Source of the DNA: a bacterium
Lineage (GTDB): Bacteria; Cyanobacteriota; Vampirovibrionia; Gastranaerophilales; Gastranaerophilaceae
Direction: 5' to 3'
NCBI GenBank assembly: GCA_017541465.1
Contig: JAFXYZ010000021.1
Location: forward strand, 1 to 64,000
DNA: 64,000 bases
The position numbers and the translations under genes were made by a program. The notes beneath the pieces are model-generated. The model was not told the origin of the DNA and made no database searches. It saw nothing but the letters and a program-made list of their open reading frames with translations. This document shows, piece after piece, positions 1 to 64,000 of the stretch (position 1 is the first letter of the stretch; every line of letters starts with the position of its first letter).

Positions 1-108
1 GAGCGAATAGGCTTCTCGCATCGCCCGATGTCACTTGACGTTTTGGATAAGGATAAGGTAAAAACCTTCTTCAGAGAAAATTATCCTCAGCTTGTTTTAA
101 ATGCTTAA
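1..108 (+). CDS. C-terminal fragment of a gene cut by the window edge
   Basis: An open frame runs in from the left edge and stops at TAA (106-108), giving the last 35 residues of a protein that ends in NYPQLVLNA. It is too short to assign to a family. An extended -10 promoter follows about 30 bases later, so the next gene probably starts a new transcript. Confidence 0.6.
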   Translation, partial: ERIGFSHRPMSLDVLDKDKVKTFFRENYPQLVLNA

Positions 109-134
109 CATTTTATTTTCTTAAAAGAAATATG

Positions 135-143
135 TGCTATAAT
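135..143 (+). promoter_or_regulatory. Extended -10 promoter TGCTATAAT
   Basis: A perfect TGnTATAAT element lies 29 bases upstream of the start codon of the small ORF at 172. No clear -35 box is visible, as expected for an extended -10 promoter. The same TGnTATAAT form recurs at 472-480 and 10369-10377 and inside every CRISPR repeat (minus strand). Confidence 0.6.
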
Positions 144-171
144 TTTCATATCATTTTAACAGGGGATGAGC

Positions 172-429
172 ATGGAAGTTCAGAGAGTTAACTATATGAT
201 TAGAACCAACTCGCCTAAGAAGAACGGACAAAAGCCCTCTTATGAGGATATTCTTAAAGTCGGATACATGGCGGGAAGATACGGAATCAGCCTTGACGGA
301 AATTTGCACGCGGACAACAAACCTCAGCATACAAATGAGGGAGTAAAAATAAACGTGAATTCCTGTACGACTGATTTGCTCGAAACAAACTTGAATAAAA
401 TGGGAATAAAATTCGACAGAATTGCGTAA
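172..429 (+). CDS. Small protein of unknown function (85 aa)
   Basis: The product is hydrophilic and basic, with no membrane segment or recognised domain. The ATG at 172 is preferred over the in-frame ATG at 166 because the Shine-Dalgarno AGGGG (161-165) touches the upstream ATG but sits six bases before the ATG at 172. The gene has its own extended -10 promoter and a strong terminator, so it is probably a monocistronic unit. I do not recognise the family. Confidence 0.65.
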   Translation: MEVQRVNYMIRTNSPKKNGQKPSYEDILKVGYMAGRYGISLDGNLHADNKPQHTNEGVKINVNSCTTDLLETNLNKMGIKFDRIA

Positions 430-437
430 AAAATATA

Positions 438-469
438 AAAGACGGTTTAGACCGTCTTTAATTTTTTGT
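438..469 (+). terminator. Rho-independent terminator
   Basis: A 9-bp perfect stem AAAGACGGT / ACCGTCTTT with loop TTAG is followed by AATTTTTTG. It ends the transcript of the small ORF just upstream. Confidence 0.85.
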
Positions 470-471
470 TG

Positions 472-480
472 TGCTATAAT
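472..480 (+). promoter_or_regulatory. Extended -10 promoter TGCTATAAT
   Basis: TGCTATAAT lies directly behind the terminator. It would give the radical SAM gene at 714 a leader of about 225 nt that runs through the repeat-rich segment 496-694. No -35 box is evident. Confidence 0.5.
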
Positions 481-495
481 TTTGTTATAGACAGT

Positions 496-694
496 TTGTC
501 CGAGCAAATTTGCTGTAATTGTTCAGCAAATTTGCGAGTGGCACGTGAGAAAGCGAAAATCCGTACGAGTAAAACTCGGTTAGCGGGTGCGTAGTTGACG
601 GCAGCAGAGCGAAGTCAACGAAAGCAACGAGCTAAAAGGATTTTCAAGACAAGGTGAGCCATTATGACGGCGAGGCGGCATAAGGCGACACTAG
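496..694 (+). repeat. Dispersed intergenic repeat, copy A
   Basis: This non-coding stretch contains GCAAATTTGC twice as an inverted repeat, then a GTTGAC...GTCAAC hairpin, and ends with GGCATAAGGCGACACTAG. The ends match, in inverted orientation, the segment 6541-6645. Its GTTGACGGC/GAAGTCAACG core also occurs at about 20414-20443. It is a dispersed repeat in or near gene leaders; its function is unknown. Confidence 0.6.
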
Positions 695-713
695 ATTAGA
701 CAAGCAGCAAAAA

Positions 714-2225
714 ATGAGTGAGAAATATTTATACAGCAACGATAAATCGCAACCGCCGAAGATTAATGTCCTGATGGCTTTCCCCGGGATATATTCTTTC
801 GGAATGGCATCACTCGGCTTTCTGAACGTGTTTAAAATGATTGATACCATTGAAGGTGTCTATGCTGAAAGAGTTTTCACAGACTCAAAAACTACCGTTG
901 TCCACTCAAAAGATGTTGATGTAATCGGGTTTTCAATGTCGTTTGAACTCGATTTTATGTCAATTTTTAAAATTTTGGAAAAATTTAAAATACCTTTTAA
1001 AGCGGCGGACAGAGACGAAAATGCCCCGCTTATTTATGGAGGCGGTCCTGTTTTATCCTCTAACCCTGAGCCCTACGCAGAGTTTTTCGATTTGATTTCT
1101 CTCGGAGACGGTTGCGGTGCGGTTCAGCCGATATTTGAATTTATACGGGATAACAGAGATTTACCAAAGAAAGAGCTTTTGAAGAAACTCGATGAAAAGT
1201 TTGATTTTGTCTATATTCCCTCTCTCAAAACAGAGAAAACAGTTGTTAAATGTAATAAAGCTGAGCTTCCAAACTGTCTTGCGACAACTATTTTGAGTGA
1301 AGAGAGCTTCTTTTCAAACACCTACGTTGTTGAAATTGAAAGAGGGTGTCCGAAGAAGTGTAAATTCTGTCAGACGAGCTATCTAAACCACCCGGTAAGA
1401 TACCTGGACTATGATAAAATCATAGCTTCGCTGGATTTTGGCTTAAAACATACCAATAAAATTGCACTTCTCGGCGCTGCAATTTGTGCGCATCCGAACA
1501 TTGACGATATTTGCGGTTATATTATAAAAAGAGTTGATGAGGGCGAAAACATTGAAATGTCGGTTTCTTCCCTCCGTGCTGACTGTGTTTCACCTAAAAC
1601 CGTGGAAGCGCTGGTTAAGTGCGGGCAAAAATCAACAACCATAGCAGTTGAAGCCGGAAGCGAAAGGTTAAGAAAACACATCAACAAAGACTTATCCGAT
1701 GAAGCTGTTTTTAAAGCCATAGATACAATAACCCAAAACGGTATTAATAATATTAAAGTCTATATGATGATAGGGCTTCCTACTGAAACAAAAGAGGATA
1801 TCCTTGCTATTGTTGAGCTGGGGAAGGAAATTAAGAAAAAGCACAAAACTCTCGATTTGACTTTTTCGTTTTCTTCGTTTATCCCGAAAGCCCATACCCC
1901 CTTTGAAACTGAGGAGCATGAGGATATTAAGGGTTTAGAGAAAAAATATGCATATCTTCAGAAGGAGCTTACAAAAATCGGGGTAAAAATACGTTGCTCA
2001 AGCCCTAAGTGGGATTTTTGGCAGGCGGTTTTGTCTGTCGGAGGAAGAGAGCTTAGCGATTTCTTAATCGGGGTTTATGAAAATGGTGGTAATCTTGGCG
2101 CTTTCAAATCGGTCTGGAGTGACTGCGTAAAGATAGGAAAATTCAAGGATGAAGGTAATCTTTCTCTTAAAAAAGTTAAAGTCAATTCCCCTGATGTGTG
2201 GAAATTCATAAAAATTTACAATTAA
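714..2225 (+). CDS. B12-binding-type radical SAM protein
   Basis: The 503-residue protein has an N-terminal B12-binding-like Rossmann region (about residues 15-140, with the motif YGGGPVLSSNPEP). The radical SAM core that follows has C212, C216 and C219 in the canonical CxxxCxxC arrangement (GCPKKCKFC). The following HPVRY motif resembles the uncharacterised TIGR03960-like group, but the extra C-terminal domain often found there is missing. A 4Fe-4S cluster and S-adenosylmethionine radical chemistry are expected; the substrate cannot be told. No good Shine-Dalgarno precedes the ATG, but an in-frame TAA at 681 and the lack of earlier starts fix it. It stands alone after the repeat-containing leader. 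Confidence 0.85.
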   Translation: MSEKYLYSNDKSQPPKINVLMAFPGIYSFGMASLGFLNVFKMIDTIEGVYAERVFTDSKTTVVHSKDVDVIGFSMSFELDFMSIFKILEKFKIPFKAADRDENAPLIYGGGPVLSSNPEPYAEFFDLISLGDGCGAVQPIFEFIRDNRDLPKKELLKKLDEKFDFVYIPSLKTEKTVVKCNKAELPNCLATTILSEESFFSNTYVVEIERGCPKKCKFCQTSYLNHPVRYLDYDKIIASLDFGLKHTNKIALLGAAICAHPNIDDICGYIIKRVDEGENIEMSVSSLRADCVSPKTVEALVKCGQKSTTIAVEAGSERLRKHINKDLSDEAVFKAIDTITQNGINNIKVYMMIGLPTETKEDILAIVELGKEIKKKHKTLDLTFSFSSFIPKAHTPFETEEHEDIKGLEKKYAYLQKELTKIGVKIRCSSPKWDFWQAVLSVGGRELSDFLIGVYENGGNLGAFKSVWSDCVKIGKFKDEGNLSLKKVKVNSPDVWKFIKIYN

Positions 2226-2306
2226 TTTCTTCAGGAATAATAAGTGTTTTGAGTACATTTTATCAAATATCGGACAAATGGTTGAAAAAATCTTTTGTCA
2301 TAGCTA

Positions 2307-2335
2307 TTGACATTAATTGATAATATGTCATAATA
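2307..2335 (+). promoter_or_regulatory. Sigma70-type promoter for an intergenic transcript
   Basis: TTGACA (2307-2312) is separated by 16-17 bases from CATAAT/ATAATA around 2329-2335. This is one of the best -35/-10 pairs in the window, yet no gene of useful length follows on this strand before the terminator at 2460-2483. Confidence 0.6.
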
Positions 2336-2341
2336 CTAATA

Positions 2342-2483
2342 TAAGATTTAAGTGTTAGCAAAACACTAATACACTAAACGAAACATTAATAACAACCCCG
2401 AACACATATAAACTCCTAAATAATAAACACAAAAGAGACCATTAGGATGCAGAAATAAACCACTCACAGAGTGGCTTTTTTTT
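2342..2483 (+). ncRNA. Candidate small RNA (about 140 nt)
   Basis: The unit is bounded by a consensus-like promoter and a rho-independent terminator (CCACTC-ACA-GAGTGG then eight T, 2460-2483). It begins with a small hairpin AGTGTT...AACACT (2351-2367), then a long A/C-rich single-stranded stretch. Only a three-codon ORF behind AGG is visible. It could instead be a leftover leader or an mRNA for a very short peptide. Function unknown. Confidence 0.45.
2460..2483 (+). terminator. Rho-independent terminator
   Basis: A six-base-pair stem CCACTC/GAGTGG with loop ACA is followed by CTTTTTTTT. It closes the candidate small RNA transcript. Confidence 0.75.
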
Positions 2484-2489
2484 ATGCGT

Positions 2490-2780
2490 AGCCGGTGCGT
2501 ATTTTGGCGGAAACGATGAGTTTTCGACAAAATAGCACAATAATGGCGACGTAAGAGTTTTGCAACGCAAAACTCCACAGGAGCATAGCGGATTTTTGCA
2601 AGGCTGAAGTGAGCGAATGCGAACGAAACGCCGTCCGGGTGAAAAATCCGCCGGAATGGAGTTTTTTGTGAATAACAAAAAACGAAATGGAGTGTAAGGA
2701 TTTTGAACTGCAAATAATCCAAGACAGCGAAAAACCGAACGGACGCAGTGAACAACGTGAACGAGTCCGGTGAGCGACTA
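2490..2780. repeat. Dispersed, G/A-rich intergenic repeat region
   Basis: This non-coding stretch between the small RNA terminator and the M48 protease stop is built of short recurring words (GTGAACGAGTCCGG, GAGCGAATGCGAACG). The block GTGAACGAGTCCGGT at its right end recurs at about 20388-20402. Open frames here are unlike any protein and overlap in several frames, so I treat the region as non-coding repeat. Confidence 0.5.
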
Positions 2781-2783
2781 CAG

Positions 2784-3581
2784 TTATTTTGTCATTTTTC
2801 TGATATTTTCTATTCTTCTGTCCAAGTCGGGGTGAGTAGATAAAAATTCAATATTAAACTTATTTTTTTCCTTGAGGATTTCCATCACTCTGATACCTGC
2901 TTCAGCATTCCCATAGATTTTATTCATCATATTTATTGCATATTTATCGGCATTTGTTTCATCCTGTCTTGAAAAAGACAATTCAGAGAGCTCAAAACCG
3001 CTTGAAGCAACGGTATTTATATTACTGTTAGTATTAAATACACTGAAAAGAATTACTGTGGCAGCATTTGAGATATTTCGTCTCAGGTGCATCAGGTGGT
3101 CTTTATGTTTATAGTGCCCCATTTCGTGTGCGATGATAAAAGTCAGTTCTTCATCTGTTTTCAGTTCTTTAAAGAGCGGTTCTGTTATATCGATATTTCC
3201 GTTGGGATAGCAGAAGGCATTTAAATCTTTGTTTTTGATAACATTGATTTCAAGTTTTGATGTTTTGGGAAAATCGGTGTCTGCAGTGAGTATTTTATTC
3301 TTAACTCTCTCAATTCTTTTTCTGTCTTTAGCTGAAATTTCTATGGGTATTTGTTTGTGAGATTTTGTAAGATATTCTTCAAGGTTAGTGCGCTTATCCT
3401 CTCTCAGAGTTTGCAGAACAACTCCCGAAGCCAGAAAAATGAACGTATAAACACAGACAAGTGTTACCGCAAGTCCGGATAAAATTTTGAAAAGTTCTCC
3501 GAGCGGATTTTTTTCCGTAACATTTACGTTTTCAGCCTCTATAATTGCTCTTGCCGCTTCGGCATCATAATTATCTTCCAT
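2784..3581 (-). CDS. M48-family zinc metalloprotease, membrane anchored
   Basis: The 265-residue protein has one N-terminal membrane segment (about residues 33-56) and a peptidase domain with the zinc motif HEMGH. A second-helix E-x-x-AD motif (DETNADKYA) would supply the third ligand. The order matches M48 (HtpX/Oma1/BepA-like) peptidases, which degrade or process envelope proteins. It is the third gene of a minus-strand operon after two YbjQ-like genes, overlapping the preceding one by 11 bases. The substrate is unknown. Confidence 0.85.
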   Translation of the reverse strand: MEDNYDAEAARAIIEAENVNVTEKNPLGELFKILSGLAVTLVCVYTFIFLASGVVLQTLREDKRTNLEEYLTKSHKQIPIEISAKDRKRIERVKNKILTADTDFPKTSKLEINVIKNKDLNAFCYPNGNIDITEPLFKELKTDEELTFIIAHEMGHYKHKDHLMHLRRNISNAATVILFSVFNTNSNINTVASSGFELSELSFSRQDETNADKYAINMMNKIYGNAEAGIRVMEILKEKNKFNIEFLSTHPDLDRRIENIRKMTK

Positions 3582-4020
3582 ATCTGATTGCCGTTCCGTA
3601 TGCTGTTATACAAACTTTTGGGTGCCCTTTTGTGCCGATGGGATCGAGCATAACTGTATCAATTTTTACATTAATAACGGCACTGGCATGTTTTTTAACG
3701 GCAGCTTCCCTTATTCTGAGAAGTGCTTCTCTTCTGCCTCTGTCAAGAACTGATTCATAAGCGGAAACGTTGCCACCGAACAGGTTTTTCAGTCCTGCAA
3801 GAAATGATTTGAAGTAGTCGCAGCCAATGACAACAGATTCTGCAACAAGGTCGCTCTGAATGATTTTAGGACTGTTTGAAACATTTTTTTCAAAAGTTAC
3901 ACAAGGTGATTTATAGAGTTTGATTTCACGTTCTTTAATATTTTTATAGTGATTTTTTTCAATTCTGTTCCCGGTTATGAAGCATATAACAAGGCTGAGA
4001 ATGACTATTAGTAAATCCAT
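3571..4020 (-). CDS. YbjQ/UPF0145-family protein with N-terminal membrane anchor
   Basis: The 149-residue protein has a hydrophobic N-terminus (about residues 2-17) followed by a YbjQ-type domain with the motifs FGGNVSAYE, R-REAL and AVINVK. The family forms small oligomeric rings; its biochemical role is not established. It sits between a soluble YbjQ paralogue (one-base gap) and the M48 protease (11-base overlap), so the three are almost certainly co-transcribed. Confidence 0.75.
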   Translation of the reverse strand: MDLLIVILSLVICFITGNRIEKNHYKNIKEREIKLYKSPCVTFEKNVSNSPKIIQSDLVAESVVIGCDYFKSFLAGLKNLFGGNVSAYESVLDRGRREALLRIREAAVKKHASAVINVKIDTVMLDPIGTKGHPKVCITAYGTAIRYGR

Positions 4021-4021
4021 A

Positions 4022-4360
4022 TTACCCCTGAACTCTCGGTTGAATATTTTCGACTTTTACGGCTGTACCATAAGCATAAACTTCTGAAGCGCCGACTGTG
4101 ATGGCTGATGTTGCATATCTGACGTTGATAATGGCATTTGCCCCCATTTTTGTTGCAAGGTCGATCATTCTTTGTGTTGCTTCTTTTCTTGATTCATTCA
4201 TAAGCTCTGTGTAGCCTTTGATTTCTCCGCCAAAGAAGTTCTTTACACCTGCCATAATATCTTTGCCTGCGTGTTTAGCTCTGACCGTACTTCCTGAAAC
4301 TAAGCCCATGTGGGCAGTTATTCTCATTCCGGGAACAGACTCAATGTTTGTTAATATCAT
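4022..4360 (-). CDS. YbjQ/UPF0145-family protein, soluble
   Basis: The 112-residue product has the full-length YbjQ layout: an N-terminal strand region, FFGGEIKGYTELMNESRKEA, then ANAIINVRYATS. The start is supported by a strong Shine-Dalgarno GGAAGGA nine bases upstream. It is the first gene of the ybjQ-ybjQ-M48 operon, and the AT-rich gap to purA holds the divergent promoters. It resembles the next gene in the operon except that it lacks the membrane anchor, suggesting duplication. Confidence 0.8.
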   Translation of the reverse strand: MILTNIESVPGMRITAHMGLVSGSTVRAKHAGKDIMAGVKNFFGGEIKGYTELMNESRKEATQRMIDLATKMGANAIINVRYATSAITVGASEVYAYGTAVKVENIQPRVQG

Positions 4361-4474
4361 TGTGTTAATCCTTCCAAATACTTTAATTCAAATTTAATAT
4401 AATATTCTTTGCATATATCCTCAATACACGAATTAGACGATAATTATAAGTGTATAATCAACAATTATTCTTTT

Positions 4475-4503
4475 TTGTAATTACCAGCGATTTATAATAT
4501 AAT
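4475..4503 (+). promoter_or_regulatory. Promoter of purA
   Basis: TTGTAA (4475-4480), a 17-base spacer and TATAAT (4498-4503) precede purA by about 50 bases. A second TATAAT overlaps at 4493-4498. Confidence 0.6.
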
Positions 4504-4551
4504 ATTAATGTTCATACAGGGCATGGTTTTATTAACTGAAAGGGGTTAGAA

Positions 4552-5862
4552 TTGAATAATACAGTCGTTGTCGGCGCTCAGTGGGGCGATGAAGGTAAAG
4601 CAAAGATTACGGATTTACTGGCGGAAGATGCCGATATTATTATAAGATACCAGGGCGGTTGCAACGCAGGTCATACCGTTGTTGTAAACGGAGAGACCTA
4701 TAAATTCCATATTATTCCCTCGGGTGTGCTTTATAACGACAAAATCTGTTTCGTGGGTGCAGGAACCGTTATTCACCCTGAATCTTTCAAAAAAGAGGCA
4801 CAGGAACTTTTAGACAGGGGTGTTTCACTTTCCTCTCTCAAAATCAGTCCGCTTGCTTCGATTACTCTTCCTTATCACATTGATATAGACGGTATTTCGG
4901 AAACCTCAGGCAAGACAAACAAGATAGGAACGACCAAAAAAGGTATAGGACCGACTTATTCCGATAAAATCGGGCGCTACGGCTTAAAAATTCAGGATTT
5001 ATATGATGAAGAGTTTTTAAACAAAAGGCTTGACGATATTCTTCCTCTTAAAAATGCTGCACTTGAAAAGGTTTTCAACTCAAAAACCTATTCAAAAGAG
5101 GAAATGCTTAAATATTGCAGGGAATACGCTGAAATTTTCCGCCCTTATGTCTGCGAAGACTGGGTAAAAATTCTTTCTGACGCACTCAAACATGACAAAA
5201 AGATTTTGTTTGAGGGTGCTCAGGGGATAATGCTTGATATTGATTACGGTACTTATCCTTATGTTACAAGTTCAAATCCGATAGGCGGAGGCGCAGGAAC
5301 AGGGAGCGGCGTAGGTCCTACAAACATCAAAAACGTCATAGGCGTAACAAAAGCCTATGTAACAAGAGTTGGCGAAGGGCCTTTTATGACCGAACTTCTT
5401 GATGAAACAGGGGATAAAATCAGAAACATAGGCGGTGAGTTTGGTACAACAACAGGCAGACCAAGACGCTGCGGCTGGTTTGATGCCGTTCTTTCAAGAT
5501 ATTGTGTGCTTGTCGGCGGTTTAACCCAAATGGCAATAACAAAAATAGATGTATTGAATGATTTTGACGAACTTAAAATCTGCGTAGCATATAAAGACAA
5601 AAGAAACGGGAAAGTTTATGAGGATTATCCTACAAACATTAATCTTCACAACTATCTTGAGCCTGTTTATATAACAATGGAAGGGTGGAAACAGGATTTA
5701 AACGGGGCGAAAAGTATTGAGCAACTGCCTCAGAAGGCTAAAGATTACCTTAAAAAACTTGAGGAACTTGTCGGAATACCTATCACCATTGTATCCGTAG
5801 GACCTGACAGAGAGCAGACTTTAATGAAAGAAAATCCGTTTAAAACAAAAGTGTTGATATAA
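4552..5862 (+). CDS. purA: Adenylosuccinate synthetase
   Basis: The enzyme joins IMP and aspartate using GTP, the first committed step to AMP. The 436-residue length is normal. The start codon is TTG, placed six bases behind AGGGG, and the N-terminal residues NNTVVVGAQWGDEGK fit the family start. Asp13 and His41 (in NAGHT), the catalytic pair, are present, as is the C-terminal substrate loop region GEFGTTTGRPRRCGW. One oddity is that the usually invariant GDEGKGK loop reads GDEGKAK (Gly17 to Ala). The next purine step is encoded separately by purB at 39998-41290. Confidence 0.97.
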   Translation: MNNTVVVGAQWGDEGKAKITDLLAEDADIIIRYQGGCNAGHTVVVNGETYKFHIIPSGVLYNDKICFVGAGTVIHPESFKKEAQELLDRGVSLSSLKISPLASITLPYHIDIDGISETSGKTNKIGTTKKGIGPTYSDKIGRYGLKIQDLYDEEFLNKRLDDILPLKNAALEKVFNSKTYSKEEMLKYCREYAEIFRPYVCEDWVKILSDALKHDKKILFEGAQGIMLDIDYGTYPYVTSSNPIGGGAGTGSGVGPTNIKNVIGVTKAYVTRVGEGPFMTELLDETGDKIRNIGGEFGTTTGRPRRCGWFDAVLSRYCVLVGGLTQMAITKIDVLNDFDELKICVAYKDKRNGKVYEDYPTNINLHNYLEPVYITMEGWKQDLNGAKSIEQLPQKAKDYLKKLEELVGIPITIVSVGPDREQTLMKENPFKTKVLI

Positions 5863-5911
5863 AAAATTCCTCATAGTATTATAAAATTATAAAAGACTCA
5901 GGAGAATGAAA

Positions 5912-6154
5912 ATGAATCAAATTATAAAAATAGCATGGGATTTAAACGAAAATTCCGAAAACCGTTATCAACTTGTTTATGAACTCGCTGAACTTGCTAA
6001 AAAACTGGTTGACGAAAACCAATCAAAAAAATCTCACGACGAATTCGGTTATGACGAAGTCGGATTTGATTCTTCAATAAAGAAAGAAAACCCCGTTGAA
6101 CACGCTATTATGGTTAAAGCCTCAGAAAGCGACGACAGCGGGTTAGTCGGTTAA
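5912..6154 (+). CDS. rpoZ: Probable divergent RNA polymerase omega subunit
   Basis: The 80-residue protein has NRYQLVYELAELAKKL followed, after a short acidic linker, by KKENPVEHAIM. This parallels the NRYxxxxxVAxxAKR ... KPVxxAI layout of cyanobacterial omega subunits. Omega helps assemble RNA polymerase by clasping the beta-prime C-terminus. ATG 5912 is preferred to ATG 5906 because GGAG (5901-5904) is seven bases before it. It follows purA by about 50 bases and is followed by a bidirectional hairpin. The assignment rests on motif resemblance only; a lineage-specific small protein is the alternative. Confidence 0.55.
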   Translation: MNQIIKIAWDLNENSENRYQLVYELAELAKKLVDENQSKKSHDEFGYDEVGFDSSIKKENPVEHAIMVKASESDDSGLVG

Positions 6155-6180
6155 TTTACCATCATAAACTTACACAACAA

Positions 6181-6205
6181 AAACTCCCTCAATGTCAGGG
6201 AGTTT
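6181..6205. terminator. Bidirectional terminator between rpoZ-like gene and rpsT
   Basis: A nine-base-pair perfect stem AAACTCCCT / AGGGAGTTT with a seven-base loop. The minus strand continues into TTGTTG, the plus strand into CTTGTTTG. It separates two convergent genes. Confidence 0.75.
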
Positions 6206-6232
6206 CTTGTTTGCGGTATTATATCTGCAAGA

Positions 6233-6499
6233 CTATGCCATTAAAGCATTAACGGCTTTTGTGAGTCTTGATTTCTTTCTTGCAGCGGTATTTTTATGCA
6301 AAATACCTTTTGAAACAGCCTTGTCGCAAAGTTTATAAGCTTCGCTCATTGCTGATTTTACACCGTCTTGGTCTTTGGCTTGTGCGCAAGTCAGAACTTT
6401 TTTAAGCGCAGTTTTGATTGATGAGCGGAATGCAACGTTCTTCTCATAGTTTCTCTGTGCCGTTAAAATTCTTTTCTTTGCTGATTTAATGTTTGCCAT
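6233..6499 (-). CDS. rpsT: 30S ribosomal protein S20
   Basis: The 88-residue basic protein begins MANIKSAKKRI and has the three-helix S20 pattern, with the conserved HKNTAARKKSRL segment near its end. It binds 16S rRNA in the small subunit. A good Shine-Dalgarno (GAAAGGA) precedes the start. It is monocistronic and convergent with the omega-like gene. Confidence 0.97.
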   Translation of the reverse strand: MANIKSAKKRILTAQRNYEKNVAFRSSIKTALKKVLTCAQAKDQDGVKSAMSEAYKLCDKAVSKGILHKNTAARKKSRLTKAVNALMA

Positions 6500-6540
6500 T
6501 TTGATTTTTCCTTTCTAATTACAGATGTATTATTCGTAAT

Positions 6541-6645
6541 CTAGTGTCGCCTTATGCCGCCTCGTCATCCGAGCCGTCATAAAGGCTCACCTTTTCTACG
6601 CACCACTCGCAAATTTTGTCCCCAAAATTTGCTCGGGTTGGATCT
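6541..6645 (-). repeat. Dispersed intergenic repeat, inverted copy B
   Basis: CTAGTGTCGCCTTATGCCGC and the following GGCTCACCTT block are the reverse complement of 648-694, and GCAAATTTTG/GAGCAAA blocks match 500-540. This is therefore an inverted, shortened copy of the 496-694 repeat, placed upstream of rpsT. The rest of the 6500-6806 gap is AT-rich, with TATAAT at 6772-6777 as the only other visible signal. Confidence 0.6.
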
Positions 6646-6806
6646 GCTTTCGAGGATTTGTGAGTACAATTATTATATATTTTCAATTTTGAAAGTAAAG
6701 AAAAATGTTAATTTTATTTACGAATTTGTTCATTTTAAAGCTAAATAGGGCAATTTTTTATATTTTGACGTTATAATTATTCGGAACAATTTATAAAAAT
6801 ACACTA

Positions 6807-8315
6807 ATGAACATTAACAGAATATCACCGAAAATAATAGATAGTTTAAGAAAACCAATAACTCATCTTTCAAACCCGAGCAATCTGCTCCCTGTAATTT
6901 TGCTTGAAACCACCGTTACGGGCGGTCGTTCCATTCAGGCATACAAAAGGGGCGGCAAAACAGAGTTCAGGGAAAGGTTTACGGAAGATGCCGTTTCGGC
7001 TGTTTTCTGGCTTGGCGGTGCAACTGCCCTCAATAAATTCGGTGATAAAATAGGTGAAAAGTTTTTGAATATTCCCGCAAATTTTGATGGCGGAAGTGAT
7101 GCTTTAAGAACACCTATAAAAAACACCGCAAAAGCAATGCTCGAAAAGGCTGAACAGGCGATAACACCTGAAAATCTCAGACAAACCGAAAAGAAGCTCG
7201 CAAGATTTAAGTTTACCAAAATTGCACTCAGCACCCTGATTTCTACCGCATTTGTAGGTTTTGTTCTCCCGAAAATTAATCAGGCACTCACAAGAAGAGC
7301 CATAATGAGGGATAATGCCAAACAGTCTAAGCAGCAGATTTCCGTAACAGGTCAAAGTACTGTTCCTGCGGCGCTTAACTCGAGTTCAAAACTGAATCAG
7401 CCGTCCTTTAAAGGTGTAAACCCCACGAAGCTTGCTAATTTGGCGCATAACCTCGAAAACCATGCTATATTTAAACTTGCAAGTTCTGACGCGGGTATTT
7501 TGACCGGCAGAACAATGAATGCCAGAAATGCTGACGAGAGAAGAGAAGTTTTGTTCAGAGACATAACTTCAAGCTATTTCTATACAATTAACCCCATAGT
7601 TACAAGAAAAATTCTTACACATGTTGTTCCGAACGGCAAGCTCGCAACCATTAACTCTGATACTTCCCAGAGTGTTTTGAAGGAATTTTCAAGAGTAGTA
7701 AGTGAGCATGGCGGCTCTATCAGTGCTGATAAGTTCAGTGAAGTTCTTTTAGGCACTATGGACGACTCGAAGAAGGCCATCATGGACTCTCTTCCGTTTA
7801 AAGACGGTGTAATTTCGCTTGATGTACTGAAGAAGGTTATAAAAGATTCCGATATAATTGAAAGAGCAACGAAGATGACGGGGCTTCAGCCCGAACATGC
7901 TGATTTGGGTAAGGTGTTAACTCAAAAACAGGTTGAAGATGTCCTGAGAAACGGCGCAATTACTGATTTTAAGTCTATGTTTAATATGCATAAGGCGCAG
8001 TTTGGCGATGCTCTGACCAATCCTTCAAAATTTGTTTCAATGAACAAGGTTAATAATTTCCGAGATGCGATTTCGACCTTCGTTGATGAAACCGTTAAAT
8101 GTGCAAAAGACGGGCAGATAACGGAGGATGTTTTAAAGACTGTTGATAAGAAGAATTTACTCAGAAACGGTGCTTTCTGGGCTGTCGGCTTCCTGATTTC
8201 CGCACTCTTCCTCTCAACTCTTATCCCGAAGGCTCAATATTGGCTCACCGAAAGAAGAACAGGCAAAAACGAATTCCCGGGACTCCATGATAAGAAATTA
8301 AATCAAAAAGTTTAA
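6807..8315 (+). CDS. Large lineage-type membrane-associated protein with FKG motif
   Basis: The 502-residue protein has hydrophobic segments at about 136-155 and 464-485, a Ser/Asn/Gln-rich linker with the motif PSFKG near residue 204, and long amphipathic helical regions between. No enzyme motif is visible. Overall style (FKG motif, dispersed hydrophobic segments, basic C-terminus after the last segment) resembles the protein encoded at 44226-45608. I do not recognise a family and infer a lineage-specific envelope-associated protein. The start has only a weak ribosome-binding site. Confidence 0.7.
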   Translation: MNINRISPKIIDSLRKPITHLSNPSNLLPVILLETTVTGGRSIQAYKRGGKTEFRERFTEDAVSAVFWLGGATALNKFGDKIGEKFLNIPANFDGGSDALRTPIKNTAKAMLEKAEQAITPENLRQTEKKLARFKFTKIALSTLISTAFVGFVLPKINQALTRRAIMRDNAKQSKQQISVTGQSTVPAALNSSSKLNQPSFKGVNPTKLANLAHNLENHAIFKLASSDAGILTGRTMNARNADERREVLFRDITSSYFYTINPIVTRKILTHVVPNGKLATINSDTSQSVLKEFSRVVSEHGGSISADKFSEVLLGTMDDSKKAIMDSLPFKDGVISLDVLKKVIKDSDIIERATKMTGLQPEHADLGKVLTQKQVEDVLRNGAITDFKSMFNMHKAQFGDALTNPSKFVSMNKVNNFRDAISTFVDETVKCAKDGQITEDVLKTVDKKNLLRNGAFWAVGFLISALFLSTLIPKAQYWLTERRTGKNEFPGLHDKKLNQKV

Positions 8316-8487
8316 TCTCATTGTTATTTTTTCTGAAAATGTGGTATTATAGCGAAATTTCAGACGCATCAGTATTTTTGTAATTGTTTTTCTCTCAGAG
8401 GGAGACGATAGAGAAGATGGTTGTATCCGTAGGGATATAATTATCGGGCGCAAAGCAATTTCAAAACAGAGGGATAAAGGGTGAGGG

Positions 8488-10323
8488 CTAGTTATTGATT
8501 TTCTCCTCAATTTCCTCTTCACTCAGTTGTTTATAGTTTACTCTTGATGAGCAAATCGGCTGACGGTATTCGTTTTTGTTGATTGAGTATGAATTAACCA
8601 AAACTGTCGGCGGGAAAATTGAGAGTTTATAAGCCGCTTTTGTCATTCTTGAATAAAATCTCTCAAGCCAGATAGTTTTTTGCTCTCTGCTGACTTTATG
8701 TTCCTTCTCGTAAATGAACTCTGACGCCATCATATCTTCAAAATTCTCTTTTTTATTCTCAAACCGCCAGATGATTTCATCTAAAAATTCATAAGGCATT
8801 AGTGCTTCTTCCGCCAGCAGTGCTTTGTTAGTCTCAGGGTTTATGGCAAGCTCTGCGCTCGGGCGCTTGTTTATAACACTTTCGGGAATTGAGTTTTTCT
8901 GCTCCCTGTTCTTATTTAGCCATTTTGCGAGTGCAAAGAGTTTTGTTTTTGTTACATCAGCGATAGGTGCAAACCCGCCCGACATATCCCCGTTGATGGT
9001 TGCGTAACCCATATAGAGTTCAGACTTGTCGCTCGTTGCAATAGGAATACAAGAGCCAAACTCATTACTTATCCCCCATAGAATTGTTGCTCTTGTGCGT
9101 GCCTGAATGTTATCCATAGTGTAGGACTGAGTGTATCTGAAATCCCCCCAGTTTTTTTCTATGTTGTCAAAAAGCGATGAAAAATCAGTGCTAATCGTCT
9201 GTACTATGTTCTTTATCGGCAGTTCAAAGTAATTTATCCCAAGATTTTTCGCCAGAATTTCCCCGTCAAATTTACTCTCTTTGCTTGTGATAGCGGAGGG
9301 CATGCTTATTCCCGTGACATTTTCTTTCCCGAGAGCATCAGTGAGCAAAACGGCGCTTACGGTGGAATCAAGCCCGCCCGAGAGCCCTAAAACCGCACGT
9401 TCTAACCCGTTCTTCCTGAAATAATCTTTTATTCCCTGAAGAATAGTCTTATAAGTTCGCTCTAAATCGTCCTCATAATCAAGAGAGAACGAGGTTTTCT
9501 TTGTTTGTTCGGTGTAGAGCGGATATATTTTTCCGAGTTTTTTTTCGATATTGACTATTAAAAACTGTTCCTCAAAGGCTTTGAGCCTTGAAAAAAGTCT
9601 GCCGTTTTCGTCATAAATTCTGCTTGCACCCTCAAATGAGATGTTATCGACTGCTCCGACCTGATTAACAAAAATCAGAGGGGTGTTTAGTTTTGATGAG
9701 AAGAGTTTTTTGAGCTCTTTTTCTTTTTCTGTTCTCGTTGGAGTTATTGCGCAGTCGATAATTATATCAGCCCCGAGGGAGTTTTTTATGTTGTGAGAAA
9801 GCGAAACGAAGTATTTTGTATTATTTATTTCAAAAATTTTTGAAGAGTTTTCTGCGCAACTGCAAACATTAAAATCGCAATAGGTTGAAGGCAAAGGCTT
9901 TTTTAAAACATCTTTTATTTTGCCGTTTTGAAGGAGTGCAAGCGCTGAAAAGACTTCCTCTCCTTCTCTTTTAATATAGCCGAGTATAACTGAGGTATCT
10001 TTGATTTTTCTTGCGATTACATTTAAATATTTTTCGCATTCGCTGACTATTTGAGGGTGCTTTTCGGCTAAATCAGAGATGGGATAACCGCATAGGGCAT
10101 ACTCAGGAAAGATAACGAGCTCAACTCCTGTATTTTGGGCAAAATTGACATAATCAAGAATTTTTTTTGCGTTGTATTTAAAATCACCGATGACGGAATT
10201 AATCTGCGCCAGAGCAACTGAGCCTGACCGATAGGGCGAAAGCGCCGTTTTTATTTTCTCGTCAAGTTCTCTGGCTTTAGTTTTTTCATACTGTTCAAGC
10301 AGTTCAAAAATTTCCGTATTCAT
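8488..10323 (-). CDS. nadE: NAD+ synthetase with degenerate glutaminase domain
   Basis: The 611-residue protein has a nitrilase-type N-terminal domain (about 34-265) and an NAD synthetase C-terminal domain whose ATP-pyrophosphatase loop SGGLDS is at 315-320. It makes NAD+ from deamido-NAD+. Glu74 (FPEYALCGYP) and Lys141 of the glutaminase triad are present, but where the nucleophilic Cys should stand (family pattern V-x-I-C-E-D) the sequence is VSLSHN, residues 173-178. The Cys is thus replaced, most simply by Ser176. The synthetase half looks intact (SDKSELYMGY, GDMSGGFAPIADV), so the enzyme may rely on free ammonia. It is divergent from the radical SAM gene at 10406. Confidence 0.93.
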   Translation of the reverse strand: MNTEIFELLEQYEKTKARELDEKIKTALSPYRSGSVALAQINSVIGDFKYNAKKILDYVNFAQNTGVELVIFPEYALCGYPISDLAEKHPQIVSECEKYLNVIARKIKDTSVILGYIKREGEEVFSALALLQNGKIKDVLKKPLPSTYCDFNVCSCAENSSKIFEINNTKYFVSLSHNIKNSLGADIIIDCAITPTRTEKEKELKKLFSSKLNTPLIFVNQVGAVDNISFEGASRIYDENGRLFSRLKAFEEQFLIVNIEKKLGKIYPLYTEQTKKTSFSLDYEDDLERTYKTILQGIKDYFRKNGLERAVLGLSGGLDSTVSAVLLTDALGKENVTGISMPSAITSKESKFDGEILAKNLGINYFELPIKNIVQTISTDFSSLFDNIEKNWGDFRYTQSYTMDNIQARTRATILWGISNEFGSCIPIATSDKSELYMGYATINGDMSGGFAPIADVTKTKLFALAKWLNKNREQKNSIPESVINKRPSAELAINPETNKALLAEEALMPYEFLDEIIWRFENKKENFEDMMASEFIYEKEHKVSREQKTIWLERFYSRMTKAAYKLSIFPPTVLVNSYSINKNEYRQPICSSRVNYKQLSEEEIEEKINN

Positions 10324-10368
10324 ACTTCATAATCCCGATTATTACTTGTTATAATTATAGCTGAAAAA

Positions 10369-10377
10369 TGGTATAAT
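10369..10377 (+). promoter_or_regulatory. Extended -10 promoter TGGTATAAT
   Basis: TGGTATAAT lies 28 bases before the GTG start of the radical SAM/SPASM gene, in the 82-base divergent gap to nadE. Confidence 0.55.
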
Positions 10378-10405
10378 TGATTAATAATAAAAAAGGGTTT
10401 CAATA

Positions 10406-11458
10406 GTGAATTTTTTTGCGCAACTGTTTAATTTTGGGAATAAGAACAAGAAATTTATCTGCCCCGGTGCGTTTTCGCAGGTGTATATTTACTACGACGG
10501 GCGTGTTTTTCTTTGCCCCGACTGTTATATGTCCCCTGAAGCGCAGATAGGAAATCTGAACGAGCAGACTTTTGACGAGATTTGGAACTCTGAGCGGGCG
10601 GTTCTGATAAGAGAAAATGCGAAAAATATGATTTACAGTCACTGTGCTGTGCGTGAGTGCCATGTTAAAACCAATTATCATATAAGGGTTATGCCGTCAG
10701 AGGGTATTGATTTTTCGGTTAAACAGAGGAAATATCCGAAGATGGTCTGCGTTGGACCTGACTGGGAGTGTAATGCAAACTGTATTATGTGCCGTCCTTC
10801 ACTTTCCAGGTTGTCTGATGAGGAGCTCTCTAAGTTTAATGAAAAGATAGAAAAATGGTATCTGCCGATTTTAAAGGACGCAAAGGAATTAACCCTCAGC
10901 ACGACCTCTGATCCCTTCGGAAGCCGAAATACAAGGCTTTTGATGAAAAGAGCCTCTGAAAAATATCCGAAATTAAAGTTTAACATAATGACGAACGGGA
11001 TTTTGTGCGACAAATATAACTGTGAGCAGACAGGAATTTGGGACAGAATGGGAAGAATAATGTTCTCTGTTCACGCATCAAATCAAGAAGTCTATGATAA
11101 GGTCGTTAAAAACGGCAATTTTGAAAAGATGTGCGAGAATCTGAAACTTATGTCGGAATTGAAGTCAGAGGGCAAAATTAAGGCACTTTACTTGGGGTTT
11201 GTGATTTCATCAAAGAATTATCACGATATTCCTTCATTCTGTGAGTTTGCGAGGGTAAATAATGCGGTTGCACTCTTTTGGATGTGCAGAGATTGGGGTG
11301 GTAATCTGGCTAATTCCGATGAACAGCTGGAGGTCTGGAAGCGAGAACACCCGAAGTTTAAAGAACTTCAGAAGGTTTTGAGGAGTATTTCCTCTCTTGA
11401 TACTGATTATTCCTGCTTTAACCCTTATCTGAAATATATCAGAGATAATGATTTTTAA
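10406..11458 (+). CDS. Radical SAM protein with N-terminal SPASM-like cluster domain
   Basis: The start is GTG, eight bases behind AAGGG. The 350-residue protein has a cysteine-rich region first (C19, C37, C40, C80, C85) with the SPASM-like phrase YYDGRVFLCPDC and IGNLNEQTFDEIW. The radical SAM motif C122-x3-C126-x2-C129 (CNANCIMC) follows. In most SPASM enzymes the auxiliary-cluster domain comes after the barrel; here it comes first. Such enzymes modify peptides or proteins, but no precursor peptide is seen beside it. It stands alone between nadE and the CRISPR locus. Confidence 0.8.
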   Translation: MNFFAQLFNFGNKNKKFICPGAFSQVYIYYDGRVFLCPDCYMSPEAQIGNLNEQTFDEIWNSERAVLIRENAKNMIYSHCAVRECHVKTNYHIRVMPSEGIDFSVKQRKYPKMVCVGPDWECNANCIMCRPSLSRLSDEELSKFNEKIEKWYLPILKDAKELTLSTTSDPFGSRNTRLLMKRASEKYPKLKFNIMTNGILCDKYNCEQTGIWDRMGRIMFSVHASNQEVYDKVVKNGNFEKMCENLKLMSELKSEGKIKALYLGFVISSKNYHDIPSFCEFARVNNAVALFWMCRDWGGNLANSDEQLEVWKREHPKFKELQKVLRSISSLDTDYSCFNPYLKYIRDNDF

Positions 11459-11658
11459 TATTTTTCTGAATAGTGTTATAAAAAAAAGAAATCGGGAATA
11501 ATATATATAGATTTGCTTGTTAAAGGTAAGATATTAATGAGAAAGATTTAGCAAAATTCGCAGTAAAAATGCGGATTTTGTGCTTGCGTTTTAGGAAAAT
11601 GACATAAGAAGAATAACAATAATCCGAATTTTTTGGTTATGGAATACAAGTACCATTG

Positions 11659-11681
11659 AGCCGGCATGCCGCCGGCTTTTT
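11659..11681 (+). terminator. Rho-independent terminator before the CRISPR-Cas locus
   Basis: AGCCGGC / GCCGGCT stem with loop ATGCC, followed by TTTTT. It insulates cas9 from upstream transcription. Confidence 0.8.
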
Positions 11682-11741
11682 AGTTTGGATTTGAATATTG
11701 TAAATGATTTATACGTCCAAATATGATATATCAATGAAATA

Positions 11742-11750
11742 TGATAAAAT
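11742..11750 (+). promoter_or_regulatory. Likely cas9 promoter (TGATAAAAT)
   Basis: An extended -10-like TGATAAAAT lies 29 bases before the cas9 start. The ribosome-binding site TAGGATGG (11766-11773) follows, with the ATG at 11780. Confidence 0.4.
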
Positions 11751-11779
11751 TGTAATAGGAAAATATAGGATGGAAATTT

Positions 11780-14770
11780 ATGGAAAAAGTTTTTGCGTTT
11801 GATATGGGAAAAGCCAGTATTGGGTATTGTGCAAGGGAAGGCTTTAATATATTAGAACTTGGGTCTTTAATTATAGATAAAGACCATGCTGAAGTAATTT
11901 CAAACAGGGAAAGAAGAAGAACAAGAAAAACTCTTGAAGCACATAAAAAGAGAGAAGAATTTTTTGATAAATTATGGTTAGATTGTAGGTTGTCAGTATT
12001 AGAAAGAACGGACAAACGATTTAAAATCGAATTTTCAACAAAAGATGATGATACAATTTATAATTCAGCATTATTAAGAATTGCACTTTTGCAAAATATT
12101 CCTCTTAAAGATTGGCAGATATATAAAGCCATACATAGTGCTATTCAAAGAAGAGGGTATGATGCTGAAATTGCGTGGGCAAATGTTTCTTCCTCTGATG
12201 AAAAAGATAACCAAGAAAGAGTCAGTAAATATACACAAGATGAAACAGGCAAAGAATTAATTAATAATAATGAATATAAATATCCTTGTTATTATGATGC
12301 TTACCGTCTGGGGTTGTGGACTGAAGAAAATCCTGCAAAGTTAAATAGGTATATTCCGTTGACTAATGCCAACAAAGTGAGAACAACGGGTTTCGTTGCA
12401 CCTCGTTCATTTGTAGAAAAAGAATTAAGGCAATTGTATATAAATGCACAAAAACAATTACCTCAGTTGATGAAATTTCCCGTTGAATATTTTTTATATG
12501 GGCAATATGGTGCAGCATATGCAACTTTTAGAACATCTAATCAAGGACGCGAAGATAATTATGGTGTCTTAGGGCAAAAAATACCGAGATTTGATAATAG
12601 AATAATAGCCAAATGTAAATTATTGCCAAAACGAAATGTTTGTAAAGCGAATAATTTAGAAAATGTTACTTTTACTTTGCTAATGAAACTTAAAAATTTA
12701 AGATTTACTGATATACAAGGGAATAAATGGGCTTTAGATTATAGTGCGATATCCGATATTCATTCTAATTGGCTTGCAAAAGCGTATAAAGAGGGTGAAA
12801 TAAAACTTGATACAACAATAACTAAAAAAGAAATTGAAACTGTTATCGGGATAAAAATACAAGATAAAATCGAACCTATGAAAGCAAATATTTTAGGACG
12901 TTCAGCATTCTGTCGCCGTGCTTGTCAAATAATGAACAAAATAATTCTAGAGGGAATAAAAGAACCTATAAATATGGATATAACCGATTTTGTTGACCCT
13001 GAAAATACTTCAAATCCAATTACGGAAGGGGAGATTCGAGAAATGCTGTCAAAAATCGGAACTTGGGATAATTTATACATCCCTGATAATCGTTATGAAA
13101 TGTTGGAACTATCTTCTGACGACAGGCAGAAAACCGATTTGTTGATAGGTAAAATAACAAATCCTATTGTTAGAAATCGTTTACAAATTTTAAGAGATAA
13201 ACTTTTGGAAATGAAAGGGAAATACGGAACTCCTGATAAAGTTATTTTTGAGTTTATAAGAGAAGGTGCGGATAATTCATTATATGGAGCAATAAAAGCC
13301 CAAGATGAATTAAATAGAATGAAAGCAAATGAAAAAGAAAATGAAAAAATAGTTAAAAAACTTAAAGACAATGATGCATATTCGCCTACAAATTTTGATA
13401 AATTGAAACTTTTAGAAATGCAAGGTGGGAAATGTGTATATAGTGGAAAAAATATAGGAATAAGTGATTTCGACAAATGTGAAATAGACCATATTTTTCC
13501 TCGTACAATGGGAGGTAATGATGCTCTATATAATAAAGTTCTTTGTTATAGTATTGAAAATCAAAATAAAAAAGGTAGAACTCCTTATGAATGGTTATCC
13601 TCGGACAAAGATGAATGGGCAAAATATATTAAACGCTTGAGTGAAATTAAATCAAGTTTAGGAAAAAAGAAATTTGAACTTTTAACAAGTAAACCGGAAG
13701 ATTGTGCAAAATTAATTGAAAGTTATAATGGATTAGCAGAAACTGCGCAAATTTCCAAAGTTTCACAGCAACTTGCAGCGTTTATTTTTGGTTGGGGTAT
13801 GCAAACTAAGGATGATGAAAGACACTTGTTTACTAATAATGGTTCAACAACATCGGCTATTCGCAGACGATATGGACTTAATAAAATTCTTGGAGAGGAT
13901 ATTAAAAAGAATCGTGAAAATGATAAGCATCATGCACTTGATGCGATTTGTATAAGTTTTTCAAGGGATTTTAAATATGATGAAGAATCAGGAAAAGATG
14001 TTATAAAAGGCTTTACCTATGATTTCGTAAAAAATGAAATAGATAGATTGATTCCATATCCTTATTCAAATGATAAACCGTTTAAGGGGAATATAAGACC
14101 TAAAGAAACATATTACGGAAAAAGAAAAGTTAATGGGAAATATAAATTGACAGAACGGACAGAAATAACAGACATCAAGCGAAATAAAAAAGATGTTGAA
14201 AAAATAATTGATGAAGTAATAAAAAATGACTTACTTGATAAATTAAATCTAACGTCAGATGAATGGATAAATATGTTGCAAGATTATAAACATCCCAAGA
14301 AACAAACGAAAGTCAAAAAAGTTAGAACGTTAATAGATTGTAATGCAGAATTGACTTATGATGGTAATGGCAGAGAAAGATTTGATGTTTATGTAGATTT
14401 TGGAAATAAAGGAACAAAGGGGCAATTTAAACGCTCGAAAGGACACAAAGGACAAATTCTTTATTATGATAATAAAGGTTCAATTCGTGTAATGCCGATT
14501 TATGCAAATAAATCAACGCAAGAGGTTAAAGATAAACTTATTAATATGGGCTGCAAGTTATATCGTGGCGGAGAAATGTTCCATTCAGGTTGTCTTGTTG
14601 AAATACCAAACGATTTTAAAGCAGGTGCAAATACATATCCAAAAGGGACATATAAATTAAGGACAATAAAAAGTGGCGGGGAAGTAAAACTTGAGAATAA
14701 TGTTGGAATAGAAATAGTTTCAAGTGCAAAATATTTGACTAATGCAGAATTCTATAAGAGAAAAAATTAA
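11780..14770 (+). CDS. cas9: Type II-C CRISPR RNA-guided endonuclease Cas9
   Basis: At 996 residues this is a compact Cas9 close in size to the Campylobacter enzyme. RuvC-I has Asp8 (FAFDMGKASIGY), then an Arg-rich bridge helix (ERRRTRKTLEAHKKR, about 44-58). RuvC-II has Glu491 (VIFEFIRE) and RuvC-III has His718 and Asp721 (HHALDAICIS). The HNH domain has Asp570, His571 (EIDHIFPRT) and Asn594. All catalytic residues of both nuclease centres are present, so double-strand cleavage is expected. The C-terminal 200 residues would form the PAM-reading domain. Codon use is much more A/T-rich than in neighbouring housekeeping genes, which suggests acquisition by transfer. It is first of cas9-cas1-cas2, with no csn2 or cas4, which defines subtype II-C. 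Confidence 0.97.
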   Translation: MEKVFAFDMGKASIGYCAREGFNILELGSLIIDKDHAEVISNRERRRTRKTLEAHKKREEFFDKLWLDCRLSVLERTDKRFKIEFSTKDDDTIYNSALLRIALLQNIPLKDWQIYKAIHSAIQRRGYDAEIAWANVSSSDEKDNQERVSKYTQDETGKELINNNEYKYPCYYDAYRLGLWTEENPAKLNRYIPLTNANKVRTTGFVAPRSFVEKELRQLYINAQKQLPQLMKFPVEYFLYGQYGAAYATFRTSNQGREDNYGVLGQKIPRFDNRIIAKCKLLPKRNVCKANNLENVTFTLLMKLKNLRFTDIQGNKWALDYSAISDIHSNWLAKAYKEGEIKLDTTITKKEIETVIGIKIQDKIEPMKANILGRSAFCRRACQIMNKIILEGIKEPINMDITDFVDPENTSNPITEGEIREMLSKIGTWDNLYIPDNRYEMLELSSDDRQKTDLLIGKITNPIVRNRLQILRDKLLEMKGKYGTPDKVIFEFIREGADNSLYGAIKAQDELNRMKANEKENEKIVKKLKDNDAYSPTNFDKLKLLEMQGGKCVYSGKNIGISDFDKCEIDHIFPRTMGGNDALYNKVLCYSIENQNKKGRTPYEWLSSDKDEWAKYIKRLSEIKSSLGKKKFELLTSKPEDCAKLIESYNGLAETAQISKVSQQLAAFIFGWGMQTKDDERHLFTNNGSTTSAIRRRYGLNKILGEDIKKNRENDKHHALDAICISFSRDFKYDEESGKDVIKGFTYDFVKNEIDRLIPYPYSNDKPFKGNIRPKETYYGKRKVNGKYKLTERTEITDIKRNKKDVEKIIDEVIKNDLLDKLNLTSDEWINMLQDYKHPKKQTKVKKVRTLIDCNAELTYDGNGRERFDVYVDFGNKGTKGQFKRSKGHKGQILYYDNKGSIRVMPIYANKSTQEVKDKLINMGCKLYRGGEMFHSGCLVEIPNDFKAGANTYPKGTYKLRTIKSGGEVKLENNVGIEIVSSAKYLTNAEFYKRKN

Positions 14771-14796
14771 GTTGATTTTTATTAAAAATTAATTAC

Positions 14797-15756
14797 ATGG
14801 ATAATATGAGTTATCATATTATCCATATTACAAAGCCGACAAGTTATATTTTAGTTGAAAAAGGTCTTTTATTTTGCAATGTTAAGAAAACAGGTGAAAT
14901 TTTTAAAATTGCTCTTGATGATATAAAAGCAGTTATTGTTTGTACGCCTGCCGTGTCTTTTTCAAATAATGCTATTGCATCACTTTTGTCTAGGAATGTT
15001 GTTATTCAGCACTGTGATAAAATGTTTCAGCCGATAGGGTGGAGTGTGCCTCTTTCAAGGATTGTTAAAACAAATGTTTTTAAAAATCAAATCTCGAAAA
15101 ATGACGATTTTACAAATGAACTTTGGAAGAAAATAATAAGGCAAAAGGCTTTGAATCAAGCCGTCGTTCTTGATATTATGAACGTTGGTCATCATAAACT
15201 GTATAATTTGATTAATAAAACTTTGATGAGTGAAGCGAATATTGCAAAACAATATTGGGCAGACTATTTTTCTTGTTTATCCGAACCGATGAAAAGAGAA
15301 CACAAAAATGCTCAATCTTTTGAAAATGCTTGTTTAAATTATGGCTATGCGGTCTTGAAAACTTTGATTTACCGTTCGATTTTGATTCACGGGCTTTTGC
15401 CTAATTTAGGGATAAAACATACAAGCAACTATAAAACAACACCTCTTGTTTATGATTTAACAGAACCATTCAGGGCTTTCGTCGATTTTTATTTGTATCG
15501 GTTTTCAAGAGAGTATGATGTTGAATTTGAAAATCAGGAAATTCAAGAATGGATAAAATATATTCCCTCTTGCTTTAAGAATTATAGGCTGGAATATAAA
15601 TCGAATAGTTATAAAATTGTAGATATAATAGATATTTATATTGAAGAAATCGCTAGGGCGTTTTCAAAGTTTGATTGCTCCGATATATTTTTGCCTGATT
15701 TAAACGAACAATGTTTGGATAAAGATACACAAAGAAACAGAGAATATGAGGAGTAA
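14797..15756 (+). CDS. cas1: CRISPR-associated integrase Cas1
   Basis: The 319-residue protein carries the type II Cas1 signature: Glu in MSEANIAKQYW, His in LLPNLGIKH and the PLVYDLTEPFRAFVD block. These supply the metal-binding Glu/His/Glu-type site used to insert new spacers. It follows cas9 by 26 bases and overlaps cas2. The ribosome-binding site is weak; an ATG at 14806 (MSYHIIH) is an alternative start. Confidence 0.95.
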   Translation: MDNMSYHIIHITKPTSYILVEKGLLFCNVKKTGEIFKIALDDIKAVIVCTPAVSFSNNAIASLLSRNVVIQHCDKMFQPIGWSVPLSRIVKTNVFKNQISKNDDFTNELWKKIIRQKALNQAVVLDIMNVGHHKLYNLINKTLMSEANIAKQYWADYFSCLSEPMKREHKNAQSFENACLNYGYAVLKTLIYRSILIHGLLPNLGIKHTSNYKTTPLVYDLTEPFRAFVDFYLYRFSREYDVEFENQEIQEWIKYIPSCFKNYRLEYKSNSYKIVDIIDIYIEEIARAFSKFDCSDIFLPDLNEQCLDKDTQRNREYEE

Positions 15757-15763
15757 ATATCGC

Positions 15764-16093
15764 ATGGGTTGGCTATTTGTGTGTTTCGATTTGCCTGTTG
15801 AAGACAAAGAAGAAAGAAGACTTGCTGCCAACTTTAGAAAAGACTTGTTAAATCTTGGATATTTCATGCTCCAAAATTCAATATATGTTCGTTCGTGTGT
15901 AACCTACGAAAAAACGGATAAATTCATAAAAAATCTTAAAGATATTGCGCCTGCAACGGGAAGTATTAATATTTTTTTTCTTACAGACAAACAATGGAGT
16001 TTATCGGTTTGTATAGAAAAAATAAATTATAAAAACTCAAAATATATACAAAAAATTGGCGAAAATGCACCAAAACAAATGACTTTTTGGTAG
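15764..16093 (+). CDS. cas2: CRISPR-associated protein Cas2
   Basis: The product starts MGWLFVCFDLPV and has the ER-x-A-x-x-FRK-x-L-x-x-x-G block of type II Cas2, followed by the NSIYVR strand. It is the dimer that bridges Cas1 in spacer integration. ATG 15764 is chosen because AGGAG (15749-15753) lies ten bases before it; the ATG at 15746 lies upstream of that ribosome-binding site and would give 115 residues. Either way the frame is close to or overlaps the cas1 end, implying coupling. Confidence 0.93.
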   Translation: MGWLFVCFDLPVEDKEERRLAANFRKDLLNLGYFMLQNSIYVRSCVTYEKTDKFIKNLKDIAPATGSINIFFLTDKQWSLSVCIEKINYKNSKYIQKIGENAPKQMTFW

Positions 16094-16094
16094 T

Positions 16095-16230
16095 TCTATG
16101 TTACCATGAAGTCATGGATATTAAATTTTTAAATGGTTTAGAGAATGAGATTCAAACGTTTACTTGCAGAGGTTTAAACTATTCTCTTGTCAATTATGAT
16201 TGGCCTCTTAACTTAAAATATGTTTTCCGT
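16095..16230 (-). ncRNA. Candidate tracrRNA of the type II-C system
   Basis: Read on the minus strand, 16225-16192 is an anti-repeat. It can pair with the minus-strand crRNA repeat over 18 consecutive base pairs (one G-U), then after a small bulge and internal loop over AATCATAA. The next bases form AGAG...CTCT followed by GC, like the Campylobacter nexus hairpin, and an AGAGAAT / ATTCTCT longer pairing encloses it. A -10 TATAAT (16241-16236 minus) would start transcription near 16230; the outermost repeat's own TATAAT could also do so. A CCATGA/TCATGG hairpin (16104-16117) near the cas2 stop may end it. The exact 3' end is uncertain. Confidence 0.75.
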
Positions 16231-16268
16231 ATTCTATTATATATCATTTTATATTTTTTGTATATCCT

Positions 16269-17490
16269 ATTATAACATATTTTAAATTAAGGGGAAATCA
16301 AAACACATCTAATAATTGATTAATCGTATTCTCGATTATAACATATTTTAAATTAAGGGGAAATCAAAACTATATATATAATACCACTTAATTTTAATTT
16401 ATTATAACATATTTTAAATTAAGGGGAAATCAAAACGTATGGTTTCCTTTAAGAATATAGGTACTAATTATAACATATTTTAAATTAAGGGGAAATCAAA
16501 ACGAAACCATAATCTAGCTGTTACAAAATCGATTATAACATATTTTAAATTAAGGGGAAATCAAAACTACGACTTAAAGCACCAACATCACCTAGCAATT
16601 ATAACATATTTTAAATTAAGGGGAAATCAAAACTCATCTGAAGGAAAAAGCAAGAAGTTTTTCATTATAACATATTTTAAATTAAGGGGAAATCAAAACT
16701 CTTTGAATGTTTACTATAACATTTGACTTATTATAACATATTTTAAATTAAGGGGAAATCAAAACTTGATATTGAGGTTCTACTGATATACAAGATTATA
16801 ACATATTTTAAATTAAGGGGAAATCAAAACTTATTTTATCTCTTTTAATGTACTTCCATGATTATAACATATTTTAAATTAAGGGGAAATCAAAACCAAG
16901 AACAATATACGGGTGAATCCAAATATAATTATAACATATTTTAAATTAAGGGGAAATCAAAACAGAGAAAACAAACAAAGAAATATCAGAAGAATTATAA
17001 CATATTTTAAATTAAGGGGAAATCAAAACACTACAACAGGCACAAGCACAATAACAGGGATTATAACATATTTTAAATTAAGGGGAAATCAAAACAAAGT
17101 CTAATCTTTCTATTCTTTTATTTTTATTATAACATATTTTAAATTAAGGGGAAATCAAAACTGAGTGAAGGCAAGAAAAAAAGGTGGTAAAATTATAACA
17201 TATTTTAAATTAAGGGGAAATCAAAACCTCAGAGCGCAGCCATTCATTCAAAAGTTATTATAACATATTTTAAATTAAGGGGAAATCAAAACCGTTTTGC
17301 GCAAGGTCCTGAATAAGAGCATATTATAACATATTTTAAATTAAGGGGAAATCAAAACTAATTCCGACGAACTGTTTAACGGCGTCAAATTATAACATAT
17401 TTTAAATTAAGGGGAAATCAAAACGTTCTGCTTGTGCTTGTTGTTTTGCTATTTATTATAACATATTTTAAATTAAGGGGAAATCAAAAC
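16269..17490 (-). CRISPR. CRISPR array, 19 identical 36-nt repeats, 18 spacers
   Basis: On the plus strand each repeat starts ATTATAACATATTTT and ends GGGGAAATCAAAAC. Repeats start at 16269, 16335, 16401, 16467, 16532, 16598, 16664, 16730, 16795, 16861, 16928, 16994, 17060, 17126, 17192, 17257, 17323, 17389 and 17455. Spacers are 29-31 bases, mostly 30. All repeats including both end copies appear identical. The functional orientation is inferred to be minus: the repeat then begins GTTTTGATTT as in Campylobacter, ends in the promoter TGTTATAAT, and matches the tracrRNA candidate. By eye no spacer matches another part of the window. Confidence 0.98.
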
Positions 17491-17550
17491 TGAACCGAAT
17501 TTTTTAGGATTTTGGAGACATTTAATATATTATATTAGAGTAAGCAATAC
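17491..17550 (-). promoter_or_regulatory. Probable CRISPR leader with promoter
   Basis: In the minus orientation this AT-rich flank lies before the first repeat and contains TATAAT (17534-17529), about 40 bases from the repeat. New spacers would be expected to enter at this right-hand end. Neither terminal repeat is degenerate, so polarity rests on the promoter logic. Confidence 0.4.
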
Positions 17551-17555
17551 AACAA

Positions 17556-17575
17556 CGGCAGGCATTCGCCTGCCG
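17556..17575 (-). terminator. Strong hairpin, probable terminator of the secreted-protein gene
   Basis: A perfect eight-base-pair stem CGGCAGGC / GCCTGCCG with a four-base loop. On the minus strand it is followed by TTGTTGTATT. It lies about 30 bases after the stop of the minus-strand gene at 17605 and separates that gene from the CRISPR leader. Confidence 0.6.
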
Positions 17576-17604
17576 CTTCTCAATATCGTACAATAAAAAA
17601 TTAT

Positions 17605-18054
17605 TTATTCTTCAATATTCTGAATTTCTTTGAGCTGTGGATATTCTTTAAAGAGCTGGGCTTCTAATTGTTTGACGCACATATCTCTTTCTTCGCTCTT
17701 TCCGAACTGGGTGTCAACGGAATAGGATTTTGCACTTTCCGTTACAATAAACCTTGCGCTGCAAGAGGCTGTTCCATATTTCATTGTCAGTGTCTGATAC
17801 GGATGGCATTTGCCGTTTTGGTAAGCCTGAAGTCCAGAATCATAGGCTAACTTCTCCTGTTGTGCATTCAGCTGGCATGACATATAAGGAAGAGTTAAGT
17901 CCTTCAGATGCTCGCAATTTGCCGTAGTTCCTTTGGCATCAGGGTTGAAATCACCTGTGTAGTTGTCGCTTGAACAAAAATAAGTTTCTGCAATCGCTTG
18001 AGAAAAACCAACAAGCGAGGCAATCAAAAATGCGCTTAAAAATACTTTTTTCAT
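17605..18054 (-). CDS. Secreted Cys-containing protein, unknown function
   Basis: The 149-residue protein has a clear signal peptide (MKKVFLSAFLIASLVGFSQA, cleavage near AIA-ET) and six cysteines in the mature part, so a disulfide-bonded periplasmic or exported protein is likely. The ATG at 18054 follows GGGGGAA by about six bases, so the longer frame starting at 18102 is not used. It lies 19 bases after the adenine deaminase stop and is probably co-transcribed. No family recognised. Confidence 0.75.
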   Translation of the reverse strand: MKKVFLSAFLIASLVGFSQAIAETYFCSSDNYTGDFNPDAKGTTANCEHLKDLTLPYMSCQLNAQQEKLAYDSGLQAYQNGKCHPYQTLTMKYGTASCSARFIVTESAKSYSVDTQFGKSEERDMCVKQLEAQLFKEYPQLKEIQNIEE

Positions 18055-18073
18055 AAATATTCCCCCTTTTTTA

Positions 18074-19792
18074 TTATTTGGTTGTATCAAAAATATCAAC
18101 AAATTCTAACGCATCAACATCAAACAAGCCTTTATCCGTTATTTTCAGACTCGGTATAACCGACAAAGAAAGAAATGCCATTGTCATAAACGGGTCGTCA
18201 AGTTCGCAACCCAACTGCTTTACTCCGTTTTTGAGTTCATCGCATTCTTTTAAAACAGTTTCAAACGGTTTATCTGACATCAGACCTGCAATCGGCAGCG
18301 GCAATATAGAGATGACTTTTCCCTTGTCAACAACAACTTTTCCGCCCTGCGATTTCTCAAGTTCTATTGCTGCCGCTTTCATATCGGCATCATTTGTTCC
18401 GATTACAATCATATTATGTGAATCGTGCGCAACTGTCGAGGCTATCGCTCCCGATTTTAACCCGAAACCCTTAATAAACCCTTTTCCTATATTGCCTGTC
18501 GCTCTGTGTCTCTCAAACACCATTATCTTTAATATGTCATTTTCGATATTCACTTCGGCAAAATTATTCTTAACCTTTATTTTGGAAATGACTTTTTTGG
18601 TCAAAAGAGTGCCTGGGATAATCTCTATAACTTTTACCGTGTCTGATTTTGCAGGAATTTTGAAATCCTCATCCTCTATCCACTTAACATTAACCGAACC
18701 TCTCAGTTTGGGAATTTCATTTTTATCAATATTAACAATTAATTCACCGTTCTTTGCAACGATTTCGCCGTTTTTAATAACAAGTTTGGGTTTGAAATCT
18801 TTTAAATTGTCAAAAACAAGCAAATCGGCACGATATCCCGGGGCTATCGCACCTAAATCGTTTAATCCGAAATATTCTGCCGTATTTATAGTTGCTGCTT
18901 TGATTGCAGTTATCGGATTAACATCTGCTGCCACGCATTGTCTTATCATATCGTTAATATGCCCTTTAAGGTCGTTTGGATGTCTGTCATCCGTTACGAA
19001 AATACAACGTCTTGTGTTTTTCCCTTTCAATATCGGTATAAGCGACTGTAAATCTTTTGCGGCGGAACCTTCCCTTATCATAATATACATTCCGAGGTTG
19101 AGTTTCTCTGCTGCCTCTTTCGCTATTGTACATTCATGGTCAGACATTACCCCTGCCGCAATATAGCCGCATAACTCCTTCCCTCTTAAACCCGGAGCGT
19201 GGCCGTCTATTTTTTTATTCTTCAATTTTCCTATTCTGATTTTTGAAAGAACAGAATTTTTGCAATTTAATACTTCGGGAAAATTCATTACTTCAGCCAT
19301 GCCTAAAACAGTTTCATCATCAATTAACATTGATAAATCATGACTTGCAAGTTCAAATCCGGAGGTTTCATAGTCGGTTGCGGGTACGCAGGTGGGCAGC
19401 ATAAAATAAACCTGAAGCGGTAAATTCCTGCAAGCCTCCCTCATAAAACTTATGCCGTGCAGTCCGAATACATTTGCAATTTCGTGAGGGTCTGCGATAA
19501 CAGTAAGTGTACCTTCGGGAACAACTGCTTTTGCAAATTCTTTTGGAACACACATTGAACTTTCTATATGAACGTGTCCGTCAATGAAGGCGGGAGTAAC
19601 ATAAGCACCGTTTAAATCAATCTCTTTATTTCCTTCATATCCCTTTCCGATACCTGCTATTTTTCCGTTATAAACAGCAATATCGGTGTTTTGAATTTCA
19701 TCATTAAAAACATTTACAAGATTTGTGTTTTTGATAACAAAATCGGCTTTTTCTTCGCCAATGGCAACTTTGATTAACTTTATGGTGTCCAT
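18074..19792 (-). CDS. ade: Adenine deaminase
   Basis: The 572-residue amidohydrolase converts adenine to hypoxanthine and ammonia for purine salvage. The metal-binding motif HVHIESSM (His73, His75), DPHEIANVFG, the HAPGLRG stretch and the C-terminal ATVAHDSHN motif match the Ade family at normal length. It is probably first in a short operon with the small secreted protein. A purine-salvage role fits with purA, purB and prs elsewhere in the window. Confidence 0.95.
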   Translation of the reverse strand: MDTIKLIKVAIGEEKADFVIKNTNLVNVFNDEIQNTDIAVYNGKIAGIGKGYEGNKEIDLNGAYVTPAFIDGHVHIESSMCVPKEFAKAVVPEGTLTVIADPHEIANVFGLHGISFMREACRNLPLQVYFMLPTCVPATDYETSGFELASHDLSMLIDDETVLGMAEVMNFPEVLNCKNSVLSKIRIGKLKNKKIDGHAPGLRGKELCGYIAAGVMSDHECTIAKEAAEKLNLGMYIMIREGSAAKDLQSLIPILKGKNTRRCIFVTDDRHPNDLKGHINDMIRQCVAADVNPITAIKAATINTAEYFGLNDLGAIAPGYRADLLVFDNLKDFKPKLVIKNGEIVAKNGELIVNIDKNEIPKLRGSVNVKWIEDEDFKIPAKSDTVKVIEIIPGTLLTKKVISKIKVKNNFAEVNIENDILKIMVFERHRATGNIGKGFIKGFGLKSGAIASTVAHDSHNMIVIGTNDADMKAAAIELEKSQGGKVVVDKGKVISILPLPIAGLMSDKPFETVLKECDELKNGVKQLGCELDDPFMTMAFLSLSVIPSLKITDKGLFDVDALEFVDIFDTTK

Positions 19793-20300
19793 TATTAATT
19801 CCTTAATAATTGCTGATAATATTATATCAGGAGAAAAATTATTTGTAAGTATCTTCCAAAAAAGAAAAGTCTTTTTTCAATCATCGGAACAAGAACGCCG
19901 CCAACCGATTTTTATACATCTTGATAAGTCCAAAAATAAGTTTAACTTATTGCCTGAGAAAAAATAACAAGCGAAGCAATCTACAATGAGCTAAAAGATA
20001 TCCCAATAACCCGAAAAGATATGCTATCTCATTTCTTCACTCGGTATAATTGCATAAACTAATATTCCTATGGAATTTTTATAAATTGCAAAGGTTCAAA
20101 GAGTGTGTAGGTCAGGCACTGCCTGACGATATTAGATTTTTGACTCGGCTCTCACACCTCCGCCTGCTTGAAATTCTAAAACTTCGTTTTGAATTTACTA
20201 CGCATTCTACGGATACAGGTTCACACGCTTCACCACAGTTCAGCGGTTCACTTTGTATCGCTTTCGCTCGTTCGAGCCTTGCCATTCCGAATATACACAA
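19793..20300. other. Long intergenic region without a convincing gene
   Basis: The first 250 bases are AT-rich and carry the ade promoter region. A perfect hairpin GTCAGGC-ACT-GCCTGAC sits at 20111-20127. The remaining bases up to 20300 have short overlapping frames on both strands with no protein-like features. I see no RNA gene in this part. Confidence 0.5.
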
Positions 20301-20334
20301 AAAAGAAACAGACCATGACGGTCTGTTTCTTTTT
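20301..20334. terminator. Bidirectional terminator hairpin
   Basis: A 14-base-pair stem AAAAGAAACAGACC / GGTCTGTTTCTTTT with loop ATGAC, T-rich on both strands. On the minus strand it directly follows the partial tRNA-Asp 3' end at 20337-20353, just as the terminator at 20496-20524 follows the intact tRNA. Confidence 0.8.
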
Positions 20335-20336
20335 GT

Positions 20337-20353
20337 AAATGGCGGGACCGACG
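20337..20353 (-). repeat. Duplicate of the tRNA-Asp 3' end (remnant or att-like site)
   Basis: The 17 bases AAATGGCGGGACCGACG are repeated exactly at 20526-20542, where they form the 3' end of the tRNA-Asp gene including CCA. The rest of the tRNA is absent here. It could be a tRNA pseudogene stub with its own terminator or an old attachment-site duplication. Confidence 0.65.
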
Positions 20354-20495
20354 GCGGATTTGCGGACGGACGGAGTTGAACGATAGTGAACGAGTCCGGT
20401 AAGCGAGTGCGAAGTTGACGGCAACGAAGTGAAGTCAACGACAGCAACGAGCGCAAAGCAAATCCAAGAGAAGGCGAGAAGAGCCGAGTCGGCAA
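20354..20495. repeat. Dispersed intergenic repeat, copy C
   Basis: This segment between the two tRNA-Asp 3' ends shares GTGAACGAGTCCGGT with about 2755-2775 and the GTTGACGGC...GAAGTCAACG hairpin core with about 595-620. It looks non-coding. Confidence 0.5.
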
Positions 20496-20524
20496 TAAAA
20501 AAAGACTTAACAAGTAAGTCTTTT
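20496..20524 (-). terminator. Terminator of tRNA-Asp
   Basis: On the minus strand, AAAAGACTTA-CTTGT-TAAGTCTTTT followed by more T lies five bases after the tRNA 3' end. Confidence 0.85.
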
Positions 20525-20528
20525 AAAA

Positions 20529-20606
20529 TGGCGGGACCGACGAGGCTCGAACTCGCGACCTTCTGCGTGACAGGCAGACACTCTAACCAAACTGAGCTAC
20601 GATCCC
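20529..20606 (-). tRNA. tRNA-Asp (anticodon GTC)
   Basis: The minus strand folds as a standard tRNA: acceptor GGGATCG/CGGTCCC (one T-G), D arm GCTC...GAGT, anticodon stem TCTGC/GCAGA with loop CTGTCAC giving anticodon GTC, and T arm GCGAG-TTCGAGC-CTCGT. The CCA end is encoded. It is followed by its own terminator. Confidence 0.95.
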
Positions 20607-20744
20607 AAACCGATATTCAATTTTCATAAGATTATTATAAGATAACCAAAAAAAATTGCAACATCAATTTTAACAATTATTTTTACACTCCCCGATTTTG
20701 TTCATGATAAAATTTACTTATGAAAAATAAACAGAGGTAAATTT

Positions 20745-22205
20745 ATGGCAACCGAAACTATTGAAGAACTCAGAAAAAAATACGAAACAGTTATTGGGCT
20801 TGAGGTCCATGCTCAGTTAAAGACCAAATCAAAGATATTTGCGCCCGATTCGACCGAATTCGGCAACGAGCAGAACACACAAATAAGCGCAATTACTCTC
20901 GGAATGCCCGGTGTTCTTCCTGTTTTGAACAAAGAAGTCGTTAATATGGGCATCCTCACAGGTCTTGCCCTCAACTGCAAAATCCCCGAACACTGCAAGT
21001 TCGACAGAAAACAATATTTCTATGCTGATTTACCCAAAGGCTATCAGATTTCTCAATATGATGAGCCCATTTGCGTTAACGGTTATATCGAAATTGACGG
21101 AAAAACCATAGGTATCACAAGAGCCCACCTTGAAGAAGATGCCGGAAAACTTGTTCACGCAGGCGCTGACGGTATCGCAGGCTCAAGCTATTCACTTGTT
21201 GACCTCAACAGAGCAGGAACACCGCTTCTTGAAATCGTTTCAGAGCCCGACATGCGCTCCTCCGATGAAGCAAGAGCCTATATGGAAGAGTTGAGAACTA
21301 TTTTAAGATATATAAATGTATGTGACGGCAACCTCGAAGAAGGTTCAATGCGCTGTGATGCCAACATTTCAGTCCGCCCCGTAGGTCAGAAGGAATTTGG
21401 TACAAGAGCCGAAATCAAGAACGTAAACAGTTTTAAGGCGCTTCAAAGAGCAATCGAATATGAGATAGACAGACAAATCGAAATAATAGAGGATGGCGGA
21501 GAAGTCGTTCAGGAAACAAGACTCTGGGATGATAATCAGGGCGTTACAAAATCGATGAGAGGTAAAGAGGATGCCCACGATTACCGCTATTTCCCCGAAC
21601 CCGACCTCATGCCTCTTGAAATTTCAAGAGAATGGGTTGATAAAATAGCTTCTTCAATGCCCGAACTTCCGAAGGCGCGCAGAAACAGATATGTTTCTTT
21701 GGGCTTAACCCCGTATGACGCAAATGTTTTGGTTGAACAACAAAATCTTGCGTACTTCTTTGATAAAGTTCTCTCTCTTGGCGGAGATCCGAGAATTACA
21801 AACAATTTCTTAATGAAAGAAGTTGTAACATTTCTTAAAGATAATAAAGTTGAGATAGAGGAAACAAAATTAACCCCCGAATCTCTTGCAGAGCTTGTAA
21901 AAATGGTAAAAGACGGCACTCTCTCCAACAACATTGCAAAACAGGTTATCGTTACAATTCTTAAAGAAGGCGGAAGTCCGAAAGAAATAGTCGAAAAGCA
22001 AGGTCTGAGTGTTATTTCGGACGAAAGTGCCATCGTTGAAATTTGTAAAAAGATTATTGCTGATAATCCTGCCCAAACGCAGCAGTACAAGAGCGGAAAG
22101 GATAAGCTCTTCGGCTTCTTTGTTGGTCAGGCAATGAAAGCAACCCAGGGCAGAGCCAATCCCGAAGTCCTCAACAGGATTTTGAAGGATGAGCTTTCAA
22201 AATAA
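20745..22205 (+). CDS. gatB: Aspartyl/glutamyl-tRNA amidotransferase subunit B
   Basis: The 486-residue protein has the GatB signature VIGLEVHAQL near its start, the YFYADLPKGYQISQ and LEEDAGKL motifs, and the C-terminal YqeY-like domain used for tRNA binding. With GatA and GatC it amidates misacylated Glu-tRNAGln or Asp-tRNAAsn. GatA and GatC are not in this window. AGAGGT precedes the start. Confidence 0.97.
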   Translation: MATETIEELRKKYETVIGLEVHAQLKTKSKIFAPDSTEFGNEQNTQISAITLGMPGVLPVLNKEVVNMGILTGLALNCKIPEHCKFDRKQYFYADLPKGYQISQYDEPICVNGYIEIDGKTIGITRAHLEEDAGKLVHAGADGIAGSSYSLVDLNRAGTPLLEIVSEPDMRSSDEARAYMEELRTILRYINVCDGNLEEGSMRCDANISVRPVGQKEFGTRAEIKNVNSFKALQRAIEYEIDRQIEIIEDGGEVVQETRLWDDNQGVTKSMRGKEDAHDYRYFPEPDLMPLEISREWVDKIASSMPELPKARRNRYVSLGLTPYDANVLVEQQNLAYFFDKVLSLGGDPRITNNFLMKEVVTFLKDNKVEIEETKLTPESLAELVKMVKDGTLSNNIAKQVIVTILKEGGSPKEIVEKQGLSVISDESAIVEICKKIIADNPAQTQQYKSGKDKLFGFFVGQAMKATQGRANPEVLNRILKDELSK

Positions 22206-22829
22206 TTTTATAAAAAATAAAATATTTTTAAATAAAAGTGTTATAAAAACAAATATTAGTGGAATTGTAAGAAAAGAATACTTATAATTGCACTTAATAG
22301 AACTTTTTATATAAGGTTTTTTGCGCATTCGCGCAGGAACCGAAAAGCATTAATATTTCAAAGACCGGTGTGGCGTCAGAACTCTTGCCATAGATTTTGA
22401 ATAGTCATATCGGGGTTTGGAGGTTAATGTCAAATAAAACCCGGTTTTGCTTTTGGTATTTGAGCGAAACTGGTATCCAAAAGTATAAATACCAAACTGT
22501 TTATATATATCTGAGGTTAATAAAGAAAAAACTGAAAATTTAATATAGGTTAAGTTTATACTCGCAAAGGCAGAGTAATTCCCCGAAAAATGCTTAATCC
22601 ACCATACAGATTTTGATATTTAAGGGATGCCCCCTGTTTTTGCAATAACAGAGGAATATAAACTAAGGTTTATTGGCTGTATATGGCATACTCTTTGATA
22701 ATAAACTATCATTAATATAGGTATAATACAGCCCTTAAATCGAAGTCGAATTTCGAGGTATAAGAGGTAAACTATCTTTACTAACTGAGGTGGTTATAGC
22801 TGTTATTAAGAATTGTAAATAAAAAATTA
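22206..22829. other. Long structured intergenic region of unknown nature
   Basis: About 620 bases between gatB and the prepilin hold no convincing ORF but several inverted repeats. These are GCGC-ATTC-GCGC (about 22323-22334), GGGTTT/AAACCC (22413-22442), a ten-base-pair TTTGGTATTT/AAATACCAAA hairpin (22452-22496), ATAAAC/GTTTAT (about 22657-22673) and GGCTGTAT/ATACAGCC (22675-22733). TATAAT boxes occur at 22283-22288 and 22722-22727. I could not match it to tmRNA, RNase P, SRP RNA or a known riboswitch. A structured RNA is possible. Confidence 0.4.
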
Positions 22830-22858
22830 TTGCAATTTATTAAAAGATAGTATATAAT
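22830..22858 (+). promoter_or_regulatory. Promoter of the prepilin gene
   Basis: TTGCAA (22830-22835), 17-base spacer, TATAAT (22853-22858). Transcription would start about 30-35 bases before the start codon. Confidence 0.7.
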
Positions 22859-22900
22859 TATTTCGGCAATCAGTTAAAGATAATAATGAAAGGCAAAAAC

Positions 22901-23506
22901 ATGAAAAAATCCGGATTTACTTTGGCGGAAGTTTTAATCACATTGGTTATCATCGGTGTTATCGCTGCTATGACAGTTCCTACATTGATGAATAATACAA
23001 ATTCACAAGAATTCAGATCCGCACTTAAAAAAGCTATTTCAGCTTTGAACCAGGCAGTTACAATGCAGTATGCTCTTGAAGGCACATTAATTTCTGACTA
23101 CAACAGCGCAGAAAATGTTGTTAAAGACGTATTCAATGCAAGATTGAACGTTATCAACACAGGTGCTGGTACAGATACAACACTTTGGGCAGGTGCTTCT
23201 GCTGATAATTCAAACTGCTCAGGCAGTGTATTTATTACAGCTGATGGTTTATCATATTGTATTCAGAACTTCTCTAATGCAAGCGGTTCAACAACAGGTG
23301 CTTGCGACAGTTCAGGAAGCACTCCTTGCTCAACAAACAATGCAGTTAACGTATTAATCGACGTTAACGGTCTGAAGAAACCTAACAAGTTGACTACAAG
23401 TTCAGCTCAACCCAAAGACATTTATCAAGCTCACTTATACTCACAGAGAGTTGTTCCTGTCGGAGCTGCTACTCAGGAAGTTATGTATGATGCTAACTTA
23501 CAATAG
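22901..23506 (+). CDS. Type IV prepilin-like protein
   Basis: The 201-residue protein begins MKKSG|FTLAEVLITLVIIGVIAAM, a class III signal with cleavage expected between Gly5 and Phe6 and Glu at position 5 of the mature chain. The C-terminal domain is Ser/Thr/Asn-rich with several cysteines, typical of a pseudopilin or minor pilin. ATG 22901 is preferred over 22886 because AAAGG lies seven bases before it. It has its own promoter and terminator. A second prepilin lies at 36172-37063, and assembly genes pilMN and pilO lie at 54862-57136. Confidence 0.88.
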   Translation: MKKSGFTLAEVLITLVIIGVIAAMTVPTLMNNTNSQEFRSALKKAISALNQAVTMQYALEGTLISDYNSAENVVKDVFNARLNVINTGAGTDTTLWAGASADNSNCSGSVFITADGLSYCIQNFSNASGSTTGACDSSGSTPCSTNNAVNVLIDVNGLKKPNKLTTSSAQPKDIYQAHLYSQRVVPVGAATQEVMYDANLQ

Positions 23507-23532
23507 TAGTTATTGTTAAGATGAAAATTTGT

Positions 23533-23563
23533 GAAGCCGGAATTTTATTCCGGCTTCTTTTTT
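23533..23563 (+). terminator. Rho-independent terminator of the prepilin gene
   Basis: GAAGCCGGAAT / ATTCCGGCTTC, an 11-base-pair stem with a three-base loop, followed by six T. Confidence 0.9.
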
Positions 23564-23643
23564 ATGTCATTCTGAGCATAAGCGAAGAATCTCATTATTT
23601 TTCAAGTCTATGCGATTCTTCGGCTAAAGCCTCAGAATGACAT
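23564..23643. repeat. Palindromic dispersed-type element
   Basis: An 80-base imperfect palindrome with ends ATGTCATTCTGAG / CTCAGAATGACAT and an inner GAAGAATC/GATTCTTC arm pair. Elements with TGTCATTCTGAG ends are widespread as small palindromic repeats in bacteria. It lies between the prepilin terminator and the winged-helix gene, whose stop it touches. Confidence 0.65.
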
Positions 23644-23996
23644 TAATATTCAAAATACCTTGAAAAATCGACGTCATCAAAGCTGCAAAGAAGTCTGTAA
23701 ACTTCGTCATCCTCGTCCATTTTCTGAAATGAAAATTCGTTAAACTTCCAGAGTTTTGGGTTAATTCCGTAAGCAGTTGCTATTTCTTTTTCCTGGAGAA
23801 TTTTTAATTTTTTTCTTACTGTTTCGGTTGCGATACCTAATGATTTGGCAAGCTCAACGGCGCTGATACCCTTTTCCCTCGAGCATTTCTCGGGAGTCAG
23901 GAACATCAGCTCAAGCCCGACTCTTTTTAAGTCGGTGTCTTCTAATGTTACAACCGTTGTTGTCATTTCTTCTTTTACCTTTTTGCCATGTTTCAT
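23643..23996 (-). CDS. Winged-helix DNA-binding protein
   Basis: The 117-residue protein has a helix-turn-helix in the middle (about 44-75: ISAVELAKSLGIATETVRKKL). The following LKILQEKEIATAYG would form the wing. The C-terminus is acidic. It is a probable transcription regulator of unknown target; a MarR- or DeoR-like recognition helix is the closest resemblance. A second start at the Met of MTTTVV (23966) has a comparable weak ribosome-binding site. Confidence 0.65.
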   Translation of the reverse strand: MKHGKKVKEEMTTTVVTLEDTDLKRVGLELMFLTPEKCSREKGISAVELAKSLGIATETVRKKLKILQEKEIATAYGINPKLWKFNEFSFQKMDEDDEVYRLLCSFDDVDFSRYFEY

Positions 23997-24091
23997 GTCG
24001 GTACTTTTTTTCTAAACTTTAATTGTCTTAATTATATCTTATGTTAAACTTTTTTCTTAAACAATGATTTTTTCATAAAAATATGCAATAA

Positions 24092-24290
24092 TATAATTAT
24101 CCATACGGATATTTATTTGATTCCTACATTTTTGACGAATAGGGATTGGGACTCAGAGACAATGCAGTAGACCTGAACTATTATCAGGAAACGGATTTGT
24201 TCTCGGCTCATTTACCCGCCTTGTGTTAGCAGCACAGGTTTCAAGTCATATTCGTATGCGTGAGGCGGAAATTTATTCCCGCCTCATTCA
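24092..24290 (+). ncRNA. 6S-like structured RNA candidate
   Basis: TATAAT (24092-24097) is followed by a segment whose ends pair: CATACGGATAT (24102-24112) with ATATTCGTATG (24248-24258), 11 base pairs with one G-U. TTTGA/TCAAG extends it. Inside are an open region, a CCTGA-loop-TCAGG apical hairpin and a small CTTGTG...CACAGG hairpin on the 3' side. The GAGGCGG/CCGCCTC terminator with a T-rich tail directly follows. A closing stem, internal bubble, terminal hairpin and a length near 180 nt fit 6S RNA, the inhibitor of housekeeping RNA polymerase. No conserved sequence proves it. Confidence 0.5.
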
Positions 24291-24328
24291 TTTTTGTTTT
24301 GTGCCATAATACTGATGGCGCTTTATTT

Positions 24329-25747
24329 CTAACCCTGTTCTCTTCTCTGTCTGATTTTTTCTTTTAATAATTTATATTTGTTGACCTTTTGGGTTAATTG
24401 CTTCATAGGTTCTATAACAGGCTCGGGCAGGTTATTCTGAATGGTTATTTCTTCAACCATAGCAGCTTCAGGCGGAATAACAGTCTCTTTTACTTCTTCT
24501 GTTTTTGTTTCTTCAGCTACTATAACTTCAGTTAATTTCGCTTTAATTTCCGTTTCTTCCGCTTTGATTTCTTCGGGCTTTCCTTCCTCTTTTTCTTCTT
24601 TTTTTGTGGGTTCCTCTGCTTTAATTTTCTTTGTTTTTGTTTGTTTCTTGGGTTTTTGAATTCTTTTTTTCCTTATGACAACCCGTTTTGCTCTTTTTGG
24701 TTTTTCTTCTTCTTTTTGTTCCGTCTTTTCTTTTTCCTGTTTTTCCTCTTTTTCTTCTGACTTTATAAAAGAAAATTTGGCGAAATCAAATTCAAAAATA
24801 TCTTTAATTTTTCCTTCCTTCAATTCTGATATGTGGGAAATTCTGGTTTCCCCATCCTTCATTTTTTCAAGAAAAACGATATTTTTAATTGTTGACGACA
24901 TCAGTCCTTCTATTTTTTCCTCGCTCATCTGAGGAAGATTGAGCATAATATAATTTTTAATACTGCTTATGAACTCAGCTTTTGAGCTTATGTTGAGGGC
25001 AGAGACAAAGTGCTTATACCCTGAATTTATATATTCAAGAACGGTCATAAACTGTTCAAAATCTTCGCACTCGCTGATAACCAGTCTGTGAGACAGGGTA
25101 AAGGCTTTTGAAATAAGCTCTTTTGTCGAAAGAGAAGTTTTTGAGAAACTGAGACTGTTGGCGCAAGCCGTCAAAATTTCGTCTGTACCCTGCAAAAGTG
25201 CGGTGTTTTCACCTGTTAAACCCGATAAATAACTTAAAATCGGGAGTTTATTTGTATCAAATGAGCCTGCAACAAAGATATTTTCTCCGTTATTTAGTTT
25301 TTCCTTCAGAAAATCGGAAATTTCAGGGCTTATGGTTTGGTGTTTTAAGAGGTAATCAAGCGAAAACTCATACATCTTTTTCTTTCTGAACGAAATGAAG
25401 CTTCCTGATTTCAGGTAGGGCTTTGATATTATGTTGATAATTGTTCCGTTTTCCGTCTGGATTATTAAAGAGTCACCGACAGAAACCGCGCTGGTCTTAT
25501 ATTTTTCCGTTATAACTCTGATTAAATCGCTTATGGATATTTCAAAAACCTCGTCTGCAAGTGATATTGCCCCGTCTTTTTCAAGATAAATGCTGTTGTT
25601 GTCATAAATATAGAGCCCGGAGAGGTCTTTATTCATCTCAAAAAAGTCAAGTACTTCAATGCCTGAGCGAAGTTTGGCTTTTCTTTTTGTGCCTGTCGTT
25701 TTTGGGGTTTTTGTTGTTTTCTTTGTTATTCTGTCTTTTATTGCCAT
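24329..25747 (-). CDS. Degenerate CpaF/TadA-like ATPase with Glu/Lys-rich tail
   Basis: Residues about 30-325 follow the CpaF/TadA secretion ATPase fold, ending with the family phrases NLPQMSEEKIEGLMSS and DGETRISHISEL. The Walker A loop GxxxxGK[ST] reads GSFDTNKL (161-168): the Lys stays but the second Gly and the Ser/Thr are lost. The His box of active members (TTIHAN) reads VSALNI. Catalysis is therefore doubtful. Residues about 330-400 are a Glu/Lys/Arg-rich tail not usual for the family. It lies two bases after the CpaE-like gene and is surely co-transcribed. A structural or regulatory role in pilus assembly or positioning is inferred. Confidence 0.75.
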   Translation of the reverse strand: MAIKDRITKKTTKTPKTTGTKRKAKLRSGIEVLDFFEMNKDLSGLYIYDNNSIYLEKDGAISLADEVFEISISDLIRVITEKYKTSAVSVGDSLIIQTENGTIINIISKPYLKSGSFISFRKKKMYEFSLDYLLKHQTISPEISDFLKEKLNNGENIFVAGSFDTNKLPILSYLSGLTGENTALLQGTDEILTACANSLSFSKTSLSTKELISKAFTLSHRLVISECEDFEQFMTVLEYINSGYKHFVSALNISSKAEFISSIKNYIMLNLPQMSEEKIEGLMSSTIKNIVFLEKMKDGETRISHISELKEGKIKDIFEFDFAKFSFIKSEEKEEKQEKEKTEQKEEEKPKRAKRVVIRKKRIQKPKKQTKTKKIKAEEPTKKEEKEEGKPEEIKAEETEIKAKLTEVIVAEETKTEEVKETVIPPEAAMVEEITIQNNLPEPVIEPMKQLTQKVNKYKLLKEKIRQRREQG

Positions 25748-25749
25748 TT

Positions 25750-26883
25750 TTATATCTTACTTATTATTGTACGAGCCAGTTGTTTAAAGTTTTCCGCTAT
25801 ATTTGATTCAGGGCTGAATTCGCTTATTGTTTTGCCCTTGTTTATTGCTTCAACGGTGGTGAAGTAGTTGTTCGGAATTTTCCAGTATATTTTTTGCTGA
25901 AGAACGTTCTCAATATCTTCAATACTGAGTCCTTCACTTTGAATATATCTGTTTAATATAATGCGCATCTTATCTTTGAGGTTTTTAACCCCCGAAAATG
26001 CGTTTATACTTCTCTCACAGTTCCTCAATGTTGGAAGATTTGCCACCGTCATAAAGAAAATGTAGTCCGAGAGGTTAAAAATTTCAGTATTTCTTTCATC
26101 TATATTTGAATTTGTGTCGATGACTATATAGCTGAAAAATTCTTTAAGTTTATCAATAAGTTTTAAAATATCCTCGTTGCTGATATTGTAGCTCGGGCGT
26201 CTGTAGGGCGAGTCCGCAAGCACTAAAAAATCGGAGGTTTTATACTGCTTCAGAGTGCTGTAGATAAAATCAGCGGTTATTTTATGCAGGTTTTCAACGT
26301 AATAGCCCATATCATAACTCGGGTTTATGTCTAAAAATGCGGTAACATCGCCAAGGTGCATGTTGAGGTCGAGTAAAAGTACCTTCTCTTTTGCATTTTC
26401 GGCTATTTCTCTTGCTAAATTTACCGCAAGAGTAGTTTTTCCTATACCGCCTTTGTTGGAATAAACAGTGATAATCTTTGCAATTTTCTTTCTGTTCTTC
26501 TCAAACTCTTCTCTTTCCTGAATTTTTTCTATTGCGCCGATTAAATCTTTTTTGATTAAAGGCTTTGGCAGGAAATCTTTAGCGCCTGACCTCAGAGAAT
26601 CAACAATAAGGTTTGTTGAGAGGTCATAAGAAATCAGAATAAATTTTAAGTTCTTATGAAGGGCTGAAACTTTCTGAATGTCGTCTAGGAGTTTACGGCT
26701 TTTTGCCGGAATATCAACAATGATAATCTGGAGTTCATTTGAGGAAAAATCGAGTTTTTCGGGGGCAAAATCATCAAATTTGCTGACCTTCTCAATATTT
26801 TCAACGTCCTTCAGATAATTCTCAACGAGTGTCTTTGAGAGTTCTTCCCTGTCAAATACAGATACCTTAATTTTGTTTTCCAT
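25750..26883 (-). CDS. CpaE/TadZ-like ParA-family ATPase with receiver domain
   Basis: The 377-residue protein has a response-regulator-like domain first (about 5-125, with VD in the acceptor strand, ISYD and FLPKPL). A MinD/ParA domain follows with the Walker A motif SNKGGIGKTT. This order is that of CpaE/TadZ, which localises Tad or type IV pilus machinery to the cell pole. It is first in a two-gene operon with the CpaF-like gene. No other tad genes are in the window. Confidence 0.82.
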   Translation of the reverse strand: MENKIKVSVFDREELSKTLVENYLKDVENIEKVSKFDDFAPEKLDFSSNELQIIIVDIPAKSRKLLDDIQKVSALHKNLKFILISYDLSTNLIVDSLRSGAKDFLPKPLIKKDLIGAIEKIQEREEFEKNRKKIAKIITVYSNKGGIGKTTLAVNLAREIAENAKEKVLLLDLNMHLGDVTAFLDINPSYDMGYYVENLHKITADFIYSTLKQYKTSDFLVLADSPYRRPSYNISNEDILKLIDKLKEFFSYIVIDTNSNIDERNTEIFNLSDYIFFMTVANLPTLRNCERSINAFSGVKNLKDKMRIILNRYIQSEGLSIEDIENVLQQKIYWKIPNNYFTTVEAINKGKTISEFSPESNIAENFKQLARTIISKI

Positions 26884-27008
26884 AAGCGCCCATCTTTAAT
26901 GAATAATATGGTTTTATTATACAATAAGCCCGTAAATCTTTACAATAAATTTTAAGATAATTATAATATAAACACATCAAAATTTTAAGGCGGAAAACAG
27001 GTTAAAAA

Positions 27009-28322
27009 ATGAAGGTAAAAGTTATAGGTGCGGGACTGAGCGGAAGTGAGGCGGCGCTTCAAATCGCAAAAGCGGGGTTTGAAGTCGAGCTTTATGAAAT
27101 GCGCCCCGAAAAAACAACTGGGGCACACAAAACGGACAAATTCGCTGAGTTTGTATGTTCAAACAGTCTTGGCGCAATTGATTCCACAATAGCAAGCGGT
27201 GAATTAAAGGAAGAATTAAAACTTCTCGGCTCGTTTTTAATTGATACCGCGTATAAAACACAGGTTGAAGCAGGCGGTGCGCTTGCAATAGACAGGGAAC
27301 TCTTTTCTCAAAAGATAACCGAAATGGTCGAAAATAACGATAAAATAACGGTTATAAGAAAAGAAATAACTTCTTTTGACCTCGACTGTCCGACTGTTAT
27401 TGCCTCAGGTCCTCTTACCTCTGATGCGCTTTCAAAATCAATACAGGAGTTTTTAGGGGAAGAATATCTTCATTTCTTCGATGCGATTGCTCCTATCATA
27501 GAAAAAGACTCTGTTGATTTTAACAAAGCCTTCTACCTCAACCGCTATAACAAGGGAACAAAAGACTATATCAACTGTCCGATGAATAAAGAGGAATATT
27601 TAAAATTCTATGATATTTTAATAAACAGCCCGAAAATTGAGCTTAAAGAGTTTGAAAAGGATGCAAAATTCTTTGAATCATGCCTTCCTATTGAAGTGCT
27701 TGCAAAAAGAGATGTTAACGCACTTCGCTTTGGTCCGATGAAACCTGTCGGTTTGGTTGATGAAAGAACAAATATTGAAAATTACGCCGTTGTTCAGTTA
27801 AGGCAGGATAATCAGGCAAAATCACTTTATAATATGGTCGGGTTTCAGACAAATCTCAAATGGGGCGCACAGGCTGAGCTTGTCCATTCCATCCCTGGGC
27901 TTGAAAATGCAAATATAGTAAGATACGGTGTTATGCACAGAAATACCTTTATAAACTCCCCAAAACTCTTAGAGCCTACTCTTCAGACAAGAAAAAATCC
28001 TTTAATTTTCTTTGCAGGGCAGATAACCGGAACGGAGGGATATACGGAATCAATAGCGACAGGTTTGCTTGCAGGGGTAAATATCTCGAGATACCTCAAT
28101 AATCAGCCGCTTTTAACTCTGCCGAAGGAAACCATGCTCGGGGCTTTGACTTCTTATATTTCATTTGATGAGCATAAAAATTTTCAGCCGATTAATTCAA
28201 ACTGGGGAATAGTTGCACCTATCGAACTTGATAAAAAGACAAGAAAGAATAAAAAACTCAAAAATGAGGCACTCAGAGAAAGAGCAATAAACACACTTGC
28301 CGATTTTTTGAAAACAATTTAA
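27009..28322 (+). CDS. trmFO: Folate-dependent tRNA m5U54 methyltransferase TrmFO
   Basis: The 437-residue flavoprotein has the FAD-binding start VKVIGAGLSGSEAA and the family stretches LYEMRPEKTTGAH and FVCSNSLGA. It also carries CPMNKEEY, containing the conserved Cys, and TGTEGYTESIATGL. It uses methylenetetrahydrofolate to methylate U54 in the tRNA T-loop. It is transcribed divergently from the cpaE/cpaF pair. Confidence 0.96.
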   Translation: MKVKVIGAGLSGSEAALQIAKAGFEVELYEMRPEKTTGAHKTDKFAEFVCSNSLGAIDSTIASGELKEELKLLGSFLIDTAYKTQVEAGGALAIDRELFSQKITEMVENNDKITVIRKEITSFDLDCPTVIASGPLTSDALSKSIQEFLGEEYLHFFDAIAPIIEKDSVDFNKAFYLNRYNKGTKDYINCPMNKEEYLKFYDILINSPKIELKEFEKDAKFFESCLPIEVLAKRDVNALRFGPMKPVGLVDERTNIENYAVVQLRQDNQAKSLYNMVGFQTNLKWGAQAELVHSIPGLENANIVRYGVMHRNTFINSPKLLEPTLQTRKNPLIFFAGQITGTEGYTESIATGLLAGVNISRYLNNQPLLTLPKETMLGALTSYISFDEHKNFQPINSNWGIVAPIELDKKTRKNKKLKNEALRERAINTLADFLKTI

Positions 28323-28397
28323 GTTATGTCAATTTTTACTTCCAAAAAAACTTTATATTAATACGAGGAATTAATTGATTTTTTTTAGGATTGAAAA

Positions 28398-30068
28398 ATG
28401 AGTATTTCTGCCTTAAATAATAATTATAATAATGAACCGGAGCGCCGTGATATAAAAATCAATTCACAAGAGAGCGCAACTCCGGAAAAGAGCGATTTTA
28501 ACCTGAATGATTATTATAATCAGGGGTATAAAAAAGATGACCAAAATGAGCAGGAAGCCTCGGTTATGAGAGAAGATATTCTTGCAAGATATAATATAAG
28601 TTTCTCTGATAGTGATAAAGACACAAAACTTTTAAGAATATATGAACAAATTCTCAGCGACAACAGTAATTCCGCATTATTTAATTATTGCCAAAGTAAC
28701 GGAATCCCGACAGAATATAATGAGGATAATGCTCAGGAATTTATTTCAGGAGTCAGTTGTGCAATGGCACATCTGTCTCACGACGGAAGCAGCGTTGGGG
28801 ATAACATAAAACTGGGAGAAGTTGATTTCTCGGGTATTTCTGACGAGACTGAAAACGGTTTTATAGAAACAATAAAAACTCAAAACGGCAGTGATAGTAT
28901 TATTTATGGTGAAAATAATCAGGTTTTAAAAATTGTTTCATATCAATCTGATGCTTTAGGGCTAACAACAATTTCCGTATATTCAGATGCGGATAAATCA
29001 AAACTTTTGTCAAAAGATACGGCATACAGATTAGAAAAGAGTGAAACGGAAATAAAATTTAAATTTTCTTCCGGCAATAAGAATACGGTAGATATAAAAG
29101 ATAACGGAAATAACCTGACGGTAAAACTTTCAAAAGGTGTGCTGAACAGGACTTATACAGTCGAAAAAACAGCAGATGGAACATATTCGCTTGATGGTAA
29201 ACAATATTTTACTCTTGAAGAACTGGCATCTGATTTTAATACAAAAGAGTTTCAAACATCAACCCTTTTGGATGGAGAAATTAACGCATCTTCACAGGGC
29301 AAAGTCGGGGACTGCGGTCTTGTCAGCGCAATAAATTCTCTCAGTTGTTCCGAATACGGAAGAGACGCAATAAAAAATGCTGTTTCAGTTGACTTAAACG
29401 GAAATGTAACAGTTAATTTTAAAGGAATTGACCGAGCATATACAATTTCTGCACAGGAACTTTCAAACAGCAATTTTGCAACAGGGGATTATGATGTCAG
29501 GGCAATAGAAATGGCTTATGAAAAGATGATGGAGGAAGTTCATAACGGAACTCTGGTCAAGAACGATTATCCTCCATATTATATTTTCGGAACAGAGGAA
29601 ACAAATTATAATGCAAACCGCGGAGTACCTCTGAGTACGGGAACATATCCTACGGCAGTATATTACATGCTGACGGGAATCAAATGTACAAAATGGGCAT
29701 ATCAGTCTGATGAGGGTAAATTCTCAACTCTTGATGCGATAGAAAAGGACGGAAGTAAGGCTATGTCCGTTGCTTATCTGCCTGAGCGCTCATCAGCCAA
29801 CGGTAATATAAATATGTCCATACAAAATACCTCAAAGAATGTTCAGGATGCCTTTGGAAATACAGTTAAACTATATGATTTTCATCACTATGCAGTAAAA
29901 GAATCGGATACTCTGCCAAACGGTGAAAGAATTGTAACCATAATAAATCCGTGGGACTCAACAGAGGAAATAGTGTTGAATCAGAATACTTTGCTCTCGG
30001 CCTTTAATGCGGTTTTTGATGTTGATTATACTTCAGAAGCAGGCAAATATAAGTTTTATGCTGCTTAA
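28398..30068 (+). CDS. Calpain-like (C2-type) cysteine protease, putative
   Basis: The 556-residue protein has an Asn/Glu-rich N-terminal half without a signal peptide, then a domain with calpain-type landmarks in order. These are SSQGKVGDCGLVSA with Cys306 after Gln300, DFHHYAV with His496 or His497, and IINPWDSTEE with Asn517. Calpains have QGxxGDCW..., H-A-Y and N-P-W, so the triad appears complete though Trp after Cys is Gly. The substrate and site of action are unknown; a role in interaction with other cells is only speculation. The gene stands alone and converges with the next one, overlapping its stop by four bases. Confidence 0.65.
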   Translation: MSISALNNNYNNEPERRDIKINSQESATPEKSDFNLNDYYNQGYKKDDQNEQEASVMREDILARYNISFSDSDKDTKLLRIYEQILSDNSNSALFNYCQSNGIPTEYNEDNAQEFISGVSCAMAHLSHDGSSVGDNIKLGEVDFSGISDETENGFIETIKTQNGSDSIIYGENNQVLKIVSYQSDALGLTTISVYSDADKSKLLSKDTAYRLEKSETEIKFKFSSGNKNTVDIKDNGNNLTVKLSKGVLNRTYTVEKTADGTYSLDGKQYFTLEELASDFNTKEFQTSTLLDGEINASSQGKVGDCGLVSAINSLSCSEYGRDAIKNAVSVDLNGNVTVNFKGIDRAYTISAQELSNSNFATGDYDVRAIEMAYEKMMEEVHNGTLVKNDYPPYYIFGTEETNYNANRGVPLSTGTYPTAVYYMLTGIKCTKWAYQSDEGKFSTLDAIEKDGSKAMSVAYLPERSSANGNINMSIQNTSKNVQDAFGNTVKLYDFHHYAVKESDTLPNGERIVTIINPWDSTEEIVLNQNTLLSAFNAVFDVDYTSEAGKYKFYAA

Positions 30069-30529
30069 ACCTGAGTTTTTTCCTTCAGCAGTTCTTCAAC
30101 GCTCATTTTGGAATCAATTTTTTCCTGAATATCGCTTAACTGCTTTTCGATATTAAAAATAATTGATTTTTTCCCTCTGCTTTCGCTCAGACCTCTTACT
30201 ATTTCATCGAAAACTATATAGGAATTAAGCTGCATATAGGGCTTTATATCTTTAATTTTTTTGTTTGCTTTAAGAAGGTCCTCGCCCTTTAAAAACGTAT
30301 ATTTAAAAATGGAATCAACGATAAATTTTCTTTCTCTCAGCGAAGTAATCGCATTTTGGTCGAGGAGTGTCTGCAAAAGCACGTTGCAGTGTGCGTGGAT
30401 GGTTTTTAAAAGACTTTGTCTTTGTATCCATGAGATTTTGTTTGATAAATGGTGTTCGCTCTGCTCCATTCTTGACTTTGTGTAGTTGAGAAGTAAGTAG
30501 TTTTTGATTTCCTGTTTTAAATTTGTCAT
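30065..30529 (-). CDS. Hypothetical helical protein (154 aa)
   Basis: The protein is charged and almost wholly helix-forming with no signal peptide or membrane segment. No family is recognised. It is convergent with the calpain-like gene and divergent from gapA. Confidence 0.6.
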   Translation of the reverse strand: MTNLKQEIKNYLLLNYTKSRMEQSEHHLSNKISWIQRQSLLKTIHAHCNVLLQTLLDQNAITSLRERKFIVDSIFKYTFLKGEDLLKANKKIKDIKPYMQLNSYIVFDEIVRGLSESRGKKSIIFNIEKQLSDIQEKIDSKMSVEELLKEKTQV

Positions 30530-30637
30530 TGATTTTTGTGTCCTATATAAAGTGTCTCTGATACAATAACAAAATTTAGCACAAAATGAGAAGATATACC
30601 TACATCAAACAGAGGGTTTTATTAAAAAAGAAATAAC

Positions 30638-30666
30638 TTGATTATTGACTATGTTTAATTTATAAC
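30638..30666 (+). promoter_or_regulatory. Promoter of gapA
   Basis: TTGATT (30638-30643), 17-base spacer, TATAAC (30661-30666); the Shine-Dalgarno AAGGAG (30704-30709) follows, nine bases before the ATG. Confidence 0.6.
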
Positions 30667-30718
30667 AAGATTATAAAGACATTAAACATGGTAGATAATA
30701 GATAAGGAGTTAAAAACT

Positions 30719-31723
30719 ATGGTAAATGTAGCAATTAACGGATTCGGCAGAATCGGAAGAAACACTTTAAGAGCCGCTATCAGAGAAGGTATCTTTGACA
30801 AAATTAACTATGTTGCAATCAACGATCCCGGCTTAAAGGCAGAAGATGCTGCAAGAATCTTCAAATATGACTCTGTTATGGGTAAATTTGACGGAACAGT
30901 TGAAGCATACGAAGAAGGCATTATCGTAAACGGTAAGAAAATCAAATTCTTCGCAGAAAAAGATCCTGCACAGCTTCCCTGGAAAGACCTCGGAGTTGAA
31001 GTAGTTATCGAATCAACAGGCTTCTTCACAGACGGCGAAAAAGCAAAAGCACACATCGCAGCTGGTGCTAAAAAGGTTATCATCTCTGCTCCCGCTACAA
31101 ACGAAGACATCACAATCGTTTTGGGTGTAAATGATGACAAATACGATACAACAAAACACAATGTAATTTCAATGGCATCTTGCACAACAAACTGCTTGGC
31201 ACCCGTTGCTAAAGTTATCAAAGAAAAATTCGGTATCGTTAAAGGTTTGATGACAACAGTTCACTCATACACAGGCGACCAGAGAATTCTTGATGCAGGT
31301 CACAAAGACCCCAGACGTGCTCGTGCAGGCGCTTTGAACATCGTTCCTACAAAGACAGGTGCTGCTAAAGCTGTTGCTCTTGTTATCCCCGAATTAAAGG
31401 GTAAATTGGACGGTTTTGCAATGAGAGTTCCTACTCCGGACGTATCTCTCGTTGACGTTGTATTTGAAACAGAAAAGAACGTTACGGTTGAGGAAGTCAA
31501 CGCAGCTCTTAAAGCAGGTGCTGACGGACACGTTCTTTGCTACACAGAAGAACCGCTCGTTTCTTCAGACTACATCGGTACTGCTCAATCTTCAACAGTT
31601 GACGCTTTATTAACAAGAGTTATGGGCGACAATATGGTTAAGATTATTTCCTGGTACGATAACGAAATGGGTTATTCAACAAGACTTGCTGAAACAACAT
31701 TAATGGTTGCTCAGAAACTCTAA
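30719..31723 (+). CDS. gap: Glyceraldehyde-3-phosphate dehydrogenase, type I
   Basis: The 334-residue enzyme begins with the NAD-binding NGFGRIGRN. It has the catalytic Cys155 in SCTTNC, the HSYTGDQ stretch and ends in WYDNEMGYS. It oxidises glyceraldehyde 3-phosphate in glycolysis. Codon use is biased (AAA, GGT, GTT) as in highly expressed genes. It is monocistronic with a strong ribosome-binding site and terminator. Confidence 0.98.
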   Translation: MVNVAINGFGRIGRNTLRAAIREGIFDKINYVAINDPGLKAEDAARIFKYDSVMGKFDGTVEAYEEGIIVNGKKIKFFAEKDPAQLPWKDLGVEVVIESTGFFTDGEKAKAHIAAGAKKVIISAPATNEDITIVLGVNDDKYDTTKHNVISMASCTTNCLAPVAKVIKEKFGIVKGLMTTVHSYTGDQRILDAGHKDPRRARAGALNIVPTKTGAAKAVALVIPELKGKLDGFAMRVPTPDVSLVDVVFETEKNVTVEEVNAALKAGADGHVLCYTEEPLVSSDYIGTAQSSTVDALLTRVMGDNMVKIISWYDNEMGYSTRLAETTLMVAQKL

Positions 31724-31748
31724 TCAGTTGAATAAACGCAGAATTAAA

Positions 31749-31778
31749 AAAAGAGTCCGATTTGTCGGGCTCTTTTTA
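31749..31778 (+). terminator. Rho-independent terminator of gapA
   Basis: AAAAGAGTCCGA / TCGGGCTCTTTT stem (one T-G) with loop TTTG and a T tract. Its right arm overlaps the end of the minus-strand gene. Confidence 0.88.
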
Positions 31779-33383
31779 TTTTGGAAGTTTCTTTAATATA
31801 TTTGAAGAATTGAGAAGTACAAAAAGGAAATACGCACCGCAGAGAACTTTTTTTACGGGACTCATTGAGTGAGTTTGCTTCATAATTGCAATTTCATAAC
31901 TTGAGGCATAATATTTGAGCCTTAACATAACATTTCTCGGGTTTGCCTTGAATTTGTCCTCCAGTTCAAAGAATTTATAGAGTTTGTAGTCCTCTTTAAA
32001 CTGAGCCTTCTTTTCTTTTAACTGTTTTTTGATTTTTTTGAGCTCACTTTTTGGGGTATTGCCTATGCTGTTTGCATATTTCAGCTTCAGCATGTCAACC
32101 TCTCTTTTTTCGGAGTTTATTCTTGCATAGACCTCTTCCCTGCTTGTATAGTATTCCCAATAGAGCGCATCACCTGTTTTCTTTTTGCTCTGGCGTGCAA
32201 CATTCATTGCATAGTTTGCCTGAGTTGAGCCGATGTGCTCGCTTATTGATTTTTTTGCAATATCTCTGTATTCGTCAGCTTTTTGGGTGGTCGGGGCATC
32301 TTTTATTTCTTTTTGTCTGAAGTACTGATACCTGAATTCCATAGACATCATATAATCAAACAGGAGTTTATTCTTTTCTTTTTTGCTTAAACCAAAGACT
32401 GACTGGAGGAGGGTGGGGTTATCTTTATAAACCTTTCCTTTTAAAGCCGTTTCTTCGATTTGCTCGGCTAAACCGCCCAAATCGGCTTTTGCACGTGCAA
32501 GCTCTTCTTCATTCGGGTTCTTTTGGTCTAAGAGCTCGGAGTATTTCTGCATTTTTTCGTATAAAGTCCAGTCGTCAGTAAACAAATTGTCTCTGGCGAT
32601 GTTTGAGAGTACATTTTTTGTTGCATTATCAATGACGGGAACGGTCATCATTGCAGATGCCATATCGTCATCAGCGGGATATTGCTTAAATACGTTTCTT
32701 GATTCCCCTTCTTTTAATCTCTTTAAGAGTTCTGCTCTGACTATTTCATCTCTGTCTTCTTGTTGCAGAGAGCTTCTTATAACAGCTTCTTTTGCGTGGT
32801 AAAGCTCATGCAAAATAGTTCCTTCAATCGTGTCTGAGCCGTCTCTGTAGCCCTTTGTATAGAAGGTTATTGAATTATCAACGGAGGAATAAAAACCTTT
32901 ATCTTTTCCGTTATCGGATTGCATAATCTTTTCAACATCTTTTTTTGAAAGCCCTGTTCTGTTTGAAACGGTGTTGATAAATTCATCTCTCGACATATCG
33001 GAGGGTGCTTTCTTTGAACCGGAGAAAATATCAAGGTCTAAATCTTCGTTTCCGAGTGCTTCTTTAAACTTTTTGTTAATTTCCTCTTCGCTTGCAAACT
33101 GAAGAGAATCAACAATAACGAGTTTGGGCTTTAATTCTTCGGGTATGCCGTATATTTCGCAGCCTTTATCAACAATATTCCGGACTTCTTTTTCAAGATT
33201 TTCTCTGGAAGCTCTTAAATCCGCTGAATTGGAATAAACGGGCTCAGAAGGGGTAAAGGTGTCAATATTCCTTTGCGTCTGAACCTTATTTAAAATGTTC
33301 TTTTGCGCATAAGTGCTGTCCCCCTTAAATTTGAGAGGCGTTTTTGAATATAAAATGTATTGATTTATACTGCTGATTTCCAC
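31776..33383 (-). CDS. Putative zincin metalloprotease with N-terminal KFKG motif
   Basis: The 535-residue protein has LHELYHAKEA, an HExxH zinc site (His192, His196), in a segment GTILHELYHA typical of gluzincin-like peptidases. A later TSREEVYAR (Glu416/417) may supply the third ligand. A KFKG motif lies at residues 18-21. The second half is rich in Lys/Glu helices, and a hydrophobic segment near the C-terminus (about 511-527) could anchor it. The start is GTG with no clear ribosome-binding site. The substrate is unknown. Confidence 0.65.
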   Translation of the reverse strand: MEISSINQYILYSKTPLKFKGDSTYAQKNILNKVQTQRNIDTFTPSEPVYSNSADLRASRENLEKEVRNIVDKGCEIYGIPEELKPKLVIVDSLQFASEEEINKKFKEALGNEDLDLDIFSGSKKAPSDMSRDEFINTVSNRTGLSKKDVEKIMQSDNGKDKGFYSSVDNSITFYTKGYRDGSDTIEGTILHELYHAKEAVIRSSLQQEDRDEIVRAELLKRLKEGESRNVFKQYPADDDMASAMMTVPVIDNATKNVLSNIARDNLFTDDWTLYEKMQKYSELLDQKNPNEEELARAKADLGGLAEQIEETALKGKVYKDNPTLLQSVFGLSKKEKNKLLFDYMMSMEFRYQYFRQKEIKDAPTTQKADEYRDIAKKSISEHIGSTQANYAMNVARQSKKKTGDALYWEYYTSREEVYARINSEKREVDMLKLKYANSIGNTPKSELKKIKKQLKEKKAQFKEDYKLYKFFELEDKFKANPRNVMLRLKYYASSYEIAIMKQTHSMSPVKKVLCGAYFLFVLLNSSNILKKLPK

Positions 33384-33469
33384 GATTTAATATGCCCTTA
33401 CCACATTCGCTTTAAAACCTTTAAACCATGAAAATTGATGTTTTATGAAAAAATATTAATATTTATTAA

Positions 33470-34375
33470 TTAAATAATAGGGTAATTTAAAAATACTTTT
33501 TTTAAAATCCCGTCAGAATTTCTGAGCATTTCTTCGGCGCGTTCGGTAGAAACCGAGTATCTTATTAAAATAACGGCTTCTTTAACCTTGTAGTTTGTGT
33601 TTTGAAGCGCCTGAAGGACAGTTTCCTCGTCTGCGCCCGTAATTTCCTTGACAATTCTCTTTGCCCTCTCTTTTAATTTCTCGTTAGTCGGCATAACATC
33701 TATCATAAGGTTGTTATAAACCTTCCCGAGCTTAATCATCGAAGCGGTTGTGAGCATATTTAAAACCATCTTCTGAGATGTTCCCGCTTTCATTCTTGTT
33801 GAGCCAGAAATTACCTCTGCGCCCGTATCTAAGAAAATAAAAACATCGGAAAAGTTTTTTAGTTCGGCATTTGGGTTGTTCGATATGCCGATAGCCTTTG
33901 TTCCTCTTTCTTTTGCAAGTTTTAAAATTTCAACAACGTAACGGGCATTTCCGCTTGCCGAAATTGAAACAACGGTGTCATTTTTTGTTATGTTTAATCG
34001 TGTAAAGTCTTTTTGCGCAAGTTCTATGGAATCTTCTGCGCCTTCAACTGCGGTTCTGAGCGCACTGTCGCCCCCTGCAATATATCCCTGCACCATTTCC
34101 TTATTTGCAGAGAAGGTCGGAGGACACTCTGACGCATCAAGAACACCCAGCCTTCCGCTTGTTCCTGCCCCAAAATAAAAGAGCCGTCCGCCTTTTTTGA
34201 AGTTTTCAACTATAATATCAACGGCTTTTTCGATATTCGGAAGTGCTTTTTCTACCGCAAATGCAACCTTTTTATCCTCATCGTTTATCGCTTTTAAAAT
34301 ATCAATCGTTGATTTGACATCAATATCCTTTGTGTTTTCGTTAAATTTTTCAGTCGGTGAAATTTCACTCTTCAT
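33470..34375 (-). CDS. murQ: N-acetylmuramic acid 6-phosphate etherase
   Basis: The 301-residue SIS-domain protein carries FGAGTSGRLGVLDASECPPT, the MurQ signature, and the ISGSTRMKAGTSQK motif. It cleaves MurNAc-6-phosphate to GlcNAc-6-phosphate and lactate during peptidoglycan recycling. It is last in rsmA-ispE-murQ and overlaps ispE by 11 bases. Confidence 0.95.
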   Translation of the reverse strand: MKSEISPTEKFNENTKDIDVKSTIDILKAINDEDKKVAFAVEKALPNIEKAVDIIVENFKKGGRLFYFGAGTSGRLGVLDASECPPTFSANKEMVQGYIAGGDSALRTAVEGAEDSIELAQKDFTRLNITKNDTVVSISASGNARYVVEILKLAKERGTKAIGISNNPNAELKNFSDVFIFLDTGAEVISGSTRMKAGTSQKMVLNMLTTASMIKLGKVYNNLMIDVMPTNEKLKERAKRIVKEITGADEETVLQALQNTNYKVKEAVILIRYSVSTERAEEMLRNSDGILKKVFLNYPII

Positions 34376-35231
34376 AATAGACTACCTCAGCGCCCGAGGG
34401 TATTGTCTTTAGACCCTCAAAGACAATATATTTGTTTAAATCAATATCTGTTTCGATTTTGGGTTCAAGCATAAAAAACGCAGCACCCGAACCCGTCATA
34501 AGAGAGTCAGGCAAAAGTTCTTTGACGGTTTTGAGTTCCTGATAATTATTAAATAATACCTTTTCAAAACTGTTGAATAATAAATTCTCGTCAAATTTGC
34601 CTTCATTCATCAGCGCACAGAGTTTTTCAGTGTTATTTGGAACCTGTTTATCCTCTGAAGCTGCGAAAAGAGAATAGGCATCTTTTGTCGAAACACCAAA
34701 GTTTTTGGGTTTTATGAGTGAAATATTTTGTTCCACAAACCCTATTGGTTCTGTAATCTCACCTCTTGAAGTGCAAAGCGCAGCGCCGCCCTTTAAACAA
34801 AAATTAACATCAGAGCCGATAGAAGCGCAGATTTTGTTAATCTCTTCTTCACTCAGGGGCTCAAGAAAGAGCTTATTTAACCCGAGCAGAACCGCGGCAG
34901 CATCAGAGCTTCCGCCCCCGAGCCCAGAGCGAGTCGGAATATTTTTTTCTATATCAATATTAATATTTAACCCGAATAATTTTGCCTTTTTTAAAAATTT
35001 TTCCGTAGCCTTGTAAACAGTATTTGAACTATCCAGCGGAATTTCGGGGCTTTGTGAGTTTAAAATGATGTTGTTTTCGGGGTAAAGGGAAACCGAAATC
35101 GTCAGATAATCATATAAATTAATTGTCTGCATAATGCTCTTTAAATTGTGGTAACCGTCAGGGCGCTTACCAAGGATTTCGAGAGTGTAATTGATTTTTG
35201 CCGGTGCTTTGACTTTTATCTTTTTGTTCAT
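34365..35231 (-). CDS. ispE: 4-diphosphocytidyl-2-C-methyl-D-erythritol kinase
   Basis: The 288-residue GHMP kinase begins KVKAPAKINYTLEILGKRPDGYHNL and has the ATP loop PTRSGLGGGSSDAAA. It works in the non-mevalonate isoprenoid pathway. The start codon shares one base with the rsmA stop (TAATG), showing translational coupling. Confidence 0.95.
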   Translation of the reverse strand: MNKKIKVKAPAKINYTLEILGKRPDGYHNLKSIMQTINLYDYLTISVSLYPENNIILNSQSPEIPLDSSNTVYKATEKFLKKAKLFGLNINIDIEKNIPTRSGLGGGSSDAAAVLLGLNKLFLEPLSEEEINKICASIGSDVNFCLKGGAALCTSRGEITEPIGFVEQNISLIKPKNFGVSTKDAYSLFAASEDKQVPNNTEKLCALMNEGKFDENLLFNSFEKVLFNNYQELKTVKELLPDSLMTGSGAAFFMLEPKIETDIDLNKYIVFEGLKTIPSGAEVVYYEE

Positions 35232-36067
35232 TATTGATTCGCCTTCAGCCCCTCTGCCAGCTTTGAAATTTCGACGATAGAGAGTTTTTCCCCTCTTATG
35301 TTCTCTGAAATTCCGAGTTCAGACAAGGTTTTTTGAATTGTTTCTTTTGAAAATCCTGCGTTGAGAAGAGAATTTTTTAAATTTTTTCTTCTTGTTGCAA
35401 AACATGCTTTTGCGGTTTTTCTGAAAAATGTATAATCATCAAGTTCGAGCATAGGCGAGGTTCTTACCTTAAATTTCAGAACAGCCGAATCAACTTTTGG
35501 CGCAGGGAAAAATGAGCGGGCAGGCACTTTTCTGATAAATTCGACTTCTGCCCAGAATTTTGAGAGGATAGAAAGAAGTCCCCATTCTTTTTCCTCTGCT
35601 TTTTCATCTGCCATAATTCTGCGTGCGACTTCATACTGAACCATCAAAACGATTTGAGAAATTGAGTTTCTGTTTTTGTTCTCTAAATCGTCAATTTCGC
35701 CAAGGAGGTGGACTAAAATCGGGGTTGTGATATAGTAAGGGATATTTGCGACTATTTTGATATTTGAACCGAACTGAGAGATGTCTGTTTTTAAGATGTC
35801 CTGATTAATGATTTCAAGGTTTGGTGCATTTATTTTTTCGAGTTCTCTCACCATATCTTTATCAAGCTCAACTGCAATAACTCTTTTTGCACGTTTTACA
35901 AGTTCTCTTGTAACAAACCCCAAGCCTGCGCCGATTTCAAGAACGGTATCAGATGGCTGAATATCTGAGACCTCGATTATTTTTTCTATACAACTGCTAT
36001 CGACCAAAAAATTTTGCCCGAGCCTTTTTTTCGCCCTAAACTTCTTTGCGGTTAAAAAATAGTCCAT
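35231..36067 (-). CDS. rsmA: 16S rRNA dimethyladenosine transferase
   Basis: The 278-residue methyltransferase has KKRLGQNFLVD, the AdoMet loop VLEIGAGLGFVT and the catalytic NIPYYITTPI. It dimethylates two adenines near the 3' end of 16S rRNA. It is the first gene of the rsmA-ispE-murQ operon. Confidence 0.96.
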   Translation of the reverse strand: MDYFLTAKKFRAKKRLGQNFLVDSSCIEKIIEVSDIQPSDTVLEIGAGLGFVTRELVKRAKRVIAVELDKDMVRELEKINAPNLEIINQDILKTDISQFGSNIKIVANIPYYITTPILVHLLGEIDDLENKNRNSISQIVLMVQYEVARRIMADEKAEEKEWGLLSILSKFWAEVEFIRKVPARSFFPAPKVDSAVLKFKVRTSPMLELDDYTFFRKTAKACFATRRKNLKNSLLNAGFSKETIQKTLSELGISENIRGEKLSIVEISKLAEGLKANQ

Positions 36068-36202
36068 AACTATATCATAACCGAAAAATGGAAATTATTG
36101 TTAATTTTTTACAAATAACGGGTAATATGATAATATAAATTATTAATCAGAAAAATAAGAGAGGTTATTATATGTCAGAAAATAAATTTAAAAATTTATC
36201 TA

Positions 36203-36211
36203 CCCCCCCCC
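36203..36211 (+). repeat. Homopolymer run of nine C
   Basis: Nine consecutive C in an AT-rich background lie at the exact point where the prepilin frame is lost. This is the classic form of a slippage-prone contingency tract. Confidence 0.75.
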
Positions 36212-36246
36212 TATGAAACAAATAGTTATAAAATTAATACTAAAGT

Positions 36247-36343
36247 CCTCTCCGAGGGAGAGGATTTAGGAGAGGGTTCTGCCCGTAGGGTTAAAATAAA
36301 TGAAAGTACAACCCTCTCCCCCAGCCCCTCTCCCTCGGAGAGG
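36247..36343. repeat. 97-bp palindromic (MITE-like) element inside the prepilin leader
   Basis: The ends CCTCTCCGAGGGAGAGG (36247-36263) and CCTCTCCCTCGGAGAGG (36327-36343) are perfect 17-base inverted repeats. Inner arms AGGAGAGGGTT / AACCCTCTCC continue the palindrome. Related CCCTCTCC-rich palindromes lie at about 37392-37436 and 45890-45936. Confidence 0.75.
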
Positions 36344-37097
36344 GTAGCAAACGCCTTTACCCTCGCCGAAGTCTTAATTACTCTTGTAATTATCGGTGTT
36401 ATTGCTGCTATAACAGTTCCGACATTGATTCAACAACATCGAAATGAAGTTTTTGCAACTGCTTTGAAAAAAAATTATTCTATAATTTCACAAGCAATTC
36501 AAAGAAGTCAATTAGATAATGGACCTGTAGATACTTGGGATTTTGCTTCTGCCAATAATAATGAATCTCAGAAAGAGTTTATAAAAAAATATATACTTCC
36601 TTATTTTCAGACTACAAAAATATGCGGTTTTAACACTGGTAATGGTTGTTTTAAACCTAATACCGCATATAAGAATATTACAGGACAGAATACTACAACA
36701 TTTGACAATTCATCTTCTGATTTTAAATTTGTATTAAATGATGGTTCATTATATCTTGTAAGCATAAAGAGTAATTGTATTGAAGATAGAACTCGTTGTA
36801 TTATATTTAATATAGATACAAATGGACACAAATCCCCTAATCAGATTGGAAGAGATGTTTTTTCTATCAATGTATTTCCTTTCACAAATAATGTAATGCC
36901 AGATGGTACATATCCTGCGACAGGTACATATAATTCAGAAACGAAAAGGTGGTCTTATCAGTCAAAAGAAGATGTTGATTCAAATTGTAATCCGAATGGT
37001 AGTGGAAGTGGTTGGGCTTGTTCTGGAAAGATTATGCGTGAAGGTTGGAAAATGAATTATTAAAAGCGAATATTGTAGACTTTAGTCTATCAAATTG

Positions 37098-37394
37098 CTA
37101 ATTCATATACTTCATTAACTGATTAAGAAGTTCTGATTTATTATGCAGTCCGACAAATTTAGCTATTCCCTGGCCGTTTTTAAAGAGTACGAAGGTGGGG
37201 AAGGACATAATTCCGTATTTTTCGGTTAATTCAGGGCTTTCATCCGTATCAATTTCGCCCACCCAAATATCTGGCATTGTATTTAACACCATTTTTTGTT
37301 TTTGACAGTATCCGCACCACTTCGCCGAAAAAAGCACGAGCTTGAGCCCCGTTTTTGTTTTTTCTTCAAAATTCTTGTTGTTTAAATGTATCAT
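37098..37394 (-). CDS. Thioredoxin-family protein
   Basis: The 98-residue protein has the active site W26-C27-G-Y-C30 and the cis-Pro segment MSFPTFVLF. It is a short cytoplasmic thioredoxin-like disulfide reductase; the CGYC dipeptide differs from the CGPC of classical thioredoxin, nearer to glutaredoxin-like or specialised members. No signal peptide is present. Confidence 0.88.
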   Translation of the reverse strand: MIHLNNKNFEEKTKTGLKLVLFSAKWCGYCQKQKMVLNTMPDIWVGEIDTDESPELTEKYGIMSFPTFVLFKNGQGIAKFVGLHNKSELLNQLMKYMN

Positions 37395-37436
37395 TTTGAC
37401 CCCTCTCCCTACCCCTCTCCCTCAGGGGGCGAGGGA
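37392..37436. repeat. CCCTCTCC-type repeat
   Basis: Two CCCCTCTCCCT units followed by CAGGGGGCGAGGG form an imperfect palindrome of the same type as 36247-36343. It sits at the start codon of the thioredoxin gene. Confidence 0.5.
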
Positions 37437-37490
37437 ATTAAACTTTTTATATAATATATCAATTTAAAGAATTTTTTATTCCCCTAAAGT

Positions 37491-37715
37491 CTATTTCCTG
37501 AAGATATTTCTTTTTCTGTCGTATTCTTCTTTTTTGATAACATATCCGCATTTTGAGCAGGCATAGACTTTTTTTGTTGAATCTATGGGCAAAAATATAT
37601 GCGAGCAGGTGTTGATGTCCTCTAATTTTTCTTCCTCATCATCAAACATCTTTGGTTCAACTTTGACCTGCTTTTTATCTGAGAAAAATTTTACCAAAAA
37701 TTCTATTATATACAT
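37491..37715 (-). CDS. Small zinc-ribbon-like protein
   Basis: The 74-residue protein has one Cys-x-His pair (NTCSHIFL) and a CSKCGY motif, which could hold one zinc. The N-terminus is hydrophobic, the middle acidic. It starts at the stop of the UbiA-like gene, so the two are co-transcribed. Function unknown. Confidence 0.6.
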   Translation of the reverse strand: MYIIEFLVKFFSDKKQVKVEPKMFDDEEEKLEDINTCSHIFLPIDSTKKVYACSKCGYVIKKEEYDRKRNIFRK

Positions 37716-38711
37716 CTAAATCACCTTATCAATCAAAAGGGAGAGTGCAAGCAACAAAGTAAAATGCACCATAAGGTTTCTTGAGGTCAGAAACTTAATC
37801 ATAAACCCGTCAATTCCCTGTTTTTCAATATTTTCCCAGTTTTCCATATATCCCATAAAGAAGGTTCTTTTGATTTTTCGTTCCCTGTCCGTCAGATGAA
37901 TTTTTAAAATCCTGTATAATTCAACTGCGGTCGGAATACTCAGAAGAGTGAGGAGTGATAAAAGAGGCAACTGAGAAAAACAGATACAGATAATTATATT
38001 AAGATAGGCAAGAATAATTATCACCGCCTGCAGATTAAGAGCGCTGAGGGGTGAAGCAAAGAGTGTTGCAAGTGTTGTTTTTGAATTTTTCCTGTCGAGT
38101 TCACAGTCGAGCAGTATATGGGTATAAGAAAGCCCGATTGTCATCAAACCTGTTGAAATTGACATAAGCATCAGAGGAAGTGAGACTGTTCCCGTCATAA
38201 CGTAGAAAACACCATAGTAAAGAAGCGGCGCAAAAACAATTCCGATGACAACCTCTGAGAGTGCGAAGTGGTCTAAAACAGGGTAGAAAAGGCAGAGAAG
38301 CGCCGTTATAATAATCAGAGGAAGAAGTTTAAGCCCGAAAACGGAAATAAACCAAAGGGCAATCAAAAGAGAAATTGAAAGTGCGGCGATTAATCCGATT
38401 AGAGCCTGTTTAAAAGTTAAATCACCGTTAATCAAATATATACATTTCCTGCGCTGAAAATTGAGTTCCTGTCTTTTTCCTAGTTTAATATCCCTTTGGG
38501 CTTTCCACCAGTCGAAAAGGTCATCTAAAAGATTAACCGACCAATGAAGAATAACTATCCCGACAAGCGCAATTAAGCCGAAATCAACCATTCCGTTATA
38601 GTATAAAACCGCATACAAAAAGGGTATTAACCAGGATAAAACCGACATAGGAAGTGTATAACCCCGACCTGCGTTAAACCAAAGTCCAATAATTTTGAAT
38701 ACTTTGCCCAA
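37716..38711 (-). CDS. UbiA-family prenyltransferase-like membrane protein
   Basis: The 331-residue protein has about eight to nine membrane segments and both Asp-rich motifs of the UbiA superfamily: NLLDDLFDWW and LLDCELDRKNSKTTLA. Members transfer prenyl chains to aromatic acceptors in quinone or other lipid pathways. The acceptor cannot be named from sequence; a MenA-like quinone role is possible. It is first in an operon with the zinc-ribbon protein. Confidence 0.75.
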   Translation of the reverse strand: MGKVFKIIGLWFNAGRGYTLPMSVLSWLIPFLYAVLYYNGMVDFGLIALVGIVILHWSVNLLDDLFDWWKAQRDIKLGKRQELNFQRRKCIYLINGDLTFKQALIGLIAALSISLLIALWFISVFGLKLLPLIIITALLCLFYPVLDHFALSEVVIGIVFAPLLYYGVFYVMTGTVSLPLMLMSISTGLMTIGLSYTHILLDCELDRKNSKTTLATLFASPLSALNLQAVIIILAYLNIIICICFSQLPLLSLLTLLSIPTAVELYRILKIHLTDRERKIKRTFFMGYMENWENIEKQGIDGFMIKFLTSRNLMVHFTLLLALSLLIDKVI

Positions 38712-39068
38712 TTTTTACCCCTCATTTTTCATATATTACAATATTAACATAAAATGTTAAAGAAAAAACATAAATCTTTTTCTTAACTTTTCGGATATTA
38801 GAGAATAAATTAAAAAAACAATTTTAAAAAATTTAAAACAAACTATTTAAAAGTTAAAAAAAATATGTTATATTAATATAACAAGGCGACAATAAGTGTT
38901 CAAAATACATTAATTATCCCAAGAACATATATAAATATAATTAATAAGAAAATTAACATTTGTTTCGTTTTGTAAAAAAAATATCCCGATACAGTCAATT
39001 ATCACAAAAGAAAATTTTTAGTATAAAAGTGAAGGTATAAAAGTAAGTAACTTTTTTCGGAGGAATCT
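38712..39068. other. AT-rich intergenic region upstream of the HEAT-repeat gene
   Basis: This divergent gap is mostly A/T and has no ORF. It contains a perfect 16-base palindrome GTTATATTAATATAAC (38867-38882), a possible operator, and GGAGG just before the HEAT-repeat start. Confidence 0.5.
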
Positions 39069-39917
39069 ATGACAATAAGTGTGAACTCGAGAAAAAAACA
39101 GGCGAAAAAATCGTTTGATGAACTATTGGTGGATTTAAAGACCAGTAATTCTGAAAAAGTCAGATATAACGCAGCAAGAATTCTCGGAGAAATCGGCGAT
39201 GCTAATGCCGTCGAACCCCTAATTGATGTTTTGAAAAATGACAGAAACGGCTCTGTTCGTTTATATGCAGCAAGAGCTTTGGGCGAACTTGGTGAAGTCA
39301 GTGCAACAAGACCGTTAATTGAGTCTTTGAGAGAAGACAGAAATGTTGACGTTCGTGTTCGTGCAGCCCGTGCGCTCGGCCGTCTTGGCGGCAGCGAAGT
39401 TGTTGAACCGCTTGTAGAAGCACTCAACGATGAAAATCCGCAGGTTTGTATGACTGCAACTGATGCTTTGATTGAAATCGGTGATGTTGCAACAGACGCA
39501 TTGATTCTATCCCTCGACAGCCCTAAAGTTAATGTAAGATGCGATGCAACGAGAGCACTGGGTGAAATTGGTAACCATAAAGCAGTTGATAAGATTATCA
39601 CAATGCTTAAAGATGAATGGGTAAATGTCAGAATTTACGCTGTTACATCTCTCGGTAAACTTAACGATGTTAAAGCAGTTCCTGCTCTAATCGAAGTTAT
39701 GAAGAACGAACAGGAAAATGAACTTGTAAGAGCAGGCGCAGCCGCAGCTCTCGGAGTTCTCAGAGATCAAAGAGCATTGTTGCCTTTGAGAGAACTCATT
39801 ATGAAAGCCGAAGAATTAGGTGAACTCGAAGATACAGCGCTAAAATCTTTCAAAAAGATTATGGCGGCAAACTGGAAAGGTTCACAGGAAGCAGCAGCCA
39901 AGAAAACTATGGCATAA
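39069..39917 (+). CDS. HEAT-repeat (PBS-lyase type) protein
   Basis: The 282-residue protein consists of about seven 30-31-residue repeats with the pattern RxxAARALGELGD...AVxPLIxxL, typical of PBS-lyase-like HEAT repeats. In cyanobacteria this fold includes phycobilin lyases, but most bacterial members are protein-binding scaffolds; no phycobiliprotein is seen here, so a scaffold role is more likely. GGAGGA precedes the ATG. It has its own terminator. Confidence 0.88.
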   Translation: MTISVNSRKKQAKKSFDELLVDLKTSNSEKVRYNAARILGEIGDANAVEPLIDVLKNDRNGSVRLYAARALGELGEVSATRPLIESLREDRNVDVRVRAARALGRLGGSEVVEPLVEALNDENPQVCMTATDALIEIGDVATDALILSLDSPKVNVRCDATRALGEIGNHKAVDKIITMLKDEWVNVRIYAVTSLGKLNDVKAVPALIEVMKNEQENELVRAGAAAALGVLRDQRALLPLRELIMKAEELGELEDTALKSFKKIMAANWKGSQEAAAKKTMA

Positions 39918-39936
39918 GGCTATTAATTTTAATCTT

Positions 39937-39966
39937 AAAAAAGACACCCGAAAAGGTGTCTTTTTT
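39937..39966 (+). terminator. Rho-independent terminator
   Basis: AAAAAAGACACC / GGTGTCTTTTTT, a 12-base-pair stem with loop CGAAAA, T-rich on both strands. It serves the HEAT-repeat gene and possibly convergent purB. Confidence 0.9.
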
Positions 39967-39997
39967 GTGTTATATTGTACCCTGTTTCTCAACAAAA

Positions 39998-41290
39998 TTA
40001 CATTCCGAATTTTTCAAAAATTGAATCAATGTTCCTTAGATAATAGTTTATATCAAAGCAATTTTCGATTTTCTCTTTTGAAAGGTGTTTTAAAATTTCT
40101 TTGTCGTTTAAAACATTTTCTCTGAAACTGCCGTCATTATCAAAGGCATTGAGGGCATTTTTCTGTACAAGCAAATAAGCATCTTCCCTTGTTAAACCTT
40201 TATTGCACAGTTCAAGCAAAACCCTTTGGGAATAAACAATTCCACCATATAACGAGGTGTTTTTGAGCATATTTTTCTCTTTTACTTTAAGATTTTTAAC
40301 GAGATTATTAAATCTTGTGAGCATATAGTCAATTAAAATGGTTGAATCGGGGAAAATAATTCTCTCTGCACTTGAGTGGCTTATATCTCTTTCGTGCCAG
40401 AGCGGGATATTTTCAAGCGCAGCAAGTGAATTTGCCCTGACAATTCTTGCTAAACCGCACAAATTCTCGGCTGAAATAGGGTTCTTTTTGTGGGGCATGG
40501 CGGATGAGCCCTTTTGATGAGCCCCGAAACTTTCTTCCACTTCATTAACCTCAGTTCTCTGAAGGTGTCTGAGTTCAACTGCGCACTGTTCAATTACCGT
40601 TGCAATTAAAGAAAGGCTCTGAAGATATTGCGCATGAATATCTCTTGCTATAACCTGAGTTGAAATTCTTGCAGGCATCAGCCCTAAGATTTCGCAAACC
40701 CTCTTTTCGATTTTGGGCTCAAGGTTGCTGTAAGTTCCGACAGGGCCTGAGATTTGTCCTGTTTCGATTATCTTTGAAGCTTCTTTAAACTTTTTATAAT
40801 TCCTCTCGAACATATCGAGCCAGTTGAGCATTTTAACCCCGAAGGTGATGGGTTCTGCGTGGATACCGTGCGAGCGCCCTATACAAACGGTGTGTTTGTG
40901 TTCTTTTGCCTTTTCTTTTAAGGTTTCAAACAAGAGCTGAAAATCGTTATCTATAATTCTATTTGCGCTTTTAACCTGAAGCGCTAACGCGGTATCTATG
41001 ATGTCTGAACTCGTAACGCCTTTATGGATATATCTTGAGGACTCTCCGACATTCTCATTAACATTCGTCAGAAAAGCAATTACATCGTGGTGGACTTCTT
41101 TTTCTATTTCGTCAATCCGGGGAACCGAAAATTTTGCCTTTTCAACAATGTTTTTATAGTCGGCTTCAGGTATTTCGCCCAGTTCAAAATATGCCTGACA
41201 AATGGCGAGCTCAACCTTTAAATAACATGAAAACTTGTTTTCAAGCTCCCAGATGTTCTTAATTTCTTCTCTTGAGTATCTTTCTATCAT
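39998..41290 (-). CDS. purB: Adenylosuccinate lyase
   Basis: The 430-residue enzyme has the fumarase/aspartase-superfamily signature GSSAMPHKKNP, with the catalytic Ser loop, and ETGQISGPVGTYSN. It acts twice in purine synthesis, releasing fumarate from SAICAR and adenylosuccinate. ATG 41290 is chosen because GAGGA lies six bases before it; the frame extends upstream to 41323 without a ribosome-binding site. Confidence 0.96.
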   Translation of the reverse strand: MIERYSREEIKNIWELENKFSCYLKVELAICQAYFELGEIPEADYKNIVEKAKFSVPRIDEIEKEVHHDVIAFLTNVNENVGESSRYIHKGVTSSDIIDTALALQVKSANRIIDNDFQLLFETLKEKAKEHKHTVCIGRSHGIHAEPITFGVKMLNWLDMFERNYKKFKEASKIIETGQISGPVGTYSNLEPKIEKRVCEILGLMPARISTQVIARDIHAQYLQSLSLIATVIEQCAVELRHLQRTEVNEVEESFGAHQKGSSAMPHKKNPISAENLCGLARIVRANSLAALENIPLWHERDISHSSAERIIFPDSTILIDYMLTRFNNLVKNLKVKEKNMLKNTSLYGGIVYSQRVLLELCNKGLTREDAYLLVQKNALNAFDNDGSFRENVLNDKEILKHLSKEKIENCFDINYYLRNIDSIFEKFGM

Positions 41291-41337
41291 AAAACATCCT
41301 CTTTTTGTCGGGTTAAAACCCAACCTACATTTCTATC

Positions 41338-41355
41338 GGTAGACTAAAGTCTACC
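41338..41355. repeat. Short palindromic repeat GGTAGACT/AGTCTACC
   Basis: A perfect 18-base palindrome upstream of purB; a near copy, TGTAGACTTTAGTCTATC, lies at about 37073-37090. A smaller GGGTTAAAACCC palindrome lies at about 41309-41320. Confidence 0.5.
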
Positions 41356-41513
41356 CTACCACTACCCTACCACTTATTTTTTAGATTAAAGCACCTTTTG
41401 ATTATATCATAATTATTTCGTTATATTTTGAAATATTAATAATTATTGTTATCCACATTTTATTTTTTTGGTAAAATTATTTATATATGTAGATTAGAGA
41501 CAGGGGAACCTTA

Positions 41514-42812
41514 ATGAAAAATAAAAAACTTATATTATGGGGGATAATTCTCTTAGTTATGGCTGCCTCATTTATTGTATGGAAAAAGCCTACATCTTTG
41601 GGCTTGGACCTTGTCGGCGGTTCGAGAATTGTTCTTGAAGCACAAACAACGGACACAATTGCTAAAATTACTCAGGATATGATGGACGGGCTAAAATTCG
41701 CCATTGAAAAACGTGTTAATGCGTTAGGCGTTTCAGAAACCCAGGTTCAGCAGATGAGCGAAACAAGACTGTTAATCGAAATTCCTAATATTAAAGATCC
41801 TAAACTTGCAAGAGAGTTTTTAGGCGACACTGCAGAACTCGAGTTCAAACGTCCCGTTATGGACGGCGACAGTGTTGTTGACTGGGAAACAACGGGCTTA
41901 ACGGGTAACGACCTTAAAAAAGCCTCTGTTTCAACCGATCCTGCGGGTGGCTGGGTTGTTCTTCTCGAATTTAACGATGAAGGTACAAGAAAATTTGCAA
42001 CACTCACAAAAGAACTTGTCGGAAAGCCGATGGCTATCTTCTTTAACGGCGAGCTGATGTCAAGTCCTAACGTAAACGAACAGATTACGGGCGGGCATGC
42101 TCAGATCTCCGGCAACTTCACTTATGACGATGCAAAGAAAATGGTTGATTTTCTCAACGCAGGTGCACTTCCCGTTCCCGCTAAAATCGTCGAAGAAAGT
42201 ATGGTCAGCCCGACTTTAGGTGCGGACAGTTTACATAAGAGCCTTGTTGCAGGGCTGATAGGTCTCGGGCTCGTTGCTCTGTTTATGATTTTCTGGTACA
42301 GAGTTCCCGGTGTTATTGCATGTATTGCTCTTTCAATTTATGCGGTTCTTAACTTTGCAGTGTTTAAAATAATTCCTGTTACACTCACCCTCGCGGGTAT
42401 TGCAGGGTTTATATTAAGTATAGGTATGGCGGTTGACGCGAACATTCTTATTTTTGAAAGAACAAAAGAAGAGCTGAGAGCAGGAAGAACACTTTATACC
42501 GCTATCGAAGCAGGGTTTGAAAGAGCTTTCACAAGTATTTTCGATTCAAATACAACCACCATCATCACTTGTGTTATCCTCTATCTGCTCGGTTCAAGTA
42601 TAGTTAAAGGTTTCGCTCTGACACTTGCGATAGGTGTTATCATAAGTATGTTCTCGGCAATTACGGTAACAAGAAACTTTATGCATGTCCTCTTTGGTAC
42701 AGGTCAATTAAAGCACCCCGGCTGGTTTGGGCTTAAAGAGTCCGAAATCAACGCGGCTTATGAAGCAACCGAAACAAAACGTGAAAATGCTAAGTTCGGT
42801 GTTTTGGACTAG
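41514..42812 (+). CDS. secD: Protein translocase subunit SecD
   Basis: The 432-residue protein has an N-terminal membrane segment, the D1 motif LGLDLVGGSRIVLEA, a periplasmic P1 domain and a C-terminal block of five membrane helices including MAVDANILIFERTKEEL. With SecF it uses the proton gradient to complete protein export through SecYEG. It lies 18 bases before secF. Confidence 0.96.
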   Translation: MKNKKLILWGIILLVMAASFIVWKKPTSLGLDLVGGSRIVLEAQTTDTIAKITQDMMDGLKFAIEKRVNALGVSETQVQQMSETRLLIEIPNIKDPKLAREFLGDTAELEFKRPVMDGDSVVDWETTGLTGNDLKKASVSTDPAGGWVVLLEFNDEGTRKFATLTKELVGKPMAIFFNGELMSSPNVNEQITGGHAQISGNFTYDDAKKMVDFLNAGALPVPAKIVEESMVSPTLGADSLHKSLVAGLIGLGLVALFMIFWYRVPGVIACIALSIYAVLNFAVFKIIPVTLTLAGIAGFILSIGMAVDANILIFERTKEELRAGRTLYTAIEAGFERAFTSIFDSNTTTIITCVILYLLGSSIVKGFALTLAIGVIISMFSAITVTRNFMHVLFGTGQLKHPGWFGLKESEINAAYEATETKRENAKFGVLD

Positions 42813-42830
42813 GGAGAGGAGATACATAAA

Positions 42831-43808
42831 ATGGCAAATACATTATTAAATAATAAACAAATAATTGATGTAGTAAAAATGAGATTCGTTTGGCTGGCTT
42901 TGTCGGCACTCTTCCTCATTCCCGGAATTTGTGCGCTTGTTTATTCGACAATCCACTATCCGAACCACGCACCTATCCCCGTTGGTATTGACTTTACGGG
43001 TGGTACAATTATTCAGTATTCAGTTGACAGAGAAGTTCCCACCAACGAAATCGGTGTGATAAGAACAAAACTCGAGCAGGCAGGTATTGAAGGCCCTGTT
43101 GTTCAGGTACTTCAGACTCCTTCTGTTGACGGCGGCGAAATGCAGCATATCATTTCGATTAAGACACAGTTCTCTGATGAAGGGCAGAATGAAGCTATTG
43201 ATGCGGTTGCATCGGTTATCGGTTCAACCTTTGAAAACTCTGAACTCGTTCAGGTTACTTCAGTCGGACCGATTTTGGGTAAACAACTTGCTGTTAATTC
43301 AGCCGCTGCGGTTGTTATTGCACTTCTCGGAATTGTTGCATATCTGACGTTGAGATTTCAGCTTGATTATGCGATTATTGCACTTCTTGCACTCGTTCAC
43401 GACGTTGTTTTCGTACTGGGTGTTTTCTCAATTCTCGGCTTAGTCTTTGGAACACACATTGACAGTATGTTTATAACGGCTATTCTGACGGTTGTCGGTT
43501 TCTCCGTTCACGATACCATCGTTGTATTTGACAGAGTAAGAGAAAACCTCAAATTCTTCTCAAAGAAAGCAACCTTTGGCGAAATCGTTAATGCAAGTGT
43601 AAACCAGACCTTAGCAAGAAGTATCAATACCTCCGTTACGACCTTGTTAACTTTGTTAGCGCTCTATATCCTAGGCGGTACAACAACCAAAGATTTTACT
43701 CTCGTAATGATTTTGGGTATTGCAATCGGTACTTATTCAAGTATCTTCTTTGCAAGCGTTCTGCTCGCCTGGTACCATGAAATTAAAGAAGCAAAAGCAG
43801 CAAAATAA
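42831..43808 (+). CDS. secF: Protein translocase subunit SecF
   Basis: The 325-residue partner of SecD has PVGIDFTGGTIIQY near its start and the helix motif VHDTIVVFDRVREN. Six membrane helices are expected. AGGGAGAGGAG precedes it in the gap after secD, and the next gene starts on the base after its stop. Confidence 0.96.
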   Translation: MANTLLNNKQIIDVVKMRFVWLALSALFLIPGICALVYSTIHYPNHAPIPVGIDFTGGTIIQYSVDREVPTNEIGVIRTKLEQAGIEGPVVQVLQTPSVDGGEMQHIISIKTQFSDEGQNEAIDAVASVIGSTFENSELVQVTSVGPILGKQLAVNSAAAVVIALLGIVAYLTLRFQLDYAIIALLALVHDVVFVLGVFSILGLVFGTHIDSMFITAILTVVGFSVHDTIVVFDRVRENLKFFSKKATFGEIVNASVNQTLARSINTSVTTLLTLLALYILGGTTTKDFTLVMILGIAIGTYSSIFFASVLLAWYHEIKEAKAAK

Positions 43809-44225
43809 ATGGAACACTTTAAATCTTTGGCGCAGTTCGTTTCCGAGCAGCGCGAGAAATTAGGTATAACTCAGCAAGCTCTGGCTAAAAAGTCAGGGCT
43901 TGATTTGAATACCATTTTGGATATTGAGGCCGCAAAAGATTTGTTTCTCTCTTCTACCGTAAGACAAAAACTTGCAAAAGGTTTGAAACTTAACCCTTCT
44001 GACATTGTTCAGTATGAAAGAACAATGAACATCGGCTACAACTATGATGAAGAAACGGAAAACAAAATCAGACAGGCAATTTTGAATAATACAGGGGAAG
44101 AACTCCTCTGCCCCGTCTGCTCTGCCCCTTTGCAGACCAGAATTGTTAAAATGTACGATTTAGAGGATAATTTAGTCCTTCACCCTAAGGCTAACTGCAC
44201 TAAATGTCCGTTTCAGATTAAATAA
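43809..44225 (+). CDS. Cro/CI-type HTH protein with C-terminal zinc ribbon
   Basis: Residues about 6-65 form an XRE-type helix-turn-helix (REKLGITQQALAKKSGL, IL-DIE). The C-terminal part has Cys101, Cys104, Cys130 and Cys133, a four-Cys zinc site. ATG follows the secF stop directly (TAAATG), so it is translationally coupled to secDF. It may regulate a gene in response to zinc or partner binding; the target is unknown. Confidence 0.8.
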   Translation: MEHFKSLAQFVSEQREKLGITQQALAKKSGLDLNTILDIEAAKDLFLSSTVRQKLAKGLKLNPSDIVQYERTMNIGYNYDEETENKIRQAILNNTGEELLCPVCSAPLQTRIVKMYDLEDNLVLHPKANCTKCPFQIK

Positions 44226-45608
44226 TTAAGAAAGTTTCTCTGATTTTTTGAAGCTGTTTGCCGATTTTACATTGAGTTTTGGCGCTTCGTTAAAGGACTG
44301 AACTTTAATTGCTGAGGTATTCTTTTTGTCTTTATGCTCAACATTGTATCTGTGCTGTGTCCAGATTCTTGTGATAGCGCTCAGAGTAAAGCCCATTGCG
44401 ACTATTGAGAACAGGTAAGGAACCAAGCCCACAAATGCCTTTTGTTTTGTCAGTTTTGAAAGTTCATCTTTAACATTCGTTTTATTAGCTTTTGCAATTC
44501 TCTCTGCAATTTCAGGGAGTTCTTTGCTCGCGGGAACTGTGATTTTTCCGTCAATTCCTTTTTGAAGAAGGTTCGGGAATTTATTCTTTTTACTCAAAAG
44601 ATTAATAAACCCTTTTTCAAGCAGTTCGCTTCCGAAGGTTGTATATAAAACAACGAGGGGAACTCTTGTCCAGACCTCCTGCTTGTCAAGTTTTCCTCTG
44701 TCACCTGCGGCTTTTGAATACCCGAGAAGCCCTACCGTTGCGGTTAAGCCTAACTGACCTTTGCTCAGCGCCAGTTTGCCGTTATCGGATGCAAAATCAA
44801 GGCTGAATTTCTTCAGGAAGTTCAGAACTTTTTCGTTCTTTACCCCTGCTTTTTTTGTTACGTTAGAGATTACTTCCCCGGGGTTAAGGATATTTTTTGC
44901 GACTTTCTGAAGTCTGTCTGATTTGTGTCCGTTTATTGCAAGCAGACTGCCTGCAACAATTCCTGCGCCTGCAATTACTGCGCCCTGAATCAGATGTTTT
45001 TTAGCGCTCTTTTCAACTTTTTCCTGGTGCGCTTTGTTTTCCTTTTCGCTCTTTCCTTTGTCGAGGTTTGCGATAGAGTTAAAATTAGTTTTATTAAAGG
45101 CTTTGAGAGTGAAAAGGTTTTTGGCAAAACTCAAAGTGTATTCCGCAACAGGCACCATAGCGCAGGCGAGCAGAATACCTGCTTTTGTTGCGATTGAGCG
45201 TCTTTGAATTTCTTTTGTCAGAGCATTATTTGAAGTTATTTCTTTTACGGAATTAGCGAGCTGACCGTTGACAGCTTTTTGAAGATTTTTCGGCTGGAAC
45301 TTTTTAAATAAGCCGTTTCTGAAAACTTTTTCGCCAAAAACGGGAATCATAAAATAAAAAATAGCAGATTCGAGAAACTCTAAGAAACTCATTTCCGCAA
45401 AATCAGCCTTACTTCTTGCAAACACAGCTTTAGGCGCCCAGTTTGTGGCGGTATCCTGGATAAATCTTGTGCTTGAAAGGTTTTCCTGTGATTTAATGAA
45501 GATTTCAGATGCCTTTAAAAGTGCATCGCCCGTGCCTTTGAAACTCTTTTGTGGGTTGTATTTATTATATTTTATAGGTTGTATGTTATTATTAATGCTC
45601 TGTATCAT
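44226..45608 (-). CDS. Large lineage-type multi-pass membrane protein with SFKG motif
   Basis: The 460-residue protein starts with an Asn/Gln/Lys-rich tail containing KSFKG (residues 21-25) and then has about five to six hydrophobic segments (around 78-92, 140-160, 207-226, 283-296, 313-325 and 395-413), with basic loops. AGGA lies seven bases before the ATG. It shares its general style with the protein at 6807-8315. No known family is recognised. Confidence 0.7.
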   Translation of the reverse strand: MIQSINNNIQPIKYNKYNPQKSFKGTGDALLKASEIFIKSQENLSSTRFIQDTATNWAPKAVFARSKADFAEMSFLEFLESAIFYFMIPVFGEKVFRNGLFKKFQPKNLQKAVNGQLANSVKEITSNNALTKEIQRRSIATKAGILLACAMVPVAEYTLSFAKNLFTLKAFNKTNFNSIANLDKGKSEKENKAHQEKVEKSAKKHLIQGAVIAGAGIVAGSLLAINGHKSDRLQKVAKNILNPGEVISNVTKKAGVKNEKVLNFLKKFSLDFASDNGKLALSKGQLGLTATVGLLGYSKAAGDRGKLDKQEVWTRVPLVVLYTTFGSELLEKGFINLLSKKNKFPNLLQKGIDGKITVPASKELPEIAERIAKANKTNVKDELSKLTKQKAFVGLVPYLFSIVAMGFTLSAITRIWTQHRYNVEHKDKKNTSAIKVQSFNEAPKLNVKSANSFKKSEKLS

Positions 45609-45697
45609 TTGATTATCCTGTTTAAAAACTTACTAACTAAAAAGACCGCCCTTTGAATTTGGCAGTCTTTTAAAAATTTATTGTATTGATAATCAAA
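45609..45697 (-). terminator. Terminator between the Met-rich mini-gene and the membrane-protein gene
   Basis: On the minus strand AAAAGACTGCC...GGGCGGTCTTTTT forms a stem (about 45671-45640) with one mismatch and five T. It follows the stop of the Met-rich ORF and lies 30 bases before the next start, so it ends the mini-gene transcript or attenuates read-through. Confidence 0.65.
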
Positions 45698-45805
45698 TCA
45701 CATTCGACTCAAACAAACACTGCCAAAAGAGGTGCCGCACATCATCATCATCGGCATCATCATCTGCATGTTCATCATTATTGTTGTTTGAGTGTAGTTA
45801 GTCAT
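45698..45805 (-). CDS. Met-rich mini-protein (35 aa)
   Basis: This minus-strand frame has ATG at 45805, a good Shine-Dalgarno GAAGGA five bases before it, and TGA at 45700-45698. Of 35 residues, 12 are Met, including the run MMNMQMMMPMMMMCG, followed by a short Ser/Gly/Cys/Leu tail with two Cys in all. A TATAGT -10-like box lies just upstream and a terminator just downstream. Such Met/Cys clusters can bind copper(I) or membranes, but no function is known and no family is recognised. Confidence 0.55.
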   Translation of the reverse strand: MTNYTQTTIMMNMQMMMPMMMMCGTSFGSVCLSRM

Positions 45806-45889
45806 ATTTGTCCTTCTTGTATATAGACTATACTAAAGTTTTAAAAAATGCAAGAAAAATTTTTTTTGCCATAAAGATATAAAGAATAG

Positions 45890-45936
45890 CTCCCCTCGCC
45901 CCTTGAGGGAGAGGGGCAGGGGGTGAGGGGGAAATA
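45890..45936. repeat. CCCCTC/GAGGGG palindromic repeat
   Basis: An imperfect palindrome, CCCCTCGCCCCTTGAGGGAG followed by AGGGGCAGGGGGTGAGGGG, next to the stop of the TPP-enzyme gene. It is similar in type to 36247-36343. Confidence 0.5.
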
Positions 45937-45940
45937 AGTG

Positions 45941-47716
45941 TCAATAAAGAATATTTTCTCTCATCTCTTCCTCTGATAAAAAGGGATACATGTTTTCTAA
46001 AGACGGCGAGATGATAGTTCCGTCAGGCATGGTTTTTGAAGATAGTTTCGGGGTGAAGATGTAGTCTTTTTGTATCATAATTTCGAATAACACAGGCTCA
46101 TCATCTTGTAATACTTCTTTAATTTTTTCTTCAAGTTCATCTGAGTTTGATATTCTTATGTTTTTCAGCCTAAATCCCTCAGCAAGTCTGCAAAAATCAG
46201 GCATCCCAAGACCGCTCTCTTCCCCTGAACCTGTCATTTCACCGTTAAAGAAGTTCTTTTGTGTCTGACGGATGGAAGAATAACCATTGTTATTAAAGAG
46301 AAATATCTTTATCGGAAGTTTATTAAAAGCAACCGTTTCGAGTTCCTGCAAATTCATCATAATTGAACCGTCACCCTCAAAACAAATTGTCCTTTTCCCT
46401 TCTCTTGCGCTTGTTCCTATTGCACAGGGAAGTCCATATCCCATAGAAGCGCTGCCTGAGTTCATTATAACCCTCTGCCCTTTTAAAACACCCGCCTGAA
46501 ACATACAGATTAGAGGGGTTGCGTTTGCGCTCACAATAATATCATCTTTTGAAATCTGCTCGGTTATTTTCCTTACAACATAATAGGGGTTTAGTTCTTT
46601 TCCCTCCTGTCTGTATTCTTTAGTGTTATAAAAAGAGTATTTTTCTTTTATTTTTTGGCAGTATTGAACCCAAGTCTGAGGTGCTTTTATCTCATCTGTT
46701 TTTTTGTTCAGCGCAGGCATGAAGTCTTTTAAATCGCATTGAATTGCTAAATCAGGTCTGACTAAGGGTTTTTGAAGCTCCGCTTTATCAATATCGACAA
46801 TAATTTTAAACGCATTTTTTCCGAAATTCTCCCAGTTATAGCTGACCTGACGGATATTATTCCTGGTCCCCAGTTCAAGCAGAACATCCGCGTTTTGTAG
46901 TGCAAAATTTCCTGCTCTCTGCCCTATCGTTCCTGTTCTTCCGATGTGGTGAGGGTTTTCTGTTTCAAGAATATCAAGTCCGTTGAGGGTTGAAACAACG
47001 GGAATACCGGTTTTTTCAATAAAATCAGTAAATTCTTTAATTGTATTTGAAAGTCTTATCCCATGTCCTGCCACAATAAGCGGTCTTTTGGCGGTTTTTA
47101 GTTTATTTATGACTTCCTCTATTTTTAAGTCATAAGTTTTTGATTGTTTGGGCGGAATAAAATCAGCGAGTTCATCTTCCTCAATTACCGCACTTTGAAC
47201 ATTCATCGGAATATTTAGCCAGACAGGTCCGAATCTTCCCGTCAGCGCTTCATAGATGGCTCTATCGAGTTCATATTTTATTTTGTTTGGTTCAAGTATG
47301 GTTACCGCATATTTTGTAATAGGTTTTACAACGGAAATTATATCAGCCTCCTGGTCTCCGAGCTGGCGAAGGGGAATATCGGGGCAGCTTTCCATCATTG
47401 TTGAATATTTAACCTGCCCTGAGATATAGAGAACGGGCACACTGTCCGTCCACTGCCCGAAAACACCGTTTAAACAATTCAGTCCCCCTGGTCCTGTCGT
47501 TACATTGACAACGGAAAGTTCCTGCTTTAACCTCGAATACCCTTCTGCAGCAAAAGAAGATGCCTGCTCGTGGTGGTTTACGATATAAGGAAGAAACTTA
47601 CCAAAACTGTTATTGAGGTGCATAGCGCCTCCGCCTGAGACAAGAAAAACCTTTTCTACTCCGTATTTTTCCTTTAATCTTTTTGCAATATAATCAGAAA
47701 GTTTTATTTTTGACAT
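45941..47716 (-). CDS. Acetolactate-synthase-like TPP-dependent enzyme
   Basis: The 591-residue protein has the TPP-enzyme order: N-terminal PYR domain with the catalytic Glu in VNHHEQASSFAAEGY, a central domain, and the C-terminal PP domain with the metal-TPP motif GDGSIMMNLQEL...FLFNNNGY. It resembles IlvB but is not next to ilvN. It overlaps the HAD gene by 13 bases in an operon with an HpcH-type aldolase. That context points to modification of a sugar or keto acid for a surface glycan rather than to branched-chain amino acids; this is inference. Confidence 0.8.
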   Translation of the reverse strand: MSKIKLSDYIAKRLKEKYGVEKVFLVSGGGAMHLNNSFGKFLPYIVNHHEQASSFAAEGYSRLKQELSVVNVTTGPGGLNCLNGVFGQWTDSVPVLYISGQVKYSTMMESCPDIPLRQLGDQEADIISVVKPITKYAVTILEPNKIKYELDRAIYEALTGRFGPVWLNIPMNVQSAVIEEDELADFIPPKQSKTYDLKIEEVINKLKTAKRPLIVAGHGIRLSNTIKEFTDFIEKTGIPVVSTLNGLDILETENPHHIGRTGTIGQRAGNFALQNADVLLELGTRNNIRQVSYNWENFGKNAFKIIVDIDKAELQKPLVRPDLAIQCDLKDFMPALNKKTDEIKAPQTWVQYCQKIKEKYSFYNTKEYRQEGKELNPYYVVRKITEQISKDDIIVSANATPLICMFQAGVLKGQRVIMNSGSASMGYGLPCAIGTSAREGKRTICFEGDGSIMMNLQELETVAFNKLPIKIFLFNNNGYSSIRQTQKNFFNGEMTGSGEESGLGMPDFCRLAEGFRLKNIRISNSDELEEKIKEVLQDDEPVLFEIMIQKDYIFTPKLSSKTMPDGTIISPSLENMYPFLSEEEMRENILY

Positions 47717-48345
47717 ATCAGCTCTTTCAAATTGTTTATACAGTAATCTGCCGTTTCTCTTAACGGCGCTTTATCTGTCCCATATCCCCAGAGAGCGCCT
47801 ATTGCGGTTACCTTTGCTTCTTTTGCCGCCGTCATATCACTCTTTGCATCACCCACCATCGCAGTTTCAGACTTTAAAAGCGAATATTTTTTTATTATAT
47901 CCTCTATCATTTCAGCCTTTGTGATGTGCTTTTCAAATTTATCGATGGTATAAACATCTTCAAAAACCTCAAGTTTAAACTGTCTTAAAATTCTTTCTGT
48001 CGGCTTTTTGGGTTTAAAAGTAGCAAGAAAAATCCTTTTTCCCTGCCGTTTTAAATCTGAGAGAATATCGGGAACACCGGGGTACAGTTCGCTTATGTCG
48101 TTTTCATCATAATCATAAAGCTCTCTGAAATTGTTTTCGATTTCCCCGATTAGTTCTTCATCTTTTAATTCCGGGGCAATTATTCTTATAATATCCCTCA
48201 AAGGAGGACCTATGACGTTAGAATTTAGTCTTTCTTCTTTAACGGGATAATTTGCCTTTTTAAATGCTTTTTTGAAGCACAAAAGCACCTCTTTCGATGA
48301 GTTTATAAGTGTTCCGTCTAAATCAAAAATGTAACTGGAAAACAT
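47704..48345 (-). CDS. HAD-family phosphatase
   Basis: The 213-residue protein begins YIFDLDGTLINSS (motif I with two Asp) and has motif III/IV in VGDAKSDMTAAKEA. Length and cap fit phosphoglycolate-phosphatase-like HADs. It lies between the aldolase (one-base gap) and the TPP enzyme (13-base overlap), so it may dephosphorylate their product. Confidence 0.82.
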   Translation of the reverse strand: MFSSYIFDLDGTLINSSKEVLLCFKKAFKKANYPVKEERLNSNVIGPPLRDIIRIIAPELKDEELIGEIENNFRELYDYDENDISELYPGVPDILSDLKRQGKRIFLATFKPKKPTERILRQFKLEVFEDVYTIDKFEKHITKAEMIEDIIKKYSLLKSETAMVGDAKSDMTAAKEAKVTAIGALWGYGTDKAPLRETADYCINNLKELICQK

Positions 48346-48346
48346 C

Positions 48347-49159
48347 TTAATCGTATTGCCCGCCTGCTTCTTTTATCAAATCTTTGTATCTGTCCTCTAA
48401 AATCTTTATTCTCTGGGCATCTTCGTTATAAATCATTTTATAGAAATCTCTTTTATTTTTGAGCCACATGAGTTCAAACCCGACAGCCTTCAGAATGCCT
48501 TTTCCCGCGTTTTCGTCATTGAGCGAAGTTTGTGCATCGAAAATGACTTTTCTAGTTTCAAATCTCGTAAGATACGGCAGGCGCTTAAAGAACGGAAGCG
48601 AATGAGCTGAAACCCCGCCCCCTATTATCATTTGTTTCCCTTTTGCCTTCATTTTTTCCGAAATAACTTTTGCAATATCAAAAATTTGCTCTGTATTTAT
48701 ATCCTCTCTTGATAACCCCAAAGAGCCCGTCATATCAATTCTTCCGAGGATACAACCCGTTATGTCGTCAAAAAGAGGGGAAGAAACTATTTTATCAAGA
48801 TTTTGATACCCTGTTACAGTTTCTAAGTTTATCTCAAATTCCATATCCTGTCTTTCTTCAGACGGGAAAACGTATTTATATGCGCTGACAAATTTTTTCA
48901 TCGCATATTCGCTCTCAATCATCGGTGCGACAATGGTATTAACCCCTATTGTCCTCGCCTCGAACATATCTTTGATGGCTTCACAACCCCCGATTTTAAT
49001 AGTTAATTCAAGCCCTGCCCTCGTTATAATTTCTTTTAGTCTGAGAGCCTCCTCCATCCTCGTGCCTTCAGCTTCAAATTCCGCTTTTATACCTATAACA
49101 TGATGGTTTTCCTTCAAATCCTTCAGGGTATCTACCATCTTTTTTTCAAGTTTATCCAT
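48347..49159 (-). CDS. HpcH/HpaI-family aldolase-like protein
   Basis: The 270-residue protein has a TIM-barrel pattern with IKIGGCEAI, IVAPMIESEYA and ILGRIDMTGSLGL, as in the HpcH/HpaI aldolase and citrate-lyase beta superfamily, where Glu and Asp bind the metal. It would cleave or form a bond between pyruvate-type and aldehyde units. ATG 49159 sits five bases behind GGAG; an upstream GTG at 49165 is possible. First gene of a three-gene operon with the HAD and TPP enzymes. Confidence 0.75.
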   Translation of the reverse strand: MDKLEKKMVDTLKDLKENHHVIGIKAEFEAEGTRMEEALRLKEIITRAGLELTIKIGGCEAIKDMFEARTIGVNTIVAPMIESEYAMKKFVSAYKYVFPSEERQDMEFEINLETVTGYQNLDKIVSSPLFDDITGCILGRIDMTGSLGLSREDINTEQIFDIAKVISEKMKAKGKQMIIGGGVSAHSLPFFKRLPYLTRFETRKVIFDAQTSLNDENAGKGILKAVGFELMWLKNKRDFYKMIYNEDAQRIKILEDRYKDLIKEAGGQYD

Positions 49160-49275
49160 CTTCACTCCGTGATTTTTCTAAACTAATTTTATCATTTAAT
49201 CGCTTTATCGCCAACGACTTTTACAAAATATATTATTATAGTATAATTAAAGAACATTAAAAAAGGAGTTGTATT

Positions 49276-49779
49276 ATGGCTAAAGAATGCAGTTTTGATA
49301 TTGTCTCGGAGTTTGATAAACAGGAGCTTGTGAACGCGGTCGATCAGGTTAAAAGAGAAATCACTAGCAGATTTGACCTCAAAAACTCGAACTCAGATGT
49401 CGTTCTTGAAGCCGATAAGACAATAACCATCACCACTAACGATGATATGAAGCTCAGAAATATCATCGATATTCTTCAGTCCAAAATGGTTAAAAGAAAT
49501 TTAAGCATAAAAATTCTGGACCCTCAGCCTGTCGAAAATGCTCTCGGCGGAAACGTCAGACAGGTTTTTAAACTTAAAAAAGGCTTAACTCAGGAGCTTG
49601 CAAAGAAAATTGTTGCAGACATTAAAGCCTCAAAAATAAAAGTCCAGGCTTCAATTCAGGGCGAACAGGTCAGAGTAAGCGGAAAAGATAAAGACGACCT
49701 TCAGGCCGTAATCAAGATGCTCAGAGGAAATGAAGATGCTTATGACGTTCCTCTTCAGTACCAAAACTACAGAAGTTAG
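49276..49779 (+). CDS. yajQ: YajQ-family nucleotide-binding protein
   Basis: The 167-residue protein begins ECSFDIVSEFDKQELVNAVDQ and has RFDLKNS and the C-terminal VRVSGKDKDDLQ, the YajQ signature. Family members bind nucleotides, in some species cyclic-di-GMP. AAGGAG precedes the ATG. Its stop overlaps the convergent Spy-like gene by four bases. Confidence 0.93.
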   Translation: MAKECSFDIVSEFDKQELVNAVDQVKREITSRFDLKNSNSDVVLEADKTITITTNDDMKLRNIIDILQSKMVKRNLSIKILDPQPVENALGGNVRQVFKLKKGLTQELAKKIVADIKASKIKVQASIQGEQVRVSGKDKDDLQAVIKMLRGNEDAYDVPLQYQNYRS

Positions 49780-50321
49780 TACCTCGGACCTCTTTGCTGA
49801 CCGAAGCTCTCCACAGGACCGGGCTGGGCGTGTCTTTGTCTGCCCTCTTGTTTGATTTTTTCAAACTCGACCTTCTGCTCATCTGTCAGAACAGCTTCAA
49901 ACCGTTTCATATTCTGGCTTCTTTTTTCGTCTGCCTTTGCTTTTAAATCTCTCATTTCAGATTTTAATTTTAAGATTTTGGCTTCTTTTTCTATCTGGGG
50001 CATATTTGAATTTGCTATATTTTCAAATTCGGTTCTTTTTGCTGACATTTCCTCTAAAATCGGCTTTATTTCTTTTAAATCTTCATTTCTTTGTCTGTCG
50101 AGCTTTTGTTTTTGTTCTTCCGTCAGGCCAAGTCTTCTTGCAACCTCTTCCCTTCTCGCGTCTCTGTGAGGCTGAAACTGGGGAGGCATTTGGTATTGCT
50201 GATTTTGTGGTTTTGAAAGACTGTTAGTCATAGGCAAAAATTGCTTTACATTCTCCCCGAAAGCATTTTGGGTAACCATCAGCGCAATAACAAACACATA
50301 TATCTTCAACTTATTATTCAT
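49776..50321 (-). CDS. Spy/CpxP-like periplasmic protein
   Basis: The 181-residue protein has a signal peptide (to about residue 22, AFGEN) and an LGLTEEQKQKLD motif with a second LTDEQKVEFEK copy, the LTxxQ repeats of the Spy/CpxP family. It is rich in charged helix. Such proteins act as periplasmic chaperones or stress sensors. It is third after anti-sigma and sigma genes (11-base gap), so it is probably controlled by that sigma factor. Confidence 0.82.
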   Translation of the reverse strand: MNNKLKIYVFVIALMVTQNAFGENVKQFLPMTNSLSKPQNQQYQMPPQFQPHRDARREEVARRLGLTEEQKQKLDRQRNEDLKEIKPILEEMSAKRTEFENIANSNMPQIEKEAKILKLKSEMRDLKAKADEKRSQNMKRFEAVLTDEQKVEFEKIKQEGRQRHAQPGPVESFGQQRGPRY

Positions 50322-50331
50322 TTTTGTCCTT

Positions 50332-50823
50332 TCACATTAAATCTTTCAACAACTCTGCTAACTCTTTTCTTGCGTTAAACAACCTCGATTTGACCGTACC
50401 TAAAGGGCAGTTCAGTTTTTTTGAAATTTCTTCGCAGGAATACCCCTTCATTTCATAAAGTATAATAACCTCCCTGAGCTTTGGTTTTAGGGTATCAATG
50501 GCTTCTATAATCTTTTTCTGTCTGAGTTTTTGGGAAAATTCGTCCAGTAAATCCGCCTTATTGTCTCTGACATTCTCAAAAACCTGCTCATTATCAGATA
50601 AATCCTGAGAATGTTTAAAATAAGAAGATTTAAGATAGTCTCTGCACAGATTAGCCGTTATTGTGTTTATCCATGCCTTAAATTTGCCTGTTTCCTTATA
50701 TTTGTCAATATTTTTCCAGGTCTTTATATAAACCTCCTGCTCAAGGTCCTCATTATAAGTTCCGGTCATTGAGCAGATGATTTTCCTTATGCTTTTCCCG
50801 TATATTTCGACTATATTTTTCAA
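50332..50823 (-). CDS. ECF RNA polymerase sigma factor
   Basis: The 163-residue protein has sigma region 2 (YNEDLEQEVYIKTWKNIDKY) and region 4 with the helix-turn-helix YSCEEISKKLNCPLGTVKSRL. It lacks regions 1 and 3, as ECF sigmas do. It lies 20 bases after the zinc anti-sigma gene and just before the Spy-like gene, forming an envelope-stress module. Confidence 0.92.
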   Translation of the reverse strand: MKNIVEIYGKSIRKIICSMTGTYNEDLEQEVYIKTWKNIDKYKETGKFKAWINTITANLCRDYLKSSYFKHSQDLSDNEQVFENVRDNKADLLDEFSQKLRQKKIIEAIDTLKPKLREVIILYEMKGYSCEEISKKLNCPLGTVKSRLFNARKELAELLKDLM

Positions 50824-50843
50824 ACTGCTTCCTTAGATTTATA

Positions 50844-51191
50844 TTAAATACTCAAAAAACCGTACTCATCAACAGGCAGCCCCATATCGCTGATAACCGA
50901 GTTATCAAGAGAGTTTACCTGGAAGGAATAAGAAGAATAGAGTTCATAGCCCATAAACCCGCTGAAGCAGACAAAAACAGCCAAAACACAGGCAACCGCT
51001 CTCATCGCGGACATGTGTTTCTTTTGGCGCGCTAAATAGACTTCACCGACTTCCCTCACGCACTGTCCTGCCTTCAGCATTCTTTCGTGAATTTTCCTGC
51101 AGACAGGACATTCGTCTAAATGTTTCTGAAATTCTTCTTCACTTTTTGTTGTGAAATACCATTCGTATTTATTGCATTCATTGTTGTTCAT
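50844..51191 (-). CDS. Zinc-binding anti-sigma factor (ZAS type)
   Basis: The 115-residue protein has the HxxxCxxC motif KHLDECPVC in its N-terminal cytoplasmic part and one membrane segment (about 62-82). A short external tail follows. This is the layout of ZAS anti-sigma factors that hold an ECF sigma at the membrane. It is encoded before the sigma gene, opposite to the more usual sigma-then-anti-sigma order. Confidence 0.83.
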   Translation of the reverse strand: MNNNECNKYEWYFTTKSEEEFQKHLDECPVCRKIHERMLKAGQCVREVGEVYLARQKKHMSAMRAVACVLAVFVCFSGFMGYELYSSYSFQVNSLDNSVISDMGLPVDEYGFLSI

Positions 51192-51246
51192 AGTTTATTT
51201 CCCTTGTTACTCTATATAACGAGAGCAGAGGGTAAAAGGTTCATTT

Positions 51247-51834
51247 CTATTTTTTGATGGTTGACATCGTTGAAAATTCGCTCATGTCAAGGTCGCCAAG
51301 GAAGTAATTTTGTTCAAATGCCTTGAGGAATTTCTGGTAAGTTAAAGTAGGCATTGCATAAGAGCAGTTTCTCAGATATACGTCTGAAGCCGCAATTAAC
51401 TCACGATAGTCGTTTCTTGCTCTTGCAAGAATATCTTCTGCCTGTTTTGATTTTTCATCGGCAGACAGTTCTTTATCCGCAATTAAATCGTTCAAATCTT
51501 CAAGATAGAAGCCCATTGATTCTTTGGTAACTTTTATTGACGTCTTAAAATTAGCGGTATATTTGTCAAAATGAGCCTTTTGGGTTTTGTTTAAAGTAGA
51601 GATTTTAAATAAATTATTAAAGTTGACATTATCCTGTCTTGTCAGAGCAGTATTAAATTTCTGAACATCATCTTTAATCTTTGACAGATTAGCGGTTTTT
51701 CTTTTTGTTGCCGTTGATTCCTTCTTTACCGTTGTTTTATTGTCTGTGTCCGCAGCAAAGACATCCACACTGCCTGTCATCATACAGGCGCACAGAAAAC
51801 CTGCCAGGATTAATGTTTTTGTTGATTTTGACAT
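51247..51834 (-). CDS. Secreted protein of a CSYxMPTL paralogous pair, copy 1
   Basis: The 195-residue protein has a signal peptide (MSKSTKTLILAGFLCACMM, cleavage near VFA-AD), a Thr/Lys-rich linker and a helical domain ending NCSYAMPTLTYQKFLKAF. The ATG at 51834 follows AAAGGAG by a normal distance, so the longer frame to 51879 is not used. It is clearly homologous to the next gene over the C-terminal 110 residues. Function unknown; the pair lies upstream of the anti-sigma/sigma genes on the same strand. Confidence 0.75.
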   Translation of the reverse strand: MSKSTKTLILAGFLCACMMTGSVDVFAADTDNKTTVKKESTATKRKTANLSKIKDDVQKFNTALTRQDNVNFNNLFKISTLNKTQKAHFDKYTANFKTSIKVTKESMGFYLEDLNDLIADKELSADEKSKQAEDILARARNDYRELIAASDVYLRNCSYAMPTLTYQKFLKAFEQNYFLGDLDMSEFSTMSTIKK

Positions 51835-51847
51835 TATTTTACTCCTT

Positions 51848-52402
51848 TTAATGTTTATATTTTGATCCGATTTGGTCAATCTTCAGGATAGTAGAGTAGT
51901 TTCTGAGATACAAATCATGAAGAACATAATTTTTCTTGAACTCTCTTGAGAATTTCTGGAAGGATAAGGTCGGCATAATGTAGGAGCAAGTGCCGATATA
52001 TTCCTGCGTTCTGTTATCCAGGTTGTTATATTCCTGATTTGCTTTCATTCTTATTTCTGTGATACGTCTGTTGGCTTCTGCCGGATTCATCGCCTCTAAA
52101 TCCATACCTATCAAATCTTCTTTATAAAATTCAAGATTTTGTATTCCGTGGAAAAGTGTTGTTCTGTACTTTTCCGTTGCGTGAATAAACGAGTTCTTCT
52201 GGTATTTATTCAGTCTGTTAATTTTAACGATGTCATACATATTGACATTATACTGTCTGTAAACCTGTTCAATCTGATTCTGAATAACATTCAGAACTTC
52301 CATTCTGTACCCTTCATAAGGCGAAGCCTCTGCACTGTTTTGAGTGCTGAAGCCGAATACAAATGCAAATAAAACAAAAATTACCGATAAAAACTTTTTC
52401 AT
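51848..52402 (-). CDS. Secreted protein of a CSYxMPTL paralogous pair, copy 2
   Basis: The 184-residue protein starts MKKFLSVIFVLFAFVFGFS, a signal peptide, at ATG 52402 behind TTAGGA. It ends in a helical domain with TCSYIMPTLSFQKFSREF. It matches copy 1 at NVNxxxxxKIxxLNKxQK and around the CSYxMPTL motif. It ends 13 bases before copy 1 starts. A single Cys lies in the shared motif in each mature protein. Confidence 0.75.
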   Translation of the reverse strand: MKKFLSVIFVLFAFVFGFSTQNSAEASPYEGYRMEVLNVIQNQIEQVYRQYNVNMYDIVKINRLNKYQKNSFIHATEKYRTTLFHGIQNLEFYKEDLIGMDLEAMNPAEANRRITEIRMKANQEYNNLDNRTQEYIGTCSYIMPTLSFQKFSREFKKNYVLHDLYLRNYSTILKIDQIGSKYKH

Positions 52403-52515
52403 ATATAAATTCCTAAACTTAATTAAATACTTATTATATTTTACTATATTTTTATGAGAAAAAAAAGTCTGTATAAAATAATTAACGATATACTTTGGAA
52501 AAAGGTTCAAAAAAA

Positions 52516-52914
52516 TTAAGGCTGACTGTATTCTGAGTATTCTTTTGAATTTTCCATCCAGACATCTTTTTCAATACAAAGTGCATGATTCCAGAACCTT
52601 TCAAGAGCATATAATTCGCGCTCTTCTCTGTTCAGAACATGTACAATAACATCTCCGTAGTCAAGAAGATTCCATCTGTTTTTGTTGTCGGTTTCTTCCC
52701 CTATCGGGATTCTGCCGAAAAGATTTTTTATCTTTTCTCTGACCGCTTCGGTCAGTGCCTTAACGTGAACGGGTGAATCTGATGAGCAGATGACAAAATA
52801 ATCGGCCAAAACAGAAATATTTGAAATATTTAATATAACAATATCCTTTGCCTGCTTGTCATCAAGTATTCTCGCTATTACACTCGCGCATTTGTTTGAG
52901 GAAATATCTTCCAT
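52516..52914 (-). CDS. rsfS: Ribosomal silencing factor RsfS
   Basis: The 132-residue protein has DIVILNISNISVLADYFVIC and the C-terminal WNLLDYGDVIVHVL, the RsfS (Iojap) signature. It binds protein L14 of the large ribosomal subunit and blocks subunit joining in starvation. It follows the sigma factor gene by 17 bases. Confidence 0.95.
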   Translation of the reverse strand: MEDISSNKCASVIARILDDKQAKDIVILNISNISVLADYFVICSSDSPVHVKALTEAVREKIKNLFGRIPIGEETDNKNRWNLLDYGDVIVHVLNREERELYALERFWNHALCIEKDVWMENSKEYSEYSQP

Positions 52915-52931
52915 TTTTCTTCCTTTAATTC

Positions 52932-53939
52932 TTAAATATAATTTTTTAAGTTAATATTTATATTGGCATCCTTGCACAATTTCTTTAATTTACTCATGGC
53001 ACGATTTTCAATCTGGCGTATTCTTTCCCTCGAAACACCGTATCTGCTGCCGATTTCCTCTAAAGTTTTCTTTTCTCCGTGGTCGTTTAAGCCGTAGCGC
53101 AAAATCAAGACATCACGCTCTTTTGGGCTTAATTTGTCCAGCATTTTTCTTATGTCATAGAGCAGACTGTCCTGAGTTACCTTTAAATCAGGTGAAGAAG
53201 AAGATTCATCAACGATAAAATCCGCCAGCTTTGCGTTTTCATCCTTTTGGTTTGTCGGAGATTCAATGCTGACAGTTCCCTGAGCTGCTTCAATAAGCTG
53301 GGTAAGTTTTTGAACCGAAATACCTAATTTTTTTGCTATCTCGTCCTTTGTTGGTGCGCTTCCGCGCTCAATTGTCAAATCAAGAGAAATTTTCTTAATT
53401 TTACTTAACGTTTCTATCATGTGAACGGGAAGTCTGATTAATCTCGATTTATCAGCAATGGCTCTTGTTATTGACTGCTGAATCCACCAGGTCGAATAGG
53501 TCGAAAACTTATAACCTTTTGTATAATCGAACTTTTCGGCGGCTCTCATCAGCCCCATATTGCCCTCCTGAATTAAATCAAGAAAAGAGAGCCCTCTTCC
53601 TATATATTTTTTTGCAATACTTACAACAAGCCTTAAATTAGCATTAATCAAGGTCTTTTTGGCCAGTTCGCAGTTTTCTTCTTTGATTTTTCTTGCAACC
53701 TCAAGCTCCTCTTCTGAGGAAAGCAGGGGAATTTTACCTATCTGCTGAAGATAAATTTTTACGGAGTCATCGGCAACAACACTCGACTGTGTTTCTGCCG
53801 TCTTTAAATCTTCGGCTTCAAGGTCGATTTCGGGCGAAATGTAATCGTCATCATCGAACATCCCGGAATATATCTGAGTATCCTCTTCCTCCGGCTCTAT
53901 TTCGTTATCAAGTGAGTATTTGTCTGTCCCTTTTGCCAT
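52932..53939 (-). CDS. Primary-type RNA polymerase sigma factor
   Basis: The 335-residue protein has sigma region 1.2 ([16 protein letters not shown]), region 2 with [14 protein letters not shown], region 3 and region 4 with [15 protein letters not shown]. The N-terminal 60 residues are acidic and short, as in cyanobacterial SigA/SigB-type factors. Whether it is the essential sigma or a group 2 factor cannot be told. GGAGG lies just before the ATG at 53939; a TTG at 53942 could add one residue. Confidence 0.93.
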
Positions 53940-53968
53940 CAATCCTCCGATTAGTCAAGTTTATTATA

Positions 53969-54712
53969 CTATAAATTTTTATTTTTCAAAAGTTGTTTAA
54001 ATGCTTCAAACATGATTATCGCTGCGGCATTTGAAACGTTAAGAGAATTAAAGTTTGCGCTCATCGGTATCTTAACCTTAAAATCAGCTTTTTTCATTAT
54101 TGTTGATGATATTCCCGAATGCTCTCCGCCCATAACAAGCGCGAAGTTCATTCCGCAATAATCAATGTCAAAATAATTATCTTTCCCCTCTGCCTCTGAG
54201 GCAATTATCCAAAAGTCTCTATCCTTCAGTATGTCAATTGTGCTCGAAAGGCTATTAACCATAACAATATCAATAAGATTAACAGCACCCATGGATGACT
54301 TTTCAACGGTGGAATTGATTAGGGATGTCCTTCTTGACGGAAGTATTACGGCATCCAATCCCGCACAAACCGCACTTCTGATTATTGCGCCGACATTGTG
54401 CGGATCTTCTATGCCATCCAGAATAACAACCCTCTTATACCCATCCTTTTTTTTGTTAAGAAAATCTTCAAGCTCTGTATATTCTACGGGTGCAACATAA
54501 GCTACAACACCCTGGTGGGCATCCTTTGAAAATTTTGTAAATTTTTCTTTTGGAACAAACTGAAAAACTATCCCCCGCTCTTTTGCAAGAGAGATAATTG
54601 TTTCGGTCTTTGAGTCCTTTGCACCCTTTAAAATTATTATCTTGCTTACGTTTCTTTTCTTATTGTTAAGAAGTTCTATTACACTGTTTTTTCCGAATAC
54701 AAAATCTTCCAT
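53969..54712 (-). CDS. rlmB: TrmH-family rRNA 2'-O-methyltransferase (RlmB-like)
   Basis: The 247-residue SPOUT enzyme has the N-terminal substrate-binding domain (FVFGKNSVIELL) and the knot motifs DGIEDPHNVGAIIRSA, VMGGEHSGIS and IPMSANFNSLNVSNAAAI. It most resembles RlmB, which methylates G2251 of 23S rRNA; another TrmH-type target is possible. It is the first gene of rlmB-sigma-rsfS. Confidence 0.88.
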   Translation of the reverse strand: MEDFVFGKNSVIELLNNKKRNVSKIIILKGAKDSKTETIISLAKERGIVFQFVPKEKFTKFSKDAHQGVVAYVAPVEYTELEDFLNKKKDGYKRVVILDGIEDPHNVGAIIRSAVCAGLDAVILPSRRTSLINSTVEKSSMGAVNLIDIVMVNSLSSTIDILKDRDFWIIASEAEGKDNYFDIDYCGMNFALVMGGEHSGISSTIMKKADFKVKIPMSANFNSLNVSNAAAIIMFEAFKQLLKNKNL

Positions 54713-54861
54713 ATTTACCCCTTAAATATTATAATATACAATAATACAACAAATGAAGGATAACTCGGAATAAAAATCATATATTAAGTTTCTTTGCAAA
54801 CGTGCAACAATGGGTTATGCTGAGTTATAATACAAAAGTCGATTTATAATGTAGGTTTAAT

Positions 54862-56508
54862 ATGAATGAATTATTTTCTAGTTTAGGTTTAAATTCCAAG
54901 ACATTGGTAGGTATTTCGTTATCTGCGAATAATTTGCTGGAATTGATTTGTATCGATAAAGCAACAAAAGCGATTACAAGCTATGCTTCAACCCAGGTTC
55001 AATATAACAGCGCGATAAGAGAAATTGTTGACCAGAACGAATTTGTTGATGGTCTCCAAACCCTCTTTACACAGGTTGATTTGAACCCGAAGGCTTGCGA
55101 TGTTTGGTTAAATCTTCCGAACGTTCACTTTGGTTTCTCTACAATGGATCAGAATGTTACGGAAGAAGAAATTTCGGAAGTTCTTCTCTCTGAAGTTGAA
55201 GATTTATACATCTTTAAGAAAAACGATCCGATGATTGAATATCAGACCATCGGAAGAAATCAGCAGACAGGTGAGCTTCTGGTTGTATATTCCGCTATCC
55301 AGAGAAAAACCGTTGACTTCGTTAAAGAATGCTTTAATGACATCGGTGCAAACCTCGTTGCGGTTGAAACTTCAAATTCATCACTGCTTAAAGGTATTCA
55401 GTACAGTCAATTCTCAAGATTTGACTTCAGTTCAACAAGCATACTGTTAATTACTTCAAACAGCTACAGTATTTTCTACTTAAATAACAATCTGCTTATT
55501 GACTACTACGAGGAACCTCTTGCAATTAAATCATTCTCAAACGAAGAGGTTTATTCCGCAATTGCTAATGCAGCATCGACAACATTATCAAAATTTAATT
55601 CCCAAAACCTGCTTGTTATCAGTGAAACTGATGAAATCAGTGCGGAATTGCTTGCTTCTCAGGTTGTCTTCAACGGCAATATTGAATATATTGACAGAAA
55701 TAAATGGACAAACGGATGCTTCATCGAAATTAAACCCGATGCGGCAATTTTGCAGGAGCAGATACCGTACATTTCTATTGAGGCTGTCGGTATTGCCGCA
55801 ACTATGTATGAAGATTACATGCTTTCCTTCAGCTTTGTTCATGACGGAAAGATGCAGGATTATGAGACCATAAATATTCTCGGTAAGGATTTGAACTTTG
55901 TACAGTATCTTGTTTTGGTTTTGGCTACTGCCATTATCATTGCGCTTATAATTATTCTCGGTATAGGCGGATATTATAACAACAAGGCCTCCGAGGTTGA
56001 GCAGGAAACAAGCGCAATAACCGCAAAGAATGACAGAATGCAGACTGAAATTAACGAAGCCAAACAGAATAAGAATAAAGAAGATATTTTCGCTGTTGCT
56101 CAGGGTATTCAAAATACTAACCAAAATGACTTCATTATGCTCAATGCACTTTCAACGGATATTCCTCCTACGGTTTGGATAGAAAAATTCATGCTTGCAT
56201 CTGATGCGTTTACAACAATTTCCGGTAAGGCACTGTCAAGTAACGAAATTGATGAGTTTTTCAGAAATCTTCAGCAGAGAGATCCATCACTCTCGCTCAC
56301 AAAATTAGAACTCAATACAGAGGATGCCAATTACGTTGACGGAGTTTATAACTTTGAAATGACAAACGATTCAATAGCATCTTCCGCTGTTGAAAACGAA
56401 ATGTCAAATAAATCTCAGGAACAGGCAGCACCCTCAGATGATTCGATGACGTCGGGTATGGGACCTGATCCGATGATGAATGACGCCCCTCCGATGCCGA
56501 GGTTTTAA
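54862..56508 (+). CDS. PilM-PilN fusion, type IV pilus assembly
   Basis: The 548-residue protein has an actin-like PilM region (about 1-335), then one membrane helix (about 346-372) and a periplasmic coiled-coil plus PilN-like domain ending in a Pro/Met-rich tail. In most bacteria PilM is cytoplasmic and binds the short N-terminal tail of PilN; here the two are one chain. The next gene encodes a PilO-like partner. Secretin and motor genes are not in this window. Confidence 0.75.
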   Translation: MNELFSSLGLNSKTLVGISLSANNLLELICIDKATKAITSYASTQVQYNSAIREIVDQNEFVDGLQTLFTQVDLNPKACDVWLNLPNVHFGFSTMDQNVTEEEISEVLLSEVEDLYIFKKNDPMIEYQTIGRNQQTGELLVVYSAIQRKTVDFVKECFNDIGANLVAVETSNSSLLKGIQYSQFSRFDFSSTSILLITSNSYSIFYLNNNLLIDYYEEPLAIKSFSNEEVYSAIANAASTTLSKFNSQNLLVISETDEISAELLASQVVFNGNIEYIDRNKWTNGCFIEIKPDAAILQEQIPYISIEAVGIAATMYEDYMLSFSFVHDGKMQDYETINILGKDLNFVQYLVLVLATAIIIALIIILGIGGYYNNKASEVEQETSAITAKNDRMQTEINEAKQNKNKEDIFAVAQGIQNTNQNDFIMLNALSTDIPPTVWIEKFMLASDAFTTISGKALSSNEIDEFFRNLQQRDPSLSLTKLELNTEDANYVDGVYNFEMTNDSIASSAVENEMSNKSQEQAAPSDDSMTSGMGPDPMMNDAPPMPRF

Positions 56509-56542
56509 TTAAATAAAAGATAAGGATATAAGGTATTAAAAT

Positions 56543-57136
56543 ATGCAAAAAGTTAAATCAATGAGACCGGAAAAGGTTATAATCCCTATAATTATTTTCA
56601 TTGCAATAATCTTAGCGGCAATCTTCTTCGTTCAGGATCCCTTCAGACGTACAATAGAGGCTTCTGACAGACAAAAAGCCAAGATGGAAGAAAGACAAAA
56701 TCTTCAGGCTCAGCTGGATGCTCTTGAATCTGAAAAAGAGCAGCAACAGGCTAATATGAATACTCTCAAACCGTTTTATGTTATGCAGGGTGAGTTCGAC
56801 GATACAAGTTTGGCCTCCTTCGGTGGTATGCTTGAAGATATTGTTGAAAATTATATCAAACCCCATGGCGTTATGGTTCGTTCGATAGATTATACCATTG
56901 ATCCTCCGGAAGATCCTATTACAGCTGCATTTGCTCCGAACTATCGTTCCTGCGCACTTGAGTTGTATCTGATTTGTAAATATCCTCAGCTTCATGATTT
57001 GGTTTACAGTTTAATTAACGATTTTCCGAACTTCATCAGTATTTCTCAGATGGTAGTTTCGGCTTATCCCGCAGATAAAGAATATCTGCTTGTATATCTG
57101 ACGATTAATCTTTATACCAAAAAGCCGGATGCATAA
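56543..57136 (+). CDS. PilO-like type IV pilus assembly protein
   Basis: The 197-residue protein has one N-terminal membrane helix (about 13-30), a coiled coil (about 38-75) and a ferredoxin-like periplasmic domain, the PilO arrangement. It lies 34 bases after pilMN, in the usual order M-N-O. PilN and PilO heterodimers align the pilus motor with the secretin. Confidence 0.78.
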   Translation: MQKVKSMRPEKVIIPIIIFIAIILAAIFFVQDPFRRTIEASDRQKAKMEERQNLQAQLDALESEKEQQQANMNTLKPFYVMQGEFDDTSLASFGGMLEDIVENYIKPHGVMVRSIDYTIDPPEDPITAAFAPNYRSCALELYLICKYPQLHDLVYSLINDFPNFISISQMVVSAYPADKEYLLVYLTINLYTKKPDA

Positions 57137-57154
57137 TAAAAACTTTTAAATAGC

Positions 57155-57188
57155 AAAAAAATCAGGCTGTAAAACCTGATTTTTTTTG
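57155..57188. terminator. Bidirectional terminator between pilO and prs
   Basis: AAAATCAGG / CCTGATTTT stem with an eight-base loop and T tracts on both strands. Confidence 0.88.
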
Positions 57189-57204
57189 TTTGTAAATTAT
57201 TTCT

Positions 57205-58140
57205 TTATGCTGATATATCAAGCATTTTATTTGCTATGTCGTCTGATATATCAACCTGTTTGATTTTTTCATACAGAGGCTTATTTTCACTGTTTGTGAC
57301 GACTATTTCTTTTATTGAAGGCACTTTCTTTAATTTTTCTATGGCAGAGCCGTTAAAAAGTCCGTGTGCTGCGCAGATGTAGATATTTCTTGCGCCGTTG
57401 TCATCGAGCATTTTTGCCGCTTCCGTTATAGTTCCTGCCGTATCAATCATATCGTCATACAGAATACAGTCTTTGCCTTTTACATCCCCTAGAAGCTGTT
57501 CTGCTTTTGCCTGGTTGTGGGCAAGTCTGTTTTTGTAAATAACCGCTTTGTCGCATCCCATTTGCTGGGCAAACTTATCTGCCCGCTTTACTCCGCCGAG
57601 GTCCGGGGATACAACAACAAGTTCTTTTTTGTTTAATTTCTTTTCCTTGAAGTATTTTACCATTTTGTCAACGGAGGTCAGTTCTGTCATGGTTATTTCT
57701 CTTGCAAAGCCCTGAAGCGCGGGGGCATGAAGGTCTGTTGTGATGACCTCATCAACACCCGAGGCATGTAAAAGCGCCATGTTCAGTCTTGCCGAAATCG
57801 GTTCACCGGGCTCTGTTTTCCTTTCCTGTCTTCCGTAGGGGAAGTTTGGAAGTATCGCAATAATTCTGTGTGCGCCCATCCTTCTTGCGGCATCTGCTTT
57901 TAAGTATGTTTCCATCAAATTATCATTGACGGCTGTTCCTAAGGCCGGCATGATATAAACATCATTGTTTCTGACGTCCTGCTTAATATTGACGTAAGTT
58001 TCACCGTTTTCAAATTTTTTGACTTCTGTCGGAGTCGGTTTAATGTTTAAACGGTTTGAAATATTCTTTTCAAGATTCGTAGGGCGAGAAGATGGTATAA
58101 TGTTAATAGTGTGTCCGGCGAATGTAGGTTGGATTTTCAT
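57205..58140 (-). CDS. prs: Ribose-phosphate pyrophosphokinase
   Basis: The 311-residue protein has NDNLMETYLKADAARRMGA, YGRQERK (ATP loop), TTDLHAPALQGF with the catalytic His, and the PRPP loop LYDDMIDTAGT. It makes PRPP for nucleotides, His and Trp. The N-terminal segment between FAGH and NRL is slightly longer than in Escherichia coli. It feeds the purine genes seen elsewhere in the window. Confidence 0.95.
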   Translation of the reverse strand: MKIQPTFAGHTINIIPSSRPTNLEKNISNRLNIKPTPTEVKKFENGETYVNIKQDVRNNDVYIMPALGTAVNDNLMETYLKADAARRMGAHRIIAILPNFPYGRQERKTEPGEPISARLNMALLHASGVDEVITTDLHAPALQGFAREITMTELTSVDKMVKYFKEKKLNKKELVVVSPDLGGVKRADKFAQQMGCDKAVIYKNRLAHNQAKAEQLLGDVKGKDCILYDDMIDTAGTITEAAKMLDDNGARNIYICAAHGLFNGSAIEKLKKVPSIKEIVVTNSENKPLYEKIKQVDISDDIANKMLDISA

Positions 58141-58231
58141 AAAAAACCTCTCTCTCTACAACTATTGTATAACACTCAAAGAAAAAAATAACCTTTTTCT
58201 CTTATTAGTTTACTTTTCGTCATAGAAAAAA

Positions 58232-61200
58232 TTATTCAACCCATTTGAACGATTTAACGTATTCAGAGCTGTTTGAGTTGATGTTTCCGTCAATGATTGC
58301 CTGGAAAATCCTGAAATCATCATTACTGTAGTCAAGTGGAGGAATTTTTCCGATGTTATCATTAAAGGTTTTTATATCACCTTCGCTGATATTTATACCG
58401 GGGATAAGGCTGAAGAAGGAGTTAATAGAAGCATTTCCGATAGGACCTAAAAGGGTTGAGAGTTTATTTGAAAGTTTACCCCAGATTTCGGCATTTGCCG
58501 TTCCTTTTGCGATATTGTATTTGCCGTTCATATAGATGCTGAGGTTCGTTCCCTGAGAGAATAAGCTTATATCCTTAACAATTCCCCTATCCATTATAAA
58601 TGAGCCGTTGATACTTCTGAAGCTGCCTGTTTTTGCAAAGTTCAGAAGGTCGAGCATGCTGTTTATCGTCAGTCCGCTTATTCCGCTCTTAACAATGTTG
58701 CTGGCTCTTAAAAGTGATTCAAGAGAACCGAGTTTTGGCATTTTTCCGTCTATGATAACGAAGTAGCATTCACCGTTAAGGTTTTTAATTCTGTCCTCTG
58801 TTGTTGTTCCTTTTGTTTCAATAATCAGTCTGCCATGCCCTGTTCCGTAGAGCTGGTTTTTTGCCCCGAAAATGTTTTCAGCGATAGCATTAGAGTCAAC
58901 GTCGCTAAGTGAAACATTTAGCTTAATATCACCTGTCGGAATACTGTAAGATGCATCGGCTTCTATTGTTCCCTCCGAAATATCCGCTTTTATGTCTTTG
59001 ATTTGCAGCACATCCTTATCGTCAAGAGTGTATTTTGCGCTTATATTTTTAAAGAACAGGTTTTGATAGTTCAGTTTGTCTATATTAATTTCTCCGTTAT
59101 TAATATTTAATATATTTTTTCTGTCTGTCTGTTGTTCTTTTTGTTTTGAAACATTTTTGAGGTATTCCTCACTTACGGAATTAAGAGAGTCGATAATTGT
59201 TGTGTTATCAAGCGAAGACGAGCTGACTTTTAAGCTGTCAATGTTAATGGGTAACGAAAGGTTATTCTTAACAGTTGCGGCAACCTCAAGATCCGAAGAA
59301 TAAGCCTCTCCCGATAAATTTATTTTTATTAAATCTTTATCCGTTTTAAGTTTGAATTTATCCGTTTCAAAATTGATTATTTTAAAGACCGTATCTCTGA
59401 ACTCCGCGCTGCCTGATAATTTTGGATATTGCACCTCTGAATCCGTATAGTATTTTAAATTTGCGCTAAAGTCACCGCTTTTAAATATTTCACTGTTGAA
59501 AACGGGGTTTAAGAACTTAACGGGCAAATTTTCGTGAGTAACAACGGAAAGAGAATTTATTATATTCTTTTCCCTGTCAATATCCGCGCTGAAGGTTACG
59601 AGTTTTTGCTTTGCTCTTTCATATTTAAAATCGCTGAGTCTTAGATTATGAGGGGTAAGGGTAATTAACCCTCCCAGCTCTCTCTTAAAAGCTATATTTC
59701 CGAGGTTTGTATCCATGTAAAACATATCGGAATCAGGGTTAAATGTGATTTTCGGGGTGATTTTAAGGTCGTTCAGGCTTCCTTTAATTTCCGAATATAA
59801 GTCAATATCTCCGATGACAAGAACTTTTTGGGGAAGAGACGGGTTGACATAGGCTTCAACAAAGTCGTTTGTGATTTTTGTATTGAGATGAGCATTGACA
59901 AGATTATTCCGCCCAAGCTCAGAGAGTGCAATATCCCCAAAGATGTCCGTCTGCCCGACTTTTGCGCTCAGAGCTTTCGTGCTGAGTTTATTTCCTTTTA
60001 TATCAAATTTTGTTTTCGGAATAAAGACGGGGATGTTTGTCTTTTTGCTTCTGAAGGTCAGCTGGGAAACATCAACGCTTCCCGACATGTTGTTATCTTT
60101 TATTTTGAGGTCAAAATCAGCATAGCCCTTAAAATCATCAAACATCCCTATCGTTTTTTTTGCGTTTTCCGAGATTACTGGAAGGTTTTGAATTTGGGGC
60201 ATTGTCTCAAAATTAAAGCCTTTTGCGTCAATATTCAGATTATAAACGGGATGCGGGGTATCAACTCTGTTGACATTTCCCGATATTGTTGCTTTTGTAT
60301 TGAAGAAATCGGCTATAACGTTATCAATATCCGTCTTTGCATTTGAAAGAACAATTTTGCCCGAGCTGAATTTAATCGGTGAGAGGGTATCCTGCCGTTC
60401 AAGAAAATTCATTACCGCATAAGCCTTTTTAACGTCAAAAACAGAATTTTGGGCATTATACTTAAACAAAAGGTCGTGTTTTGAATCGAGCGCATATAAA
60501 TTTGAAATATCGGGAAGAGCATTGTGCCTGCTCATATCAGATTCTGCAAGAAATCTTATGGTGTCTCCGGCATTAACCGAGTCGCTTGTGACTGTTATAT
60601 CTATCGTAGGAATTTTGGTCTCTTTATTTATTAATATGTTTCCTTCAGCATTTACGGGGGAATTTTCCACCATTGCCCTGAGGTCTTTAAAATAAACCTC
60701 CTTATCCGAAAACTCGACAATACCTTTTATTGAATGAAGCGGAGTATTAAAGCCGATGAGCTTGCAGGTGTCGTTAAAAAGATAAACCGTTCCTCGAGCT
60801 CTTATGTTGTTACCGCTCTGAAAATCCTGTATGTCTCCCCGGAGTGAAAAATCAATCTTTGCTTTTCCGTTTATATCAGTTAAGGCGCTGAGCCCCTGCT
60901 TGATTTCAAAGAGCATGGGGCTTTTTTCTATAACAGGCATGACTTCGGCGGTTTCAATGGCATCAGTGCCGACATTTATCTCTATATTCCCGTTTTGTAT
61001 GGCTTTTCCGTTTACGTTTAATTTGTATCCCGCTAAATATCCGTTAGTATCGTAGGTGATTTCTTTATCATTGAATAGAACCGCGCCCTGGGCATCCATG
61101 ACTTCGCCAAAGAGTCCATTGTATCCAACAATTCCGTCTCTAAAGAGTGTTTCGCCAAAAACAGAACCTTCATATTTTGTTCCGTCTATTTTTAAATCGA

Positions 61201-62719
61201 GGCTTCCGAACCCGTTTTTAATTGTCATCATCGGGATGGGCCCGAGTTCAAATCCGAGAACATCCTGCACCGGAAGGACTATTTTTTGTGCAAGCGGAAG
61301 GTTAAGGTTTTCGGTTGATTTAATACTGAAGTGGTTTGTACCCTCATTAAAGAGGTAAGTCATCCCGCCTATTTTTGCGCCTTCACCTCCTGCGAGTCTG
61401 ACATCAATATCCATAACCATTGTATTTCCCTGGAATTTGAGGTCAATTATGCCCTTGTGGGTGTTGTCATTCCTGTTAAAAAGATGAACATTGTCAGCGA
61501 GAACATAGCCCTTTATCTGGGGTTTTGGAATTTGTCCTTTGATTAGCATTGAGCCTTTTATGTTTCCGAAAACATCATATTTTTTTGTTTTTACGAGAAT
61601 ATCCTTATGGTCGCTGTCTTTTGGAATGATATTTGTTGGCAGAAACTTTGCAATATCTTCAACACTTGATTTTGGAACGGTTATGCTCAAATCAAGATAC
61701 GGTTTTGCGTCTTTATAAAACTGTATTTCTCCGTTTGCGTGGGCTTCAAAGTTGTCCGACTTTATTGTTGCCCGGTCAAAAGTGAGTTTTAAATCCTCAT
61801 ATTCAAGTGAAATATTTGTCTCTATTCTGTGCTCTGAGCTCATTTTACCTCTGAGCGAGGTTTTGTCGAACAATAAATTATCAATAGAGCCGGTTATTGA
61901 AAACTGTTTTTTATTGTCGTTTTCATTGTTTTTATTCGTGTGGAACTCAAAAGACATATCAGATGAAGCGCTTTGAATATCATCTGCAACGTATTCCTTT
62001 AAATAGGGTTCAAAATAGCCGAGGCTGAAGTTTTCAAAATATCCTTCTATTATGGTTTTGGATAAATCGGGGTTAAGGCTCAGAGGAAGCTCCGAGGCGA
62101 ATTTTATATTAAACGGGGTTTGGTTTTCCCCTGCGGTAATAATTACACCAGAGGTGTCGAGGTCAACGAATTTTTTTGAAATAAAACGGTTTACCCTGAA
62201 ATAATCACCCTTTAAAAATACCGTTTTTTCGTTCAGTTCATCAATAAACCCGATTTCGTAGTTTTCTATGTTACAGTTGAATTTTGAGAGCGAATAATCG
62301 AACTTGTTCTTCTGCTTTTTAAATATCTTAGCGATATTATATTGCCCGTCTTTATCCCGTTCAATATTGAGAAAAAGTTTTTTTGTATTGAAGTTATTAA
62401 CGGAAATTCTTTTAAAAATAAGGGGAAGAACGGAGGCTTTTATATCAATATCCTGTCCCGAAAAGATAATTTCATCGTTTTTGTCCTTTAGATTAATATA
62501 ATTAGCACCGCCCTGAATACTGAAATCCGAAAAAGTTTTAATCGGGCGCATGGAAAGGTCTATCGTAGCGGTGGTTTTAAGACTGACGAGCTGTTTTATC
62601 ATATATTCCTGAACGGAAGCCGTCAGAAAAACTGGGAGCATAAACAAAAAGGCGCAATCCAAAATTGCAAACAGTATAAAACTTATTAAAATTACTCTGA
62701 CTGATTTTCTGATACGCAT
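58232..62719 (-). CDS. Giant AsmA/TamB-like envelope protein
   Basis: At 1495 residues it has an N-terminal membrane anchor (about 8-32) followed by a very long chain of beta strands and short Asp/Asn-rich turns. Its C-terminal end has the phrase LLNFAKTGSFRSINGSFIMDRGIVKDISLFSQG, typical in style of AsmA-like C-terminal domains. Such proteins form hydrophobic grooves that may move phospholipids between membranes, implying an outer membrane. It stands alone, divergent from the 7TM-HD gene. Confidence 0.75.
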   Translation of the reverse strand: MRIRKSVRVILISFILFAILDCAFLFMLPVFLTASVQEYMIKQLVSLKTTATIDLSMRPIKTFSDFSIQGGANYINLKDKNDEIIFSGQDIDIKASVLPLIFKRISVNNFNTKKLFLNIERDKDGQYNIAKIFKKQKNKFDYSLSKFNCNIENYEIGFIDELNEKTVFLKGDYFRVNRFISKKFVDLDTSGVIITAGENQTPFNIKFASELPLSLNPDLSKTIIEGYFENFSLGYFEPYLKEYVADDIQSASSDMSFEFHTNKNNENDNKKQFSITGSIDNLLFDKTSLRGKMSSEHRIETNISLEYEDLKLTFDRATIKSDNFEAHANGEIQFYKDAKPYLDLSITVPKSSVEDIAKFLPTNIIPKDSDHKDILVKTKKYDVFGNIKGSMLIKGQIPKPQIKGYVLADNVHLFNRNDNTHKGIIDLKFQGNTMVMDIDVRLAGGEGAKIGGMTYLFNEGTNHFSIKSTENLNLPLAQKIVLPVQDVLGFELGPIPMMTIKNGFGSLDLKIDGTKYEGSVFGETLFRDGIVGYNGLFGEVMDAQGAVLFNDKEITYDTNGYLAGYKLNVNGKAIQNGNIEINVGTDAIETAEVMPVIEKSPMLFEIKQGLSALTDINGKAKIDFSLRGDIQDFQSGNNIRARGTVYLFNDTCKLIGFNTPLHSIKGIVEFSDKEVYFKDLRAMVENSPVNAEGNILINKETKIPTIDITVTSDSVNAGDTIRFLAESDMSRHNALPDISNLYALDSKHDLLFKYNAQNSVFDVKKAYAVMNFLERQDTLSPIKFSSGKIVLSNAKTDIDNVIADFFNTKATISGNVNRVDTPHPVYNLNIDAKGFNFETMPQIQNLPVISENAKKTIGMFDDFKGYADFDLKIKDNNMSGSVDVSQLTFRSKKTNIPVFIPKTKFDIKGNKLSTKALSAKVGQTDIFGDIALSELGRNNLVNAHLNTKITNDFVEAYVNPSLPQKVLVIGDIDLYSEIKGSLNDLKITPKITFNPDSDMFYMDTNLGNIAFKRELGGLITLTPHNLRLSDFKYERAKQKLVTFSADIDREKNIINSLSVVTHENLPVKFLNPVFNSEIFKSGDFSANLKYYTDSEVQYPKLSGSAEFRDTVFKIINFETDKFKLKTDKDLIKINLSGEAYSSDLEVAATVKNNLSLPINIDSLKVSSSSLDNTTIIDSLNSVSEEYLKNVSKQKEQQTDRKNILNINNGEINIDKLNYQNLFFKNISAKYTLDDKDVLQIKDIKADISEGTIEADASYSIPTGDIKLNVSLSDVDSNAIAENIFGAKNQLYGTGHGRLIIETKGTTTEDRIKNLNGECYFVIIDGKMPKLGSLESLLRASNIVKSGISGLTINSMLDLLNFAKTGSFRSINGSFIMDRGIVKDISLFSQGTNLSIYMNGKYNIAKGTANAEIWGKLSNKLSTLLGPIGNASINSFFSLIPGINISEGDIKTFNDNIGKIPPLDYSNDDFRIFQAIIDGNINSNSSEYVKSFKWVE

Positions 62720-62853
62720 TGCCCAAAACTCTGTTATTAATAATATTATATTATTTAAATATCAAATGTAAAATTGTGAAGATGAGGTTGTTCTTATTTG
62801 TTTTTTGGTAGTAAAATGTAAAATGTTAATTAACGTACAGATTGAGAATTTTT

Positions 62854-64000
62854 ATGAAAAAACCACAAATTGTTGATAAAGCGAAAGAGTTCTTTTTATC
62901 GCAAAATATGACATATGTTGTTTCTATTTTTGCTTTTTGCATACTCTTTACGGCAATTATCTGCTGTAAATATTTCTTTATGCAGAGCTTTACGGACAAA
63001 AATAATATAAGCAAGGTAACGATAATTGCACCGAAAGAGATTAAAGTTACCGATGTTATGAAAACGGAAAAGAGGAAAAAAGAGGTTTCCCAGAATGTTT
63101 CCCCGATTTACACTCCTGTAGATGACAAATATATCCAGGAAAATCTCATTGATATTATCAACTATATCACTGCCGTCAGAACTTCTGATAAGGCAAGAAC
63201 CGAAAAGATTAAAGCTCTTGAGGCTCTTCTTGATATTACCGACCAGAAAACAAAAGGGTTTGTTATCAATTTCCTCCTCGAATGCGATGATGCTCTTTAT
63301 GATACCGTAACCCAAAAAGCCCAGAATACTTTAATAGGTGTTTTAAACGAAGGAATTACCGAAAAAGATATTCAGGATAATAAAATTGAAAACATCATAA
63401 GCAGAAATATTGACGTCAATACGACAAGAAACCAAATCAGAGTAATTATTGCGATGATTGAGCAGGTTATTGTGCCTAATCTTGTTGTCGATGAAAATGC
63501 TACCTCCGTTGCAAAAAAGAACGCAATGGATATGATAAGCCCTATCAAAGTTATTTTCAAAAAGGGCGAGCCTATTGTTAAAGAGGGTGAACTTATTACT
63601 CAGGTTAAGAAGGACGCGCTCTCAAAAGCGGGATATAATATTCTCCAGGTGGATTACAGCGATATTCTCTCTATCTTCTGCCTCACTCTTCTTGCGGTTG
63701 CAGGTGTTGTTGCATATCTGAGATTTTATGAAAAACAGTTCTTCGATAAACGTCACATAATGATTATGGCATCATCGACCATTATTGTAACACTTTTGGC
63801 GGTATTTATTCCGTATAACTGGTCTGTTTACCTTCTTCCGTTTCCTTTGTTTGCAATAACGCTGTCTATATTTCTTGATTCCAAAACGGCATTTGTTACA
63901 ACGGTTGTTTTCCTTTCTCTGATAACACTATTGCTTCAGTTCTCGGCACTTGCGATGGCGGTCTTTATTATTGCAACTCTTCTTGTTGTTGTCGGACTTA
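62854..64000 (+). CDS. 7TM-HD phosphohydrolase, N-terminal part (cut by window end)
   Basis: The frame is open from ATG 62854 to the window edge (382 codons). It has one membrane helix (about 23-44), then an extracellular all-helical domain with the phrase KKGEPIVKEGELITQVKKDAL and the beginning of a multi-helix membrane region (from about residue 270). This is the 7TMR-HDED/7TM-HD layout of PgpH (YqfF), which degrades cyclic-di-AMP. The catalytic HD domain would lie beyond the window, so enzyme activity cannot be checked here. Confidence 0.8.
   Translation, partial: MKKPQIVDKAKEFFLSQNMTYVVSIFAFCILFTAIICCKYFFMQSFTDKNNISKVTIIAPKEIKVTDVMKTEKRKKEVSQNVSPIYTPVDDKYIQENLIDIINYITAVRTSDKARTEKIKALEALLDITDQKTKGFVINFLLECDDALYDTVTQKAQNTLIGVLNEGITEKDIQDNKIENIISRNIDVNTTRNQIRVIIAMIEQVIVPNLVVDENATSVAKKNAMDMISPIKVIFKKGEPIVKEGELITQVKKDALSKAGYNILQVDYSDILSIFCLTLLAVAGVVAYLRFYEKQFFDKRHIMIMASSTIIVTLLAVFIPYNWSVYLLPFPLFAITLSIFLDSKTAFVTTVVFLSLITLLLQFSALAMAVFIIATLLVVVGL

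Follow-up and report, generated by a model that had tools for sequence, protein, structure and literature searches.

The window analysed here, a 64,000-nucleotide stretch of the genome of a member of the Gastranaerophilales (Vampirovibrionia), holds a compact CRISPR-Cas locus in which an array read from the minus strand faces a short run of plus-strand cas genes (Table 1). Between position 11780 and the array, the only cas genes are cas9, cas1, and cas2, without csn2 or cas4, and a search for Cas4 returned no match in the genome. The repeat reads GTTTTGATTTCCCCTTAATTTAAAATATGTTATAAT on the minus strand in all 19 copies of the 36-mer, and the outermost repeat of the array is intact, with no erosion. 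A tracrRNA gene with its own promoter, absent from the initial annotation of this DNA, lies just past the last repeat.

Table 1. Features of the CRISPR-Cas locus, with positions counted from the first letter of the window.
Feature	Position	Strand	Remarks
cas9, 996 aa	11780..14770	+	NCBIfam NF049971 (Cas9d) 992.7 bits, cut-off 375; TIGR01865 247.9 bits; HNH_4
cas1, type II	14797..15756	+	TIGR03639
cas2	15746..16093	+	profile matches
Putative tracrRNA	16100..16230	-	predicted start just after the -10, predicted ends; terminator-like hairpin with T run at 16073-16056
tracrRNA anti-repeat region	16192..16224	-	pairs with repeat positions 1-31; between array and cas2
tracrRNA promoter, TATACA - 17 nt - TATAAT	16236..16264	-	same arrangement in 18 compared loci
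Conserved flank AGGATATAC	16260..16268	-	directly 3' of the last repeat; proposed leader anchor on the integration side
CRISPR array	16269..17490	-	19 identical 36-nt repeats, 18 spacers of 29-31 nt; crRNA strand minus, based on the anti-repeat and the convergent layout
Extended -10 TGTTATAAT at the 3' end of the last (cas2-side) repeat	16269..16277	-	read from sequence; transcription from it would run into the tracrRNA region
Extended -10 TGTTATAAT of the first (outermost) repeat	17455..17463	-	the 17 repeats between carry the same box
GC-rich terminator-like hairpin	17554..17577	-	upstream of the array, between a minus-strand operon and the first repeat

Named relatives of this Cas9 include one from a goat-rumen bacterium (73% identity) and others from metagenome-assembled genomes of Candidatus Gastranaerophilales (56-57%). 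Type II-D (Cas9d) systems have been described with an adaptation module that includes cas4 (PMC12669027) and with Zn-ribbon motifs (PMC9755519); here the Cas9d profile is matched, but cas4 is missing and the 996-aa protein contains no CxxC motif. In phmmer comparisons, full-length II-C-type Cas9 structures scored 92 bits, against 47 bits for 747-aa HNH nuclease structures. The locus is treated below under the II-C way of working, with the subtype itself not fixed and Cas9d used as the NCBIfam label. NF049971 is here matched by a Cas9 with neither a CxxC motif nor a cas4 partner, and the label may extend beyond type II-D.

The minus strand is the crRNA strand, with the array running towards the cas genes, because the anti-repeat is encoded on the minus strand and changes in the repeat:anti-repeat duplex preserve its pairs. 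Across 23 loci, compensatory changes are found at 21 repeat positions, including the N of TGN, and in every Cas9d-type locus compared, the array runs convergently towards cas9. Five spacer cores (21-23 nt), searched for protospacers that would indicate the PAM and the orientation, had no exact match in viral_contigs, and spacers matched the DNA of the host and its relatives only over short, uninformative stretches (15 nt, with 24 nt at 92% in L088).

At the border between repeat and spacer, every minus-strand repeat ends exactly in TGTTATAAT (19/19), and the last nine repeat bases, TATGTTATAAT, have the form TGnTATAAT in every copy, which confirms the extended -10 box that the initial annotation had placed at the minus-strand end of each repeat. 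The window contains TGNTATAAT 31 times, against 3.85 expected from dinucleotide shuffles (largest shuffled count 11), though 19 of the 31 are one repeated sequence; counted fairly, there are 12 sites outside the array and a single repeat. The 19 repeats are one repeat copied 19 times and were therefore not treated as independent observations. The box count is weak by itself, and it is comparative evidence, itself drawn from sequence, that shows the repeat box not to be a product of chance. The three other occurrences of TGnTATAAT cited originally, at 135-143, 472-480, and 10369-10377, are all real, and they are joined by one at 10347-10355 (TGTTATAAT, the same form as in the repeat) and by eight others. 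TGTGCTATAATTTT occurs twice on the plus strand, at 135-143 and 472-480, about 340 nt apart. Also on the plus strand, at 10347-10377, two TGnTATAAT boxes 22 nt apart lie just 5' of a radical SAM/SPASM gene that starts at 10406.

Use of this box by the host was gauged by a rough, ORF-based count in 318 kb of the 2.1-Mb draft genome, in which TATAAT lies within 150 nt upstream of ORFs 80 times in sense and 25 times in antisense orientation, and TGnTATAAT 11 times and once, respectively. The suggestion that the host polymerase probably accepts TGnTATAAT is supported by this bias.

Relatives whose repeat middles have been rewritten retain an end of the form TG-N-TA(T/C)AAT, in which N varies (T, A, G). 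Their repeats end in TGTGATATAAT (L065 and L066), GTGTTACAAT (L069), TTGGTATAAT (L082), TTTGATATAAT (L083), and TCTGATATAAT (L096). L065 and L066 are two separate Cas9d-type loci of one genome (G088), with differing repeat middles and a shared TGTGATATAAT end. TG at the repeat end is not universal among the repeats compared. It is missing in L059 (AGT) and L063 (TAT), each of which is short of one TG base, and L086-type repeats, which belong to another Cas9 branch in the same hosts, end in TTGTATAAT, with TTG in place of TG. At an Elusimicrobia locus with 33% Cas9 identity (L101:6549-8633, partly masked), the repeats end in TTTCAAAAT (CAAAAT), without a good -10.

In many relatives, a decayed repeat copy lies upstream of the first full repeat, at a distance of one spacer (28-32 nt). 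Among 35 unique arrays with upstream sequence, the 3' half of this outermost copy is recognisable in 21, a half being scored at a threshold of at least 14/18 matches (chance 0.0006). The 3' half alone survives in 14 arrays, both halves survive in 7, and the 5' half alone in none (two-sided binomial p = 1.2e-4). As a per-position profile selected on the whole 3' half would be biased, copies were selected on positions 19-27 only, and identity in the outer repeats is 0.95 at positions 28-36 versus 0.57 at positions 10-18. In L061, L072, and L077, positions 19-36 are nearly perfect and the remainder is random. Survival of the 3' half alone is what promoter function predicts, because the outermost copy has only to start the first crRNA, for which its 5' half is not needed. 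The possibility of a -35 element within the repeat was discarded, since the outer repeats do not preserve the slot that lies 17 nt before TATAAT, and a -35/-10 scan returned no site within the repeats that ended in the TGTTATAAT box.

The same decay has been read differently. In type II-C arrays, the first 15 nt of the outermost repeat hold most of its mutations, and silencing of an extraneous crRNA (ecrRNA) has been suggested as the reason (PMC12080349), so that outer repeats might lose their first 15-18 nt to this end while the 3' half merely lags in decay. This account is unlikely: it explains the loss of the 5' half, but not the nearly perfect positions 19-36 of L061, L072, and L077, and it does not exclude retention of a promoter, which was invoked in the same study.

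The two ends of the array differ in their conservation. Of 25 Cas9d-type loci compared, 20 have AGGATATAC immediately after the last repeat, L082 with its unrelated repeat middle among them. The motif holds the same place as in the window in 19 relatives, and it is conserved on the cas2 side only, the upstream flank of the array not being conserved in the 25 loci. The tracrRNA promoter overlaps this flank in 18 loci, and the motif may be an integration anchor that also provides the tracrRNA -35. Its position at the downstream (cas2) end suggests that spacers probably enter there, and acquisition at the cas2 side has been reported for II-C systems (PMC12638026, PMC8092290). The initial annotation had named a single primary start in the leader as the observation that would speak against repeat-borne promoters, and so presumed a leader upstream of transcription, but the conserved leader-like flank sits downstream. 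Because that flank is at the cas2 side, an upstream leader promoter is not expected.

Transcription of the array as one long precursor from a promoter 5' of the first repeat is difficult to sustain. Such a promoter could be sought in the AT-rich upstream stretch, for example at a TATAAT 41 nt before the first repeat, and in a window of 37% GC the repeat end might resemble a -10 through AT-richness. The repeat end is conserved among relatives, however, whereas the upstream flank is not; the -10 form is kept in more GC-rich repeats (L082, L083, L088); promoter-only outer repeats would not be predicted; and the GC-rich terminator-like hairpin stands upstream, all of which make a single precursor very improbable. 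By analogy with other type II-C arrays (PMC12080349), the hairpin may insulate the array from the adjoining minus-strand operon. Between the array and an adenine deaminase gene lies a minus-strand ORF of 165 aa (17605-18102) that has no Pfam or NCBIfam family match.

Repeat position 29 is G wherever it is paired, with a tracrRNA partner that is C in 7 loci and U in 12, and since this partner drifts between C and U, the conservation of G29 goes beyond pairing alone. Positions 31-33 show no covariation, and positions 34-36 are unpaired. With N covarying with the tracrRNA and G fixed opposite a drifting partner, selection at these bases is therefore on the repeat DNA and not on the duplex only. 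That the repeat 3' end is conserved for Cas1-Cas2 integration or tracrRNA pairing instead of transcription might be argued from its contact with the probable integration-side flank, from the extension of the duplex into positions 26-33, and from a terminal AAT that could be an integrase preference, but this is the least credible of the alternatives, as pairing does not explain the fixed G29 or the unpaired 34-36, integration at the opposite end leaves an oldest repeat reduced to its 3' half unexplained, and an internal TG set off by a free base is typical of polymerase recognition and not of an end motif.

Taken as a whole, the evidence is best explained by a repeat-borne extended -10 promoter in every repeat of this Gastranaerophilales cas9-cas1-cas2 locus, a reading that we regard as highly probable. 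The last nine bases of each repeat would constitute a sigma-70 extended -10 promoter, from which RNA polymerase would start on the minus strand, some 6-8 nt into each spacer, giving a short crRNA precursor composed of a guide of perhaps 22-24 nt and the next repeat. That repeat would pair with the tracrRNA encoded just past the last repeat, and the crRNA 3' end would be formed by RNase III, or by read-through and trimming. New spacers would enter at the cas2/tracrRNA end, at AGGATATAC, and the promoter would be copied with the repeat at each acquisition, so that an upstream leader promoter would be unnecessary. The original proposal of one promoter per spacer on the minus strand is well supported by conservation, by the promoter-only outer repeats, and by host promoter use, while the independent transcription of each spacer is a prediction that goes a step further. 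More tentatively, and with less than even confidence, the flank AGGATATACA could be both the site of spacer addition by Cas1-Cas2 and the -35 region of the tracrRNA, such that each acquisition would insert a fresh crRNA promoter and leave the tracrRNA promoter unmoved, and erosion of the oldest repeat would leave a bare extended -10, from which one crRNA but no extraneous one would be made.

The comparison with Campylobacter jejuni is close. In this type II-C system, individual repeat promoters were recognised from starts mapped by dRNA-seq (Dugar et al., 2013, PMC3656092); as here, a -10 box (there GGTAAAAT) ends every repeat, the tracrRNA lies downstream of the array, and the cas genes are cas9, cas1, and cas2 only. 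Starts inside each spacer are mapped in C. jejuni and predicted here. The differences are the consensus TGnTATAAT at the present locus and a Cas9 from another branch. C. jejuni relies on RNase III to make the 3' cut even though its repeats carry such promoters (PMC3656092); the Gastranaerophilales host has an RNase III gene match above the cut-off, near a contig end, and the repeat:tracrRNA duplex is long. In N. meningitidis type II-C, each repeat has a functional promoter with one crRNA start per spacer and RNase III was shown to be dispensable (Zhang et al., 2013, as cited in PMC8616872, PMC5006608, PMC12638026). The present locus shares the repeat-embedded promoters, as predicted from sequence, the dispensability of RNase III being a Neisseria result.

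A survey of 132 type II loci likewise gives a sigma-70 gnTAnaaT at the II-C repeat 3' end, a convergent array, and a degenerate proximal repeat (PMC4607530), matching the -10 at the repeat 3' end and the convergent array described here and the decayed outer repeat of the relatives; the passages of it consulted describe neither Gastranaerophilales hosts nor promoter-only halves. A study of extra repeats in type II-C suggested retention of the outermost-repeat promoter and insulation of arrays by upstream terminators (PMC12080349), with a search that required >70% similarity for added repeats, whereas the eroded copies described here are often near random in their 5' half. Promoter-only outer repeats, together with a fixed base opposite a drifting tracrRNA partner, provide a test by which selection for transcription can be told apart from selection for pairing, and the same test could predict the direction of transcription and the acquisition end in any type II array. 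Repeat promoters are thus of a kind already known from type II-C (PMC3656092, PMC4607530, PMC8616872). On the sequences compared, three things are new: the host group, the branch of Cas9 labelled Cas9d by NCBIfam, and outer repeats eroded so strongly that the promoter half alone is left. The locus extends repeat-embedded crRNA promoters to uncultured gut Vampirovibrionia and to this branch of Cas9.
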